Positions 1 through 44,446 of a stretch of 44,446 nt of DNA are shown here, piece after piece. The DNA comes from a virus. The stretch spans positions 1-44,446 of IMG/VR virus record IMGVR_UViG_3300035085_000004. One strand, given 5' to 3'. The translations under genes and the position numbers were made by a program. The notes below the pieces were generated by a model. The model had not been told where the DNA came from, made no database searches, and worked only from the letters and a program-made list of their open reading frames with translations. The first letter of the stretch is position 1; the number at the start of each line of letters is the position of its first letter.

Positions 1-1
1 A

Positions 2-1006
2 ACCGCAGCAGGGGCAGTGTCACAAGTTACGCCTATTGAGAAGGCGATGCTTCAAGAGCTTCCGACGGCAACACGAACCACAATCGCAAACTCATTGATG
101 GACGGTTACCTGCCTTACGAGGCCGTCAAGAAATTAAGAACATTAGTCGGAAGGGAGATTTCCGACTCGACTATTGCGAGCGATGTTCCTAAGAGCAAAT
201 GGAAGGCATTGTACGGAGCGCTTAGTGATGACCTTGGAGCGGCGGCGCAAAATGCCGGGCCTGAAGCTGTGCAGACATGGAAGCGCGCCAATAATTACAC
301 CAGGGCCGGGATGGAGAGAATAGAAAATACTCTGAATTCAGTTATCGGTGACAAAAAGACATTCGAGGATATATTTAAGGGTGTTGCGCCGACAAATGTT
401 GATTCAGTCAACAAGATTCGGCGAGTGTTCAGAAGCCTCGACGATGATCAACGGCAAATTGTGTCTGATGCGATTGTCAACCGGATGGGTCGCGCCACGC
501 CCGGACAACAGGATGCAACTGGAGACAAGTTTTCTTCTGAGACATTCCTTACCAACTGGAACCGAATAAACGACAGCGCGAAGTCCCAGCTTTTCCCGGA
601 CTCGGCAATGCGTTCTAAACTGGACGCCATAGCCAAGGTCTCTGAGGACATCAGGGCTGGGAAAGTCGTATTCGGCAATCCTTCTGGTACGGGTCAGGCT
701 ATGACTGCCGGAAGCGTATATGCAGCGGTCCCCGCTGCTGTCGGCATGGCGGCTACTGGAAATGTAGGAGCTGCGGCGGCGACGTTGACCATTGCCGGTT
801 CAATGGTGGCCTCGGCAAATATCGGGGCCAAGATGCTCACAAGCCCAAAGGTCGTTGACTGGCTAGCTAAATCCGCCAAGGTCTCAACGCCAGAGCAAAT
901 GACAGCGCAATTGGGAAGGCTGGGCGTGATTTTCAATGAAACGAAAGATCAGGCCCTCAAGGCGGAACTTTCCGCCTACATCAACTCTGTTAATAAAAAA
1001 CCATAA
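2..1006 (+). CDS. C-terminal part of a DNA-ejection / internal virion protein (5' end outside window)
   Basis: The reading frame is open from base 2 with no stop, so the gene starts beyond the left edge; the GTG at 17 is just an internal codon. About 334 residues remain. They are mostly helical, with an Ala/Gly-rich hydrophobic stretch near residues 230-280 (alternating Ala, Val, Gly) that could cross a membrane. Such segments are common in podovirus ejection proteins that form a channel through the host envelope. It precedes the tail spike and matches in style the truncated gene at the right edge (43441-44446), so both are probably parts of one gene. The frames of the two ends do not join directly. 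Function is inferred from position and composition. Confidence 0.7.
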   Translation, partial: TAAGAVSQVTPIEKAMLQELPTATRTTIANSLMDGYLPYEAVKKLRTLVGREISDSTIASDVPKSKWKALYGALSDDLGAAAQNAGPEAVQTWKRANNYTRAGMERIENTLNSVIGDKKTFEDIFKGVAPTNVDSVNKIRRVFRSLDDDQRQIVSDAIVNRMGRATPGQQDATGDKFSSETFLTNWNRINDSAKSQLFPDSAMRSKLDAIAKVSEDIRAGKVVFGNPSGTGQAMTAGSVYAAVPAAVGMAATGNVGAAAATLTIAGSMVASANIGAKMLTSPKVVDWLAKSAKVSTPEQMTAQLGRLGVIFNETKDQALKAELSAYINSVNKKP

Positions 1007-1031
1007 GCCAGTAGTTTCACCGACCTTCTAG

Positions 1032-1052
1032 AACCCGCTTCGGCGGGTTTTT
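1032..1052 (+). terminator. Rho-independent terminator after the ejection-protein gene
   Basis: A 7-bp stem (AACCCGC / GCGGGTT) with a TTCG tetraloop runs directly into a T-tract (TTTTT ending at 1052). It lies 26 bases after the stop at 1006 and ahead of the tail-spike start at 1070, so it would separate the ejection genes from the spike or limit read-through into it. Confidence 0.85.
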
Positions 1053-1069
1053 CATTTCTAAGGAATGAA

Positions 1070-3361
1070 ATGGGACAACAGTACAGCACTGTAAGCGCAG
1101 TCGGATATAACTCAGCTCCGCCGCCCGATGATGGCAGCCAAGTTGCGGCCAATCTTATTACTTGGGCCACGCATAAAAACAAGCTTGCGGACCCTCTGCA
1201 TGTGCAAATAGACGCCATCAATGCTGGGCTCGTTGCATATACCAATTTCTCCGTTCGCCAGATCACGGCGAGCGATAACACAGTCATCGGTGATCATCTG
1301 CGTTGTGTAGAAATTGCGCCCAACGTTTCGACTGCGGTAACTGTGTTCCTTGGTGATGCCGTGACGATGACGAGCGTCTATCGCGTCTTCATCAAGAACT
1401 CAAGTCCACTTCCGCAAACCATCGGTAGAGTTACTTCCGGTAACACGATTAACGGCGTAGCTGCGAACATAAGTATCTTCCCGGGCGATGGTTTGTTGCT
1501 GCAAACCAATAGCACGCCCAATGGTTATCTCACGTTGCAGGCCGCTGGGCCCGTAATGCTCAGTTTCGATAGTTATGGGGCCATTGGAGACGGCTCTATA
1601 GATGACACGGTAGCAATGCAGAGGGCGATTGCCGCCGGCAAGCTGCTCGGGAATTGCATTGTGTATGGAACGCCAGGAAAAACCTACAAGATCACGGGTT
1701 CGCTCCTGGTTGATGGTGATGGAGTCATCCTCGACTTCCGCGGATCGACGTTGAAGCCCACTGGATCGTCAAACTATTTCGCTATCCAATTTGCAGGTTC
1801 TGGACTTGGCACATCTACAGACGTGACAGTCGATGCGGCCAGGGGCGTTCGGGCTATCACAGTGGCAAGCGTAGCCAATGCAGCTCCCGGTGACTATCTG
1901 CATGTGATGGAAGATACCGGCACGATCCAATGGCTGCTAACCGCACGAATTCTTACAGAGGTAGGAAGCGTATGGACGCTCGACACGCCTCTGCCGTTCA
2001 CCATTACAGCAGCAAATGCGCAGACCGTAGCGAAGTGGACGCCAATCTCATACGTCGGGCTTAGAAATGTTCACATCGATGGCAGCGCATGGACAGGAAC
2101 CGCTTGCGTCGGTGTGGCGGTCTACGATGTGGCGTTCGGTGTGTTCGAGGATATCCGCATCACCGGCAACAATTGGGGCAAGGGCTTCGAGTCGTTCCGA
2201 GGATACAGAAATAAGTACGACAACATCGAGCTCTATCAAGCTGGCGGCGGCACTATCGTCGATCAGGATTTTCAGATAGGGCGCGAAACTGCATCGACGA
2301 TACGCTGCATCAAGTCCGTCGGATCGTATGGGTTTGGCCCAACGATTGTCATGGGGTCGTATTGCAATATCTCCGATGTAACATCAATAAACACTGCCGA
2401 GCGCGGATTCAAGTTGCAGCAGTCCGTAAACTGCACTGTCGCAAACGTCCAAGTGATCGGAGCAGGTACGACCGGATTCGGGGTCGTCGTCGGGAGCCAG
2501 TACAACGCCATTAGTAACATCACGGCTGTAAAGGCGGGAACGAAGGGCACGGCTGGCGTGCAATATGGAATATGGCTAGACGCAGCCTCGAACAACAACA
2601 ACGTCATTTCAAATATCCAGTCATACGCTAACGGCGAATTCGACATCATCGCTCAATCGGGCAGCTCGGGAAACATATTCGACAATGTGCGCGTGTCGGA
2701 TATGACGAAGATACAGCTCAACGGCAATCCGGTGATGAACATCAACGGCGATCTCGGAATCTTTGTGTCCGATGATACCGGCTCCGGTGGCCCGACATTT
2801 TGGGTAGATCGATATTCTGCTTCGCCAGCGGTTAATGATGTGCTCGGCGTGTTCAACTTCTCCGGTCGTAACAGCGCCGCATCCAGAGTCACATACGCAT
2901 CCATGCGCGCCATTATTGCCGACGCGACGGCAGGATCGGAGGACGTTCAATTCGCGTTGCAAGCGCTCGTTGCCGGTGCTGCCGTAGATCAGATTTACTT
3001 CGGCAATGGCGTTCAGATCGGTGCGCCTACCGGTGGTTTCCTAGGCACCGGGAAGCTGAATGTCGCGGTCGATGTGTTCAAGAACAACACCGCCTATAAC
3101 AACCCCGACTATGTGTTCGAGAAGGCATTCACCGGCGAAATTAGCAGGTTCGCCGACAGTCCTGGAGCGAAAGATTACACGGGGCCGGTTCCGCTTGACT
3201 CACTGGAAGCTTTCGTTCGCGAGAAATTGCATCTGCCGCGCGTATCTCGTGACCCTGCCGGGATGTTCGAGCGCAGCGATATCGTCCTGGAAAAACTGGA
3301 GGAACTGACGCTCTATGTGATCGAGCTTCATAAGCGGCTGACGGCGCTTGAGTCTCGCTAA
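1070..3361 (+). CDS. tail spike protein with pectate-lyase-type beta-helix
   Basis: A 763-residue protein. Residues 1-160 would form the virion-attachment and neck part. Residues 166-190 carry the classic GDGSIDDTxAxQxAI motif (GDGSIDDT at 173-180) of the Pectate_lyase_3 / right-handed beta-helix family used by phage spikes to bind and often cleave O-antigen or capsule. Residues 200-560 show Asn-, Val- and Ile-rich beta-helix rungs. The last ~50 residues form a predicted coiled coil (LEKLEELTLYVIELHKRL) suited to trimerisation. No S74 autoprotease motif is visible. A ribosome site (AAGGAATG region) precedes ATG 1070. The glycan target cannot be read from sequence. Confidence 0.88.
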   Translation: MGQQYSTVSAVGYNSAPPPDDGSQVAANLITWATHKNKLADPLHVQIDAINAGLVAYTNFSVRQITASDNTVIGDHLRCVEIAPNVSTAVTVFLGDAVTMTSVYRVFIKNSSPLPQTIGRVTSGNTINGVAANISIFPGDGLLLQTNSTPNGYLTLQAAGPVMLSFDSYGAIGDGSIDDTVAMQRAIAAGKLLGNCIVYGTPGKTYKITGSLLVDGDGVILDFRGSTLKPTGSSNYFAIQFAGSGLGTSTDVTVDAARGVRAITVASVANAAPGDYLHVMEDTGTIQWLLTARILTEVGSVWTLDTPLPFTITAANAQTVAKWTPISYVGLRNVHIDGSAWTGTACVGVAVYDVAFGVFEDIRITGNNWGKGFESFRGYRNKYDNIELYQAGGGTIVDQDFQIGRETASTIRCIKSVGSYGFGPTIVMGSYCNISDVTSINTAERGFKLQQSVNCTVANVQVIGAGTTGFGVVVGSQYNAISNITAVKAGTKGTAGVQYGIWLDAASNNNNVISNIQSYANGEFDIIAQSGSSGNIFDNVRVSDMTKIQLNGNPVMNINGDLGIFVSDDTGSGGPTFWVDRYSASPAVNDVLGVFNFSGRNSAASRVTYASMRAIIADATAGSEDVQFALQALVAGAAVDQIYFGNGVQIGAPTGGFLGTGKLNVAVDVFKNNTAYNNPDYVFEKAFTGEISRFADSPGAKDYTGPVPLDSLEAFVREKLHLPRVSRDPAGMFERSDIVLEKLEELTLYVIELHKRLTALESR

Positions 3362-3492
3362 AAATAACCCATGAACCCGAAGAACCAAATGACGAACGCA
3401 ATGATGAGGAACATGGCTGAAATAATGGCGTCACCCGCTCGCTTCCAAAAGCGGGGCACATACCAGCGCATGAATTCAATAGTCGTTTTCAT
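3358..3492 (-). CDS. small 44-residue membrane protein, opposite strand
   Basis: Reading the minus strand from ATG at 3492 gives 44 residues: a basic amphipathic N-terminus (MKTTIEFMRWYVPRFWKR), then one hydrophobic segment (about residues 22-44, rich in Ile, Phe, Met, Trp) ending TAG. An AGGGAG ribosome site lies 10 bases upstream. The stop overlaps the tail-spike stop by 4 bases. It would be the only minus-strand gene in the tail/lysis region, so it may be expressed separately, for example as a lysogenic membrane or exclusion protein. No family recognised. The strong hydrophobic segment and ribosome site argue for a real gene. Confidence 0.5.
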   Translation of the reverse strand: MKTTIEFMRWYVPRFWKRAGDAIISAMFLIIAFVIWFFGFMGYF

Positions 3493-3710
3493 TAGTTCAT
3501 AGCTCCCTAAATGAAGGCGATCCTGTCAGCCTTCGCGCGTTCTAGAACGCAAAAGCAGAGGGGCGACCGCGTCTAGAACCGGCCCCCGAGTCACTGCGTA
3601 CAACAGTGAGCCCGAGCGTGATGGCCCCCTCCTCCCGACACATCGGGACCATGACGCTAGCATTATTTTCTATCCGGCTCACGTCAGGAAAATCCCGACA
3701 GGAGAGCCAC
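3493..3710. other. non-coding gap with three palindromes
   Basis: No convincing gene. It holds a perfect 14-bp palindrome GCGTTCTAGAACGC at 3537-3550 with a second partial copy (GTCTAGAAC) at 3571-3579, a hairpin TCACTG-7-CAGTGA at 3591-3609, and a hairpin TCCCGA-CACA-TCGGGA at 3633-3648. These could be regulator sites or RNA structures separating the spike from the lysis genes. No clear sigma-70 promoter seen. Confidence 0.5.
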
Positions 3711-3929
3711 ATGGTAGAGCAATCACATGAACGTAGAAAGCCAGACAAATTCCCCCAAGAAGTCAAGGACTACATTGATGCCGCCGCAGAACTCGGAGCC
3801 GAGAAGGCGATGGAACGACTTTACGCCGAGATCGGAAAGGCGGGGATACGCAAGATTCTGTTACTCGTTGGGACGTTTCTGGCTGCGCTGCTGTCTTGGC
3901 TAGGTTGGAAGGGGTACTTACCTAAATAG
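3711..3929 (+). CDS. small single-TM protein, possible lysis accessory
   Basis: 72 residues from ATG 3711, chosen because AGGAGA lies 6 bases upstream; the frame is open earlier but without a ribosome site. The charged N-terminal half (residues 1-45, Lys/Glu-rich, helical) is followed by one hydrophobic segment (about residues 47-65, ILLLVGTFLAALLSWLGW). This N-in soluble, C-terminal anchor layout resembles small phage membrane proteins near holins. It begins the lysis-type gene group that continues to about 5460. Specific role unknown. Confidence 0.65.
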   Translation: MVEQSHERRKPDKFPQEVKDYIDAAAELGAEKAMERLYAEIGKAGIRKILLLVGTFLAALLSWLGWKGYLPK

Positions 3930-3939
3930 GAGCATCACC

Positions 3940-4236
3940 GTGAAGAAAACGCTACTCGCTGTCTTTTCCATCCCACTGATTGTCGTGCTTGCTTCGAGTT
4001 GCCTTGCGGCCCAAGTGGGAGGTCTTGGTCCGCACGGTCCAGTAAACGTAATGACGATCGTGTGGGATGTCGTGATCATTATAGGACTGCTGATCATCTT
4101 CGGCATTCTGTTCTACCTGATCGATAAGGCCCCGCTCATCCCGCCACTTGGCAAGCAACTGCTCAAGTATTTCCTGCTGCTTGTCGGGGCGCTGGTGGTG
4201 ATCTTCTTCATTCTCCGGTTCATCGGGATAGCTTAA
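3940..4236 (+). CDS. small membrane protein with signal-like N-terminus
   Basis: 98 residues from GTG 3940, with AGGAGC 7 bases upstream. It starts with a basic residue pair and a hydrophobic segment ending in Ala-Ala (possible signal peptide cut near residue 24; the Cys at 21 lacks a good lipobox). Two more hydrophobic segments follow (about residues 38-62 and 75-97). It lies between two other membrane proteins with near-zero spacing (next gene starts at 4237). Could be a holin or antiholin-type protein. No family recognised. Confidence 0.65.
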   Translation: MKKTLLAVFSIPLIVVLASSCLAAQVGGLGPHGPVNVMTIVWDVVIIIGLLIIFGILFYLIDKAPLIPPLGKQLLKYFLLLVGALVVIFFILRFIGIA

Positions 4237-4539
4237 ATGGACGATTCCGTGCCTGCGACGACGACGGCCCAGCAGGATTTAACCACCGCAGGACAGCGAC
4301 GCATCAACCTTATTTGGGAATGGACGCAGGCGATCATCGCCGGGATGGTCGTTCTCGCCAATGTCATTGTCGGAGCTGCTAGGGGCCTCGGCTTTGCCGG
4401 CCCAAACGCTACAACAGAATACCCGCTGATTCTATCGTCTTCGTTGTTTCTTATCGTCGGGTTCTACTTTAGCCGTACCAACCATGCAGCGATAGGTGGT
4501 GTGGGTCCTAAACCAAGCGAGATTTACACGGGAAGATGA
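4237..4539 (+). CDS. two-TM membrane protein, holin-like
   Basis: 100 residues starting immediately after the preceding stop. The N-terminal ~25 residues are polar; hydrophobic segments lie at about residues 28-52 and 63-82; the C-terminus is polar. Size and topology fit small phage holins, and the gene lies in a run of membrane proteins upstream of a 3-TM holin. The stop overlaps the next start (ATGA at 4536). Assignment rests on topology and position only. Confidence 0.55.
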   Translation: MDDSVPATTTAQQDLTTAGQRRINLIWEWTQAIIAGMVVLANVIVGAARGLGFAGPNATTEYPLILSSSLFLIVGFYFSRTNHAAIGGVGPKPSEIYTGR

Positions 4540-4742
4540 CAGAAGAATTCAAAGAGGGCCATTGGGTACAGCTCTCCGAGGAGGGCCTGCGCCACTATCG
4601 CGGTAAGCCAAGATGGAACGAGGCCCTACGCGCTGCTTACATCGGGAAGTCGAAGAAGTATCCCGAGCTGATCGAGGTCATAGTCCGAGGGGAAAAGATG
4701 AAGCGCGAGGTCCATCCGAAACATTGGAAGCCTGCACCATGA
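4536..4742 (+). CDS. small SH3/KOW-like protein, copy 1 of a paralogous pair
   Basis: 68 residues, ATGA overlap with the gene before and overlapping the next gene by 4 bases. The order of features (GxxVxLSxxGxxxYRxxPxWxxxxxA, then VRGEK and a terminal KxWxPxP) recurs in the protein at 5257-5460, so the two flank the holin as diverged paralogs. Short beta-rich pattern suggests an SH3-like barrel. Function unknown. Confidence 0.7.
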   Translation: MTEEFKEGHWVQLSEEGLRHYRGKPRWNEALRAAYIGKSKKYPELIEVIVRGEKMKREVHPKHWKPAP

Positions 4743-5260
4743 ACTACGACTGGAAAGCCGCGCTTCGGACGATAGCTCCTACCCTCGCCTCAGCCTTCGG
4801 AGGTCCGCTTGCAGGCATGGCCGTAACGGCGATTGGTAACGCGTTGGGAATTGACGAACCGACACAGGAGAAGGTCGAGCAAGCTCTATCCGGGGCGACG
4901 CAAGAGGACATGCTGAAGCTCAAGCAGGCCGACCAGCAGTTCGCCAAGGACATGAGGGCTCTAGACGTTGACCTAGAGAGAATTGCTGGGGCAGACAGGG
5001 ACAGCGCCCGCAGGATGCAGACCGAGACCAAGAGCAAGATCCCGGGCATGTTGGCTGGTTTGGTCACATTCGGCTTCTTCGGAATCTTGGTCGGAATGCT
5101 CACTGGAGACCTGGATACTAAGGGTTCGCCTGAATTGCTCTTACTGATCGGCTCGCTCTCGACTTCGTGGGGGATGGTGGTCTCCTTCTATTTCGGCTCG
5201 ACTGCAAACAGCCGGACCAAGGACGATACGATTCAAGCTATCAGCACGAGGAAGCCGTGA
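4739..5260 (+). CDS. holin of the 3-TM gene-transfer-release type
   Basis: 173 residues from ATG 4739. An N-terminal Ala/Gly-rich helix (residues 8-38) is followed by a long charged helical region (residues 40-100 with the LxLKQADQxFxKDM pattern and DRDSARRMQ), then two hydrophobic segments (about residues 100-122 and 131-150). This arrangement is that of the GTA/3-TM holin family (Pfam Holin_3TMs), which opens the inner membrane at lysis. The stop overlaps the next start (GTGA). A longer upstream reading in this frame is not supported because it crosses the preceding gene. Confidence 0.72.
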   Translation: MNYDWKAALRTIAPTLASAFGGPLAGMAVTAIGNALGIDEPTQEKVEQALSGATQEDMLKLKQADQQFAKDMRALDVDLERIAGADRDSARRMQTETKSKIPGMLAGLVTFGFFGILVGMLTGDLDTKGSPELLLLIGSLSTSWGMVVSFYFGSTANSRTKDDTIQAISTRKP

Positions 5261-5460
5261 AGGATTGGGACGCCGGCAGCAGGGTACGCCTTAGCTCCTC
5301 GGGGATTGCTAAATACCGCCACGTCCCATTATGGGATGCGACATGGTGGGCGATCCTAGTTGGAGATAGGAATGATCCAATGATGATTGCGGTCAGGGTC
5401 CGCGGTGAGAAAAAGACGCGTTTCATAAACCGCAAGTACCTCATGCCGTGTCCTATGTAA
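5257..5460 (+). CDS. small SH3/KOW-like protein, copy 2 of a paralogous pair
   Basis: 67 residues from GTG 5257, which overlaps the holin stop (GTGA). It is a diverged copy of the 4536-4742 product, sharing the G-x-V-x-LSxxG-x-x-KYR-x-x-PLW pattern in the first half and VRGEK plus a KYLxPxP-type end. Duplication either side of the holin suggests a related role in the lysis or late region. Unknown function. Confidence 0.65.
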   Translation: MKDWDAGSRVRLSSSGIAKYRHVPLWDATWWAILVGDRNDPMMIAVRVRGEKKTRFINRKYLMPCPM

Positions 5461-5651
5461 AGCTTAGAAGCCGAAGAAGGAAGGGCATCAAAGAAAGAGG
5501 GCTTGAGGGAGTGAGGCAGGCTACCCAGCCGAAACGGATGGCGTTCCGCCCGAGATATATCCGATGCTTGGCTGGGGTGGGGAAGGCTTGTAAGTACCCG
5601 GATTGCGAATGCCGGGAGGTTCAAAGACGGGCCGCTGGGCCCAAGCAGTGA
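5448..5651 (+). CDS. small basic Cys-containing protein, doubtful
   Basis: 67 residues from GTG 5448, overlapping the preceding gene by 13 bases. The first 35 residues are strongly basic (many Arg/Lys) and the second half has C-x7-C-x4-C-x-C spacing, which could bind a metal. It is the last plus-strand frame before the attachment site. Coding status is uncertain: no good ribosome site and unusual composition. Confidence 0.35.
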   Translation: MSYVKLRSRRRKGIKERGLEGVRQATQPKRMAFRPRYIRCLAGVGKACKYPDCECREVQRRAAGPKQ

Positions 5652-5767
5652 GACTGTGCTGGATTTGTGTGTTAACGGATTTATGCCTACAGTGGAGCCG
5701 AGTCGGAGCGATTTGGCGGGCGCCTGACTGGTTCACAAGTAGATCAATAGGTTACGATAAAATACAC

Positions 5768-5823
5768 CGGACTCAAAATCCGCCGCCCGCGAGGGCGTAT
5801 GGGTTCAAATCCCTTTCCCGGCA
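5768..5823. other. attP core matching the 3' half of a tRNA-Leu gene
   Basis: The stretch reads like the anticodon stem-loop (stem CGGA/TCCG, loop with anticodon CAA), long variable arm (CCGCCCGCGAGGGCG) and T-arm (GGGTTCAAATCCC) plus acceptor 3' end (CCCGGCA) of a tRNA-Leu. No 5' half is present upstream, and the T-stem has a mismatch, so this is not a working tRNA gene. It abuts and overlaps the 3' end of the integrase, the usual place of an attP that recombines with the 3' half of a host tRNA-Leu. The outer limits of identity with attB cannot be set from this sequence. The preceding 5652-5767 holds no gene that I can support. Confidence 0.7.
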
Positions 5824-6857
5824 CTCACTTGGATCAACTCCGTCCGCTGGTGTGTGTCGAGTTCGTGCAGAGTTCCGGCCAATTTCTCAAGGTGCTGCTG
5901 CAAATGCTCGGGCTGAATGTGAGCGTAGGTGTCCTTGACCACCGACAGCGTTTTCCAGCCGCCTGCATCCTGGATGTCCTCGCAACTCACCCCGTTCTGA
6001 CGCAACCACGATGCCCAGGTCTTTCTACCCGCCGAGTGGAACGTGATCGGCTTCCCGTTCACCACGGGTCTGATCTTGTCCCACATCCAGCGCCAGGCGT
6101 CGTAGGTGATCCTCTCTCCATCCCGAACGAAAACGTATTGCTGATGCTTGCCGAACTGCCTGCGTATAATGCTGATTGCGAAGTCCGACAGAGGTAGTTC
6201 CGGGCATTCCCCGTTCTTGAACAATTCCGGGTTCGGCTTCCAGATTCGCCTCTGGAGGTCGATCCAGGACCACTCCAGACCTAACAGGTTGCCCCACCTT
6301 GAGCCGATCGCCCAGTCGAATAGCATCGGGTCCTTGGCCCACTCTGGGGCCTTCCTGAGCGTTTCTAGGGCTAGTTCCTTCACTAGGAAGTCTCCCCTAG
6401 GCCGCGGTTCCTGGTACGTCCGAAGCTTCGGGTAGAGCCCATTGTCCCGCAGGATCTTCCTTACCAACGCCGTGTAGCGGTTCAGGGTCGAATCGGTCAC
6501 GCCTTCGGCCTTCTTTTCGGTCAATACGGCGTCCCACTTCTTCGAGAACCCTTCATCCCCAACCCCGGCAATAACTTCAAGCGGATAACCTGAAAGCCTC
6601 GAATCGAGCCAGCGCAGCTTATCCTCATCGTCTCCTAGGCTGCGTTTCCGCGCGTGTTCGAGGAAGCTAACGACAGCCTCCTCCCATCGTCTTTTGGGCT
6701 TTTCTCCGAGCTTCCTTGTTCTCCATGCTTCGCTTGCGAGCTTGTCGTGGAATTCCTGGGCCTTCTCTTTGTCGGTAGTTTCAGCAGAGCAGCGTATCGG
6801 CTTCTGGCCTCGCCTAGAGATATTGACGTGCCAGATACTTCCGCGCTTGAAAAGCAT
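5805..6857 (-). CDS. int: tyrosine-family site-specific integrase
   Basis: 350 residues from ATG 6857 with a strong AGGAGG ribosome site. Residues 1-50 form the arm-binding domain (MLFKRGxxWHVxIxRRGQ, DKEKAQEFHDKL). A core-binding domain spans about 55-150 and the catalytic domain about 155-325. Visible catalytic residues: R187 (GSRWG), K214 in the beta-hairpin, H274-x3-R278 (HSAGR), W301 replacing the second His, and nucleophile Y311 (DTYAHI). It integrates and, with excisionase, excises the phage at the adjacent tRNA-Leu-like core, which lies in its 3' end. It is the last gene of the leftward operon, so excision should follow induction of the early-left promoter. Confidence 0.95.
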   Translation of the reverse strand: MLFKRGSIWHVNISRRGQKPIRCSAETTDKEKAQEFHDKLASEAWRTRKLGEKPKRRWEEAVVSFLEHARKRSLGDDEDKLRWLDSRLSGYPLEVIAGVGDEGFSKKWDAVLTEKKAEGVTDSTLNRYTALVRKILRDNGLYPKLRTYQEPRPRGDFLVKELALETLRKAPEWAKDPMLFDWAIGSRWGNLLGLEWSWIDLQRRIWKPNPELFKNGECPELPLSDFAISIIRRQFGKHQQYVFVRDGERITYDAWRWMWDKIRPVVNGKPITFHSAGRKTWASWLRQNGVSCEDIQDAGGWKTLSVVKDTYAHIQPEHLQQHLEKLAGTLHELDTHQRTELIQVSAGKGI

Positions 6858-7027
6858 GAATCCTCCTTAGCAAGCGCCCGCCGATTCGATTCTAGCAGCA
6901 GGCGTTCTATGTCGTTCGGGAACGCCCAATCCCGCCCGATCTTCACCCCGAACCATTCCTCGGCATGCCGCCTTACGGTCTCCGGGCATTTGTTGAGCAG
7001 GACAGAGACTTGTCGCAGGGTCAGCAC
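6635..7027 (-). CDS. xis: excisionase-like MerR-type HTH protein
   Basis: About 130 residues from GTG 7027 (or GTG 7039). The first ~55 residues (VLTLRQVSVLLNKCPETVRRHAEEWFG, then WAFPNDIERLLLESNR) are a winged-helix, excisionase-type DNA-binding domain, suited to bending attachment-site DNA and steering integrase to excision. The remaining ~75 residues are Ser/Arg-rich, low in complexity, and lie out of frame over the first 223 bases of int. GTG 7027 is preferred because it sits in GTGCTGA, overlapping the stop of the gene upstream. The family assignment rests on the HTH pattern and position. Confidence 0.65.
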   Translation of the reverse strand: MLTLRQVSVLLNKCPETVRRHAEEWFGVKIGRDWAFPNDIERLLLESNRRALAKEDSCFSSAEVSGTSISLGEARSRYAALLKLPTKRRPRNSTTSSQAKHGEQGSSEKSPKDDGRRLSLASSNTRGNAA

Positions 7028-7314
7028 GGTCCAGCCCACGCGGGCTCGTAGGTCGCTTCGAAGATGTCAGGCTTGCAAGGGTAGAACTCGCCCTTCACGC
7101 CCTTGATGATCCAGTCGCCCGGCGATGCGAAGTGAGACGGGATGCTGTCCTTGTCCTCAAGCGTGCGGACGCTCAGACCGCCAGGCGATCGCGAAATAAT
7201 CGCGTTATGGAGGTCATGCAGACCGGCATGAGCCCATGACATGATTTCGAAATCGTTGTGCCCGGTGTATTGGCGGGCCTCGATCACTACCGGCTTCTTC
7301 CTGAAGTTAGGCAT
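7021..7314 (-). CDS. conserved phage protein of unknown function
   Basis: 97 residues from ATG 7314 with GGAGG just upstream. The opening (MPNFRKKPVVIEARQY) and the middle (GDWIIKGVKGEFYPCKPDIFEATYEP) form a pattern that recurs in many phage early genes of unknown role. Probably a compact alpha/beta cytosolic protein. Overlaps the excisionase start. The 148 bases upstream (7315-7462) hold no supported gene. Confidence 0.8.
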   Translation of the reverse strand: MPNFRKKPVVIEARQYTGHNDFEIMSWAHAGLHDLHNAIISRSPGGLSVRTLEDKDSIPSHFASPGDWIIKGVKGEFYPCKPDIFEATYEPAWAGPC

Positions 7315-7462
7315 TCATTCCTCCGTGTCGATGGTCATGCGCATAGTGGTGCGGGTGGCGGGGCGTCACTCCCGCTTTGTGAGACCTCCGGCGCGAGCTT
7401 ATTGAGCCCCATAGCTGGGGTGCTCCCCGCGCCGCATCCCGCGTTGTTCGCTGTTTGTCCGA

Positions 7463-7627
7463 CTAAGCGCATTGTCGATTCTTCGCCTTTAGTCCACGCC
7501 TGCGAGCGAGATAGACCGCGCGGCGCTCAAGCTGCGCGGTCTTCACGGCCTTGCGCTTTAGCAGCGCGCGCTCCCGCTGCATCCGGCGCTCTTCGGTCCT
7601 GGCCTTCTTGTCACGTCCGGCACTCAT
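7463..7627 (-). CDS. very basic 54-residue protein
   Basis: Reading from ATG 7627: MSAGRDKKARTEERR then a helix of repeated Arg, Lys and Ala to a C-terminal Cys-Ala. About a third of residues are Arg or Lys, so nucleic-acid or acidic-protein binding is plausible. Weak ribosome site; no family recognised. Confidence 0.5.
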   Translation of the reverse strand: MSAGRDKKARTEERRMQRERALLKRKAVKTAQLERRAVYLARRRGLKAKNRQCA

Positions 7628-7691
7628 GCGCTAAACTCCCGTCTGACTGGTTGGTGACACCCGAGGGCCATTGTGCAAGCAGTGGCCCTCA

Positions 7692-7880
7692 TCATTTTCG
7701 GTCCACTGCAGGGACCAGTTCTACTAGTCCCGAGCAGTACCAGTACGTATAACCTCTCTTTTCGACGTGCTCAAGATCGGCGCCTCGCACGTAGCACTCG
7801 TCCGCTATATGCTGCGGCACCGGCTGCATCGAATCTAGTCGCGCGATTTCTACGCCTCTTCGCTTCACGATAATTTCCAT
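7692..7880 (-). CDS. small hypothetical protein
   Basis: 62 residues from ATG 7880 (MEIIVKRRGVEIARL). Predicted short beta strands then a helix with two Cys (CYVRG, YWYCSG). Lies in the leftward early operon. Function unknown. Confidence 0.6.
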   Translation of the reverse strand: MEIIVKRRGVEIARLDSMQPVPQHIADECYVRGADLEHVEKRGYTYWYCSGLVELVPAVDRK

Positions 7881-7902
7881 CTAGTCTCCGTGTTGTCCGC
7901 AC

Positions 7903-8115
7903 TCACACGTTTTCCTTGAGCCAGTCGTATTGCTTCTTGTCGATCGGGATCGCATTGGTCAAGTAGAACTCCTGCTCGTATTGCTGCTGCTCCTTGAACC
8001 ACTCGCTGAGCGTGCCTTTGAACGCTTCGTTCGCATGGGACCAATCTGCGTTCCCGGCGCGGCGCCAGACATAGGCGATGAGCCAATAGTGCGTTTTTAG
8101 AGTAGGTGCGCCCAT
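7903..8115 (-). CDS. small hypothetical protein
   Basis: 70 residues from ATG 8115, whose A is shared with the preceding TAA stop (TAATG), indicating translational coupling. Aromatic-rich N-terminus (HYWLIAYVWRR) and a charged helical C-terminus (EWFKEQQQYEQEF, KKQYDWLKE). No recognisable family. Confidence 0.65.
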   Translation of the reverse strand: MGAPTLKTHYWLIAYVWRRAGNADWSHANEAFKGTLSEWFKEQQQYEQEFYLTNAIPIDKKQYDWLKENV

Positions 8116-8228
8116 TAGATCCTCGCTTTCAACCAACACACGCAATAGCCGAGCACCGCGCCAACGCTGATAAGCCCGACCGTCTTTAACGTGGTTTCGA
8201 AAACCTGCCAGTATTGCTCGCAGCTCAT
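8115..8228 (-). CDS. 37-residue single-TM peptide
   Basis: From ATG 8228, overlapping the stop of the previous gene (ATGA). About ten polar residues, a hydrophobic segment (roughly residues 16-33, VGLISVGAVLGYCVCW) and a short basic tail (LKARI). Topology N-out/C-in is likely. Tight coupling on both sides supports it as a real small membrane protein; role unknown. Confidence 0.55.
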   Translation of the reverse strand: MSCEQYWQVFETTLKTVGLISVGAVLGYCVCWLKARI

Positions 8229-8497
8229 TTCGAATCCCCTGAGTTTGCGGCGAACGGCCCCATGATCTGCTTGCCGTCCTTGTCGAAGTAGTCCACGGTG
8301 CCGAAGTCTCCACCAACGCACTCCGGGCACTGGGTGAGGACAAGCACCGTCCCTGGCGGATCGGTAGGGTCGAGCGCCGCGTCCTTCTCTTTCTTGCACT
8401 TCGGGCACCGCAGCGTAATCCGCGCTGGCGGCTCCCAGTCGTCTGGGATACCGCAAGCCCTGTCCACGGCGCGCTCGATTGGGCTTCTATTCCTCAC
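8225..8497 (-). CDS. zinc-ribbon protein
   Basis: 90 residues from ATG 8497. Two CxxC knuckles (CPKC and CPEC, about 25 residues apart) form a typical zinc ribbon in the centre, followed by an acidic beta-rich tail. The start overlaps the stop of the upstream gene. Could contact DNA, RNA or protein; no family named. Confidence 0.7.
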   Translation of the reverse strand: MRNRSPIERAVDRACGIPDDWEPPARITLRCPKCKKEKDAALDPTDPPGTVLVLTQCPECVGGDFGTVDYFDKDGKQIMGPFAANSGDSK

Positions 8498-8691
8498 GGG
8501 CGTTCCTGCTGAGGTGCGGGACGCTCGTCGAAGCCAATTTCAGTCGCGAACTTCACGAGCGCGTCGTAGACTTCCTGCTCAAGATAAATCGTGGTGTGGG
8601 GTCCATTGCCGTTGTCGAGATAGAGCTTAATGCGGCCGTAGTCCGAGGTCGCATAGACGCTGTCTCCGAGATACACGTTGAGTCGTTCCAT
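8494..8691 (-). CDS. small hypothetical protein
   Basis: 65 residues from ATG 8691, one base after the next-upstream stop. Beta-rich first half (MERLNVYLGDSVYAT, IKLYLDNG) and a helix (VYDALVKFATEIGF). Pro/Gln-rich tail. Overlaps the next gene by 4 bases. Function unknown. Confidence 0.65.
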   Translation of the reverse strand: MERLNVYLGDSVYATSDYGRIKLYLDNGNGPHTTIYLEQEVYDALVKFATEIGFDERPAPQQERP

Positions 8692-8994
8692 CTAGCTCCC
8701 CCTGTTCATAGTGGGCGGCTTGATATAGCGCTGCGCGAAGGCGACGGCCTCCATCGCTATGGAGGCATCGTGGCCATCGTCGTTTTCGAGCTTCTGCCGC
8801 GCGAGCCATTCCAGCGCTTTGCGGCTGACCGCTACTGTTCCTTCTTCCGGTCGCGACGCTTGAGCGCCGTAAGCGACGATGGCGATGCGAGCGATCTCTT
8901 CGCATGCCTTGATGCCGTAGATGCTGCCTTCGCGCCCGAAGTGACGTTGAAGCTCAAAACTGGCGCGGTCCAATGCTTCCTGATCCAAGCTCAT
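8692..8994 (-). CDS. hypothetical helical protein
   Basis: 100 residues from ATG 8994, overlapping the preceding stop. Mostly helical with alternating charged and Ala residues (EALDRASFELQRHFG, ACEEIARIAIVAYG, RKALEWLARQKLEND). No motif or family recognised; part of the coupled early operon. Confidence 0.65.
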   Translation of the reverse strand: MSLDQEALDRASFELQRHFGREGSIYGIKACEEIARIAIVAYGAQASRPEEGTVAVSRKALEWLARQKLENDDGHDASIAMEAVAFAQRYIKPPTMNRGS

Positions 8995-9266
8995 TTCACT
9001 CCTCCGTGATCTCCACTATGACGCCTGTCGTAATCCCGTTGCACGCCCGTGTGTCGGCTCCAGCCGGAATGCTTGCAATCGCGGCATGTGTAGCTATAGA
9101 CGTACTTGGAATTGCCGCGTTGCCCGCTAAAGCCGGTGAACTGATATTTCCTAAGACCGCTCGCATACCAGTTGCTACCCATGTAACGCCCTTTGGTTTT
9201 GCAGCTCGCACAGCGAAATGTGAGAGGCTGTCCAGTCCCTGCGCCTTTGCCACGACCGCCGCCCAT
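8991..9266 (-). CDS. zinc-ribbon protein
   Basis: 91 residues from ATG 9266. Gly-rich N-terminus, then a CASC knuckle and a CRDC knuckle about 39 residues apart with aromatic residues between (NWYASGLRKYQF), and a His-rich basic tail (HSGW, RRHSGDHGG). This resembles the zinc-ribbon domain of nucleic-acid-binding proteins. Role unknown. Confidence 0.68.
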   Translation of the reverse strand: MGGGRGKGAGTGQPLTFRCASCKTKGRYMGSNWYASGLRKYQFTGFSGQRGNSKYVYSYTCRDCKHSGWSRHTGVQRDYDRRHSGDHGGVK

Positions 9267-9293
9267 CTAGCCTCCGTGTATGTCGTAGGTGCG

Positions 9294-9497
9294 CTAACGC
9301 AGCTTCGTTGAGACCTCGGCAAGCTGCTTTTCCAGGGCCGCCCGCTGCTTCAGCAGCCGCGCCTTGTCGCGCTGGCCGTTGCACCACTTCGTCGCCGCGT
9401 GCTTGACCAGCGGCAGGCCGTATTTCCTCGTGGCCGCGTCGAGAGCGGACATCACGGCCTTCGTCTGCTTCTTGTCGAAACCGCTTCTCTTTCCCAT
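9294..9497 (-). CDS. small basic helical protein
   Basis: 67 residues from ATG 9497. Lys/Arg/Ala-rich, with a C-terminal coiled-coil-like helix (LLKQRAALEKQLAEVSTKLR). Could oligomerise or bind nucleic acid. No family recognised. Confidence 0.65.
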   Translation of the reverse strand: MGKRSGFDKKQTKAVMSALDAATRKYGLPLVKHAATKWCNGQRDKARLLKQRAALEKQLAEVSTKLR

Positions 9498-9498
9498 T

Positions 9499-9834
9499 TC
9501 AGACTCCCTTCATTGGTGATGGTGATATGCAGGAAGGCATGCGGTCCACGGCATCGTCGAGAAACGAGCCATCCAGGTCCGACCGCTCCCCGGCCCTCAA
9601 TTCGGCGATGATGTCGCCGTTATACCTGAGCGCGACCACGCACGTCTTGAGCTTGCGGTAGCGCGCGGCGTCCTTGGAATCATCGCCTTGTACGTATTGC
9701 TGACGCTCGTTCAGCAGTTGACGCGCCTCAACGCAAAGCTGCACGAATCGCGGCGTGAACGGATTGGGCGCCCGCATCTCGAAAGCGAGTTTCTCGAAGC
9801 GGTCGATATAGGCGCGCATCTGCTCTAGTGTCAT
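9499..9834 (-). CDS. hypothetical protein
   Basis: 111 residues from ATG 9834, start overlapping the upstream stop. N-terminal helices (MTLEQMRAYIDRFEKLAFEM and CVEARQLLNERQQY) and a middle containing RYRKLKTCVVALRY, a pattern seen in small phage early proteins. Function unknown. Confidence 0.65.
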   Translation of the reverse strand: MTLEQMRAYIDRFEKLAFEMRAPNPFTPRFVQLCVEARQLLNERQQYVQGDDSKDAARYRKLKTCVVALRYNGDIIAELRAGERSDLDGSFLDDAVDRMPSCISPSPMKGV

Positions 9835-10037
9835 TTGGCCTCCGTCGTGGAAGAACGGCGGACATACGAGACGACGCGCCGAAGTCCGAGCTTGCGGAGG
9901 ACATTGGCGCTCGGCGCGTCCTTCTCCCCGACGTACAGCCGATGCAAATAGGCGGGGTCGATCTCGAGCGCGCGACCGGCGGCGCGGAGTCCGCCGTGTT
10001 GTTCGATCAGCTCGTCCAGGCGATCAGCTAGCGTCAT
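9831..10037 (-). CDS. small HTH DNA-binding protein
   Basis: 68 residues from ATG 10037. The run LADRLDELIEQHGGLRAAG / RALEIDPAYLHRLYVGE is a compact helix-turn-helix of the Cro/XRE kind, with the recognition helix near residues 30-42, followed by LRKLGLRRVVSYVRR. Such HTH genes are common inside phage operons of small proteins, where they may autoregulate the operon; some associated with anti-CRISPR genes (Aca) look like this. That link is only an analogy here. Confidence 0.75.
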   Translation of the reverse strand: MTLADRLDELIEQHGGLRAAGRALEIDPAYLHRLYVGEKDAPSANVLRKLGLRRVVSYVRRSSTTEAK

Positions 10038-10039
10038 GT

Positions 10040-10240
10040 CTATCTGCTCGGCGGAATGACGGAATCGAAACGCTCCGCAATTTCCACCGCTTCTTGCCCG
10101 CAAGCGATCGCTACGTGCAGGCGATATTCAAGCGAGCGGGCCAGCGCGATTAGGCGATGATACGGGCTGTCCGGATGCGGCACGCCTATCTTGGCGATGA
10201 TCTCGCCGTGCAGTGCGTCGGTCTCTGGCGTGTCGCTCAT
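10040..10240 (-). CDS. small hypothetical protein
   Basis: 66 residues from ATG 10240 (MSDTPETDA). This type of opening, with a downstream LARSLEYRL helix, recurs in many phage early proteins of unknown role. Helical; two bases separate it from the HTH gene. No function assigned. Confidence 0.7.
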   Translation of the reverse strand: MSDTPETDALHGEIIAKIGVPHPDSPYHRLIALARSLEYRLHVAIACGQEAVEIAERFDSVIPPSR

Positions 10241-10521
10241 TTAGAGGCCCCTCCTGCTGTACCTGCGTTATTCGCCGTTGGTCGGTCGCCTGCTGGCAGC
10301 CCTTTGTAAATCACCATCTCGTCACGAAGCGCAGTCGGCAATCCGCCGGCAGATAGAGAGGTCTCGCCATCGAAGCCGCGCAGGGTATAGCGATCCTGCC
10401 CCCACGCAAAGATGATCGTCGGCCGCCGAAACAGCGCCTTGATGCGCCACCACAGGCTCGGCTTGATGATGACGCTCGACCACTTCGATTCGTCGAACGG
10501 ATCGGCCCATTCTCGTTTCAT
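10237..10521 (-). CDS. hypothetical protein
   Basis: 94 residues from ATG 10521. Basic, aromatic N-terminal half (WWRIKALFRRPTIIFAWGQ), then a beta-rich section (YTLRGFDGETSLSAGG) and a flexible Ala/Gly tail. Overlaps the next gene. The hydrophobic patch is too short and charged for a confident TM segment. Confidence 0.65.
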   Translation of the reverse strand: MKREWADPFDESKWSSVIIKPSLWWRIKALFRRPTIIFAWGQDRYTLRGFDGETSLSAGGLPTALRDEMVIYKGLPAGDRPTANNAGTAGGASK

Positions 10522-10548
10522 CTGCCCTCCGTACCGTCGTATCGTCGG

Positions 10549-10755
10549 TTAGTCGATCTCGCCCAACTCGCGGAGCAGGGCAGTGTTCCGACAATAGATG
10601 CACTTCCCACACTCCTTCCCGGAGTTGTAATTCGGGGATTGCGGTGCCAACGCTTGACAGCCGCCGGGTGTGGATTTCTTCAGCGCGTCCACAAGCTTCG
10701 GGTATGCCTTTGCCCGCTGTCCATCCACGAGCGCCCTTCCCGCTGATTTAGCCAT
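10549..10755 (-). CDS. small Cys-cluster protein
   Basis: 68 residues from ATG 10755, overlapping the end of the previous gene by 8 bases. Basic first half, then a Cys cluster CGKCIYC (C-x2-C-x2-C) with one more Cys upstream, which could bind zinc or an Fe-S cluster. Alternative longer start exists but lacks coupling. Function unknown. Confidence 0.65.
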   Translation of the reverse strand: MAKSAGRALVDGQRAKAYPKLVDALKKSTPGGCQALAPQSPNYNSGKECGKCIYCRNTALLRELGEID

Positions 10756-11794
10756 TGCGGTCTCCTTCGGAAGTGAGTTTTGCGGACGATGTTGCTGGTT
10801 CGCCGGCATCGAAGGCTGCGAGCGTGTCCGAAAGCTCTGAGGCCACCAGCGCCGCGTCCTGCCTGACTTGCCGACCGTTTCCCGGGTCGGTCGAACTTGC
10901 GCCCAGCCCGGCGATGCGCTTCTCGATCAAGGCGCGCAGGCGTGTGTATTCGCTCTGCCGTTCGTGGGATGCCGACGCCTCTTCCAGCGCCCATCGCTCG
11001 ATTATCTCCAGCGCCTTGTCGGTCGCGTCGCAGCCGGGCAGCGCGATGCCGCGCTTCTTCAGCGCATCGAACAGGCGTCCGTACACGCGGTCCGCGACGG
11101 CCTCCAGGTCCTCCCGAAGCTGGCCGGTATCGGGGTCACGCGCAGGTTTGGAGGATAGGTGCGCTGGCGCTGGCGCCGACCATTCGCAGGCGGCGTCCAT
11201 ATCGCGGATCAGCGCCTCGAACGTCGAGCCAGGGATCACATCGTTGCCGATGTGCCGGCGTAGGAAGACCCAGGCGCTTCGGATATTGCCGTCTGCCTCG
11301 CAGAGCGCGAGGTAATCGGCCTTCGTCGGCCACGCGTCACGCTCCTGTTCAGCCATGCGCTGCCAGTAGCATTCCGGGTGCGCGAAGCTGCCGCCGTCCT
11401 TCATGGTCCCATCGCCTGTGCCGATGAACGATCCGACGATCGGGACTCCACATATGCTGCACGGGTTCGGCACGCTCGGGCGTTCGGCAGAGGGTGGCGC
11501 TAGTTCAGCGTCATATTCGCGATCAGCAAGTTGCCCAGCAAAGGTGTCCCGCTCCTCCGTCATCTCGGCCAGCTCGCGTTCAAGCTTAAACACGCGCTCG
11601 GCCGCTATCAGCGGATCGCGCAGCGCCTCCATCAGATCGTTGATGCGATGGTATTCGACCGCGCACGGATGCGTCTTAGGCTGAAAATATCCGGCCCCCG
11701 AATAGCCGCACAGATAGCACGGTGCCGTCGCAAATCGAGTCGTGTCGATCACGCCTCGGTTCTTATCGGACTGCGACTGTTCGCCGTTGCTCAT
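10748..11794 (-). CDS. large early hypothetical protein with two Cys clusters
   Basis: 348 residues from ATG 11794, the largest unknown in the leftward operon. It has a CYLCG knuckle near residue 26, a helical stretch (about residues 50-90, heptad-like), a CSICG knuckle with a following HPEC near residues 112-141, and a long helical C-terminal half. The Cys/His sets fit two small zinc modules. Such mosaic proteins of phage early regions have no assigned role. Overlaps its upstream neighbour by 4 bases. Confidence 0.7.
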   Translation of the reverse strand: MSNGEQSQSDKNRGVIDTTRFATAPCYLCGYSGAGYFQPKTHPCAVEYHRINDLMEALRDPLIAAERVFKLERELAEMTEERDTFAGQLADREYDAELAPPSAERPSVPNPCSICGVPIVGSFIGTGDGTMKDGGSFAHPECYWQRMAEQERDAWPTKADYLALCEADGNIRSAWVFLRRHIGNDVIPGSTFEALIRDMDAACEWSAPAPAHLSSKPARDPDTGQLREDLEAVADRVYGRLFDALKKRGIALPGCDATDKALEIIERWALEEASASHERQSEYTRLRALIEKRIAGLGASSTDPGNGRQVRQDAALVASELSDTLAAFDAGEPATSSAKLTSEGDRNG

Positions 11795-12147
11795 TTGATG
11801 TTCCCGAGGTCGCGCGCCAGATCAGGCACGGGTTTGTTGCGATAAAGAACGGAGCGCACATCCGACATCCAGGCCGCGATGGGATCGTTGCTGTCCGGGT
11901 TCTGCTCCGTGACGCGCAGGCTCGGGATCGCCATGAGGTTCATCTTGTACATGCGATCCACGAGGTTGGTGAGCAGCTTGACCATGCCCGGGTCCTCGCG
12001 CGTGCTCGTCTCCGACACGAGCGCGTTTGCGATGTAGCGCAAATCCTTCGGGGTCAGGTACACCCTGCCATGATCTTCTGCACAGCGGCGCAGATAGTCG
12101 GCCAAGCGCGACCGGATCTGTGCGTCCGATGGGGTACGATCACTCAT
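11791..12147 (-). CDS. hypothetical helical protein
   Basis: 118 residues from ATG 12147, chosen for its ATGA overlap with the upstream stop. Helical: IRSRLADYLRRCAED, KDLRYIANALV and MVKLLTNLVDRMYKMN. Part of the coupled operon. No family recognised. Confidence 0.65.
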   Translation of the reverse strand: MSDRTPSDAQIRSRLADYLRRCAEDHGRVYLTPKDLRYIANALVSETSTREDPGMVKLLTNLVDRMYKMNLMAIPSLRVTEQNPDSNDPIAAWMSDVRSVLYRNKPVPDLARDLGNIK

Positions 12148-12320
12148 GACGGCAGCCACCGCTTGAGGCCGAGCTTCTTTGCGATCTTGTGATGCTGGCG
12201 GCACAGAATGCCGATCTTCCGGTAGCGCCCGCACTGCGCCATGCTGCCGTCCTTGAGCGTAATGTCAGCCATGCAGCGCTTACCGTAGGGCGCATCCACA
12301 AAGGTCCGTTTCTTCTTCAC
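12144..12320 (-). CDS. small Cys/His protein
   Basis: 58 residues from GTG 12320 (GTGA overlap with the upstream stop) to TGA 12144. Contains three Cys and a paired His (RCMAD, QCGRY, LCRQHHK) in a basic background, a likely single zinc site. The N-terminal two thirds is beta-like, the end a basic helix. Function unknown. Confidence 0.6.
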   Translation of the reverse strand: MKKKRTFVDAPYGKRCMADITLKDGSMAQCGRYRKIGILCRQHHKIAKKLGLKRWLPS

Positions 12321-12517
12321 GATGGGCTCCTCGATGAAGTACGATCACGCTCTTTCAGCATCGCGTCCGCCACGAAGTAAGCGTAGGCTGCAGCTTTCTC
12401 GAACATCTTGCCCAGCATGGGCGCGGGCGCGCCCGGAGCCGTCTGATCGGCGGCCACTCGGATGCATTCAACGAGCGCCGCCGCAGCGAAGTGGTCGCGC
12501 AAGGACATGGCGTCCAT
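12317..12517 (-). CDS. small hypothetical protein
   Basis: 66 residues from ATG 12517, whose A is shared with the TAA of the preceding gene. Ala-rich helices (FAAAALVECIRVAAD, FEKAAAYAYFVADAMLKE). A coupled early gene of unknown role. Confidence 0.6.
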   Translation of the reverse strand: MDAMSLRDHFAAAALVECIRVAADQTAPGAPAPMLGKMFEKAAAYAYFVADAMLKERDRTSSRSPS

Positions 12518-12696
12518 TAGTACGCCCCGCCCAAGCCGACTAGTTGGACTTCGAGGCTGCAAATCTCGGCCCAGTCGGCGCCGGATTCGGCCTTCATCAT
12601 CCTGGCCTTTATCTCGGCCTTAAGTTCCTCGATCCTCTTGGCGATGGCCCGCTTCGCTTGCTGCCTTGCTTCTTCGACCTTGTAGTGCCTTTTCAT
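12517..12696 (-). CDS. small coiled-coil protein, first gene after an internal promoter
   Basis: 59 residues from ATG 12696, chosen because AAGGAGG lies 5 bases upstream. Highly charged helix (EEARQQAKRAIAKRIEELKAEIKARMMKAE) likely forming a coiled coil. It is the first gene leftward of the divergent promoter at 12716-12776, so this part of the operon can be transcribed apart from the main early-left promoter. Role unknown. Confidence 0.7.
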   Translation of the reverse strand: MKRHYKVEEARQQAKRAIAKRIEELKAEIKARMMKAESGADWAEICSLEVQLVGLGGAY

Positions 12697-12715
12697 GGGG
12701 GCCTCCTTGTTTAAC

Positions 12716-12776
12716 TGTGTAGACATTAAATCATGTCCAAGGAGAGATTGCAATGATTATTTGTGTAGACTACAAT
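12716..12776. promoter_or_regulatory. divergent promoter pair sharing one palindromic -35, with two repeats
   Basis: TTGCAA at 12748-12753 is its own reverse complement. Rightward it is followed, after exactly 17 bases, by TACAAT (12771-12776). Leftward it is followed, after exactly 17 bases, by TTTAAT (12725-12730 on the minus strand). The 9-mer TGTGTAGAC occurs at 12716-12724 and 12762-12770, next to each -10 box; the right copy belongs to a palindrome TGTAGACTACA (12764-12774). The RHH protein at 12784 is the obvious candidate to bind these repeats. Confidence 0.72.
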
Positions 12777-12783
12777 TCGGATC

Positions 12784-12960
12784 ATGAATGCACAGAAACG
12801 GGGCAGGGGGCGGCCTCCTGTCGAAGGTCCGACAGCGGAGGAGCAGATCCATATCCGCGTCAGGAAGGACGACAAGGCCAGATACGAGCGCAAGGCGGCC
12901 GGCGTAGGGCAAACCCTGTCCGCCTGGATCAAGAAGGTGCTCGACCGCGCGAGTAGGTAA
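12784..12960 (+). CDS. ribbon-helix-helix (Arc/MobC-like) regulator
   Basis: 58 residues from ATG 12784 on the plus strand, against the direction of the surrounding operon. Basic flexible N-terminus (MNAQKRGRGRPP), a strand EQIHIRVRKDDKARYERKA, and GQTLSAWIKKVLDRA: the beta-alpha-alpha pattern of RHH repressors. The ATG lies only 7 bases beyond a TACAAT -10 box, so the mRNA is probably leaderless. It likely represses both divergent promoters. Whether it also governs anything else cannot be seen. Confidence 0.72.
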   Translation: MNAQKRGRGRPPVEGPTAEEQIHIRVRKDDKARYERKAAGVGQTLSAWIKKVLDRASR

Positions 12961-12969
12961 TTCACGCTA

Positions 12970-13164
12970 TTAGCCGCTTGTGGCAGTGGTACGCGCTTTC
13001 AGCTTCATTCCACGGATGCGCCTGGCGCTTCTGTCGAGCACCCGGGAGGGATCGACCGGGTCGATCCAGACCTCGGACTCGCGGTCCTCGTCCAGGTCGC
13101 GAGCGGCTTTTTCGAGCGCGGCATTCCACGCCTCGATCTGCTCCTGCGTATAGCTGTCACGCAC
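12970..13164 (-). CDS. small hypothetical protein
   Basis: 64 residues from GTG 13164, overlapping the upstream gene by 8 bases. N-terminal charged helix (YTQEQIEAWNAALEKAARDLDED) and a basic C-terminus (RSARRIRGMKLKARTT). It converges on the RHH gene, stop to stop. Unknown function. Confidence 0.6.
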   Translation of the reverse strand: MRDSYTQEQIEAWNAALEKAARDLDEDRESEVWIDPVDPSRVLDRSARRIRGMKLKARTTATSG

Positions 13165-13363
13165 GCTGTTTCCCCTTGGGGTCCTTGGCGAGTCGTAGCG
13201 TCGCGCAGGCGGTCTCAAGCGTCATGGCGCGCCTAACGTCCGAGACTGTCCTGTCGTCCTTGAAGATGAAGCCGCCGCCAGCGTCGGCGAGCTTCATCGC
13301 GGCGTTGATGACTCGCCGCTCTAGGCGAGCAATACGCTGCGTGTCCGTGCAACTTGCGCTCAT
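13157..13363 (-). CDS. small hypothetical protein
   Basis: 68 residues from ATG 13363, overlapping the upstream stop by 4 bases. Helical, with a central GGGFIFKDDRTVSDVRRAM. Part of the coupled early-left run; no family recognised. Confidence 0.6.
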   Translation of the reverse strand: MSASCTDTQRIARLERRVINAAMKLADAGGGFIFKDDRTVSDVRRAMTLETACATLRLAKDPKGKQRA

Positions 13364-13557
13364 CTGAGTCCCAGCCTCTTGAGGTAGTGGTAGCAGGTTC
13401 GTGTATGCGACGCCTTCTCTTCCTGCGCCGTGAGCTTGTCGCCTGTAAGGGCGCTCCAAGGGCAATAGCGGCAGGTCAGAATCCACACTCCGCCCTGCGC
13501 TCTGGACCTGCTCTTGCGCATTTCCACCGGTAGTTTCAGCTTCGCCGTATCAGTCAC
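13360..13557 (-). CDS. small zinc-finger-like protein
   Basis: 65 residues from GTG 13557 (GTGA overlap). Basic N-terminus, then CRYC and, 18 residues on, HTRTCYHYLKR: a Cys2-His/Cys arrangement suggesting one zinc finger. A longer reading frame upstream lies over the neighbouring nuclease gene and is not supported. Possibly nucleic-acid binding. Confidence 0.58.
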   Translation of the reverse strand: MTDTAKLKLPVEMRKSRSRAQGGVWILTCRYCPWSALTGDKLTAQEEKASHTRTCYHYLKRLGLR

Positions 13558-13865
13558 GCGGCGATGCTTCGCATTGCATACTTCGCTAGATCCTCGTTCA
13601 CCCATACGAGGAGCCCGTATTCGCTCTCGCCCGGGACCCGGAACAGCTTGCAGAAACGCTCCGTCCCCATGCCGTGAAATCCCGAGCCGGTGCGGTGCTC
13701 GTCGTGGTGCTCGGGACAGAGACCGGCCACGCTGAAATCTGAGCGCACCCCGGAGCCTTCTGCGACGTGGTGAATCTCGGCAGGCGAGTAGCAACCATGC
13801 AGCCGGCGGCAAACGACGCAGCCGATTGAGGCAACACGTTCCATATGGCGCTTGGCGGGGCTCAT
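13554..13865 (-). CDS. ref: Ref-like HNH nuclease (recombination enhancement)
   Basis: 103 residues from ATG 13865, ATGA-coupled to ninB. It has MERVASIGCVVCRR, AEIHHVAEG, then LCPEHHDEH and GFHGMGTERFCK: a zinc-bound HNH-type core as in P1 Ref and its short phage relatives, which cut DNA in RecA-formed displacement loops. It sits beside NinB and Erf, consistent with a role in phage recombination. The family call is from motif memory, so moderate. Confidence 0.72.
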   Translation of the reverse strand: MSPAKRHMERVASIGCVVCRRLHGCYSPAEIHHVAEGSGVRSDFSVAGLCPEHHDEHRTGSGFHGMGTERFCKLFRVPGESEYGLLVWVNEDLAKYAMRSIAA

Positions 13866-14266
13866 GCAGCCCTCCGGTATTCCGCGTAAATGTTCTTCGC
13901 CGGCTCTGACCATTTCACGCCTTTCTCGGACCCGAAGGCATACATCAGCTCGATCAGGTCGGAGAACATGCGCTTGCCCATCGTGGACGTATGCTGACCG
14001 CAGACCACGAAACCGCCGTCCAGGCCGGGGACAACCTTCGCCTTTACGAGCGCAGCGGTGAAAACGTCCTTCCATTCGTGATCCTGAAGTCTTTGCCCGT
14101 ACCAGATCACTTGCTTAGCGATATCGTTCAGCATGGGCCAGAGCTTGGAATTCTGGTCCAAGGTGCGGGTGGGCTCGTCCACGCGGACCACGTAGCCTTC
14201 AGGCGCGGACTTCACAGCCTCGATAGCGATGGGGCGGCTTATTGGGTTCAGCTTGTAGATATCCAT
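13862..14266 (-). CDS. ninB: NinB / Orf-family recombination mediator
   Basis: 134 residues from ATG 14266. The segment RTLDQNSKLWPMLNDIAKQ, the WYGQ and EWKDVFTAALVKAKVVPGLDGGFVV patterns, then LIELMYAFGSEKGVKWS are characteristic of NinB (lambda Orf), which loads annealing proteins by displacing SSB. Length matches the family (about 140). It follows Erf in the operon with a 47-residue gene between. Good confidence. Confidence 0.9.
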   Translation of the reverse strand: MDIYKLNPISRPIAIEAVKSAPEGYVVRVDEPTRTLDQNSKLWPMLNDIAKQVIWYGQRLQDHEWKDVFTAALVKAKVVPGLDGGFVVCGQHTSTMGKRMFSDLIELMYAFGSEKGVKWSEPAKNIYAEYRRAA

Positions 14267-14410
14267 TTAGTGCCGCCCGTTCTTCTTGCGCCATTCGCGC
14301 TTCTTCTGCGCGTCATACTCTCGCTTCATGCGCTTTGCTTCTTCCTCGGCGCGGGAAGTCCACTTCGGCATCTTGCCGGCGAGCTTCAGCAGGGGAGTGA
14401 AGGGGCTCAT
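14267..14410 (-). CDS. small basic helical protein between erf and ninB
   Basis: 47 residues from ATG 14410 (ATGA overlap with the erf stop) to TAA 14267. Highly charged helix in the second half (RAEEEAKRMKREYDAQKKREWRKK). The stop abuts the ninB start. Tight coupling supports expression; role unknown, perhaps an accessory to the recombination genes. Confidence 0.6.
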   Translation of the reverse strand: MSPFTPLLKLAGKMPKWTSRAEEEAKRMKREYDAQKKREWRKKNGRH

Positions 14411-15099
14411 ACCTGCGCAGCTTCCTTGCGAGCGTCATTCTTGTTCTGCGCCGCCTGCATCCGCTTAATAGCCGCGCGCTCCTTGGAATTGAACAGCGAC
14501 CAGATATAGAGCTTTTCGCCCATGTCTAGCTTGGCGTGTTCAAGTTCCTCGAAGGCGTTCCATTCCTTGCCTTCAGCGAGAAAGTCGCGGACGACAACTG
14601 ACACGTCCAAACAGCGGCTCTTTTGGGAAGCAGTCAGGTCTTCGCCGGCCCCTGCGTTCGGCGTGACCCTGGCTTTCTCCACTGGCTTGCTCTCGTGTCC
14701 GTCCGCGGCTGCGCCGTCGTCGTCCTCCTCGGTCACGATCCCGAGCAATGCCGTCAATGCATAGCGCTTGGCATAAGTGATAGCCGAACCCATCGCCTGC
14801 GAACCGGCCTCTACTACCTTGATGGGCAGCGGATCGGACGTGATCCACTCCCCCGACTTATGGAGCAAGGTCGTGGTCAACGCTTCACCGTTCACCGATT
14901 GCAGGAAGGCAAGGCCGTTCTTCTTCATCGCCGGACGGATGTTCGCAAGGATGGTATCCAGCGGCGCATAGGAGAATTGATACGTCGCCCCGCTCTTGGT
15001 CTTGACCGTCACTGTCCTGTCCCGAGGGATGGCCGGGAAGTCTGATTGCGCCTCGGCGAGCGCCGCCGCCAGTTCCTTGATCGATTCGGATTTGTTCAT
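14407..15099 (-). CDS. erf: ERF-family single-strand annealing protein
   Basis: 230 residues from ATG 15099, preferred over TTG 15117 because AGGAGC lies 7 bases upstream. Contains FSYAPLDTILANIRPAMKKNGLA, LTTTLLHKSGEW, and GSAITYAKRYALTALLGIVTEEDDDG, the hallmark ERF core (residues ~40-135). It anneals complementary single strands for phage recombination and circularisation, as in P22. The charged C-terminal ~100 residues are variable. Neighbours NinB and Ref-like nuclease complete a recombination set. The annotated longer start is possible. Confidence 0.92.
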   Translation of the reverse strand: MNKSESIKELAAALAEAQSDFPAIPRDRTVTVKTKSGATYQFSYAPLDTILANIRPAMKKNGLAFLQSVNGEALTTTLLHKSGEWITSDPLPIKVVEAGSQAMGSAITYAKRYALTALLGIVTEEDDDGAAADGHESKPVEKARVTPNAGAGEDLTASQKSRCLDVSVVVRDFLAEGKEWNAFEELEHAKLDMGEKLYIWSLFNSKERAAIKRMQAAQNKNDARKEAAQV

Positions 15100-15157
15100 C
15101 GTATTGCTCCTGTTCAAGCTGTTGCTGCATCCAATAATCGGGCCCGTCGTCGTTCAT
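14885..15157 (-). CDS. overlapping ORF across the erf 5' end, doubtful
   Basis: A 90-codon frame from ATG 15157, which overlaps the stop of the upstream TM peptide (ATGA) and so could be initiated. Only the first ~18 codons lie ahead of erf; the rest overlaps erf out of frame and has low-complexity composition. It may be a short leader whose downstream part is accidental, or not a gene. Confidence 0.25.
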   Translation of the reverse strand: MNDDGPDYWMQQQLEQEQYDEQIRIDQGTGGGARRGAIRLPGHPSGQDSDGQDQERGDVSILLCAAGYHPCEHPSGDEEERPCLPAIGER

Positions 15158-15246
15158 GCCGTTATCCAGCGAAACGCGAAGGTAAGGACATTCCACACCA
15201 CGATTGCACCGGCAAGCCAGATTAGGAAGTCGGCAATCTCATTCAT
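15154..15246 (-). CDS. 30-residue membrane peptide
   Basis: From ATG 15246 (ATGA with the upstream stop) to TGA 15154: four polar residues, a hydrophobic stretch (IADFLIWLAGAIVVWNVLTF) and a short basic end. Too short for usual gene callers, but coupled on both sides. Probable single-pass inner-membrane peptide; role unknown. Confidence 0.45.
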   Translation of the reverse strand: MNEIADFLIWLAGAIVVWNVLTFAFRWITA

Positions 15247-15407
15247 TTGATCCTAGCCACTTTCTTTGCCAGCTCAGCCTTTACGGCGTCGTCCTTCTTC
15301 TTCTGCTCCTCGACCTTCGCGCGGTAGATAGCCATGCGCTTTGCGAGGTATCCAGGTTTTTTGGATTCGTCGGCAGTGACATAACCTGAGGGCGGCAGGC
15401 GCTTCAT
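15243..15407 (-). CDS. small basic helical protein
   Basis: 54 residues from ATG 15407 (TGATG overlap with the upstream gene). Contains GYVTADESKKPGYLAKRMAIYR and a Lys-rich helix (VEEQKKKDDAVKAELAKKVAR). No family known. Confidence 0.6.
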   Translation of the reverse strand: MKRLPPSGYVTADESKKPGYLAKRMAIYRAKVEEQKKKDDAVKAELAKKVARIK

Positions 15408-15718
15408 CAGTAGCCGAGGCTTTCCAGCCAATCTGCGACGCCCTCTCTATTCACTCCTCGCAAATGCATGAGACTGGCGTCAATTGCCACGTCTGTGGGA
15501 ATCCCGAACGCCTGGGCAACATGGTGGGCATAGCCCAAATCGTGGACATCATGCACAAGCTGACGCCCAGTTTTTGCGTAGTAACCAGCCGCCAAGGCAC
15601 ATCCCGTATATAGCCGACTCTCTTTCACTTCCGGGCACCCGATCCGGATGGCCTCCGACAGCTTCAGCGTGCCGACCTGAGGCTGTTCCAAGTGCTTCAC
15701 TACGCTTTCATCGCTCAT
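15407..15718 (-). CDS. hypothetical protein
   Basis: 103 residues from ATG 15718. Mixed alpha/beta; LSEAIRIGCPEV, GCALAAGYYAKTG, then DVAIDASLMHLRGVNREGVADWLESLGY. This resembles small phage early proteins of unknown function. Coupled to the next gene by TGATG. Confidence 0.65.
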   Translation of the reverse strand: MSDESVVKHLEQPQVGTLKLSEAIRIGCPEVKESRLYTGCALAAGYYAKTGRQLVHDVHDLGYAHHVAQAFGIPTDVAIDASLMHLRGVNREGVADWLESLGY

Positions 15719-15730
15719 CGCTCACTCCGT

Positions 15731-15898
15731 TCAAATGTTCGAAGGAACCCCGGTCCAAGCCGCCTCATCGCCCATGTTCTCCTCCACCAGCCTCAAAGCT
15801 TCGCGCTTCTCCCACAGAGGATTCGGTTCCTTGCACGCCGGGCAGTGCTGATCGTCTGCGGGGAACAGGCAGTCGCAGAAAGTGCATTGGTGGTTCAT
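15731..15898 (-). CDS. 55-residue zinc-ribbon protein
   Basis: From ATG 15898 (ATGA with the upstream stop) to TGA 15731. CTFCDC at residues 5-10 and CPAC at 19-22 form a rubredoxin-like zinc knuckle pair, followed by an acidic helix (WEKREALRLVEENMG). Missed by length cut-offs but well supported by coupling and the Cys pattern. Function unknown. Confidence 0.65.
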   Translation of the reverse strand: MNHQCTFCDCLFPADDQHCPACKEPNPLWEKREALRLVEENMGDEAAWTGVPSNI

Positions 15899-16239
15899 AG
15901 CGCGTGGTCCTTTGCTACTGTCAACATCATCCGCAGCCCGTCGTCGGAAATGTTGCCGAATTCAAGACCGCGCACACTACGGACTAGGGCTTGTCTCTCC
16001 ATCCGCTTCTTGGTTTCCTCGTTTATCTCGACGGCCTCTTGCTCGGTCATCAGAAAGCCGTGGTAGTAACCGCGCTCCCCGATCCTGCGGCCATTGCTGT
16101 TCCACCGCGTGCCATTGTCGAGCGTGACTTGTGTGGCGGTGCGCCTGACGACCTTTCGAATCTCGCACACCCCATTATGGAAACCGCCGCCTCCAATGCC
16201 GACGCTATCTCCTACCTTTAAGGTCGTGGTATCCATCAT
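15895..16239 (-). CDS. hypothetical protein with SH3-like N-terminus
   Basis: 114 residues from ATG 16239 (or ATG 16236), overlapping the upstream stop. N-terminal beta-rich half (LKVGDSVGIGGG, VCEIRKVVRRTATQVTLDNGTRW) looks like a small barrel, with the second half helical (EINEETKKRMERQALVR). Function unknown. Confidence 0.65.
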   Translation of the reverse strand: MMDTTTLKVGDSVGIGGGGFHNGVCEIRKVVRRTATQVTLDNGTRWNSNGRRIGERGYYHGFLMTEQEAVEINEETKKRMERQALVRSVRGLEFGNISDDGLRMMLTVAKDHAL

Positions 16240-16511
16240 TCTTGCTCCGCTTGGTCGGCTTTCATGAGGGCAACCCGCAGCGTTTCGGCTGCTCGTTCCA
16301 CATCCGCCCATTCCTGCCGGTGCTCGCCGAATTCGTAACGCTTCTGCAAAGCAGCAAGCATGGGAGACAGGATAGATTCGGATGCTTCCATGTAATCTGG
16401 AGTGGCGAGGATGATGGTGTCCTCCAGACCTAGCAGACGGTTGGTGTAGCGGGTCAATGTCTGCTGCGTCTCGGAATCCAGTTGCTTGAAGAAGTCGAAG
16501 GCTTTGCCCAT
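16236..16511 (-). CDS. hypothetical helical protein
   Basis: 91 residues from ATG 16511, with AAGGGA upstream. Helical throughout: FDFFKQLDSETQQTLTRYTN, SILSPMLAALQKRYEFG and VERAAETLRVALMKA. Second gene after the early-left promoter. No family recognised. Confidence 0.65.
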   Translation of the reverse strand: MGKAFDFFKQLDSETQQTLTRYTNRLLGLEDTIILATPDYMEASESILSPMLAALQKRYEFGEHRQEWADVERAAETLRVALMKADQAEQE

Positions 16512-16544
16512 GTCGCTATCCCTTTAGTTGCGCCCCGGAAGGGG

Positions 16545-16706
16545 CTAGGCCGCCTGGTTGAGGTTGTTCAACGCCTCCTCGCGGGTATGCCCGAAAGCGA
16601 CCTGCTCTCCGCACTCGGCACGCCAGTCGTTGATGCCGAGGGCGATCTGTTCGTCGAGCGGAAGGTCGCGGGTGAACGTGTTCGGGACTTCATAGACCTG
16701 GATCAT
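16545..16706 (-). CDS. first gene of the leftward early operon
   Basis: 53 residues from ATG 16706 with a strong GGAGGAG ribosome site, ending TAG 16545. Acidic, mixed structure (IQVYEVPNTFTRDLPLDEQIALG, then HTREEALNNLNQ). It is the promoter-proximal gene, transcribed about 40 bases after the predicted start. Such genes in lambdoid phages can encode antiterminators, but this protein is acidic and lacks an Arg-rich motif, so that is unlikely. Role unknown. Confidence 0.65.
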   Translation of the reverse strand: MIQVYEVPNTFTRDLPLDEQIALGINDWRAECGEQVAFGHTREEALNNLNQAA

Positions 16707-16753
16707 CTTCGTCTCCTCCGGTTGCGCCCTAAGAAGCTAGGCGGTATGGAGGG

Positions 16754-16782
16754 AATATAGGCGCACCTAAACACGAAGTCAA
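16754..16782 (-). promoter_or_regulatory. strong early-left promoter (PL-like)
   Basis: On the minus strand, TTGACT (16782-16777), a 17-base spacer, then TATATT (16759-16754): near-consensus sigma-70. Two operator-like repeats overlap it, one over the -10 and spacer, one touching the -35, so the repressor would block it. It drives the whole run from 16706 down to int. Confidence 0.82.
16757..16770. promoter_or_regulatory. repressor operator, early-left site 1
   Basis: ATAGGCGCACCTAA (minus strand TTAGGTGCGCCTAT) differs at one position from the site at 17247-17260 upstream of the cro-like gene. Half-sites TTAGG/CCTAT form an inverted repeat. It covers the -10 side of the early-left promoter. 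Confidence 0.68.
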
Positions 16783-16795
16783 TAGGAGTGCCTAA
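16782..16795. promoter_or_regulatory. repressor operator, early-left site 2
   Basis: ATAGGAGTGCCTAA has the same TAGG-N4-CCTAA half-site arrangement as the other operators, 25 bases from site 1 and touching the -35 box, allowing side-by-side binding of repressor dimers. Confidence 0.6.
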
Positions 16796-16824
16796 GATAT
16801 TTTATAAAGGTAAGGGGATTTCCG

Positions 16825-16848
16825 AAAAACCTGTAAGAGGTTACAGGT
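16825..16848 (-). terminator. Rho-independent terminator of the repressor gene
   Basis: On the minus strand an 8-bp perfect stem (ACCTGTAA / TTACAGGT), 4-base loop, then TTTTT. It starts 7 bases after the repressor stop and would stop repressor transcripts before they enter the early-left operon. Confidence 0.88.
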
Positions 16849-16854
16849 GTCGAA

Positions 16855-17187
16855 CTACCGACGTTTTTGCTGGTTCAGCAGGGTTTGGGCGAGGGCCATA
16901 AGCGTTGCCTTATTGCCATCGTCCAGCGCGTCGTAGGTCGCAGTGAGCTGCGCGTCCCAATCCTCGCCCCTTTTTCCCTTGGGCCGGGCCGCCAGGATGT
17001 CCTGGATCGGCACGGCCAAGGCGCGTGCTATGGAGTGTAGGGTTTCAAACTTGGGCATCCTTGTTACTCCCTTTTCCAGCGCCCACACGCTGGGTTGGGA
17101 AAGCTTCGCCCGCCGGGCGAGTTCGGCCTGGTTCCATCCCTTTCCCTCCCGGAGAGAGACGATCTTGCTAGGGTCGTAAACGAGCAT
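16855..17187 (-). CDS. CI-like phage repressor (HTH_XRE, no LexA-type domain)
   Basis: 110 residues from ATG 17187. Residues 5-65 form an XRE helix-turn-helix (IVSLREGKGWNQAELARRA / KLSQPSVWALEKG, then FETLHSIARALAVPIQDI). The C-terminal part is a helical dimerisation tail (DAQLTATYDALDDGNKATLMALAQTLL). There is no peptidase domain, so induction would not be by RecA-driven self-cleavage, unlike lambda. It should maintain lysogeny by binding the TTAGG...CCTAA operators at both early promoters. Its own start lies close behind a possible -10, with no clear ribosome site. Confidence 0.85.
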   Translation of the reverse strand: MLVYDPSKIVSLREGKGWNQAELARRAKLSQPSVWALEKGVTRMPKFETLHSIARALAVPIQDILAARPKGKRGEDWDAQLTATYDALDDGNKATLMALAQTLLNQQKRR

Positions 17188-17268
17188 ACGCCTATTTTGC
17201 TTCCGGTCAACTTAGGTGTGGCTAAAGAAAATTTGACTCGCATCCATTAGGTGTGCCTATAATAGTTC
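17188..17268. promoter_or_regulatory. immunity operator/promoter region
   Basis: Rightward promoter: TTGACT (17233-17238), 19-base spacer, TATAAT (17258-17263). Operators TTAGGTGTGGCTAA (17212-17225) and TTAGGTGTGCCTAT (17247-17260), the latter covering the -10; a weaker half-match (ATAGGCGTATGC, minus strand) at 17184-17195 overlaps the repressor start. For the repressor a weak -10 (CAAAAT) ends six bases before its ATG. The layout of three sites between divergent regulator genes is lambda-like. Confidence 0.75.
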
Positions 17269-17454
17269 GTGACTTATGCCGACCTAATCAAGTTTTTCGG
17301 CACGCAGAAGGCTGCCGCCGAGGCCCTGGGCCTGAAGCAACCATCGCTTTCCGAGTGGCGCGAGAGTGGCATTCCAGAACCGCGACAGGCGCAATACGAG
17401 TTAGTGACGAAGGGCAAGCTTCGGGCAACGCGCCCGATTGCGAAGTCAGCATGA
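17269..17454 (+). CDS. Cro-like regulator
   Basis: 61 residues from GTG 17269. MTYADLIKFFGTQKAAAEALGL / KQPSLSEWRESGIPEPRQAQYEL is a Cro-type helix-turn-helix (YdaS/Cro style), diverging from the repressor. The -10 box ends only 5 bases before the GTG and no ribosome site exists, so the transcript is probably leaderless. It should oppose the repressor and commit to lytic growth. Confidence 0.82.
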   Translation: MTYADLIKFFGTQKAAAEALGLKQPSLSEWRESGIPEPRQAQYELVTKGKLRATRPIAKSA

Positions 17455-17499
17455 TTTCCCTCTCGCACGAGCGTCCCTCCTCCCTGCGCTTGTTTTGCC

Positions 17500-17530
17500 C
17501 AGCCGAGCTTTTGCGGGAAGCAGAAGGCTG
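17500..17530 (+). terminator. possible early-right terminator (tR1-like hairpin)
   Basis: CAGC...CTTTTGC-GGGAA-GCAGAAG-GCTG: a 7-bp inner stem (one G-T pair) with a 4-bp outer stem and a three-base bulge, followed by GCAAATTTT. Imperfect T-tract. Position between cro and the next gene mirrors lambda tR1. Tentative. Confidence 0.4.
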
Positions 17531-17552
17531 GCAAATTTTCCCCGAGTAAGTC

Positions 17553-17786
17553 ATGTCCTACTCCGATCCTTCATTGATCCGCGATGTTGTTATCAAGGTC
17601 CGTCTCAACGACGTTGAGGACGATCTGCTAGAGGCCGTAGCGAAGTACACCGGCCAGCAGAAATCTACTTTGATGCGTGAGCTGTTCATGGAGCAAGCCA
17701 AACTCGCGTTAGCAGGATTCGGCGATGTTGGCGTATTGGGACGTGAGAAGGAAGAACCACAAATGGCCCTGCAATTGGCCCGATAG
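17553..17786 (+). CDS. CopG/RHH-like protein
   Basis: 77 residues from ATG 17553. RDVVIKVRLNDVEDDLLEAVAKYTGQQKSTLMRELFMEQAK fits a ribbon-helix-helix fold (strand, helix, turn with a Gly-Gln, helix), as in small CopG-type regulators. Gene 2 of the rightward early operon; may regulate early transcription or be half of a lost toxin-antitoxin pair. Confidence 0.68.
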   Translation: MSYSDPSLIRDVVIKVRLNDVEDDLLEAVAKYTGQQKSTLMRELFMEQAKLALAGFGDVGVLGREKEEPQMALQLAR

Positions 17787-17806
17787 GGCCACGAAAAGTC
17801 TACGGC

Positions 17807-17992
17807 GTGGGCCACGACAACTTGGTGCTCTCGAAAGAAGAGGCGAAGCTTGCCAAGCAGATTGCCGAACGCGAAGGAATCACTGAAGAAGAAGCCGCAA
17901 CCCGGCTATTGCAAGCGGCCATTGCTAGGCGCGTGCGAAAGAGAACCGGGAAGGGCCCTGCGAAGGTCTACACAATGAGAGCGAAGCGATGA
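17807..17992 (+). CDS. small helical basic protein
   Basis: 61 residues from GTG 17807. SKEEAKLAKQIAEREGITEEEAATRLLQAAIARRVRKRT is a helix-turn-helix-like RHH C-terminal pattern, then a basic tail. Overlaps the next gene by 4 bases (ATGA). Likely DNA-binding; unknown role. Confidence 0.65.
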   Translation: MGHDNLVLSKEEAKLAKQIAEREGITEEEAATRLLQAAIARRVRKRTGKGPAKVYTMRAKR

Positions 17993-18603
17993 GCGAAACC
18001 GCACTCATTAGATACGATGCAATGGTGTACGCAATTGCCGAGTGCCATCGCGTGGACGAAGTTAAGGACATCCGCGACAAGGCTATGGCGCTAGAAGCCT
18101 ATGCGCGACAGGCGAAGAACACCGAGGCGGAACGTAAGGCGGCAGATGTGCGTCTGCGGGGAGAGCGCCGAAGCGGAGAATTACTAGCGGAACTTGCGCG
18201 TGGCGAAGCTGGGAGACCAAAGAAAAATTCAGTTCAGGCTGAATCCAATTTTCAGCAAGCGAAGCGTAGCGCAGGAATCAGCGATACCCAAGCAACGCGC
18301 TGGCAGCAACTCGCCAATGTGCCGAAAGCGCAATTCGAGGCGGCGCTGCGCGATCCTGACCGAAAACCATCAACTATTCGAATCATCAACGAAGCTCGCG
18401 ATCCGCAACCTAAATTACCTGACGATTCACTATGGATATGGGGGCGCGCGCGAGATTTCGAGCGCGATAACTTCGCGCAGAAAGATCCAGAGGAATTACT
18501 TGCCGCCATGACCGAGACGATGCGTGCCGACATGGAGCGAATCATCCCAACGATGGCGGCTTTTTTTGAACGTTTTATGGAGACATTGAATGAGCACGCA
18601 TGA
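17989..18603 (+). CDS. conserved phage/plasmid helical protein
   Basis: 204 residues from ATG 17989. The N-terminal YDAMVYAIAECHRVDEVKDIRDKAMALEAYARQ pattern and RGERRSGELLAELARGE, followed by a HTH-like region (SAGISDTQATRWQQLANVPKAQF), match a widespread family in phages and mobile elements, often next to replication genes. Predicted DNA-binding; exact role unknown. Confidence 0.75.
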   Translation: MSETALIRYDAMVYAIAECHRVDEVKDIRDKAMALEAYARQAKNTEAERKAADVRLRGERRSGELLAELARGEAGRPKKNSVQAESNFQQAKRSAGISDTQATRWQQLANVPKAQFEAALRDPDRKPSTIRIINEARDPQPKLPDDSLWIWGRARDFERDNFAQKDPEELLAAMTETMRADMERIIPTMAAFFERFMETLNEHA

Positions 18604-19033
18604 AGAAATTTCCCAAACAATTCGGGCATTCATCCTAAACGCTGATAGCGAGGGCGTCATTGATTTGTCCCCGACATTGCTCGCAAGTAAATGTTTCGAG
18701 CGATATGCCATAGGGGACGAAGACATTCATATTCAGTACGCGGCAACCGAGCATTACAAACAAATGTCGCGGGTGATGCTGGCGCGCAGATTCGATCCAG
18801 ACGCTGATGAAAGCGAAGCTACGCAAGGCGATATGTTCTCTGGACATCTGCAATCTAGATATCCAATTCGAGTGAAGGACGGGGAACAGCCAATCTATCG
18901 CCCGCGCGAAGCTCTGAGCGAGGCTGATCTTGACTGGAATATCGCACAGCTCCGCAAGTCGGCGGCGGCGCGCATGAAACATGCTGATGCTCTTCAAGCG
19001 TATCGAGACAGCAAACAACTTCAACCAGCATAA
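18590..19033 (+). CDS. hypothetical protein
   Basis: 147 residues from ATG 18590, overlapping the preceding gene by 14 bases. N-terminal helical half (ISQTIRAFILNADSEGVIDLSPTLLASK) and an acidic mid-part; the C-terminal half has LSEADLDWNIAQLRKSAAARMKHADALQAYRD, a helix like that in some plasmid and phage replication-accessory proteins. Followed by the structured gap. Function unknown. Confidence 0.65.
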   Translation: MSTHEEISQTIRAFILNADSEGVIDLSPTLLASKCFERYAIGDEDIHIQYAATEHYKQMSRVMLARRFDPDADESEATQGDMFSGHLQSRYPIRVKDGEQPIYRPREALSEADLDWNIAQLRKSAAARMKHADALQAYRDSKQLQPA

Positions 19034-19040
19034 CGGCGGG

Positions 19041-19219
19041 GAAGGAACCCCGCTCCGCAAGCAGTGGGCCTGCATGGGCCGCTCGGGAGAAAACACCGTG
19101 TGCGACAACGTAAGGTCGTCGCCCCTCACTGACAAGCCGGGGGTTCCGTTCGTAGCCTGATCCAGCGCGAGCGGCGAAACAGGGAAGCCGTAGGTGAAGA
19201 AGCGTATCGGGCCCGCTCG
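19041..19219 (+). ncRNA. candidate structured RNA or origin element
   Basis: In an otherwise overlapping gene run, 19034-19297 carries no convincing gene. GAAGGAACCCC (19041-19051) can pair with GGGGTTCCgTTC (19140-19151) as an 11-bp stem with one bulged G, closing an 88-base domain with inner stems (e.g. GCGAC/GTCGC). A second domain is closed by CGAGCGG (19168-19174) and CCGCTCG (19213-19219). No known family recognised. It lies just upstream of the replication gene, so an origin or a regulatory RNA is possible. Confidence 0.4.
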
Positions 19220-19297
19220 TTGGCCCCCCTGATAAGTGAGAGACGGATGCAGCGCAAAGAGTCGCCTTCACCGGCGGGCTTGTCTTATGGGGGATAC

Positions 19298-19558
19298 ATG
19301 GGAAAAGTAGTGGCTCTGAATGAGTTGAACCTGAAGCTAGCTGACTTCGACCTGTTTTGGGAAGTGTATCCACGGAAGAAGAACAAAGGCGACGCTTCTA
19401 AAGCATGGAAGCAGACGGAACAGTTGAGGCCGCCGATCGAGCAGCTCATTGCAGCGATAGAGATTGGTATTCGCTCACCAGACTGGCAGCGTGACGGCGG
19501 AGCATACATTCCTTATCCGGCCTCATGGTTGAGGGCGTGGGGCTGGGAGGACGAATGA
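19298..19558 (+). CDS. replication-protein C-terminal domain (stand-alone)
   Basis: 86 residues from ATG 19298 (the frame is open to ATG 19247). The whole of it is the C-terminal module seen in phage replication proteins: FDLFWEVYPRKKNKGDASKAWKQ, then IEQLIAAIEIGI, and GGAYIPYPASWLRAWGWEDE. In typical proteins this follows an HTH DNA-binding part of 100-200 residues; here nothing comparable precedes it. It may load the host helicase or be a remnant. ATGA overlap with the next gene. Confidence 0.72.
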   Translation: MGKVVALNELNLKLADFDLFWEVYPRKKNKGDASKAWKQTEQLRPPIEQLIAAIEIGIRSPDWQRDGGAYIPYPASWLRAWGWEDE

Positions 19559-19941
19559 ACCTCGCCGAGATTCTTCTGCCCGCACGTCCGCCTGTGGTAC
19601 GCGGCAAGGTTCGCATTGTGGTTTTCGATGAAGTGCGCCGCAGATACTTGCGCCGCCGGCAAAAGGCTGCTGCAGCGCATGCGATTTGGTATGCAAAGAA
19701 CGCGGAGGCGCAGAAGGCTAAACGCCGGGCTCGATACCTAGCCGCAAAAGAAAAGGAACTTGAACAGAATCGCGCATGGCGTGCGAGAAACCCGGAGCGC
19801 AAAAAGCTCATTAGCAAGCTGTGGGCGAGGAAGCGAAGGGCGAAGCTGAAGGCGTTGGGTTTGACTTCCCGGGGCCGTCCGATCGGCGCTAAGAACCCGT
19901 CACATTTCAAGAAAGGATGGCGAAATGCAGCTCGCCCTTGA
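19555..19941 (+). CDS. basic helical protein
   Basis: 128 residues from ATG 19555 (ATGA overlap). Strongly basic, Ala/Arg/Lys-rich helix (RRRYLRRRQKAAAAHAIWY, AQKAKRRARYLAAKEKE, RKKLISKLWARKRRAKL), then GRPIGAKN. Likely binds nucleic acid; the repeated RRxRxxAxxKE pattern resembles tails of phage HNH proteins without the nuclease core. Confidence 0.65.
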   Translation: MNLAEILLPARPPVVRGKVRIVVFDEVRRRYLRRRQKAAAAHAIWYAKNAEAQKAKRRARYLAAKEKELEQNRAWRARNPERKKLISKLWARKRRAKLKALGLTSRGRPIGAKNPSHFKKGWRNAARP

Positions 19942-20179
19942 CTATGAACCTGAATATGCCGGCGCGATCCTGCCGCGTCTAGGGACACAGCATAGGACTC
20001 TGCTAGATGCGTTCTATCGTGGCGAGCGCTTGAGCGTATTGCAGGCTATTCAGCGCTATGGAGTCTACGCGTTGAGCCAGAGATGTGGGCAGCTTAAGCG
20101 GCTTGGGTGGCCAATAAAGTCGAGAACTATAGAGAGCGGCGGTAAGCATTTTTCTGAATATTGGGTGGACTTCACATGA
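19925..20179 (+). CDS. phage winged-HTH protein
   Basis: 84 residues from ATG 19925. LGTQHRTLLDAFYRGERLSVLQAIQRYGVYALSQRCGQLKRLGWPIKSR, then a strand SEYWVDF: the short winged-helix family frequent in phage early and middle regions. Overlaps its upstream neighbour by 17 bases. DNA-binding likely; target unknown. Confidence 0.75.
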   Translation: MQLALDYEPEYAGAILPRLGTQHRTLLDAFYRGERLSVLQAIQRYGVYALSQRCGQLKRLGWPIKSRTIESGGKHFSEYWVDFT

Positions 20180-20385
20180 CGCTACCAGAAATACAAGACC
20201 CCTCAGACGCAGAAATTGGCGGTTGGGTTCTACATGCAAAAAGCCGCGGCAGCAACTATACCCATCGTGCCGGCGCTCTGACTGCAGCTCGAGAAAACCT
20301 AGGTCCCAAAGGCTTTGCTGTGATGCTGCACAAGATGAACCTGGAAACCGCAATGGACGTGGTCGAGTGGATGGCGGGGAAATGA
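20176..20385 (+). CDS. small hypothetical protein
   Basis: 69 residues from ATG 20176 (ATGA overlap both ends). Helical with DPSDAEIGGWVLHAKSRG and HKMNLETAMDVVEWMAGK. Coupled between the HTH gene and the DUF1064 nuclease. Function unknown. Confidence 0.65.
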   Translation: MTLPEIQDPSDAEIGGWVLHAKSRGSNYTHRAGALTAARENLGPKGFAVMLHKMNLETAMDVVEWMAGK

Positions 20386-20816
20386 AGGGTGTCTTTCGCC
20401 TCGGATCTGAGCTTGAGCTGCAAGCCCTGCAGAAGCGCATGGGCACGGGTAGGGCTCATACGATGGAAGGAAGCAAGCCCGCGTGTGCTGGTAAGAGGAA
20501 GTACGGGAACAAGCGGGTACTAAGCGAATGGGGATGGTTCGATAGCGAAGCGGAGCTGACACGATGGAAAGAACTGCTGTTGCTCGAAAAGGCCGGTCAG
20601 ATACAGGACTTGAAGCGCCAGGTGATATTTACCTTGGCCCCCAAGTACAAGTTCGGAAAGAGGTGGAGGCCACCTTTGAGGTTCAAGGCAGATTTCGTAT
20701 ATATCGAGGCGGGAAAGGAAGTGGTGGAGGACAAGAAAGGCGAGCCGACCCGCGCCTACAAAATCAAGCGTCACCTGATGGCGACGGTTCACGGGATAAC
20801 AATTCGGGAAACATGA
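20382..20816 (+). CDS. DUF1064-type PD-(D/E)XK nuclease
   Basis: 144 residues from ATG 20382 (ATGA overlap). After a 35-residue lead: KYGNKRVLSEWGWFDSEAE, LKRQVIFTLAPK, LRFKADFVYIEAGKEVVEDKKG, and AYKIKRHLMATVHG. The D...(E)DKK core after a strand is the PD-(D/E)XK signature of the DUF1064 family, found near replication and recombination genes and thought to cut branched DNA (a Holliday junction role is possible). Start at 20382 rather than 20223, which lies over two earlier genes. Confidence 0.8.
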   Translation: MKGVFRLGSELELQALQKRMGTGRAHTMEGSKPACAGKRKYGNKRVLSEWGWFDSEAELTRWKELLLLEKAGQIQDLKRQVIFTLAPKYKFGKRWRPPLRFKADFVYIEAGKEVVEDKKGEPTRAYKIKRHLMATVHGITIRET

Positions 20817-21157
20817 AAGACGAATTCGGTACCCCTGAACGAGTCGAATGGCACCTTTCAAATTGGCGCGAATGGATGCGACATCCTGAACTCCATCTAG
20901 ATTACCCCTCCAAGGCTCTAGGATTCGCCACAGGCGGACAATTCACCCACATCGAGGATTGGGAGGCTCAGGTGGATGCGTGGGTTGCGAGGACTATGGA
21001 CGCGCTGATAAACGACCTCGCGCCAATCGAGCAAGCGGCCATCTATCATCGCTACCTGTTTTCTGTTTATCGCTTTCCCCGGGAGCCTCATTACATCGTC
21101 CTGGAGCGAGCAAAGCGGCATATCGGTGTGGGGTTGAGACATTGGGGAATCCTGTGA
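20813..21157 (+). CDS. putative late regulator (Q-like / HTH)
   Basis: 114 residues from ATG 20813. VDAWVARTMDALINDLAPIEQAAIYHRYLFSVYRFPREP and YIVLERAKRHIGVGLRHWG have the shape of the phage family with a sigma-region-4-like helix-turn-helix, placed at the end of the early-right operon. It is directly followed by a terminator and then the late genes, the Q-antiterminator position. Function is inferred from place and fold, not proven. Confidence 0.6.
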   Translation: MKDEFGTPERVEWHLSNWREWMRHPELHLDYPSKALGFATGGQFTHIEDWEAQVDAWVARTMDALINDLAPIEQAAIYHRYLFSVYRFPREPHYIVLERAKRHIGVGLRHWGIL

Positions 21158-21243
21158 AGGCTCCACGTGAAACGGTACCCATTCTTTCTAGATGATTTCA
21201 TGTATTGTTCGCCTCGGGGGAACACTCGTCCCCAAAATCTGCG

Positions 21244-21270
21244 CGGCTCGCTCACAAGGCGGGCCGTTTT
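21244..21270 (+). terminator. terminator ahead of the late genes
   Basis: 8-bp stem CGGCTCGC / GCGGGCCG (one G-T pair) with a 7-base loop, then TTTT. Lies after the putative late regulator and 19 bases before the first late gene, the arrangement in which a Q-type protein permits read-through. Confidence 0.78.
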
Positions 21271-21288
21271 CATTTATGCGAGGTCACT

Positions 21289-21471
21289 ATGGCATACGGT
21301 CAGACCAAGACAGTCAAGGGCAAGGCGGATATGCCGCATCCTCAGCCCTACAAGATCACTGTAGCGGACAAGACCGACACCGGATCGGTCATGGACACCG
21401 CAAGACCTGTGAATCCATTGAGTCCCTACAATCCCATTGCCCAACCAGCTTGGAGCGGAGATAAGCGATGA
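21289..21471 (+). CDS. small late hypothetical protein
   Basis: 60 residues from ATG 21289 with GAGGTC just upstream. Polar, Pro/Lys-rich and probably unstructured (KGKADMPHPQPYKITVADKTD). First gene after the terminator, coupled to the next (ATGA). Unknown. Confidence 0.65.
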   Translation: MAYGQTKTVKGKADMPHPQPYKITVADKTDTGSVMDTARPVNPLSPYNPIAQPAWSGDKR

Positions 21472-21677
21472 CAGCGTCCAAAGGCGGTTCCGAAAAGCAC
21501 TACTATGACAAGCTCAAATCCCAGGGTAAAGGACGTATTGTCCCTGCCACCTTCGCCCGCAACAGCCTGAGCATGGGCGGAGTCAATACCGACCTCGGAG
21601 GCTCAGCCAAGTCCGGGGTTAAGCAGCAGCTTGGTAGAGGCAAGGCCAATGCAAACACCATGAAGGGCAAGAAGTAA
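21468..21677 (+). CDS. small late basic protein
   Basis: 69 residues from ATG 21468. Lys/Gly/Asn-rich, low complexity (KLKSQGKGRIVPATFARN; KQQLGRGKANANTMKGKK). Precedes the small terminase by 2 bases. Possibly DNA-associated; unknown. Confidence 0.65.
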   Translation: MTASKGGSEKHYYDKLKSQGKGRIVPATFARNSLSMGGVNTDLGGSAKSGVKQQLGRGKANANTMKGKK

Positions 21678-21679
21678 GC

Positions 21680-22129
21680 GTGAGCCAGCCAAATCAATTC
21701 ACCCGCGCCGAGGAGCAAGGGCTTCCCAAGCCTACCGGCGCCAATCAGTTCACCACCGGCAAGCGCACCAAGCATGATGAGTCCACAAGAGACAAAATGC
21801 GCGCCGAGAAACTTGCCGCACGTCTCTACGCCTACGCCGCCTCAGAGACCGATGATGACGGCAAAGAAGTAGTCATGGACCAATCACAGATTGCTGCCGC
21901 CAAGATTCTGATCGACAAGGGTAAGCCTTCACTTCAGGCTGTCGAGCAGACCCAGGTCAGCGAATACGAGTCAATGTCCGAAGAAGAGATAGTGGAGCAG
22001 GTTCGCTCCCTCATTACTCTGCATCCCGGCCTGATCGAGCGCCTGGGCATCAAGCCGCAGCTCGTATCCCCCTCAGACACCGATCCCGCAGCGCACAATA
22101 CACACGATATCTGCACAAAGGCAGCGTAA
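21680..22129 (+). CDS. terS: terminase small subunit
   Basis: 149 residues from GTG 21680. After a flexible lead, TRDKMRAEKLAARLYAYAASE, DQSQIAAAKILIDKGKPSLQAVEQTQ and SEEEIVEQVRSLI match small-terminase proteins of temperate podophages: helical DNA-binding and oligomerisation, which recognise the packaging site. It opens the packaging module, but the large subunit is displaced 7.3 kb downstream by the sugar cassette. Confidence 0.8.
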   Translation: MSQPNQFTRAEEQGLPKPTGANQFTTGKRTKHDESTRDKMRAEKLAARLYAYAASETDDDGKEVVMDQSQIAAAKILIDKGKPSLQAVEQTQVSEYESMSEEEIVEQVRSLITLHPGLIERLGIKPQLVSPSDTDPAAHNTHDICTKAA

Positions 22130-22243
22130 GTCATTGTATTTAGGGCATACGCTGCTGATAGTGAATCAGTTGCGGAGGGTATGGGAGGGGCAGGACGGCT
22201 CCGGGGCTGGGGCCTCCCCCCAACGTGGTGGTGAGATTTACCT
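22130..22243 (+). promoter_or_regulatory. intergenic region with weak promoter and G-rich patch
   Basis: TTGTAT (22134-22139), 17-base spacer, GATAGT (22157-22162): a weak sigma-70-like promoter. 22175-22214 is G-rich (GGGTATGGGAGGGG, GGGGCTGGGG) and CCTCCCCCC follows, allowing a GGGAGG/CCTCCC hairpin. It lies directly after terS, where a packaging site is often found. Confidence 0.35.
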
Positions 22244-22495
22244 ATGTCCCTCCCCCCATTTTTCGGAGGCTTTTTGGCTGATTTGAGGAAGTGTCCAGCG
22301 GGGCACGACTACTGGTTCCCTGGTGAGAGGTGGAAGCACAAGGACTGCGTCGTTACGGCGCCTGTCGTTACGCAAGATGTCGTTACGGAAGTGAACAAGG
22401 CCGCGAGCCGGCAAGTGTTGTGGCAGCGCGCTAATCGGGAACGCTATAACCAGAAGATGCGGGAGTATAGAAGGCGTGCCCGATTACCTTCGTGA
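22244..22495 (+). CDS. small Cys/His protein
   Basis: 83 residues from ATG 22244. CPAGHDYWFPGERWKHKDC puts Cys-x3-His and His-x2-Cys 10 residues apart (a zinc site), followed by a linker with VVTQDVVTEV and a basic helix (RERYNQKMREYRRRAR) as in tails of phage HNH-like proteins. The nuclease core is absent. Overlaps the next gene by 20 bases. Confidence 0.65.
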   Translation: MSLPPFFGGFLADLRKCPAGHDYWFPGERWKHKDCVVTAPVVTQDVVTEVNKAASRQVLWQRANRERYNQKMREYRRRARLPS

Positions 22496-23567
22496 CTTCC
22501 GCGAGGTCGTAAGCAGGGGGTCGGGGAGTCAGTTAAAGCGCGAACGGCTTCTGAAGAAGATAGCCAAATTCGAGCGGACATGCCGTGAGGTTGGGGCGAA
22601 CGTCAACGACTATCCCCAAGCCAAGCTGATCGAGTGCCTGGTAGAAGACGGTCACGGAGACTTCCGCGACCTGATGTTCCAATTCTGCGTGGCCCGGCTG
22701 GTTCGTGATGACTTTTCCGACTGGTCGGGCTGGGAATACCGGAACGAATGGGCGATGGGGTCCTACTCACCGGAGATTCCAAACAGACGCTGGAGACTTG
22801 AGCCGATCGAGTCCATAGCGATCCTTGGAGAACAAGGGATTGGGGACGAGATCATGTTCGGGAGTTGTATTCCCGACGTGATGGTCCGGGTTCCAAAAGT
22901 CGTTTATGAATGTGATCCCCGATTGGTCGAGCCGTTCAAAAGGTCATTGAGAATTGACTGTAAGGCTCGCGAGGACATTACCAACCGCGGGGACCCGGTA
23001 ATCCGTTACCTGACCCGCAAACGCCCTGAAGACGCTTTTATCCCTGTTGGAGACCTGCCCCGGCTGTTCCGAAAGTCTCGTCACCATTTTCCGGGGAAGC
23101 CATTTTTGCGGCCGTTGCCTGAGATGGTGGATAAGTGGAAAGGTCTTAGGGGGCGGACGGGAATTGCCTGGCGAGGTAGAACGGGCCAATTACCAGCCGC
23201 GGAGCTGGGGGTCGCAGATCCCGTTTGTCTTCAGTATGACGCGTGGCCCTACGAAACCGAGGGCCTGACGGTTCCAGGCTGCGATTTGCGGGAGGACGTA
23301 GAGGACATCCTCGGGATTCTGGCGAATCTTGAGCGTGTGATAACGGTTCCGCAGACCATCGTCCACTTTGCCGGCGCCGTTGGCTGTCCGGTCGAAGTGA
23401 TTTTGCCCCCGGTAGGGTCTTCTAGAATCGAGGACCAATTCCGCTGGCGCTATATCGACCCGATGCCGTGGTATCGAGATGTCAGCGTCAAAGGAAGTCC
23501 TCCGGCTCACAAAGAATATTGGAACGGAGAAGTCCTCTACCGCAGTGATAGCAAGGCCGCCGATTAA
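22476..23567 (+). CDS. GT9/GT41-like glycosyltransferase
   Basis: 363 residues from GTG 22476. The first ~105 residues are helical. Then IAILGEQGIGDEIMFGSCIPDV, the nucleotide-binding signature of heptosyltransferase-like (GT9) and TPR-linked GT41-like enzymes (GEQGIGDExMF), a second Rossmann half from about residue 230 (GIAWRGRT), and DILGILANLERVITVPQTIVHFAGAVGCPVEVILPP, the donor-binding ExTxxxHxAGAxGxPV motif. Likely transfers a sugar from a nucleotide donor. No TM segment. First glycosylation gene of the inserted cassette. Confidence 0.82.
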   Translation: MPDYLRDFREVVSRGSGSQLKRERLLKKIAKFERTCREVGANVNDYPQAKLIECLVEDGHGDFRDLMFQFCVARLVRDDFSDWSGWEYRNEWAMGSYSPEIPNRRWRLEPIESIAILGEQGIGDEIMFGSCIPDVMVRVPKVVYECDPRLVEPFKRSLRIDCKAREDITNRGDPVIRYLTRKRPEDAFIPVGDLPRLFRKSRHHFPGKPFLRPLPEMVDKWKGLRGRTGIAWRGRTGQLPAAELGVADPVCLQYDAWPYETEGLTVPGCDLREDVEDILGILANLERVITVPQTIVHFAGAVGCPVEVILPPVGSSRIEDQFRWRYIDPMPWYRDVSVKGSPPAHKEYWNGEVLYRSDSKAAD

Positions 23568-23588
23568 GGCGAGCATCTAGGAGTTCTT

Positions 23589-23930
23589 ATGAGTATAGAA
23601 AGATACGACGTTCGCAGGGGGCGCATTCGGCCGTCCAAAAAGGGCAAGTGGGTAAAATTCGAAGAATATGCTTCATTGTATTTTGAGTTAGATGACGAGC
23701 GCGATTTAAGAGAAGATGATCGCGCTCGTCATCTAGACGAAATAGAAGCCTTGCGCAGAGGAATATCGCAAATAAATGCGGTTATGGAAACAACGTTCTA
23801 TAACAAATCTTTTGAAGATGCCGCCATATGGTTTGAACAGAAGGCGTCAGAGACAGCTTCGTCAGAAAAAGAATCCTACTTAAGGGTTGCAGAACAGCTT
23901 AGGAATATGAAAAAGGCAAATGACATCTAG
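23589..23930 (+). CDS. orphan acidic protein in the sugar cassette
   Basis: 113 residues from ATG 23589 with AGGAGTT 6 bases upstream. Basic N-terminus (RRGRIRPSKKGKWVKF), then a long charged helix (ELDDERDLREDDRARHLDEIEALRRG), and a C-terminal helical part. Base composition is visibly more A+T-rich than the flanking glycosyltransferase genes, suggesting separate acquisition. No family recognised; not obviously related to sugars. Confidence 0.65.
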   Translation: MSIERYDVRRGRIRPSKKGKWVKFEEYASLYFELDDERDLREDDRARHLDEIEALRRGISQINAVMETTFYNKSFEDAAIWFEQKASETASSEKESYLRVAEQLRNMKKANDI

Positions 23931-24090
23931 TAAACGCCAGAGCGATGCTCTCATAACGTGGGCTGGGATAAAAACGAAATTGCAAGACCCATTCGCAAAA
24001 CTTAGTTACGATCTTAGAAAAAATAAAATAGACGAAATAGTTATGCAGCTAAGTGAAAAGCGTCTTCGTCGTTATCTCTCAAAATCTTGA
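23920..24090 (+). CDS. orphan 56-residue protein in the sugar cassette
   Basis: From ATG 23920, overlapping the preceding stop, to TGA 24090, overlapping the next start. Basic helical: SDALITWAGIKTKLQDPFAKL then YDLRKNKIDEIVMQLSEKRLRRYLSKS. A+T-rich like its neighbour, so the two probably arrived as a pair. Too short for usual cut-offs. No family recognised; a small toxin/antitoxin or anti-host role is possible but unproven. Confidence 0.55.
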   Translation: MTSSKRQSDALITWAGIKTKLQDPFAKLSYDLRKNKIDEIVMQLSEKRLRRYLSKS

Positions 24091-24779
24091 ACGTCTGCAT
24101 AGTAGGGCACGGGCCGAGTCTTAAGACTGCTGGGTTAGGTAAGAAAATCGACGCCTGCGACAAGGTGGTCCGTTTAAAGAACTGCTCCTACCTCCTCGCC
24201 GAGCCGCAAAATTACGGCAAGAAGACCGATGTGATGTGCAGCTCGACCGAAGTCTTACACCATTTGCACAAGGTGAAGGCTTCCGAATACTGGGGATATC
24301 CCAAGTATGGGACCTATAACCAAGCCTCTGTTTCATGGCTTGAACGAAAAGTTGGACAGGTTTATATCCCCCTGGACCTGACGAACCTATGGAACTGCTT
24401 TTTCCTGGAGCTTGGAGGTCGTCACCCCAACGTTTCTACCGGCATGGGCGCGATCGTCATAGCCTTGGACAGATTCAAGCCAGAGGTTCTTTACCTGGCA
24501 GGTTTTGACACGCTGTTAAATCCAGCGATTAAGTATTCATCGACCGTAGAGACTCCGTGGAACAAGGACGGAAATTATCCCGACCACGATTGGGAGGTCG
24601 AAAACCAAATGCTGCCGTTCCTTGCGGCGCATTTCAATGCGGAGATCCGGGACCTTGCTGGCAGTCACGACATTTTCCCAAGCGGGTTACGAACTGTATG
24701 GAAAGAGATGCCTCGAAACTCTGAAGACGTGCTTTCCTGGGAGGATAGTCGCGTTCTACGAACAGAAACCCGACATTGA
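24087..24779 (+). CDS. GT29 (sialyltransferase-like) glycosyltransferase
   Basis: 230 residues from TTG 24087, overlapping the previous stop. Residues 2-31 (NVCIVGHGPSLKTAGLGKKI then DKVVRL) match sialylmotif L, and HPNVSTGMGAIVIALDRF with VLYLAGFDT (about residues 112-142) matches sialylmotif S of family GT29. No membrane anchor. It would use a nucleotide-activated acid or deoxy sugar; the donor cannot be inferred because no CMP-sialate synthase is present. The last ~40 codons overlap the next gene out of frame, an unusual length that may reflect a frameshift or deletion. Confidence 0.78.
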   Translation: MNVCIVGHGPSLKTAGLGKKIDACDKVVRLKNCSYLLAEPQNYGKKTDVMCSSTEVLHHLHKVKASEYWGYPKYGTYNQASVSWLERKVGQVYIPLDLTNLWNCFFLELGGRHPNVSTGMGAIVIALDRFKPEVLYLAGFDTLLNPAIKYSSTVETPWNKDGNYPDHDWEVENQMLPFLAAHFNAEIRDLAGSHDIFPSGLRTVWKEMPRNSEDVLSWEDSRVLRTETRH

Positions 24780-25362
24780 AGGCATAGACCTTCGAGACTT
24801 CAGCGAGATTCCCGGAGTCTGTGAATACCTGGAAAGGCTAAAACGCCAACCCGGGGCGGATGGTACTGGACCTGACGGTTACGACTACCGTTACGACGCC
24901 AATAAGTTCTGCCGCAAGGTCTTCGCCCAGGATGCGGTTTTCGATGAAGACCAATACGTCTTCTGGATCGACGCCGATTGCATCGCTCTACAGCCGATGC
25001 CGGAGAAGTTCATGGAAGCCTTGCTCTCCGATGTGCCATTTTGTTACTTGGGTCGCAAGGCGACCTACACGGAAACAGGATTTCTCGGCTTCAATACGAA
25101 GCATGAGAAGTTTGCGGAGTTCAGGTCTAAATATCTTTCCTACTTCACCAGCGGGAAGATATTCAGTCAATTGAAAGGATGGCACGACTGCATCGCTTTC
25201 GACTATGCGAGACAGGGAATTCCTGGTAGGAACTTAACTCCCGATGGTTCAGGCGTAGGAAACGTCATAGTCGGGTCTAAGGTCGGGAGGTATTTAACGC
25301 ATTTGAAGGGCGCCAGAAAGTTCAGCGACAAGCACCGATGCGCGCCCTCATTACCGGCGTAA
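24655..25362 (+). CDS. DxD-type glycosyltransferase
   Basis: About 235 residues; TTG 24655 or ATG 24637 are candidate starts (a TTG at 24622 is further). It begins AVTTFSQAGYELYGKRCLETLKTCFP and has YVFWIDADCIAL, a DxD donor/metal site, with GFLGFNTKHEKFAEF following: a GT-A fold enzyme. Overlaps the GT29-like gene by ~125 bases and the dehydratase by 25. Acceptor unknown. Confidence 0.75.
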   Translation: MLAVTTFSQAGYELYGKRCLETLKTCFPGRIVAFYEQKPDIEGIDLRDFSEIPGVCEYLERLKRQPGADGTGPDGYDYRYDANKFCRKVFAQDAVFDEDQYVFWIDADCIALQPMPEKFMEALLSDVPFCYLGRKATYTETGFLGFNTKHEKFAEFRSKYLSYFTSGKIFSQLKGWHDCIAFDYARQGIPGRNLTPDGSGVGNVIVGSKVGRYLTHLKGARKFSDKHRCAPSLPA

Positions 25363-26258
25363 CCGGACAGGACGGTTTTTATCTATCCAAGCTGCTCCTA
25401 GAAAAAGGCTATCTGGTTTTTGGCTTGGTAAGGCGTTCAGCGCAAGGCGAAGAAATACCTGAAGGCATTGAGGTTCTAAGCGGGGATGTAACCGATCCTC
25501 TGAACCTCGACAGAATTTACGCCGATGCAAGACCGGATGAGACCTACAACCTGGCGGCGATGTCGCATGTTGGAGAGTCTTTCAAGGTCCCTGCTGCGAC
25601 GATTCAAACAAATACGCTCGGGTGCCTGTATTTGCTTGAATGCGTCAGGAAGTATGGGGGCAAGTTCTATCAAGCCTCGAGCTCCGAGATGTTCGGGGAC
25701 TCTCCAGCTCCGCAGAATGAGAAAACGCCGTTCAGACCGAGAAGCCCTTATGCCATAAGCAAGGCCGCGGCTTACTGGTTGACGGTGAATTACCGGGAGG
25801 CGTATGGACTCCATGCATCCAACGGAATCCTTTTTAACCACGAATCTCCGAGACGTGGAGAGGATTTTGTCACGCGCAAAGTCTGTATCGCTGTGGCTCG
25901 AATCGCTCGCGGACTTCAAGAGAAATTACTACTTGGAAACCTCGACGCCGTTAGAGATTGGGGCCACGCCGAAGATTTCACCTTCGGAATGTGGCAGATC
26001 ATGCAGCGAGATCCCGGGGATTTCGTCCTCGCCACCGGGAAATCCAGGTCAGTTAGGGAGCTTCTGGATGTTGCCTTTCGCGTGGTGGGCATTCGCGATT
26101 GGTCTGGATATGTAGAGGTCTCCTCGAAACTTTATCGGCCGACAGAAGTAGAAAATCTCTGCGGCGATGCGAGGACGTCGTCTTTTTGGGAAACAACGCT
26201 CAGCTTCGAGGACATGATTAGCGAGATGGTTCTGTGCGAGTTGGCCCGCTTATCCTAG
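25338..26258 (+). CDS. gmd: GDP-mannose 4,6-dehydratase
   Basis: 306 residues from ATG 25338, somewhat shorter than the usual 340-370. GVTGQDGFYLS (residues 7-17) is the NADP-binding glycine loop. SSSEMFG (114-120) supplies the catalytic Ser/Thr-Glu, YAISK (138-142) the Tyr-x3-Lys, and NHESPRRGxxFVTRK (167-181) is the signature that separates Gmd from other short-chain dehydratases. It converts GDP-mannose to GDP-4-keto-6-deoxymannose, precursor of GDP-fucose, rhamnose, perosamine and colitose. All catalytic residues are intact. GDP-mannose would come from the host. Confidence 0.9.
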   Translation: MRALITGVTGQDGFYLSKLLLEKGYLVFGLVRRSAQGEEIPEGIEVLSGDVTDPLNLDRIYADARPDETYNLAAMSHVGESFKVPAATIQTNTLGCLYLLECVRKYGGKFYQASSSEMFGDSPAPQNEKTPFRPRSPYAISKAAAYWLTVNYREAYGLHASNGILFNHESPRRGEDFVTRKVCIAVARIARGLQEKLLLGNLDAVRDWGHAEDFTFGMWQIMQRDPGDFVLATGKSRSVRELLDVAFRVVGIRDWSGYVEVSSKLYRPTEVENLCGDARTSSFWETTLSFEDMISEMVLCELARLS

Positions 26259-26902
26259 TCTCTGGCGGGTTCGATCCCCTGCATATCGGGCATTTGAGGT
26301 ATTTGCAGGAATCAGCTATGTATGGAAGCGTGATCGTTGCTCTTAATTCGGACGCCTGGCTGAGAAGAAAAAAGGGATTCGTATTCCAGAGGTACGAGGA
26401 GCGCTGCGAAATCCTCAAAGGCTTGTCCTGCGTCTCGGATATTTATGCGGTTGACGACTCCGACGGGACGGTCAAGGAAGCGATTAGCACACTCAAGCCT
26501 TTCGCCTTTGCGAAGGGTGGCGATAGGACGGACATGAACACCCCGGAACTTTCTCTTTGCAAAGAACTCGGGGTTAATCTGCTATGGAACATGGGGGGCG
26601 CAAAGTCTCAAAGCAGTTCCGCGCTGATAGAGAAGCTTTGGGGATATTACGAAGTATTGGCAGAAGGTCCCGGGTACAAGGTAAAGAGGCTGATGCTGAT
26701 GCCTGGGAAAGCTACATCCCTGCAAAGTCACGGTAGGAGATGCGAGCACTGGATATTCCCGGCGTCGAATAAATACCGTTTCGTCGCACAAGGCGAGAAA
26801 CACCAGTTATCGGCCGGCGATGAAGAATTGACCGTGATCGAGGTACAGACCGGGGAATGCGACGAAGAAGACATAACCCGGTATGAAGCTCTCGCACAGT
26901 AG
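26234..26902 (+). CDS. HIGH-motif nucleotidyltransferase fused to a cupin domain
   Basis: 222 residues from GTG 26234, overlapping gmd by 25 bases. Residues 7-26 (ILVSGGFDPLHIGHLRYLQ) carry the HIGH motif (17-20) of the cytidylyltransferase-like superfamily (HldE-C/RfaE2, TagD); KGGDRT and SSSALIEKLW complete the nucleotide site. From about residue 147, VKRLMLMPGKATSLQSHGRRCEHWIF matches the C-terminal cupin of ManC-type mannose-1-P guanylyltransferase / phosphomannose isomerase. The fusion suggests activation of a sugar phosphate with sensing or isomerisation. The NTP used is unclear. Confidence 0.75.
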   Translation: MRVGPLILVSGGFDPLHIGHLRYLQESAMYGSVIVALNSDAWLRRKKGFVFQRYEERCEILKGLSCVSDIYAVDDSDGTVKEAISTLKPFAFAKGGDRTDMNTPELSLCKELGVNLLWNMGGAKSQSSSALIEKLWGYYEVLAEGPGYKVKRLMLMPGKATSLQSHGRRCEHWIFPASNKYRFVAQGEKHQLSAGDEELTVIEVQTGECDEEDITRYEALAQ

Positions 26903-27977
26903 TTGGGGCGAAGAAGAGAGAAAAGCCGTACTCGAAGTCCTGGATTCAGGTTCCTACACGATGGGCGCTAAGGTTCGGGACTTCGAGAAGGCTTACGCAG
27001 ATTATTGCGGCTCGAAATATTGCGTGATGGTCAACTCCGGGTCGTCGGCCAATCTTTTGATGGTGGCCGCTTATACGATTCGCTATGGACCTGGGATTGT
27101 CGCTGTCCCAGCTCTAGGCTGGCCCACGAGTTATATCCCTTTCCATCAGTACGGATGGAAGCTGCGGTTTGTAGATATCGACCGCGAGACTCTTAACTAC
27201 GATCTTGAGAAGCTATGGCACGCAAACGCAGACGACAGCCTAGACCTGTGCCTCGCTATTAACGTTTTGGGGAATCCGAACGAGTTCAAAGGATTTCCCA
27301 GGCGGGTAAGGGTTCTTGAGGACAATTGCGAGTCCATGGGGGCCGAGTACGGAAATAAAAGGACTGGCACCTTTGGTTTGATGTCCTCGCACTCCACGTT
27401 TTTCTCGCACCATATCTGCACGATGGAAGGCGGAATGGTGACGACCGATGATGAATATTTCTATCACATGCTCCTGAGTTTAAGGAGTCATGGATGGACA
27501 AGGCATTTGCCGGAAAATAACCAGCTCGGCGAGAAAGTAGAGAACTGGCGTTTTATTCTCCCAGGTTACAACGTCAGGCCCATCGAAATGATGGGGGCTG
27601 TAGGTTTAGAGCAGCTAAAGAAGCTGCCGGAGATCGTCAGGCAGAGGCGAAAGAACGCAGAGACATTTCCTTTACCCACTCAAAAAGAGATTGGAAAGTC
27701 CTCCTGGTACGGGTTCGCGCTTCTGTCTGACGATATCGAAGCCTTAAAGGCGAATCTCGAAGGCATCGAGTACCGCCCAGTGATCTCGGGGAATTTCACC
27801 CGGCATCCGGTCATCAAGTATTTCGACTACGAAGCGCCAGACCTACCCAATGCGGATTACGTCCACGATCACGGGGTAATGATCGGGAACCATCCGACGC
27901 CAATAAACTGGAGAGAGTTATTCTTAGAGTCTTCATCGGATATGACGAGCATGAAAAACTCGCATATCACGTCCTAA
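26883..27977 (+). CDS. DegT-fold PLP enzyme with His for Lys: probable NDP-4-keto-6-deoxysugar 3-dehydratase
   Basis: 364 residues from ATG 26883. Signatures of the DegT/DnrJ/StrS fold: NSGSSANLLMVAA (51-63), VPALGWPTS, and LEDNCESMGAEY (145-156, with Asp147 for the PLP pyridine). At the place where aminotransferases carry the PLP lysine it reads FFSHHICTMEGGM (173-185): His176/177, no Lys. This is the hallmark of ColD and RfbH/E1, PMP-dependent enzymes that remove the C3 hydroxyl instead of aminating C4. With Gmd beside it, the expected product is GDP-4-keto-3,6-dideoxymannose. Whether it binds PMP needs testing. Confidence 0.8.
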   Translation: MKLSHSSWGEEERKAVLEVLDSGSYTMGAKVRDFEKAYADYCGSKYCVMVNSGSSANLLMVAAYTIRYGPGIVAVPALGWPTSYIPFHQYGWKLRFVDIDRETLNYDLEKLWHANADDSLDLCLAINVLGNPNEFKGFPRRVRVLEDNCESMGAEYGNKRTGTFGLMSSHSTFFSHHICTMEGGMVTTDDEYFYHMLLSLRSHGWTRHLPENNQLGEKVENWRFILPGYNVRPIEMMGAVGLEQLKKLPEIVRQRRKNAETFPLPTQKEIGKSSWYGFALLSDDIEALKANLEGIEYRPVISGNFTRHPVIKYFDYEAPDLPNADYVHDHGVMIGNHPTPINWRELFLESSSDMTSMKNSHITS

Positions 27978-28597
27978 GCCATTCGATACTCCGAAGGGCG
28001 AGCATTCCGGTAACGATTTGTCCGCTTAACCGCCCGACCCTGAAGGCGGTTTTCGATAGGCCCCGCGGTTATTACGAGTCTACGGACTTCAGCATTTCCA
28101 GATTCATCGTCCCCTACCTTTGCGATTATGAAGGCTGGGCGGTCTTTATGGACTGCGACATGCTGTGTCTTGGGGATATAGCCGAGTTCGCCGGCTACGC
28201 TTCGTTAATGGAGAAGTACGCAACCGCTGTCAGAGTGGTGAAGCACGAATATGAGCCTTCAGCGGATACCAAGTTCTTAGGTCAGCAGCAGACCAAGTAC
28301 GAGAAAAAGAACTGGTCCTCGGTGATGCTTTTCAACAACCACCTATGCAGGAATCTGACCCCGGAATATGTCGATAGCGCTCCCGGCCTTTCCCTGCACA
28401 GATTCAGTTGGGTTGACGAGAGAAAAGTCGGCGGGCTTCCGAAGGAATGGAATTACCTAGTAGGAGAACGGAATCAGACCGAGCTACGACCGAAGCTGAT
28501 CCATTACACGCTCGGGGGGCCGTGGTTTCCGGAATACGCAACCTGTGAATATGCCGACGACTGGCGCGTCGAGCTCGAGGACATGAATGGTAAATAA
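27920..28597 (+). CDS. GT8-like DxD glycosyltransferase with non-canonical start
   Basis: About 225 residues. The frame carries a full N-terminus (LRVFIGYDEHEKLAYHVLSHSILRR) typical of phage and bacterial GT8-like enzymes, and FMDCDMLCLGD near residue 76 is the DxD donor site. No ATG, GTG or TTG lies in frame between 27782 and 28148. The best initiator is ATT 27920, with GGAGAG five bases upstream, or CTG 27908; both would overlap the dehydratase gene. Calling the start at ATG 28148 would remove the donor site. Acceptor unknown. Confidence 0.7.
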   Translation: MLRVFIGYDEHEKLAYHVLSHSILRRASIPVTICPLNRPTLKAVFDRPRGYYESTDFSISRFIVPYLCDYEGWAVFMDCDMLCLGDIAEFAGYASLMEKYATAVRVVKHEYEPSADTKFLGQQQTKYEKKNWSSVMLFNNHLCRNLTPEYVDSAPGLSLHRFSWVDERKVGGLPKEWNYLVGERNQTELRPKLIHYTLGGPWFPEYATCEYADDWRVELEDMNGK

Positions 28598-28880
28598 CCT
28601 GCTCGATGAGTTCGACGGTCGGTTATTGAGAATCACCATTGCTTACCCCGTCCTGGGACCTGAAATCCAGAAGATCAAGAAACACACGTCTTACGCCTTG
28701 AACAACGATAGGGACCCGCAAGGCAAGCCGTTGGACAAAAACAGGACGCTGAGGAAGACGATTAAACGAGTCCTGGGCTTGGTGAAGAAGCATCCCGAGC
28801 TGAAGGAGTTCGTAAAGCCGATAGTCAAAAAAGCAGTCAATTATCTGGAGCCGCAATATGCCTCTACCAACCAGCACTGA
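28587..28880 (+). CDS. hypothetical protein at cassette end
   Basis: 97 residues from ATG 28587, overlapping the preceding gene by 11 bases. Basic and helical; IKKHTSYALNNDRDPQGKP then TLRKTIKRVLGLVKKHPELKEFVKP. Overlaps the next gene by 23 bases. May belong to the packaging operon rather than the sugar cassette. No family recognised. Confidence 0.65.
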   Translation: MVNNLLDEFDGRLLRITIAYPVLGPEIQKIKKHTSYALNNDRDPQGKPLDKNRTLRKTIKRVLGLVKKHPELKEFVKPIVKKAVNYLEPQYASTNQH

Positions 28881-29460
28881 CGCACACGTTTCCGGAGACA
28901 TTTTGTGGTCTCAGCCCATCATGGGGAAAGACGGCTCGAACACGATTCTTGCCGCCGAGATCCGGGTTGTTGCAGATGCCAATGCTGCGACGGGGAAGAT
29001 TGCATCCAGGTTCGAATTCTGGACCACTACAACGGGTGGGACGCTTACCAAAGCTTTGACGATAGATGCGGGCCAACTGGCTACATTCGTCGGGAGTCTC
29101 GGTGGTGTAAATCTCACTGGATCGGGACTGTTCAAGCTATCAGGTATCGAGAACACCATTACCGCTCATGCTGGCGGGACGCAAGCTGCTGCGTTTGCCC
29201 TATCGACTACCAAGTCCATTCACAACGTAACGATAGTCGGGACTGCGGCGGACTCGGTAATTCTTCCTGCGGCTACGGGGTCTGGAGTTGTTCATTGGGT
29301 CAAGAATTCTGCTGCTGCTAACTCGTTGCAACTTTTCGCGGCCTCTACGGAAACGATCGATGGGGTTGCTTCTGCTACTGGCGTAGCTGTGGCCGCCGGT
29401 AAATCGCGTATCTGCCTGGACTTTGCTACCGGGCTCTGGCTGTCCATTCTAGGAGCTTGA
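28858..29460 (+). CDS. beta-rich structural-type protein
   Basis: 200 residues from ATG 28858. Gly/Ala/Thr/Val-rich with regular beta patterns (GDILWSQPIMGKDGSNTILAAE, RFEFWTTTTGGTLTKALTID, VHWVKNSAAANSLQLFAASTETIDG). This resembles phage decoration or fibre-adsorption domains. It sits just before the large terminase, so it is likely a virion protein; a surface decoration that could carry sugars is possible but unproven. Confidence 0.65.
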   Translation: MPLPTSTDAHVSGDILWSQPIMGKDGSNTILAAEIRVVADANAATGKIASRFEFWTTTTGGTLTKALTIDAGQLATFVGSLGGVNLTGSGLFKLSGIENTITAHAGGTQAAAFALSTTKSIHNVTIVGTAADSVILPAATGSGVVHWVKNSAAANSLQLFAASTETIDGVASATGVAVAAGKSRICLDFATGLWLSILGA

Positions 29461-30893
29461 TGTCTCCTGAAAGGAAGCTTGGAGAGCTGGTTGCGGCTTT
29501 CGAGAGAAGAAAACAGACACACCGGCTCGAACATTACGAGCCGTATCCCTACCAAATCGGGTTTCACAACGCTGTAGGGTATAGGACAGAAAAGCCGGCC
29601 TCGCAACGCTGCCTGATGGCGGCGAATCAAGTAGGAAAGACTCTCTGCGGGGCGATGGAAGTAGCTATCCACCTTACTGGTTTTTATCCGGAATGGTGGG
29701 AAGGTCATAGGTTCTATCATGCCATCAACTGTCTCGTCGGTGGACTAACTAATGAGTCGGTGCGGGATATCTGCCAGAAGGAATTATTCGGCGATCCCAC
29801 AGACGATAAGCAATTAGGGACCGGGTCAGTCCCTATCGACAAGGTGGGCGCGACGACCCGCAAGGCCGGGGTTCCTAACGCATTAGATACCGTGCTGGTA
29901 AAGCACAAGTCCGGGGCGTGGTCGAAGGTCTCCTTTCGTGCTTATGAGCAGGGAGCTAAGAAACATATGGGCTCCCGCATTCATCTCGGATGGATGGACG
30001 AAGAACCCCCGGAAGACGTGTATTCGCAATATATCCGGGGAACGCTTTCGACCAAGGGGATTCTGTTTATCACCTTCACCCCGGAGGAGGGGGTAACGAA
30101 AGTCGTCCACGGATTCATCAACGACTTAAAACCTGGACAGGCTTTGATTCGCGCGACCTGGGACGACGCTCCGCACATGAACCATGACCGCAGGGAGCAA
30201 ATGCTTGCGTCTATTCCAGCCCACCAACGTGAGATGCGCTCGAAAGGCGTTCCGCTGATGGGTTCTGGTTTGGTGTATCAACACCTAGAAGAAGACATTA
30301 CTTGCGACCCTATAGAGATTCCAGCTTGGTGGCCGAGGATATGCGGAATTGATTTTGGTATAGACCACGGATTCGCGGCGATATGGTTGGCGTGGGATAG
30401 GGACAGAGACATCGTGTATGAGATCGACTGCTACAGGGCCGCAGGAGAAAAGATGTCGGAGCACGTATCGCAACTTAACCGTCGTGGGCACTGGATACCA
30501 GTTATATGGCCCCACGACGGTCTCAATAGAGAGAAATCGTCAGGCGAACCTCTTTCGGAACTTTACCGGAAGGAGGGGGCGAATATGTGGCACGAACCGT
30601 TTTCCAATCCTCCTGTTCCAGGTGTCGAAGAAGGCAAGGGAGGCAATTCTGTGGAGTTCGGCGTAACCGAGATCAATGGCAGGATGCTTACCAAACGGTG
30701 GTACACATTCAAGACGCTCAAGGATGTACTAGAGGAACAAAGAATGTTCCATCGCGTTGATGGGAAAATCATTAAGCAATACGACGACCTCATGGACGCG
30801 CGACGTTATGCGGCGCTCTCGTTGAGACATGCCCAAACGCAGACATTGCGAATCAAACAACAGCAGGCCCCCGTGGGAGCTACGAATTGGTAA
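29460..30893 (+). CDS. terL: terminase large subunit
   Basis: 477 residues from ATG 29460, which overlaps the previous stop (TGATG) and follows AGGAG. Walker A variant AANQVGKT (near residue 54-61), Walker B IHLGWMDEE (near residue 180), and the nuclease Asp residues in ICGIDFGIDHGFAA, VIWPHDGLN and YDDLMDARRY. It pumps DNA through the portal and cuts concatemers. Separated from terS by the sugar cassette, whereas the two are normally adjacent. Confidence 0.93.
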   Translation: MSPERKLGELVAAFERRKQTHRLEHYEPYPYQIGFHNAVGYRTEKPASQRCLMAANQVGKTLCGAMEVAIHLTGFYPEWWEGHRFYHAINCLVGGLTNESVRDICQKELFGDPTDDKQLGTGSVPIDKVGATTRKAGVPNALDTVLVKHKSGAWSKVSFRAYEQGAKKHMGSRIHLGWMDEEPPEDVYSQYIRGTLSTKGILFITFTPEEGVTKVVHGFINDLKPGQALIRATWDDAPHMNHDRREQMLASIPAHQREMRSKGVPLMGSGLVYQHLEEDITCDPIEIPAWWPRICGIDFGIDHGFAAIWLAWDRDRDIVYEIDCYRAAGEKMSEHVSQLNRRGHWIPVIWPHDGLNREKSSGEPLSELYRKEGANMWHEPFSNPPVPGVEEGKGGNSVEFGVTEINGRMLTKRWYTFKTLKDVLEEQRMFHRVDGKIIKQYDDLMDARRYAALSLRHAQTQTLRIKQQQAPVGATNW

Positions 30894-30910
30894 ATGAAAT
30901 CCTGTTGGCA

Positions 30911-31081
30911 ATGCGGTTATGGTTCATGCGTAACGTCGGAGATTACTTCATTGGCTGGAGGAAGGTATTTGGATATTGGCTATGGAAAAAGCTCGGCATG
31001 CCTGGGCTTAGGGAATTCGTAAATAAGAAGCCCATCCCGCGGCATAAGGCATTTGTTTGGAGGCTTTTGGTTCGTGGATAA
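30911..31081 (+). CDS. small aromatic basic protein
   Basis: About 56 residues from ATG 30911 (a TTG at 30887 is also in frame). Rich in Trp, Phe, Arg and Lys: MRLWFMRNVGDYFIGWRKVF, YWLWKKLGMPGL. Amphipathic rather than clearly transmembrane. Lies between terL and the portal, which its end overlaps by 8 bases. Another short frame (ATG 30894) exists in this gap; which is real is unsure. Confidence 0.4.
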   Translation: MRLWFMRNVGDYFIGWRKVFGYWLWKKLGMPGLREFVNKKPIPRHKAFVWRLLVRG

Positions 31082-33221
31082 CGCAGAACCTTCAGCCGAT
31101 AAAGTCAAGAAGCGGAAGATCCGCAAATCAGATTGGCAGAAGGTAGAGGACTATCTAAAGCGCGAGCTGCAAACACGGAAGGACAACGACTTTCGCAAGC
31201 AGCACGAGCGTATTTGGAAGGAAGTAGACCGCCAAATCGCCATGGAGCCTATGGCGAAGATTGGGCCGCAAGGGAAACCGCTTCCTCCCGGCTGGCAATC
31301 TGCTTTCGAGCTGGGAGAGCTGGCGAAGGCTTCAGAAGTCACGACTGCTGCCGTAATGCGCTTGGTCTTCCCGTTCAATCGAACCTACTTCGAAGCTCAT
31401 ACCAAACCGCCGATGACCGTAGACCCCAAAACGGGTCGAGCGGTCCCAATGGTCAATGAGGATCAGGTAAAGAAGGCGGACGGAATACAACGGTCCTTGA
31501 TGGCGCAGCAGCAGTTAGATTTCGGCCACAAGGCCAGGGTAGAGATATCGGTCAAAGAAGCTTTGCACCACGGCTCATTTGTCGCGACCGTCGAGCAGGA
31601 TACGCAGAACAAGGTCCATGACGGACAGGGCTTGGAAAGCCTCAGTGCCCCTGTGTGGGTTCCGCATTCCATGTGGAATTGCTATCCGGATTCGAGTCCC
31701 GCAGTGATTCCCGGAGCCAATATCTTCTATACCGGCTCCATGATGATCGTGTCGTACATGCCCCGCTACAAAGTCCTGCAGTTGAAGGGCGAGGGGTACA
31801 TGAATATCGATCCGAAGAAGATTCTGAAGAAGAAAAACACGAATAAGGGTGTAGAGACCGAAGACGTAGAGATCGTCACCTATTACGGTGACCTGAACAT
31901 GGAGCGGGAGGATGGGGATATCTACCTCCCGAACTCCAAGTGCAAGACCGCCAACGGCACGGTTATCTACTACAAAGCAAACGACCTTCCGTTCCCCGAA
32001 GTGATTTACCAAGGGTACGAAAGGCAGGATGTGCGGGACCCGTACTTTACCTCCCCGATCATCAAGAACTCGCCGATGCAGAAGATGACGACGATTCTTG
32101 CGAACAAGTTCATTGACTCTGTAGACCTGCATACGACCCCGCCTATAGTCTATGACGGCAATGACCCGTACATGGTGCAAAACGGTGGGGTCGCTATGTG
32201 GCCCGGGGCTCAAACAGCCTCCAAGGGTTCGAACAAGTTCCAGGAAGTCAAGGTAGGCGATCCGAAAGCCGCTTTGATGGGCCTGCAATTCGGCCTGCAG
32301 AAGATCGAGGAAGGCACGGGTGTAAACGCCATTCGTGCCGGAGCCTCAGATTCCGACCGGAAGACCGCTACTGAAGTCAGGGACACCCAACAAGGGGCGG
32401 AGCTTAGGACTGCGGATTTCGTGGGCAAGCTGGAGGCCGGCGGGTTAAGACCATTTCTCTACATGCAGCATGAATTGAATTTGAAATACATGACCTCCTA
32501 TTCGTTCTACTGCGCGGAGAAAGAGCTTCCCGACTTCATGGTCGTAAAGAAGAAGGATTTGCCCAAGGTCGTGCATTTCGAGGTGGTCGGGTCCAAAGGA
32601 GTATTGGGAGAAGAACAGCGCACTCAGAAGATGAGCCAGGTTACGGCTTGGGCGGCTGGTACTCCTGGATTCGCCGAGCTTCTGGAGCGCCCGAAGATCC
32701 TTGTCGATATGTACGAGGACGCAGGAGTAAAAGGCGCGGAGATATACGTCAACAGCAAGGGCCTGCAAATACCGCCGCAAGTGCAGGCGCAGCTACAGCA
32801 GGCACAGCAGGTCATCCAGGAGCTTCAGCAGAAGTTGCAGGAGGCCCAGCAGAACATGCAGGCCAAGATGGCCGAGGTTCAGCTAAAGGCCAAAGTTGCT
32901 CAGGAGGAAATGGCGCTCGACCGCCAAAAGGCGCAAGAGGAACATGCCTTGGAATCGCAGAAAATGGTCCGCGAATTCCAGTTGAAGCAAGAGGAGCTGA
33001 GGCAGGAAATCATTGCCCAGCAGAAGCAAATGGCGGCGGACTTCCAGCTCGCATTGCTTCAACTCGCAGCAGATACCAAGATTGCCGCTGCTTCTGCTAA
33101 TGCCAAGAACGGAGAAGGAAAGCCAGCGAAGCAGATTAGGGATATTCACATCACGGTCCCGGCGCAGACCGGAAAGAAGAAGATCACATTCAACGATGGC
33201 GAGACGGCGACGATTGAATAA
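31074..33221 (+). CDS. portal (head-tail connector) protein
   Basis: 715 residues from GTG 31074, chosen for TGGAGG 11 bases upstream; an open TTG at 31053 lies over that site. N-terminal basic region (KVKKRKIRKSDWQKVEDYLK), core with FPFNRTYFEA, KKADGIQRSLMAQQQLDF, TSPIIKNSPMQKMTTILANK, and GVNAIRAGASDSDRKTATEVRDT; then from about residue 575 a long Gln/Glu/Lys-rich coiled coil. The size and coiled coil match the long portals of P22/Bcep22-type podophages. It forms the 12-fold ring through which DNA passes. Confidence 0.88.
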   Translation: MDNAEPSADKVKKRKIRKSDWQKVEDYLKRELQTRKDNDFRKQHERIWKEVDRQIAMEPMAKIGPQGKPLPPGWQSAFELGELAKASEVTTAAVMRLVFPFNRTYFEAHTKPPMTVDPKTGRAVPMVNEDQVKKADGIQRSLMAQQQLDFGHKARVEISVKEALHHGSFVATVEQDTQNKVHDGQGLESLSAPVWVPHSMWNCYPDSSPAVIPGANIFYTGSMMIVSYMPRYKVLQLKGEGYMNIDPKKILKKKNTNKGVETEDVEIVTYYGDLNMEREDGDIYLPNSKCKTANGTVIYYKANDLPFPEVIYQGYERQDVRDPYFTSPIIKNSPMQKMTTILANKFIDSVDLHTTPPIVYDGNDPYMVQNGGVAMWPGAQTASKGSNKFQEVKVGDPKAALMGLQFGLQKIEEGTGVNAIRAGASDSDRKTATEVRDTQQGAELRTADFVGKLEAGGLRPFLYMQHELNLKYMTSYSFYCAEKELPDFMVVKKKDLPKVVHFEVVGSKGVLGEEQRTQKMSQVTAWAAGTPGFAELLERPKILVDMYEDAGVKGAEIYVNSKGLQIPPQVQAQLQQAQQVIQELQQKLQEAQQNMQAKMAEVQLKAKVAQEEMALDRQKAQEEHALESQKMVREFQLKQEELRQEIIAQQKQMAADFQLALLQLAADTKIAAASANAKNGEGKPAKQIRDIHITVPAQTGKKKITFNDGETATIE

Positions 33222-33604
33222 TGGCCGTCACCTATAGATCCACTCTTAGGACTACCAGGATGAACGATGTCGAAACCGACATCGACTCCGGTGTTGGAGC
33301 TGCGACGGTGGAAATTGGAGACGCTGGTTTTGCCAACGTCCTGGCGATTTTCACCTGTTCCGATCCTGCGGGGACGGTTTCTGGTGATGTCCTGACATTC
33401 TCTAGCATGCCTAAAAGCACTACCGCTTTGCTTACCGGAACGGCTGCTGCTGCGCGGATTAAAGAATCGGCTGGTACGGTAATAGTTTCTGGTCTGACCG
33501 TTGGCACTTCAGGTACGAACCTGATTATCTCGCCATCGACTTCGATAACGAGCGGACAGACGGTGAATCTTACCGCTCTGACCATTACGCACGCGACGAC
33601 GTGA
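33221..33604 (+). CDS. small beta-rich structural protein
   Basis: 127 residues from ATG 33221, overlapping the portal stop by 1 base. MAVTYRSTLRTTRMNDVETDID then GDAGFANVLAIFTC and ARIKESAGTVIVSGLTVGTSGTN follow a pattern common in small virion proteins of podophages. Likely a head decoration or adsorption component. Function inferred. Confidence 0.72.
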   Translation: MAVTYRSTLRTTRMNDVETDIDSGVGAATVEIGDAGFANVLAIFTCSDPAGTVSGDVLTFSSMPKSTTALLTGTAAAARIKESAGTVIVSGLTVGTSGTNLIISPSTSITSGQTVNLTALTITHATT

Positions 33605-33605
33605 A

Positions 33606-34730
33606 ATGTTGACTCTTGCTGCTGCCGACACACTCGCGGCAGTAGCGCAGTCTGCTACGACCGTCACTTATACGGTCTTCGGCATGGAATTGAATGCCGG
33701 GACAGAAACGTACAAGGTCTTGGCTCAGGGGCAACTCGCTGCGGCCGCGGCAACGATATACACCGCCCCGGCTTCTACCTCGGCGTTTATTCGCTCTATG
33801 ACGCTCGTGAACACGAATGCGGGAGCGAGCCAGACCTTTCAGTTATTCAGAGGCGGCTTGGTGGCGGCGAACGCTATCACGTCGATCATCACTATCCCGG
33901 CCGGCGGGATGGCGGTGTACGAAGACGCAGGGGGTTGGAAACTCTATAACTCCTCCGGACAGGTTTTAGGGCAGGGAGCTTCAGGGACGACCCCAGCGGT
34001 CGTATTGGGCGCGACTGCTGCCGCGGGTGTGTCTCCCAACTTCCTTAGATCAGACGACACGATCGACGCCTTTGATGGCGTAACGCCGGTCAATATAGCC
34101 GCTGCTGCTATAGTAGGAACGAATGCATTTTGTGCCCGCTCGGATCATACGCACACGATAGGCTCTGGTGTCGTCACCAGAACAATGCAGGAGGCAACCG
34201 GCAAGGGCTGGCAATTTCTTGGTACGGCAACCGGAGCAACGACAACGGTTGGTCCTGTAGTCTGGACCGGCACATTTACGCAATTCATGGTCGATTACTG
34301 GATTGCGGGTTACAACGGCGGAACCCCGGTAGGACGATTGTTGTTCGGCGCCGCTTCTATTTCTACAACCGCATTGACCAACGGCAGCAGCCTCTCGGAG
34401 GGCGTAACCGCGCCGACTGCTGCCCAGAGCATCCCGGGATGTCCTCTGGCTGTGACGCTTTCTGCCATCGCGCGAGGCGGTACGGTTCATGTGCGTGGAG
34501 CATCCGGGGCACTGAAGACATATGAAATCCTGGGCGGGAACGGGAACGCATCCGTATCTGTGGCGAGAACTCTATTTAGAGCCGCGGGCTCGTTCTCCGA
34601 TTTGGGGACCAACCTGCCATTGCAACGTATGCAATTGACGGTTTACGACACACTAACCGCCACCTCCGCTTCCGCACAAACTTTCACATCTGGCACCTAC
34701 CTTACGGTATGGGGTCGCAATAACGACTAG
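33606..34730 (+). CDS. tail-fibre-like structural protein
   Basis: 374 residues from ATG 33606. Long beta-repeats with Ala/Thr/Gly, including FIRSMTLVNTNAGASQTFQLFRGG and a C-terminal half with TGKGWQFLGTATGATTTVGPVVWTGTF. Similar segments occur in phage fibre and head-fibre domains. It is the largest of a run of beta proteins between portal and scaffold. Specific role unknown. Confidence 0.65.
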   Translation: MLTLAAADTLAAVAQSATTVTYTVFGMELNAGTETYKVLAQGQLAAAAATIYTAPASTSAFIRSMTLVNTNAGASQTFQLFRGGLVAANAITSIITIPAGGMAVYEDAGGWKLYNSSGQVLGQGASGTTPAVVLGATAAAGVSPNFLRSDDTIDAFDGVTPVNIAAAAIVGTNAFCARSDHTHTIGSGVVTRTMQEATGKGWQFLGTATGATTTVGPVVWTGTFTQFMVDYWIAGYNGGTPVGRLLFGAASISTTALTNGSSLSEGVTAPTAAQSIPGCPLAVTLSAIARGGTVHVRGASGALKTYEILGGNGNASVSVARTLFRAAGSFSDLGTNLPLQRMQLTVYDTLTATSASAQTFTSGTYLTVWGRNND

Positions 34731-34738
34731 AGGAAAAC

Positions 34739-35353
34739 GTGCCGTTATTCACACAAGCCATCGCCGATCCGGAAATTACCCAGATCGACGCGTTTATCGA
34801 AGCAAGGTTCCCCGGCGTGCCGCGCGCGATGTCGCCTTCATGGAACAACAAGGTGCTTTCGCTGGAAATGCCGACATTGACGCAAGTTCAGTTCGATCAA
34901 CTAATTCTCGATTTGACGGCCGCATTCCCTGACGCAATGACGTTGGATAACAACTTCGATATTCCGATCTTGCTGACCGACGCCGCCGCGCAGGTTTGGA
35001 TCGCAATGCCGGCGGTGCTGACCGAGTTTCGTGGGCTGACGATTCATCGCACGGCGGCGAATTTGGGGGCGCGCACGCAGGCGCAATTGATCGCAAATGT
35101 CCAAGTTGCCGGACTAGCTGGAGCCGGCTTACGAGTGCAAGCCTCTCTCGATAATGGCGCGAGCTGGCGCGCTCTGGAGGCTGGCGTCGGAGTCGGTCCG
35201 ACGGTGACGATAGACGCGACAGGAATAATCAAGGGCGCAGTGGCGACAATAGACGCCTTGGTGCGCAAAGACGTGTTGCTGCGTGTCGTCGGTGGTGGTG
35301 GAAACGGAGTTGTTTCGCCTCAATTCGGGACGATCTTACTGCGCGTTCGGTAA
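34739..35353 (+). CDS. structural protein of unknown role
   Basis: 204 residues from GTG 34739 with AGAGGAAA 6 bases upstream. First half alpha/beta (PEITQIDAFIEARFPG, QVQFDQLILDLTAAFPD), second half beta-rich (VQVAGLAGAGLRVQASLDNGASW, VTIDATGIIKGAVATID). Next to other virion genes; no known family. Confidence 0.6.
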   Translation: MPLFTQAIADPEITQIDAFIEARFPGVPRAMSPSWNNKVLSLEMPTLTQVQFDQLILDLTAAFPDAMTLDNNFDIPILLTDAAAQVWIAMPAVLTEFRGLTIHRTAANLGARTQAQLIANVQVAGLAGAGLRVQASLDNGASWRALEAGVGVGPTVTIDATGIIKGAVATIDALVRKDVLLRVVGGGGNGVVSPQFGTILLRVR

Positions 35354-35926
35354 ATGGCCCGGCTCGACGCGAAGTGGCTAGACTTTTCGTCGCGCGGTCA
35401 GACGTGGGATCACTTCTGGCAAGACTCTGCTGGCACATCGCAAGTCAGCATATCCGGCGACATTACCGAGGGCTCGGATAGCGCGGCAGGCAGTGTAGGG
35501 CTAGCACTAAGCCTCTCCGGAGCGATAACCGAGGGGTCTGATGTAGCGGCGGGAACGCTCGACTTGCTGATTGTGGTCAGCGGGGCGATACAGGAAGGCT
35601 CCGATAGTGTCGATGGCGCTTTGGATGTTGAAGGCGCCATTGTTTCTGAGCCGTATGTATTTGCTCCATATGTCTCGCCAAGGCGCAGGCTTGTCGTAAA
35701 GAAGAAAAAAGAGCCTGAACCGACTCCGGTAGAAGTAACCGTCTCTACCCCGCTAGAGCTTGCAGAGCCCATCAGCTACGCACTGGAGGTCGATACCTTA
35801 TCCGAGGCTGGTAGGTCAGTAGAGCGCGTCCTGGACAACCTGGACGAGCTTAGAACGCTTGTCCACAAAGAAGCCAAGAGACGAAAACGGAGAAAGCGCA
35901 TATTGGCGCTCATAACGATCCAATGA
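35354..35926 (+). CDS. structural protein with triplicate repeat
   Basis: 190 residues from ATG 35354. Residues ~30-95 carry three copies of ISGxIxEGSDxxAGxxxL (DITEGSDSAAG, AITEGSDVAAG, AIQEGSDSVDG), suggesting a beta-solenoid. The C-terminal half has an acidic helix and ends in a Lys/Arg-rich basic tail. Overlaps the next gene by 4 bases. Probably a virion surface protein. Confidence 0.6.
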   Translation: MARLDAKWLDFSSRGQTWDHFWQDSAGTSQVSISGDITEGSDSAAGSVGLALSLSGAITEGSDVAAGTLDLLIVVSGAIQEGSDSVDGALDVEGAIVSEPYVFAPYVSPRRRLVVKKKKEPEPTPVEVTVSTPLELAEPISYALEVDTLSEAGRSVERVLDNLDELRTLVHKEAKRRKRRKRILALITIQ

Positions 35927-36105
35927 GCCTTCTGAAAGAAATAGGCGGACATCCTGAATACCAGGCCATGTTGAAACGAGCGGAGAAGGAAAGACCGCCG
36001 TTACCCGAGTGGGACCCGCAAAAAGACAATACGGAGGAGTGGAAACACGCCTCCGCAATGCGGCAGGGCTTTGATTTGTGCCTGCTGATTTTTAGCCCGA
36101 AGTAA
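35923..36105 (+). CDS. small late protein
   Basis: 60 residues from ATG 35923 (ATGA overlap). Charged (MSLLKEIGGHPEYQAMLKRAEKERPPLPEWD), helical first half. Precedes the scaffold. Unknown function. Confidence 0.6.
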   Translation: MSLLKEIGGHPEYQAMLKRAEKERPPLPEWDPQKDNTEEWKHASAMRQGFDLCLLIFSPK

Positions 36106-36115
36106 GGAGACCCAA

Positions 36116-36802
36116 ATGGCAGAAACCCCGCAGCCGAGCCCCGCGCCGGCAGCAACCCCGGCCCCGGCCCCGGCAACACCTGAGCCCTCCGGCCTTGAGA
36201 AAGTCTATTCCGACTTTGGAATAGAAGATCAAGCCGCAGAGTTCAAACCGCAGAGCACCACGCCTGCACAGCCAGCGGCACCCGCACAACCGGCCCCCGC
36301 GTTCAAAGCTCCGGACCCGTTTTCTCCGGAATTTGCGACCTATCAGGCTCAGTTGGCTAGCGGTGTGTCGTCGCTCCACCAAACCCTACAACAGACGCAA
36401 CAAAGGCTGACCCAGCTCGACCAGCAGCTTAATCGGCGTCAGGTAGAGGCGGACATCAAGCAGGCCGTTGGTGTTATCGCCGAAAAGGCAGGCATCGAAG
36501 CGGATATTGCCGAAGTCGCATTGGAAGCCAAAGCGAGGAATGACCCGAGGTTTCTCCAGGTCTGGAACAACAGATCGAAGAACCCAAAAGCATTCCAAGC
36601 AGCTCTACAGGCTGTTTCAACCGAATTCGCGCAGAAGTACACCGTCCGCCAGGACCCGCAGCTAGTCGAAAACCAACGTGCCGTCGCAGCTTCACGAAAC
36701 TCTATGGCGACGACGCAGAAAACAACCGAGCAAGACAAGTGGGCTGACATGACCCCACAAGAGCGCGAAGTGGAGAGACAAAGGATTCTCCGTATGCGCT
36801 AG
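36116..36802 (+). CDS. scaffolding protein
   Basis: 228 residues from ATG 36116 with AAGGAG upstream. Pro/Ala/Gln-rich flexible N-terminus (about 60 residues), then coiled coil (LHQTLQQTQQRLTQLDQQLN), helical middle (AVGVIAEKAGIEADIAEVALEA), and a charged C-terminus ending EREVERQRILRMR. Low-complexity acidic-to-basic helical proteins just upstream of the capsid gene are typical scaffolds that bind the capsid through the basic C-terminus. Confidence 0.78.
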   Translation: MAETPQPSPAPAATPAPAPATPEPSGLEKVYSDFGIEDQAAEFKPQSTTPAQPAAPAQPAPAFKAPDPFSPEFATYQAQLASGVSSLHQTLQQTQQRLTQLDQQLNRRQVEADIKQAVGVIAEKAGIEADIAEVALEAKARNDPRFLQVWNNRSKNPKAFQAALQAVSTEFAQKYTVRQDPQLVENQRAVAASRNSMATTQKTTEQDKWADMTPQEREVERQRILRMR

Positions 36803-36839
36803 GTTTTCTGCTCGAAGCCTTCACTAAGAAAGGCTAGAG

Positions 36840-37940
36840 ATGGCTCTGGTAACAAGTAACTTTGCATCAACCGTACAAGCGCCGGTCAATTTCGTGCTGA
36901 TGGAAGGTCTCCTTTCAGCGGCCCGGAAAAGACTGCCTTACTTCAACGGCACCCTACCGGGGAAGCTCGAGAAGAAGCAAGGCGCCGCATCGGTCAAGTG
37001 GCGTCGGATTGAAAACCTGACGGCCGTAACGACCGCACTGTCGGAAACCACTGAAGGTACTGCCCCCGCCTTTGGCATGGGTCGTACTTCGGTTCGCCCG
37101 ACGATCACGGACGTAACGGTTGCGATTCAGAAGTTCGGCAACGCGATCAACCCGACCGAAGAAATCGACCTGTTCAACGTGAACAGTGACTCCGTAGCCC
37201 TGATGGACACCATGGGGGCGAATGCGGGTGAGTCTCTGAATACGCTGATGCGGGACGTTTTCAACGGGGCTTCGGTCATCGTGCGCAATGGTATCGGTGC
37301 GACCGCTGGTATTGCCGCCACAACGTATTCATCGGTGGCAAGCTCTATCGGATTGAACGACATCAAGAACGTCGTAAACCAGTTGAACCGTAACTCGGCG
37401 ATGAAGTTCACGCCGGCCGGTTTTGGTTCGCAGAATGTCGGTACTTCGCCGATCCGGCAGTCGTACTATGGTATCGCGCATGTGGACGTCGAAGAAGACA
37501 TCCGCAGCCTTACCGGCTTCATTCCGGTTGAACAATACGGTGGCTACACCGAAACGGAACCCGGTGAGTTCGGGGCTGTTGGTGGGGTTCGTTGGTGCTC
37601 GACGGAAATTGCTCCGATCATCTCGGATGGTTCTACCGAGTCGGCGGTTGCGACTTCCTTCCAAGGCTCTTCGGCGCTCCTGCACCATGTTTATTCCAGC
37701 TTCATCTATGGCCGCGAGGCTATGGGTTCGGTTGGACTTGGCGAGAATCACGCCAAGGAAATCTACATGATGTACGACCGCGTGCCGACCGTGGAGATCA
37801 TCTACCACAAACCCGGCAGTTCAGGTATTGCGGACCCGTTCAACGAAATGGGTTCTCTCGCCTGGAAGGCGTGGTTTGCCGGCAAGGTGCTCAACGGCAA
37901 CTGGATCGGCGTGCTGCGTACTCTTGCGGGACGGTTCTAA
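36840..37940 (+). CDS. major capsid protein (N4-gp56 type)
   Basis: 366 residues from ATG 36840. Opening MALVTSNFASTVQAPVNFVLMEGLLSAARKRLPYFNGT, the mid-part IQKFGNAINPTEEIDLFNV, SLNTLMRDVFNGASVIVRNGIG, then GFIPVEQYGGYTET and the C-terminal WKAWFAGKVLNGNWIGVLRTLAGRF match the N4-gp56 family of HK97-fold capsid proteins. Likely the most abundant virion protein. A terminator follows immediately. Confidence 0.9.
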   Translation: MALVTSNFASTVQAPVNFVLMEGLLSAARKRLPYFNGTLPGKLEKKQGAASVKWRRIENLTAVTTALSETTEGTAPAFGMGRTSVRPTITDVTVAIQKFGNAINPTEEIDLFNVNSDSVALMDTMGANAGESLNTLMRDVFNGASVIVRNGIGATAGIAATTYSSVASSIGLNDIKNVVNQLNRNSAMKFTPAGFGSQNVGTSPIRQSYYGIAHVDVEEDIRSLTGFIPVEQYGGYTETEPGEFGAVGGVRWCSTEIAPIISDGSTESAVATSFQGSSALLHHVYSSFIYGREAMGSVGLGENHAKEIYMMYDRVPTVEIIYHKPGSSGIADPFNEMGSLAWKAWFAGKVLNGNWIGVLRTLAGRF

Positions 37941-37946
37941 TCTTTC

Positions 37947-37966
37947 GGGGGCTTCGGCCCCCTTTT
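37947..37966 (+). terminator. Rho-independent terminator after the capsid gene
   Basis: Stem GGGGGC / GCCCCC with TTCG loop, followed by TTTT. Six bases after the capsid stop. Partial termination here would make the capsid message more abundant than the tail genes downstream. Confidence 0.88.
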
Positions 37967-37978
37967 CTTTGGGGATTT

Positions 37979-38275
37979 ATGAACGAGTTCGAGCGGGCGA
38001 TGGCTAAGACGGAAAAGCGCGAGCAGAGAAAGACGCTGACGCTACCGAAAGCTTCTGAGATAAACACCGGAGTTATCGCTTCAGCAGTCCCCAAAGAAAA
38101 GGCATTTAAGGACGCGATCATCGAAGTGCTTGTAGTCCTTCCTGGCCGGGAGTTTTGTTTCACTCTCGTCAAGACGAACGTTCTTTCGAACGTCAACCCG
38201 AGCAAGATGAATGAAGCCGAATTTAGGAAAGCCATTGTCCAGGGTCTTGCTCCTTTGCTCGGTAACGTGAAATGA
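37979..38275 (+). CDS. small late protein between capsid and adaptor
   Basis: 98 residues from ATG 37979 with GGGGA upstream; an earlier frame through the terminator is not supported. Charged N-terminal 25 residues, then AFKDAIIEVLVVLPGREFCFTLVK and MNEAEFRKAIVQGLAPLLG. Overlaps the next gene by 4 bases. Function unknown; gene order suggests a connector role. Confidence 0.65.
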   Translation: MNEFERAMAKTEKREQRKTLTLPKASEINTGVIASAVPKEKAFKDAIIEVLVVLPGREFCFTLVKTNVLSNVNPSKMNEAEFRKAIVQGLAPLLGNVK

Positions 38276-38955
38276 CGCTGATTCAGGCTATCGCTCGAAT
38301 CATGCGGATAGAAGGAATCATCCGTGGCGATACCGATGCGCCTACGTCTTTAAGTGACTTACAGCACGGAGCTACGATCAATCTGGCGGCTATAGCCGTA
38401 CAAGACGAATTGATAGAAATAGCCTCCGACGCAATGCTTCCTTATGAGAAGACCACGACCGGAAGCATTGCCACCGTTTCGGGCACGAGGAGCTATTCCC
38501 TGGCTGCGGATTTCGTCAGGTTTGTCGGGACTGCAATGCTTTATTGCGCCGACGACAATTTCGAGATGTTCGAATTCCCTGGAGGGGAGGAAAAGCTCAA
38601 GCTCCAAGTTCCAAACTATCGGACAGTGCAGGCTGATCCGTTTGCGTTCTATTTCGAGCATGGGACGACCAAGAAGATTTCCTTCTATCAAGTCCCTCAA
38701 TCTGTGAAGACCTATGTCTACGACTATGAGAAGGACATATCGGTCACTGCGGCGGCGGATACATTGCCATTCCAGAACGAGATAGAGGCCCAGGCGTTTT
38801 GTAGGGTTGCGGCGAGACGGTTCAAATACATATATCAGGGTTTGGACATCAAAGACCTCGACTCGGATACGGAGCGGCAAAAAGCGAAGACGGTTCTTTT
38901 CGACCTGATAGTCGGCAAGAACGCACCACGGCATTACGCTCCGGTCTATAGATGA
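38272..38955 (+). CDS. head-tail adaptor protein
   Basis: 227 residues from ATG 38272. Helical N-terminus (LIQAIARIMRIEGIIRG, LAAIAVQDELIEIASDAMLPYEKTTTGSIATVSGTRSY), then beta-rich middle and a helical C-terminus with IEAQAFCRVAARRFKYIYQGLD. Similar fold pattern to P22 gp4/T7 gp11-type adaptors that dock the tail onto the portal. Overlaps the next gene by 4 bases. Confidence 0.72.
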   Translation: MTLIQAIARIMRIEGIIRGDTDAPTSLSDLQHGATINLAAIAVQDELIEIASDAMLPYEKTTTGSIATVSGTRSYSLAADFVRFVGTAMLYCADDNFEMFEFPGGEEKLKLQVPNYRTVQADPFAFYFEHGTTKKISFYQVPQSVKTYVYDYEKDISVTAAADTLPFQNEIEAQAFCRVAARRFKYIYQGLDIKDLDSDTERQKAKTVLFDLIVGKNAPRHYAPVYR

Positions 38956-40526
38956 AGTTGTACTTCCCCGGGGGACTTAACGAACAGGAGACGCCAAGCC
39001 TATTCGAATGCATTGAGGGCTACAACTTCGAGCTAGGTCTAAAACAATCGAAGCTGATTCCCAGGAAGCCGATAGACAAAAAGGGGACGGCGCCCAATGC
39101 TCTTGCGGCGAACGGTTTTCTCCAGCTCGTCAAGCGAGACAACTCTGAGACTACGCTGGCACAGGCCGGAGACACTGTGTACCTATGGGATGGAGCTAGC
39201 AGCTTTACATCCAAAGGGACGGTTTCCTCTAGCTCGAAACTCAGAGATACCTACTGGTCCCTCGGTGATTATCTGGTCATTACCGATATAGCGAAGGCCA
39301 CGGTAATCAAGAAGTGGGACGGGACGACGTTTTCGACACTTACGACCGGGCTTGGAACTGACCTATACGCGAAATATGGAATAGTCTTCCAAGGGCGTGT
39401 GTGGCTATTCAATGTCAAGACGACGACGGACACGCCGCATTTGATGGTAGCCTCGGCTTTCGAAGATCCAACGTCTTACGATACAGCCAAGCGTGGCGGT
39501 CCTACTACCAGCGGCGGCGGGACCTTCACCACCGGGTTAGAGGCGTTCTTCATGCTCACCCCGGACCTGAAGCCGATCAATGGCGTTGCTGTGTTCTACC
39601 AGCAATTGATTATCTCGACCGAGGGCGGGAGGCTTTTCAAGCTCACGGGGTCTACAGCGGCAACGTTCAAATGGGACGAGTTTTATTCTGGATCGGCAGC
39701 AATTGGAACAGAGTCGATGGCGAACATCGGAAACGATGTTATCTATATGAAGATAGGGGGCGGGATAGACCTCCTAAGCTCAACCATTGAGTCCGGAGAC
39801 GTAGCCGCCGATGACGTGTCGCGGTGGATTCCATCCACGACTAAAGACCTGGCCAGCGCAATAACGATCTACGACCAGAAGAATCAAAAAGTATTGTTCT
39901 TCGTGTCGGATAAAGTCCTGGCGCTATTCAAGGATTTGCTCGGAGGCGAGTTATCCCCGTGGTCTGTTTACAGGACGGAAGAATCTTTTGCCTTCAATAC
40001 CAACGCAGTGAAATATATGAAGGCTCCTGGAACACAAGCCTACACCGTTTTTTTAGGTGATTCGTCCGGTCGTATCTTCGACCTTAACGGCACTGGAACG
40101 TCGGGCGATGCCGGAACTACGTCCATTCCCACATACAGAAAAACGCGGTACATCAATAGTGGAGAGGGAGGCGACAAATTAGGCAAGGGAGCGCTTAATT
40201 TGATGACAAAAGTTCTTCATGGGGAAGTGTTTTACAGGCGCATATTCGCCCCTTGCGATTTGACAATTTCTCTTGATTGGGGCGATGAATATAACGTTTC
40301 ATCCTCGGTCATAACCTTAAAGGGGGCGCCGAGTGCATTTGCTGGTGTTTATTACGGCGGCGGATCGTACTACAACTCAACGGAATATTTTTCGCAAGGT
40401 TTCGCATTTGCGAAAAAGGTAAGTTCACAAACCTTCTCTCCCACAGGGAAAGGTCCCGGGGTCTTTATCTCGACCTCGTTGGAAACTTCTACAGACTTTC
40501 GCATTGACCATATCGACATTCACTAG
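38952..40526 (+). CDS. P22 gp10-like tail (DNA stabilisation) protein
   Basis: 524 residues from ATG 38952. KLYFPGGLNEQETPSLFECIEGYNF is typical of the family opening; then beta-propeller-like repeats of D/W/G (TVYLWDGASSF; DYLVITDIAKATVIKKWDGTTF; GRVWLFNVKTTTD). It resembles P22 gp10 / tail tubular B-type proteins that close the tail and hold DNA. Overlaps the next gene by 23 bases. Confidence 0.78.
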   Translation: MKLYFPGGLNEQETPSLFECIEGYNFELGLKQSKLIPRKPIDKKGTAPNALAANGFLQLVKRDNSETTLAQAGDTVYLWDGASSFTSKGTVSSSSKLRDTYWSLGDYLVITDIAKATVIKKWDGTTFSTLTTGLGTDLYAKYGIVFQGRVWLFNVKTTTDTPHLMVASAFEDPTSYDTAKRGGPTTSGGGTFTTGLEAFFMLTPDLKPINGVAVFYQQLIISTEGGRLFKLTGSTAATFKWDEFYSGSAAIGTESMANIGNDVIYMKIGGGIDLLSSTIESGDVAADDVSRWIPSTTKDLASAITIYDQKNQKVLFFVSDKVLALFKDLLGGELSPWSVYRTEESFAFNTNAVKYMKAPGTQAYTVFLGDSSGRIFDLNGTGTSGDAGTTSIPTYRKTRYINSGEGGDKLGKGALNLMTKVLHGEVFYRRIFAPCDLTISLDWGDEYNVSSSVITLKGAPSAFAGVYYGGGSYYNSTEYFSQGFAFAKKVSSQTFSPTGKGPGVFISTSLETSTDFRIDHIDIH

Positions 40527-41034
40527 GAGAAGGCGGCTATTCAAACATTCCAGGCCGCTCATAAGAAAGTACGAACCCAAGGACAATGGATTCCTTTGGG
40601 CGGCTTACCAGAAGGGCTCTCTTCCTCTGCCGCAAGGGCTTAGCCAGGAAGCATTTCTTCTCGAGGTAGCAAAGCGATTCGGCGGGTTCAATCTGCTCTG
40701 GATCGTTGAGGACAAGAACCGCAACTTCAAATCCGGGTCAGGTCAGATCGGGATAGTAGCCATTAAGGCCGATGGCTGGATGTTTTCCCCGGAAGCGCAT
40801 TTCTTCAGGTGGGCTACACCGAAGAACATCTTGCGCGCTGCGGTGGGTTTCTTTCAGATGATCCGGCATCAAAAGGATGTCGGTATTTGTCGTATTGAAG
40901 TACAGCAAAAGGACAAAGCATTGCTCGATCGCATGAAAAGCTACGGCGTTCTCTTTTTCAGGGGAAGGATTCCTTTCGCTAGCCCTAGAGGAGATGCGTT
41001 CGTCTTTTCCATAAACGGGAAGAAGCGTGGCTGA
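40504..41034 (+). CDS. GNAT-fold-like late protein
   Basis: 176 residues by TTG 40504, but an AGGAGA site at 40525-40530 lies within the frame and is not followed by ATG/GTG/TTG. A short start such as ATA 40561 (IRKYEPKDNGFLWAAYQKG) would match the usual opening of these proteins. IVEDKNRNFKSGSGQIGIVAIKA and AHFFRWATPKNILRAAVGFFQMI follow a GNAT acetyltransferase-like layout. Such genes occur between tail and ejection genes in podophages. Catalysis untested. Confidence 0.65.
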   Translation: MTISTFTRRRRLFKHSRPLIRKYEPKDNGFLWAAYQKGSLPLPQGLSQEAFLLEVAKRFGGFNLLWIVEDKNRNFKSGSGQIGIVAIKADGWMFSPEAHFFRWATPKNILRAAVGFFQMIRHQKDVGICRIEVQQKDKALLDRMKSYGVLFFRGRIPFASPRGDAFVFSINGKKRG

Positions 41035-42403
41035 TCCATTCCAGTCCTTGTTTTCGCAGAATGTCATTCGGACACCTGACGGGCGATACTTCCTCCCGTT
41101 CTCGAATACCAATTCAGCACGGATACTGGACCCACAGATTCACAGATTCGACGGCATCACCGACCCGGCGACGCTCTCGGAGATGGGGTATGACCCATCC
41201 AAGCTGATCAGCTATACAAATCCCGGTGACGGTCCCGAGGCGACGCCGCAATATTTCTCGTCTGCTCGTGACTACTATAACGCGATGGGCGGAGATAACC
41301 CAGCGCCGTTTGCTACCGCTGGTTATGGCTCTGGAAGCTTGTTGGGTTTCAACTCTGCGACACGCGGAGACTATAACGGCGATTTCGGCTACTACGTCGA
41401 TCCGAACAGCGCGTTTGGCACTCACCCAGCAAATGTAGGGGGGAAACCCAACGATAGCGGGTTGTGGCAAGCACTCTCAATTCTTGCGCCGGCCGCTGGC
41501 GGAATTTTCGCTGGCTTGGGGGAAAGCGGCTCAGTTGGAAGCTCCGCTTTCGAGGGGAGCGTTCCGTCCGGAGAATCTGGCGCGGTCGGTAGTTCTACGG
41601 GAAGTTCAACGCTTACGGGCGGCTCTGGTACAGATACATTAGCAGGAGGCACTACGGACAACTACTTTGGCGACTATCTGACCGATCCCGAAACTGGCGA
41701 TGTTATTTCTGGTGGGGCCTCAACAGCGCCTATCGATGATTTTTCCACGGGCGGAACGAATCAAGGGGTTTTTTCCTCTCCGAGCCAAGACGGTGGAATC
41801 GACTGGCAGCAAGTAGCGCAGAAATACGGCCTACAGGGCGCGAAGGCGCTATATGGCCTGTTCGGAGGTGGAGGCGGAAGGCAAACTCTCGGACAATCTA
41901 TCCTCGGTCAGCTCGGCTCCGATCCGCTAAGCGCAGCTTTCAGTGCTACTCCTTTCCTTCTTGCACTCTCCGAAGCCAACAGGCAGGGCGGGGATATCAA
42001 CAACACAATCGGCAGGATGCGCAGCCTTGAGGATTCCGTGTCGGGGAATGCTTCTCCCTACATGAATGCCGTTCTCAACCCATACGACCAGCAAACCGGG
42101 ACTGGCAGAGCTTCGCTGCTTCAGGACCAGCAATTGAGAGGCATTAGGGGATCATCTTTCGGGGATCAATCTCTAAATAGCTATGACTACACCCGAGACC
42201 TTGGCCGTGGGGATATCGCCTCCAAAGCGTTGCTCGGTTCTGCAGGACTTCAGGGCAATTTGATGAATTCCGAGCTCGGGGCCATCAACGCCAGGAACAC
42301 GAACCGCAATCTCCTCCTGGGCGCCGGTCTTTCCGCGTCTGGTCGTTTGTTCCAGCCGGAAAAAGACCCGTTCAACCTTAACACGCTGCTGGGGCTTACA
42401 TGA
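41027..42403 (+). CDS. internal virion / DNA-ejection protein
   Basis: 458 residues from GTG 41027. N-terminal ~130 residues polar, a Gly/Ser/Thr-rich low-complexity centre (about 160-260), then helical hydrophobic runs (SAAFSATPFLLALSEANRQ; ALLGSAGLQGNLMNSELGAINARNTNRNLLLGAG). This size, low complexity and position before two other late genes match ejection proteins that leave the head with the DNA. Overlaps the next gene by 4 bases. Confidence 0.68.
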   Translation: MADPFQSLFSQNVIRTPDGRYFLPFSNTNSARILDPQIHRFDGITDPATLSEMGYDPSKLISYTNPGDGPEATPQYFSSARDYYNAMGGDNPAPFATAGYGSGSLLGFNSATRGDYNGDFGYYVDPNSAFGTHPANVGGKPNDSGLWQALSILAPAAGGIFAGLGESGSVGSSAFEGSVPSGESGAVGSSTGSSTLTGGSGTDTLAGGTTDNYFGDYLTDPETGDVISGGASTAPIDDFSTGGTNQGVFSSPSQDGGIDWQQVAQKYGLQGAKALYGLFGGGGGRQTLGQSILGQLGSDPLSAAFSATPFLLALSEANRQGGDINNTIGRMRSLEDSVSGNASPYMNAVLNPYDQQTGTGRASLLQDQQLRGIRGSSFGDQSLNSYDYTRDLGRGDIASKALLGSAGLQGNLMNSELGAINARNTNRNLLLGAGLSASGRLFQPEKDPFNLNTLLGLT

Positions 42404-43440
42404 GCGGGCTCGGCGATGTTCTCAGGGGATTGGGGTCGGTCCTAAACCCACAGGTCGCGCAGGAAGTCGCGGCTGATGATAGACAGCAAGACGCCATCCG
42501 CCAGCAGGTAGGAATGACTCTATTGGCTAACCAACTGGCAGCCAATACACCTGAAGGACAGGCGAAGCTTGAAGCGTTGAAGAACGAACGTTCTTATAGG
42601 CAGGAACTTTCATCGCTAGGTGACAATCCTAGCCTCGGCGCCGTTGCAAAAATAGCCACGAAATATGGTAAGCCTGAAGTAGCCGCTTCTATGTTTAAGG
42701 CTCAGGAGGACAGGGCGGCGAGACTTCAGACCGCATCGGACAATCTCGAAATGCGTAAGCTCCAAATGGAGCAAACGCATGAGCTTGCTCTGCAACGCAT
42801 TACCGATACCCAAGCGAGGCAGGCGGAAACGGAAAGGCACAATCGAGCGTTGGAAGAATTGAACGCGCAAAACTCCTCCCTTAACTCAGAATTCAAGCGC
42901 CTCTCTCTTGACTTGCAAAGAGCAAAGCTGGATCAGGTCGGAGACCAGCAATTGAACAAGCAGGTTCAGCAGCTCGGTAAAGCTATCGAGGGCGCTAAGC
43001 TGAATGACTCTAACGCTGTCCTACAGAATGTGGAGAGCAGGATTTCTAAGAATCCCGCTCTTCTTGAATACGTTTCCGGCGCAAAATCTGCGCTTCCTGA
43101 TTGGTCTGTGCCTACTGATATAGCTATGGGGCGACAAGCTATTTCCAAGCTATTCAATATCGAATTGAAGAATCGCAGCGGCGCGGCCGTGACGGTGCCA
43201 GAATATGAGCGCCTGAAGGATGAATATGGGAAAGGCGTTTTCAAGACGCCAGCACAGATCAAAGGCGCGATTGAGCAGGCCCGCAATCTACTGAACCAGC
43301 ACTATCGTTCCGTAGCCGCTGGATTCAGCCCTGATGTCCTGAAAACCTATAACGAGAACTTGGGAGGTATCGGCGGTATGCCGGTGATTCAGCCAGGAGA
43401 GGCGACTCCTAAAGTAGTTGACTTCGGAAGCCTCAAGTAA
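42400..43440 (+). CDS. coiled-coil internal virion / ejection protein
   Basis: 346 residues from ATG 42400. Mostly helical and Gln/Glu/Lys-rich (AQEVAADDRQQDAIRQQVG; ELALQRITDTQARQAETERH; LKRAKLDQVGDQQLNKQ), a long coiled coil to about residue 220, then a globular part. Coiled-coil partners of the membrane-interacting ejection protein have this shape. Stop is followed directly by the next start. Confidence 0.72.
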   Translation: MSGLGDVLRGLGSVLNPQVAQEVAADDRQQDAIRQQVGMTLLANQLAANTPEGQAKLEALKNERSYRQELSSLGDNPSLGAVAKIATKYGKPEVAASMFKAQEDRAARLQTASDNLEMRKLQMEQTHELALQRITDTQARQAETERHNRALEELNAQNSSLNSEFKRLSLDLQRAKLDQVGDQQLNKQVQQLGKAIEGAKLNDSNAVLQNVESRISKNPALLEYVSGAKSALPDWSVPTDIAMGRQAISKLFNIELKNRSGAAVTVPEYERLKDEYGKGVFKTPAQIKGAIEQARNLLNQHYRSVAAGFSPDVLKTYNENLGGIGGMPVIQPGEATPKVVDFGSLK

Positions 43441-44446
43441 ATGGACGTTCGCCTGCCCGATGGTACGGTCGTTCAAAACGTCCCGGACGATATAACGCGC
43501 GATCAACTCGCTGCGAAACTCAAATCTAACGGCTACGACATTTCTAAGCTTGAGTCTTCTAAAGCGGATGCTACGACGGGCGAGCGGACCAAGGCCACCA
43601 TAGGCGGAGTAAATCGCGGAATATCTGGTCTTCTAGGGCTGCCGATCGACACGGCCGAGAACATCATAAATCTTGGGATCGCGGCTTACGGCAAGGCTAC
43701 GGGGACGTCTCCTGACCTGATCCTGAACACCCCAGGCGGATCGCAGTCCATCGCAAATATGATGGAGCGTGTTTTGGGAAGGAATGCCGCCAGCAACCCG
43801 CGGCCGGACGATGCAGCTAGCCAAATTCTCTATCGAGCTGGAACTGTTGGTGGAGGATCAATGCTCCCCGGTGCAGGCATCGGGCGCACCGCCGCGGCGG
43901 CTACTGGTTCAGCTCTTGCTGAGCAAGCTTTTGGACCGGAATATGCCGGTGTTGGTGCAATGGTGCCTAGGGCCGTTACACAGGCTGCCAGTGCCGCCAA
44001 AACGGCTATAGCTAACCCGCAGACGATCCAGGCGAACCAGACAACCTTCGCTAAGACCGGGACAACTCCTGATGTGGCCCAGGCTACGGAAAGCAACTTC
44101 TTTCGCGGCCTGACTAATGTAGTCGCGCGCGTCCCTGGTGGTCAGGGGGTTATTTCCAAGTTCCGGGAACAAGAACAGAAGGCGCTCGGAGATGCGGCCA
44201 AAACCGGAGTTTCTGCGGAAGCGGCGGGCAGGGCGATTAAATCCGGCGTTACCGGAGAGGGCGGATTTCTTGAACGATTCAAGGCCACGCAAGATCAGTT
44301 GTATGGGAAATTGGATCAATACATTCCAGCAGAAACTAGAATTGACGTAAATAGGACGAAGCAAGCGTTATCCGATCTCAATAGCGATATCCCTGGAGCA
44401 CCGAACCTATCTCGGTTTTTCAAGAATTCAAAGATTCAGGGCATAG
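43441..44446 (+). CDS. N-terminal part of a third ejection protein (runs off window)
   Basis: 335 codons from ATG 43441 and open to the right edge. Opening DVRLPDGTVVQNVPDDITRDQLAAKL resembles a short sheet; then TKATIGGVNRGISGLLGLPI and GTVGGGSMLPGAGIG with long Ala/Gly-rich hydrophobic runs, and a helical region. The style matches the fragment at the left edge. The reading frames do not join directly at the window ends (one leftover base here against the phase there), so some sequence is missing between them. Confidence 0.75.
   Translation, partial: MDVRLPDGTVVQNVPDDITRDQLAAKLKSNGYDISKLESSKADATTGERTKATIGGVNRGISGLLGLPIDTAENIINLGIAAYGKATGTSPDLILNTPGGSQSIANMMERVLGRNAASNPRPDDAASQILYRAGTVGGGSMLPGAGIGRTAAAATGSALAEQAFGPEYAGVGAMVPRAVTQAASAAKTAIANPQTIQANQTTFAKTGTTPDVAQATESNFFRGLTNVVARVPGGQGVISKFREQEQKALGDAAKTGVSAEAAGRAIKSGVTGEGGFLERFKATQDQLYGKLDQYIPAETRIDVNRTKQALSDLNSDIPGAPNLSRFFKNSKIQGI

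Follow-up and report, generated by a model that had tools for sequence, protein, structure and literature searches.

A palindromic -35 element common to two predicted divergent promoters beside an RHH gene in a temperate phage

Introduction

When two divergent promoters meet at a single -35 hexamer, how is transcription divided between the genes on either side? Such an arrangement is predicted in the genome of a temperate phage, in a window of 44,446 nt (the whole stretch of DNA that was analysed; IMGVR_UViG_3300035085_000004, positions 1 to 44,446). A sequence-only reading had proposed that it forms a built-in either/or switch next to a gene for an RHH regulator. The arrangement was therefore examined for its departure from chance, its products, its candidate operators and its recurrence elsewhere. 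The intergenic stretch between the leftward ORF and the RHH gene spans 12697-12783, and the features discussed are as follows.

12517-12696, minus strand: 59-aa ORF (orf59), first gene of the leftward unit (ORF, codon scoring)
12716-12724, plus strand: copy of TGTGTAGAC directly downstream of the leftward -10 and over the predicted start, candidate operator (sequence, shuffles)
12725-12730, minus strand (plus-strand ATTAAA): TTTAAT, predicted -10 of the leftward promoter, spacer 17, with an extended -10 TG (TGATTTAAT) (matrix scoring)
12735-12743, plus strand: GTCCAAGGA in the leftward spacer, alternative candidate operator (9-mer comparison)
12748-12753, both strands: TTGCAA, a perfect palindrome, predicted -35 for both directions (sequence and promoter scoring)
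12762-12770, plus strand: copy of TGTGTAGAC in the rightward spacer, adjoining the -10, candidate operator (sequence, shuffles)
12764-12774: palindrome TGTAGACTACA, continuation of the right TGTGTAGAC copy (sequence)
12771-12776, plus strand: TACAAT, predicted -10 of the rightward promoter, spacer 17 (built-in scanner and matrix scoring)
12784-12960, plus strand: 58-aa predicted RHH protein, the rightward product (ORF, codon scoring, fold prediction)

Results

Two Predicted Promoters around One Hexamer

The elements originally noticed, TTGCAA used on both strands with 17-bp spacers to TACAAT and TTTAAT, are all in place. Every position on both strands of the window was scored with a sigma-70 weight matrix. 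The two divergent promoters ranked 4 and 5 among 444,150 candidates, the leftward one being rank 5, with near-equal scores of 11.0 and 10.9. For an exactly shared -35 the value at this site was 10.9, compared with 5.7 for the second-best in the window, and no dinucleotide shuffle of the intergenic region reached it in 10,000 trials. Even when -35s offset by up to 3 bases were allowed, none of 2,000 shuffles attained the observed value. These comparisons confirm that the layout lies well above chance. The built-in promoter scanner reports the rightward promoter only, because TTTAAT has no A at position 2; the extended -10 (TGATTTAAT) partly compensates for this weaker element. The scores support a pair of strong divergent promoters with a common palindromic -35.

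The Rightward Gene and Its Product

The ATG at 12784 is the sole possible start of the RHH gene, since an in-frame TAG at 12766 closes the frame upstream, and it is preceded by no Shine-Dalgarno sequence. The rightward -10 ends at 12776, 7 nt before this ATG, which places the predicted transcription start at or next to its A; the RHH mRNA is thus probably leaderless. The lambda cI mRNA made from PRM is a precedent for such a message. Codon use of the ORF is phage-like in its own frame only, as judged against the other five frames.

In a single-sequence AlphaFold model of the protein, helices were predicted at residues 28-41 and 45-57 with a pLDDT of about 85, and the RHH strand itself was unformed in this monomer model. 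The best structural match was CopG (Z 4.8, 1.9 A over 41 residues), followed by AtaR, PutA, AmrZ and Arc-type proteins, and nearly all of the best matches were RHH proteins. Overall the model agrees with the strand-helix-helix fold of about 45 residues by which RHH proteins are recognised. Fold prediction and weak profile matches together support the initial assignment of the product as an RHH protein; the structural matches bear it out, but the best curated model, NikA-like, fell below its cut-off (E 4e-4, 20.8 bits versus 27). The gene was also considered as half of a toxin-antitoxin pair, and this was set aside, no toxin-like partner being recognised.

Searches of viral contigs, named phages and 84,980 species genomes returned no homologue of the protein. 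Among 369 genomes from the class of a gammaproteobacterial MAG with a portal relative, the only hits were two weak matches (E about 5e-4), and none of the 369 carried the consensus promoter geometry in its chromosome. At the DNA level, the sole relative of the 9.6-17.5 kb region was a 100-bp ERF stretch in mycobacteriophages, with none in plasmids, and relatives identified through NinB were without this locus. Viral stretches with two TGTGTAGAC copies were coding or AT-rich coincidences, none with a comparable RHH cassette.

The Leftward Unit

On the other side, a perfect Shine-Dalgarno sequence (AAGGAGG) lies five bases ahead of the orf59 ATG; the leader is predicted to be 22 nt long, from an expected start near 12718, and codon scoring prefers the orf59 frame over the other five on that stretch. 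Profile searches, which covered orf59 and a few of its neighbours, assigned orf59 to no confident family and gave no nuclease match for it. A 22-residue match to L002 lies inside an integrase frame and was dismissed as chance.

The suggestion that an internal promoter would let 12517-5805 be expressed separately from the main early-left promoter is plausible. Between 16.7 and 5.8 kb, no leftward terminator candidate clearly exceeded what shuffles gave, and transcription from the internal promoter would thus supplement early-left read-through and not replace it. The main early-left promoter is itself likely to be the TTGACT-17-TATATT at 16754-16782 on the minus strand, which lies directly downstream of the CI-type gene and scores highest in the window (rank 1). 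The cro-side promoter at 17233 is rank 2 by the same matrix.

Other features of the window were observed in passing. The -10 of a minus-strand TTGACC-16-TATGCT at 17183-17210 overlies the CI start annotated at 17187, and the CI-type protein therefore probably has a more downstream start or a transcript that originates elsewhere. A second RHH-type protein (DUF6290 / RelB-like, PHROG 4113) is encoded at 17553-17786 in the early-right operon, after a P22-Cro-like gene. A run of sugar-nucleotide/glycan genes, with ORFs judged by eye, occupies 22476-27977 of this temperate phage and includes GDP-mannose dehydratase-like, nucleotidyltransferase, aminotransferase and glycosyltransferase-like genes.

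Direct Repeats as Candidate Operators

The exact TGTGTAGAC repeats reported beside both -10s are present, 46 bp apart, within a direct repeat of 14/17 identity (82% over 17 bases). They exceed chance, as none of 5,000 shuffles gave a repeat with 9 exact bases inside 14/17. The two copies have the same orientation and hence no symmetry about the -35, and their separation corresponds to about 4.4 turns, out of helical phase. A third copy, on the minus strand at 17966-17974, is within coding sequence and near chance expectation; intergenic copies occur only at the promoter pair that adjoins the RHH gene. An origin by target-site duplication was ruled out by the 37 bp between the copies and by the similarity reaching 17 bases.

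The placement of the repeats bears on their possible function. The right copy fills the rightward spacer and the left copy covers the leftward start, so that co-repression rather than toggling is predicted, and one protein on both repeats would probably shut both promoters. Another candidate is GTCCAAGGA, a 9-mer that L040 and L113 also have in their leftward (cargo-side) spacers and for which the chance of a match is about 0.4-0.8% by our own estimate. As an operator common to these loci it is a lead that may be due to chance, given that the RHH strands differ. Elsewhere, at least seven TGTGTAGAC copies lie in about 300 bp of L005 (around 3127-3300, reverse strand), with no apparent link to an RHH gene.

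Recurrence of the Geometry in Viral Contigs

Viral contigs were scanned, blind to genes, for ATTATA-N16-18-TTGCAA-N16-18-TATAAT. There were at least 120 matches, and those listed came down to 77 distinct sites after removal of near-copies. In a spacing control, for which the left spacer was lengthened to 22-24, the matches listed amounted to 84-86 sites. Both spacers were exactly 17 at 35 of the 77 distinct sites among the matches listed, where 1/9 would be expected from a flat distribution. A count of 35 is also what the margins predict (8.6 if flat, again for the matches listed); each side prefers 17 independently, which argues that both directions are in use. In the control, the displaced spacer was distributed flatly among the matches listed. 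On these sequence statistics, the geometry is under selection in other viral contigs.

The gene neighbours point the same way. Divergent genes flanked 25 of 77 sites versus 11 of 86 controls (p = 0.004) among the matches listed. An RHH gene, scored with a local HMM and required to start within 140 bp of a -10, adjoined 23/77 sites versus 2/84 spacing controls (p = 1e-6, matches listed), and in both of these control sites a further, in-register ATTATA lies 17 bp from TTGCAA. Within the matches listed, such neighbours were found at 18 of the 35 sites with 17/17 spacing and at 5 of the 42 others. The local HMM was trained on some of these same RHH proteins; Pfam is independent of them, and among the 50 genes that flank the 25 divergent sites listed it placed RHH_3 in 14, with RHH_1 and RHH_5 in a few. 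PHROGs likewise annotated 14 of those 50 listed neighbours as 'Arc-like repressor'. The RHH_3 cassettes are mutually related, which limits these counts; several RHH families are represented at the sites (RHH_3, CopG-like, Arc-like and the L059/L044 type).

On the side opposite the RHH gene, Pfam recognised HNH, GIY-YIG, NUMOD and IS605 OrfB (TnpB) families, and at 17/17 sites the RHH gene usually faces a homing endonuclease or TnpB. A small RHH_3 'Arc-like' regulator and, divergently, either a homing endonuclease or IS605 OrfB/TnpB are encoded in L040, L051, L052, L062, L098, L117, L122, L124 and others. These cassettes have the palindromic -35 in common and often a palindrome such as AACTACATGTAGTT or AGTCCAAGGACT, which lies in the cargo-side spacer and overlaps or abuts TTGCAA. 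The recurrence of RHH regulators beside the shared -35 geometry is the most interesting result of the analysis.

The window resembles these RHH-nuclease cassettes (RHH_3 / PHROG 3180) in the palindromic TTGCAA as common -35 with 17/17 spacers, in the small RHH gene on one side and in the CAT (extended -10 TG) next to the cargo or left -10. It differs from them in several respects. The cassettes have a perfect TATAAT both ways, whereas the window has TACAAT and TTTAAT. They belong to AT-rich phages and mostly carry RHH_3, whereas the RHH protein of the window is of a different family: the class HMM gave no match to it at E 10, and hhalign against the class returned a probability of 1.7. Their cargo is mostly a homing endonuclease or IS605 OrfB/TnpB and their RHH gene is not leaderless; in the window, the leftward cargo is not a nuclease and the RHH gene is predicted to be leaderless. 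An operator-like palindrome in the cargo-side spacer also marks the cassettes. The exact window pattern (ATTAAA...TAYAAT) was found in 39 stretches in full viral-contig scans versus 40 for the spacing control, with no RHH gene beside such sites and with divergent ORFs at 10/29 versus 4/24 controls (p = 0.21). The class supports the reading of the window by analogy, without proving membership.

Discussion

A Model for the Control Region and Its Alternatives

The explanation that we favour, with a probability of roughly 0.6, is an autoregulated divergent control region within the left operon of a temperate phage, in which the RHH protein represses both promoters. The symmetric TTGCAA would accept RNA polymerase in both orientations. 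One of these would yield the leaderless mRNA for the 58-aa RHH protein, and the other a leftward transcript that carries the strong ribosome site of orf59 and could run towards the integrase. The RHH protein would most likely bind operators in both spacer/start regions, the TGTGTAGAC repeats being the best candidates, and turn both promoters down. The shared -35 would couple the two outputs, each loading event giving the regulator or the cargo message but never both. Counting against this model are the lack of a homologue of the RHH protein and of a match to the class profile, the spacing of the repeats out of helical phase, the non-nuclease cargo, and the exact window pattern, which is no more frequent than its control and has no RHH neighbours.

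That one polymerase should bind at a time, as first proposed, follows from the geometry, since one sigma region 4 at a time can hold the hexamer; the relevance of this exclusion would depend on promoter strength. To call the locus a built-in either/or switch goes too far: the promoter scores are equal and the repeat positions predict co-repression. Moreover, at five bidirectional promoters of E. coli, basal initiation is too rare for polymerases to compete, and one direction suppresses the other only under strong activation (PMC12825309). Autorepression of both promoters is favoured over a toggle because competition depends on promoter strength. A true bistable switch is quite improbable here; in it the RHH protein would repress the leftward promoter and favour its own, like Rco in pLS20, and cells would commit to one direction. 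There is a precedent in pLS20, where overlapping divergent promoters form part of such a switch together with a regulator and DNA looping (PMC4207663), and in the recurring RHH class the operator-like palindrome abuts TTGCAA from within the cargo-side spacer, a position upstream with respect to the RHH promoter. Against this, one of the window repeats is inside the RHH gene's own promoter, by the -10, which predicts autorepression, and with equal scores competition alone would give no bias.

It is also unlikely that the promoters are real and the RHH protein inactive at them, with the repeats bound by another regulator or left over from a promoter duplication. Candidate binders do exist (the CI-type protein of 16855-17187, the RHH protein of 17553-17786 or a host protein), the window holding a CI/Cro pair and a second RHH protein, and similarity over 17 bases at 82% is what a duplicated promoter half would leave. 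This account sits poorly with the confinement of intergenic TGTGTAGAC repeats to the two promoters by the RHH gene, and with the large excess over control of RHH genes at exactly this geometry in other phages. We consider it very improbable that the rightward promoter alone functions and the leftward half, with no conserved -10 A, is a chance look-alike. TTTAAT did not pass the built-in scan and the exact window pattern is not enriched among viral contigs, but the leftward half ranks 5 in the window and has both an extended -10 TG and a 17-bp spacer, its predicted start precedes by 22 nt a gene whose ribosome site is perfect, and no shuffle in 10,000 matched the shared -35.

Autorepression at a shared -35 would have wider interest. 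One symmetric -35 that serves both directions through optimal spacers, and that lies repeatedly beside an RHH gene, appears to be a compact regulator-cargo module, of which we found no description in the open-access literature searched. It would offer a simple, testable system for how the ratio of a regulator to its controlled gene depends on polymerase competition and autorepression. More tentatively, and with some doubt on our part, the shared -35 with 17/17 spacers might be a recurrent, convergent RHH-autorepressor device giving a burst and then shut-off, with the window as a fifth lineage. If so, RHH autorepressors in phages would control a divergent selfish or accessory gene, the hexamer partitioning polymerase between regulator and cargo. 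Entry into a naive cell would bring a burst of cargo expression, followed by shut-off, and the fifth RHH lineage, that of the window, would drive the distal early-left genes of a temperate phage.

Comparison with Known Systems

Overlapping divergent promoters are textbook material. The cases compared here (P22, pLS20 and the E. coli bidirectional promoters) share or interlock their -10 elements or nest whole promoters. The closest studied system is P22 immI, the layout of which was read from X01916.1. Like the window, it belongs to a temperate phage and combines RHH regulators with two divergent overlapping sigma-70 promoters that have 17-bp spacers and lie between two small genes. The functional parallel is good and the topology differs. 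In P22, the arc-ant promoter (-35 at 302-307, -10 at 325-330) and the mnt promoter (-35 at 335-330, -10 at 312-307) are nested antiparallel, each -10 abutting the other's -35, whereas the promoters of the window are back to back around a common -35 with the -10s outward. In P22 immI, moreover, an RHH gene lies on each side and an antirepressor is present.

In the bidirectional promoters of Warman and Grainger (PMC12825309), as in the window, symmetry permits two orientations and one binding event excludes the other. Those promoters have a common -10 and starts 10-23 bp apart; the window, with two separate -10s, a common -35 and predicted starts about 66 bp apart, falls outside that shared -10 definition. 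The Pc and Pr promoters of pLS20 (PMC4207663), likewise carried by a mobile element, diverge and overlap next to a regulator gene. There, Rco acts through flanking operators and DNA looping on promoters of unequal strength, in contrast to the near-equal scores of the two promoters described here.
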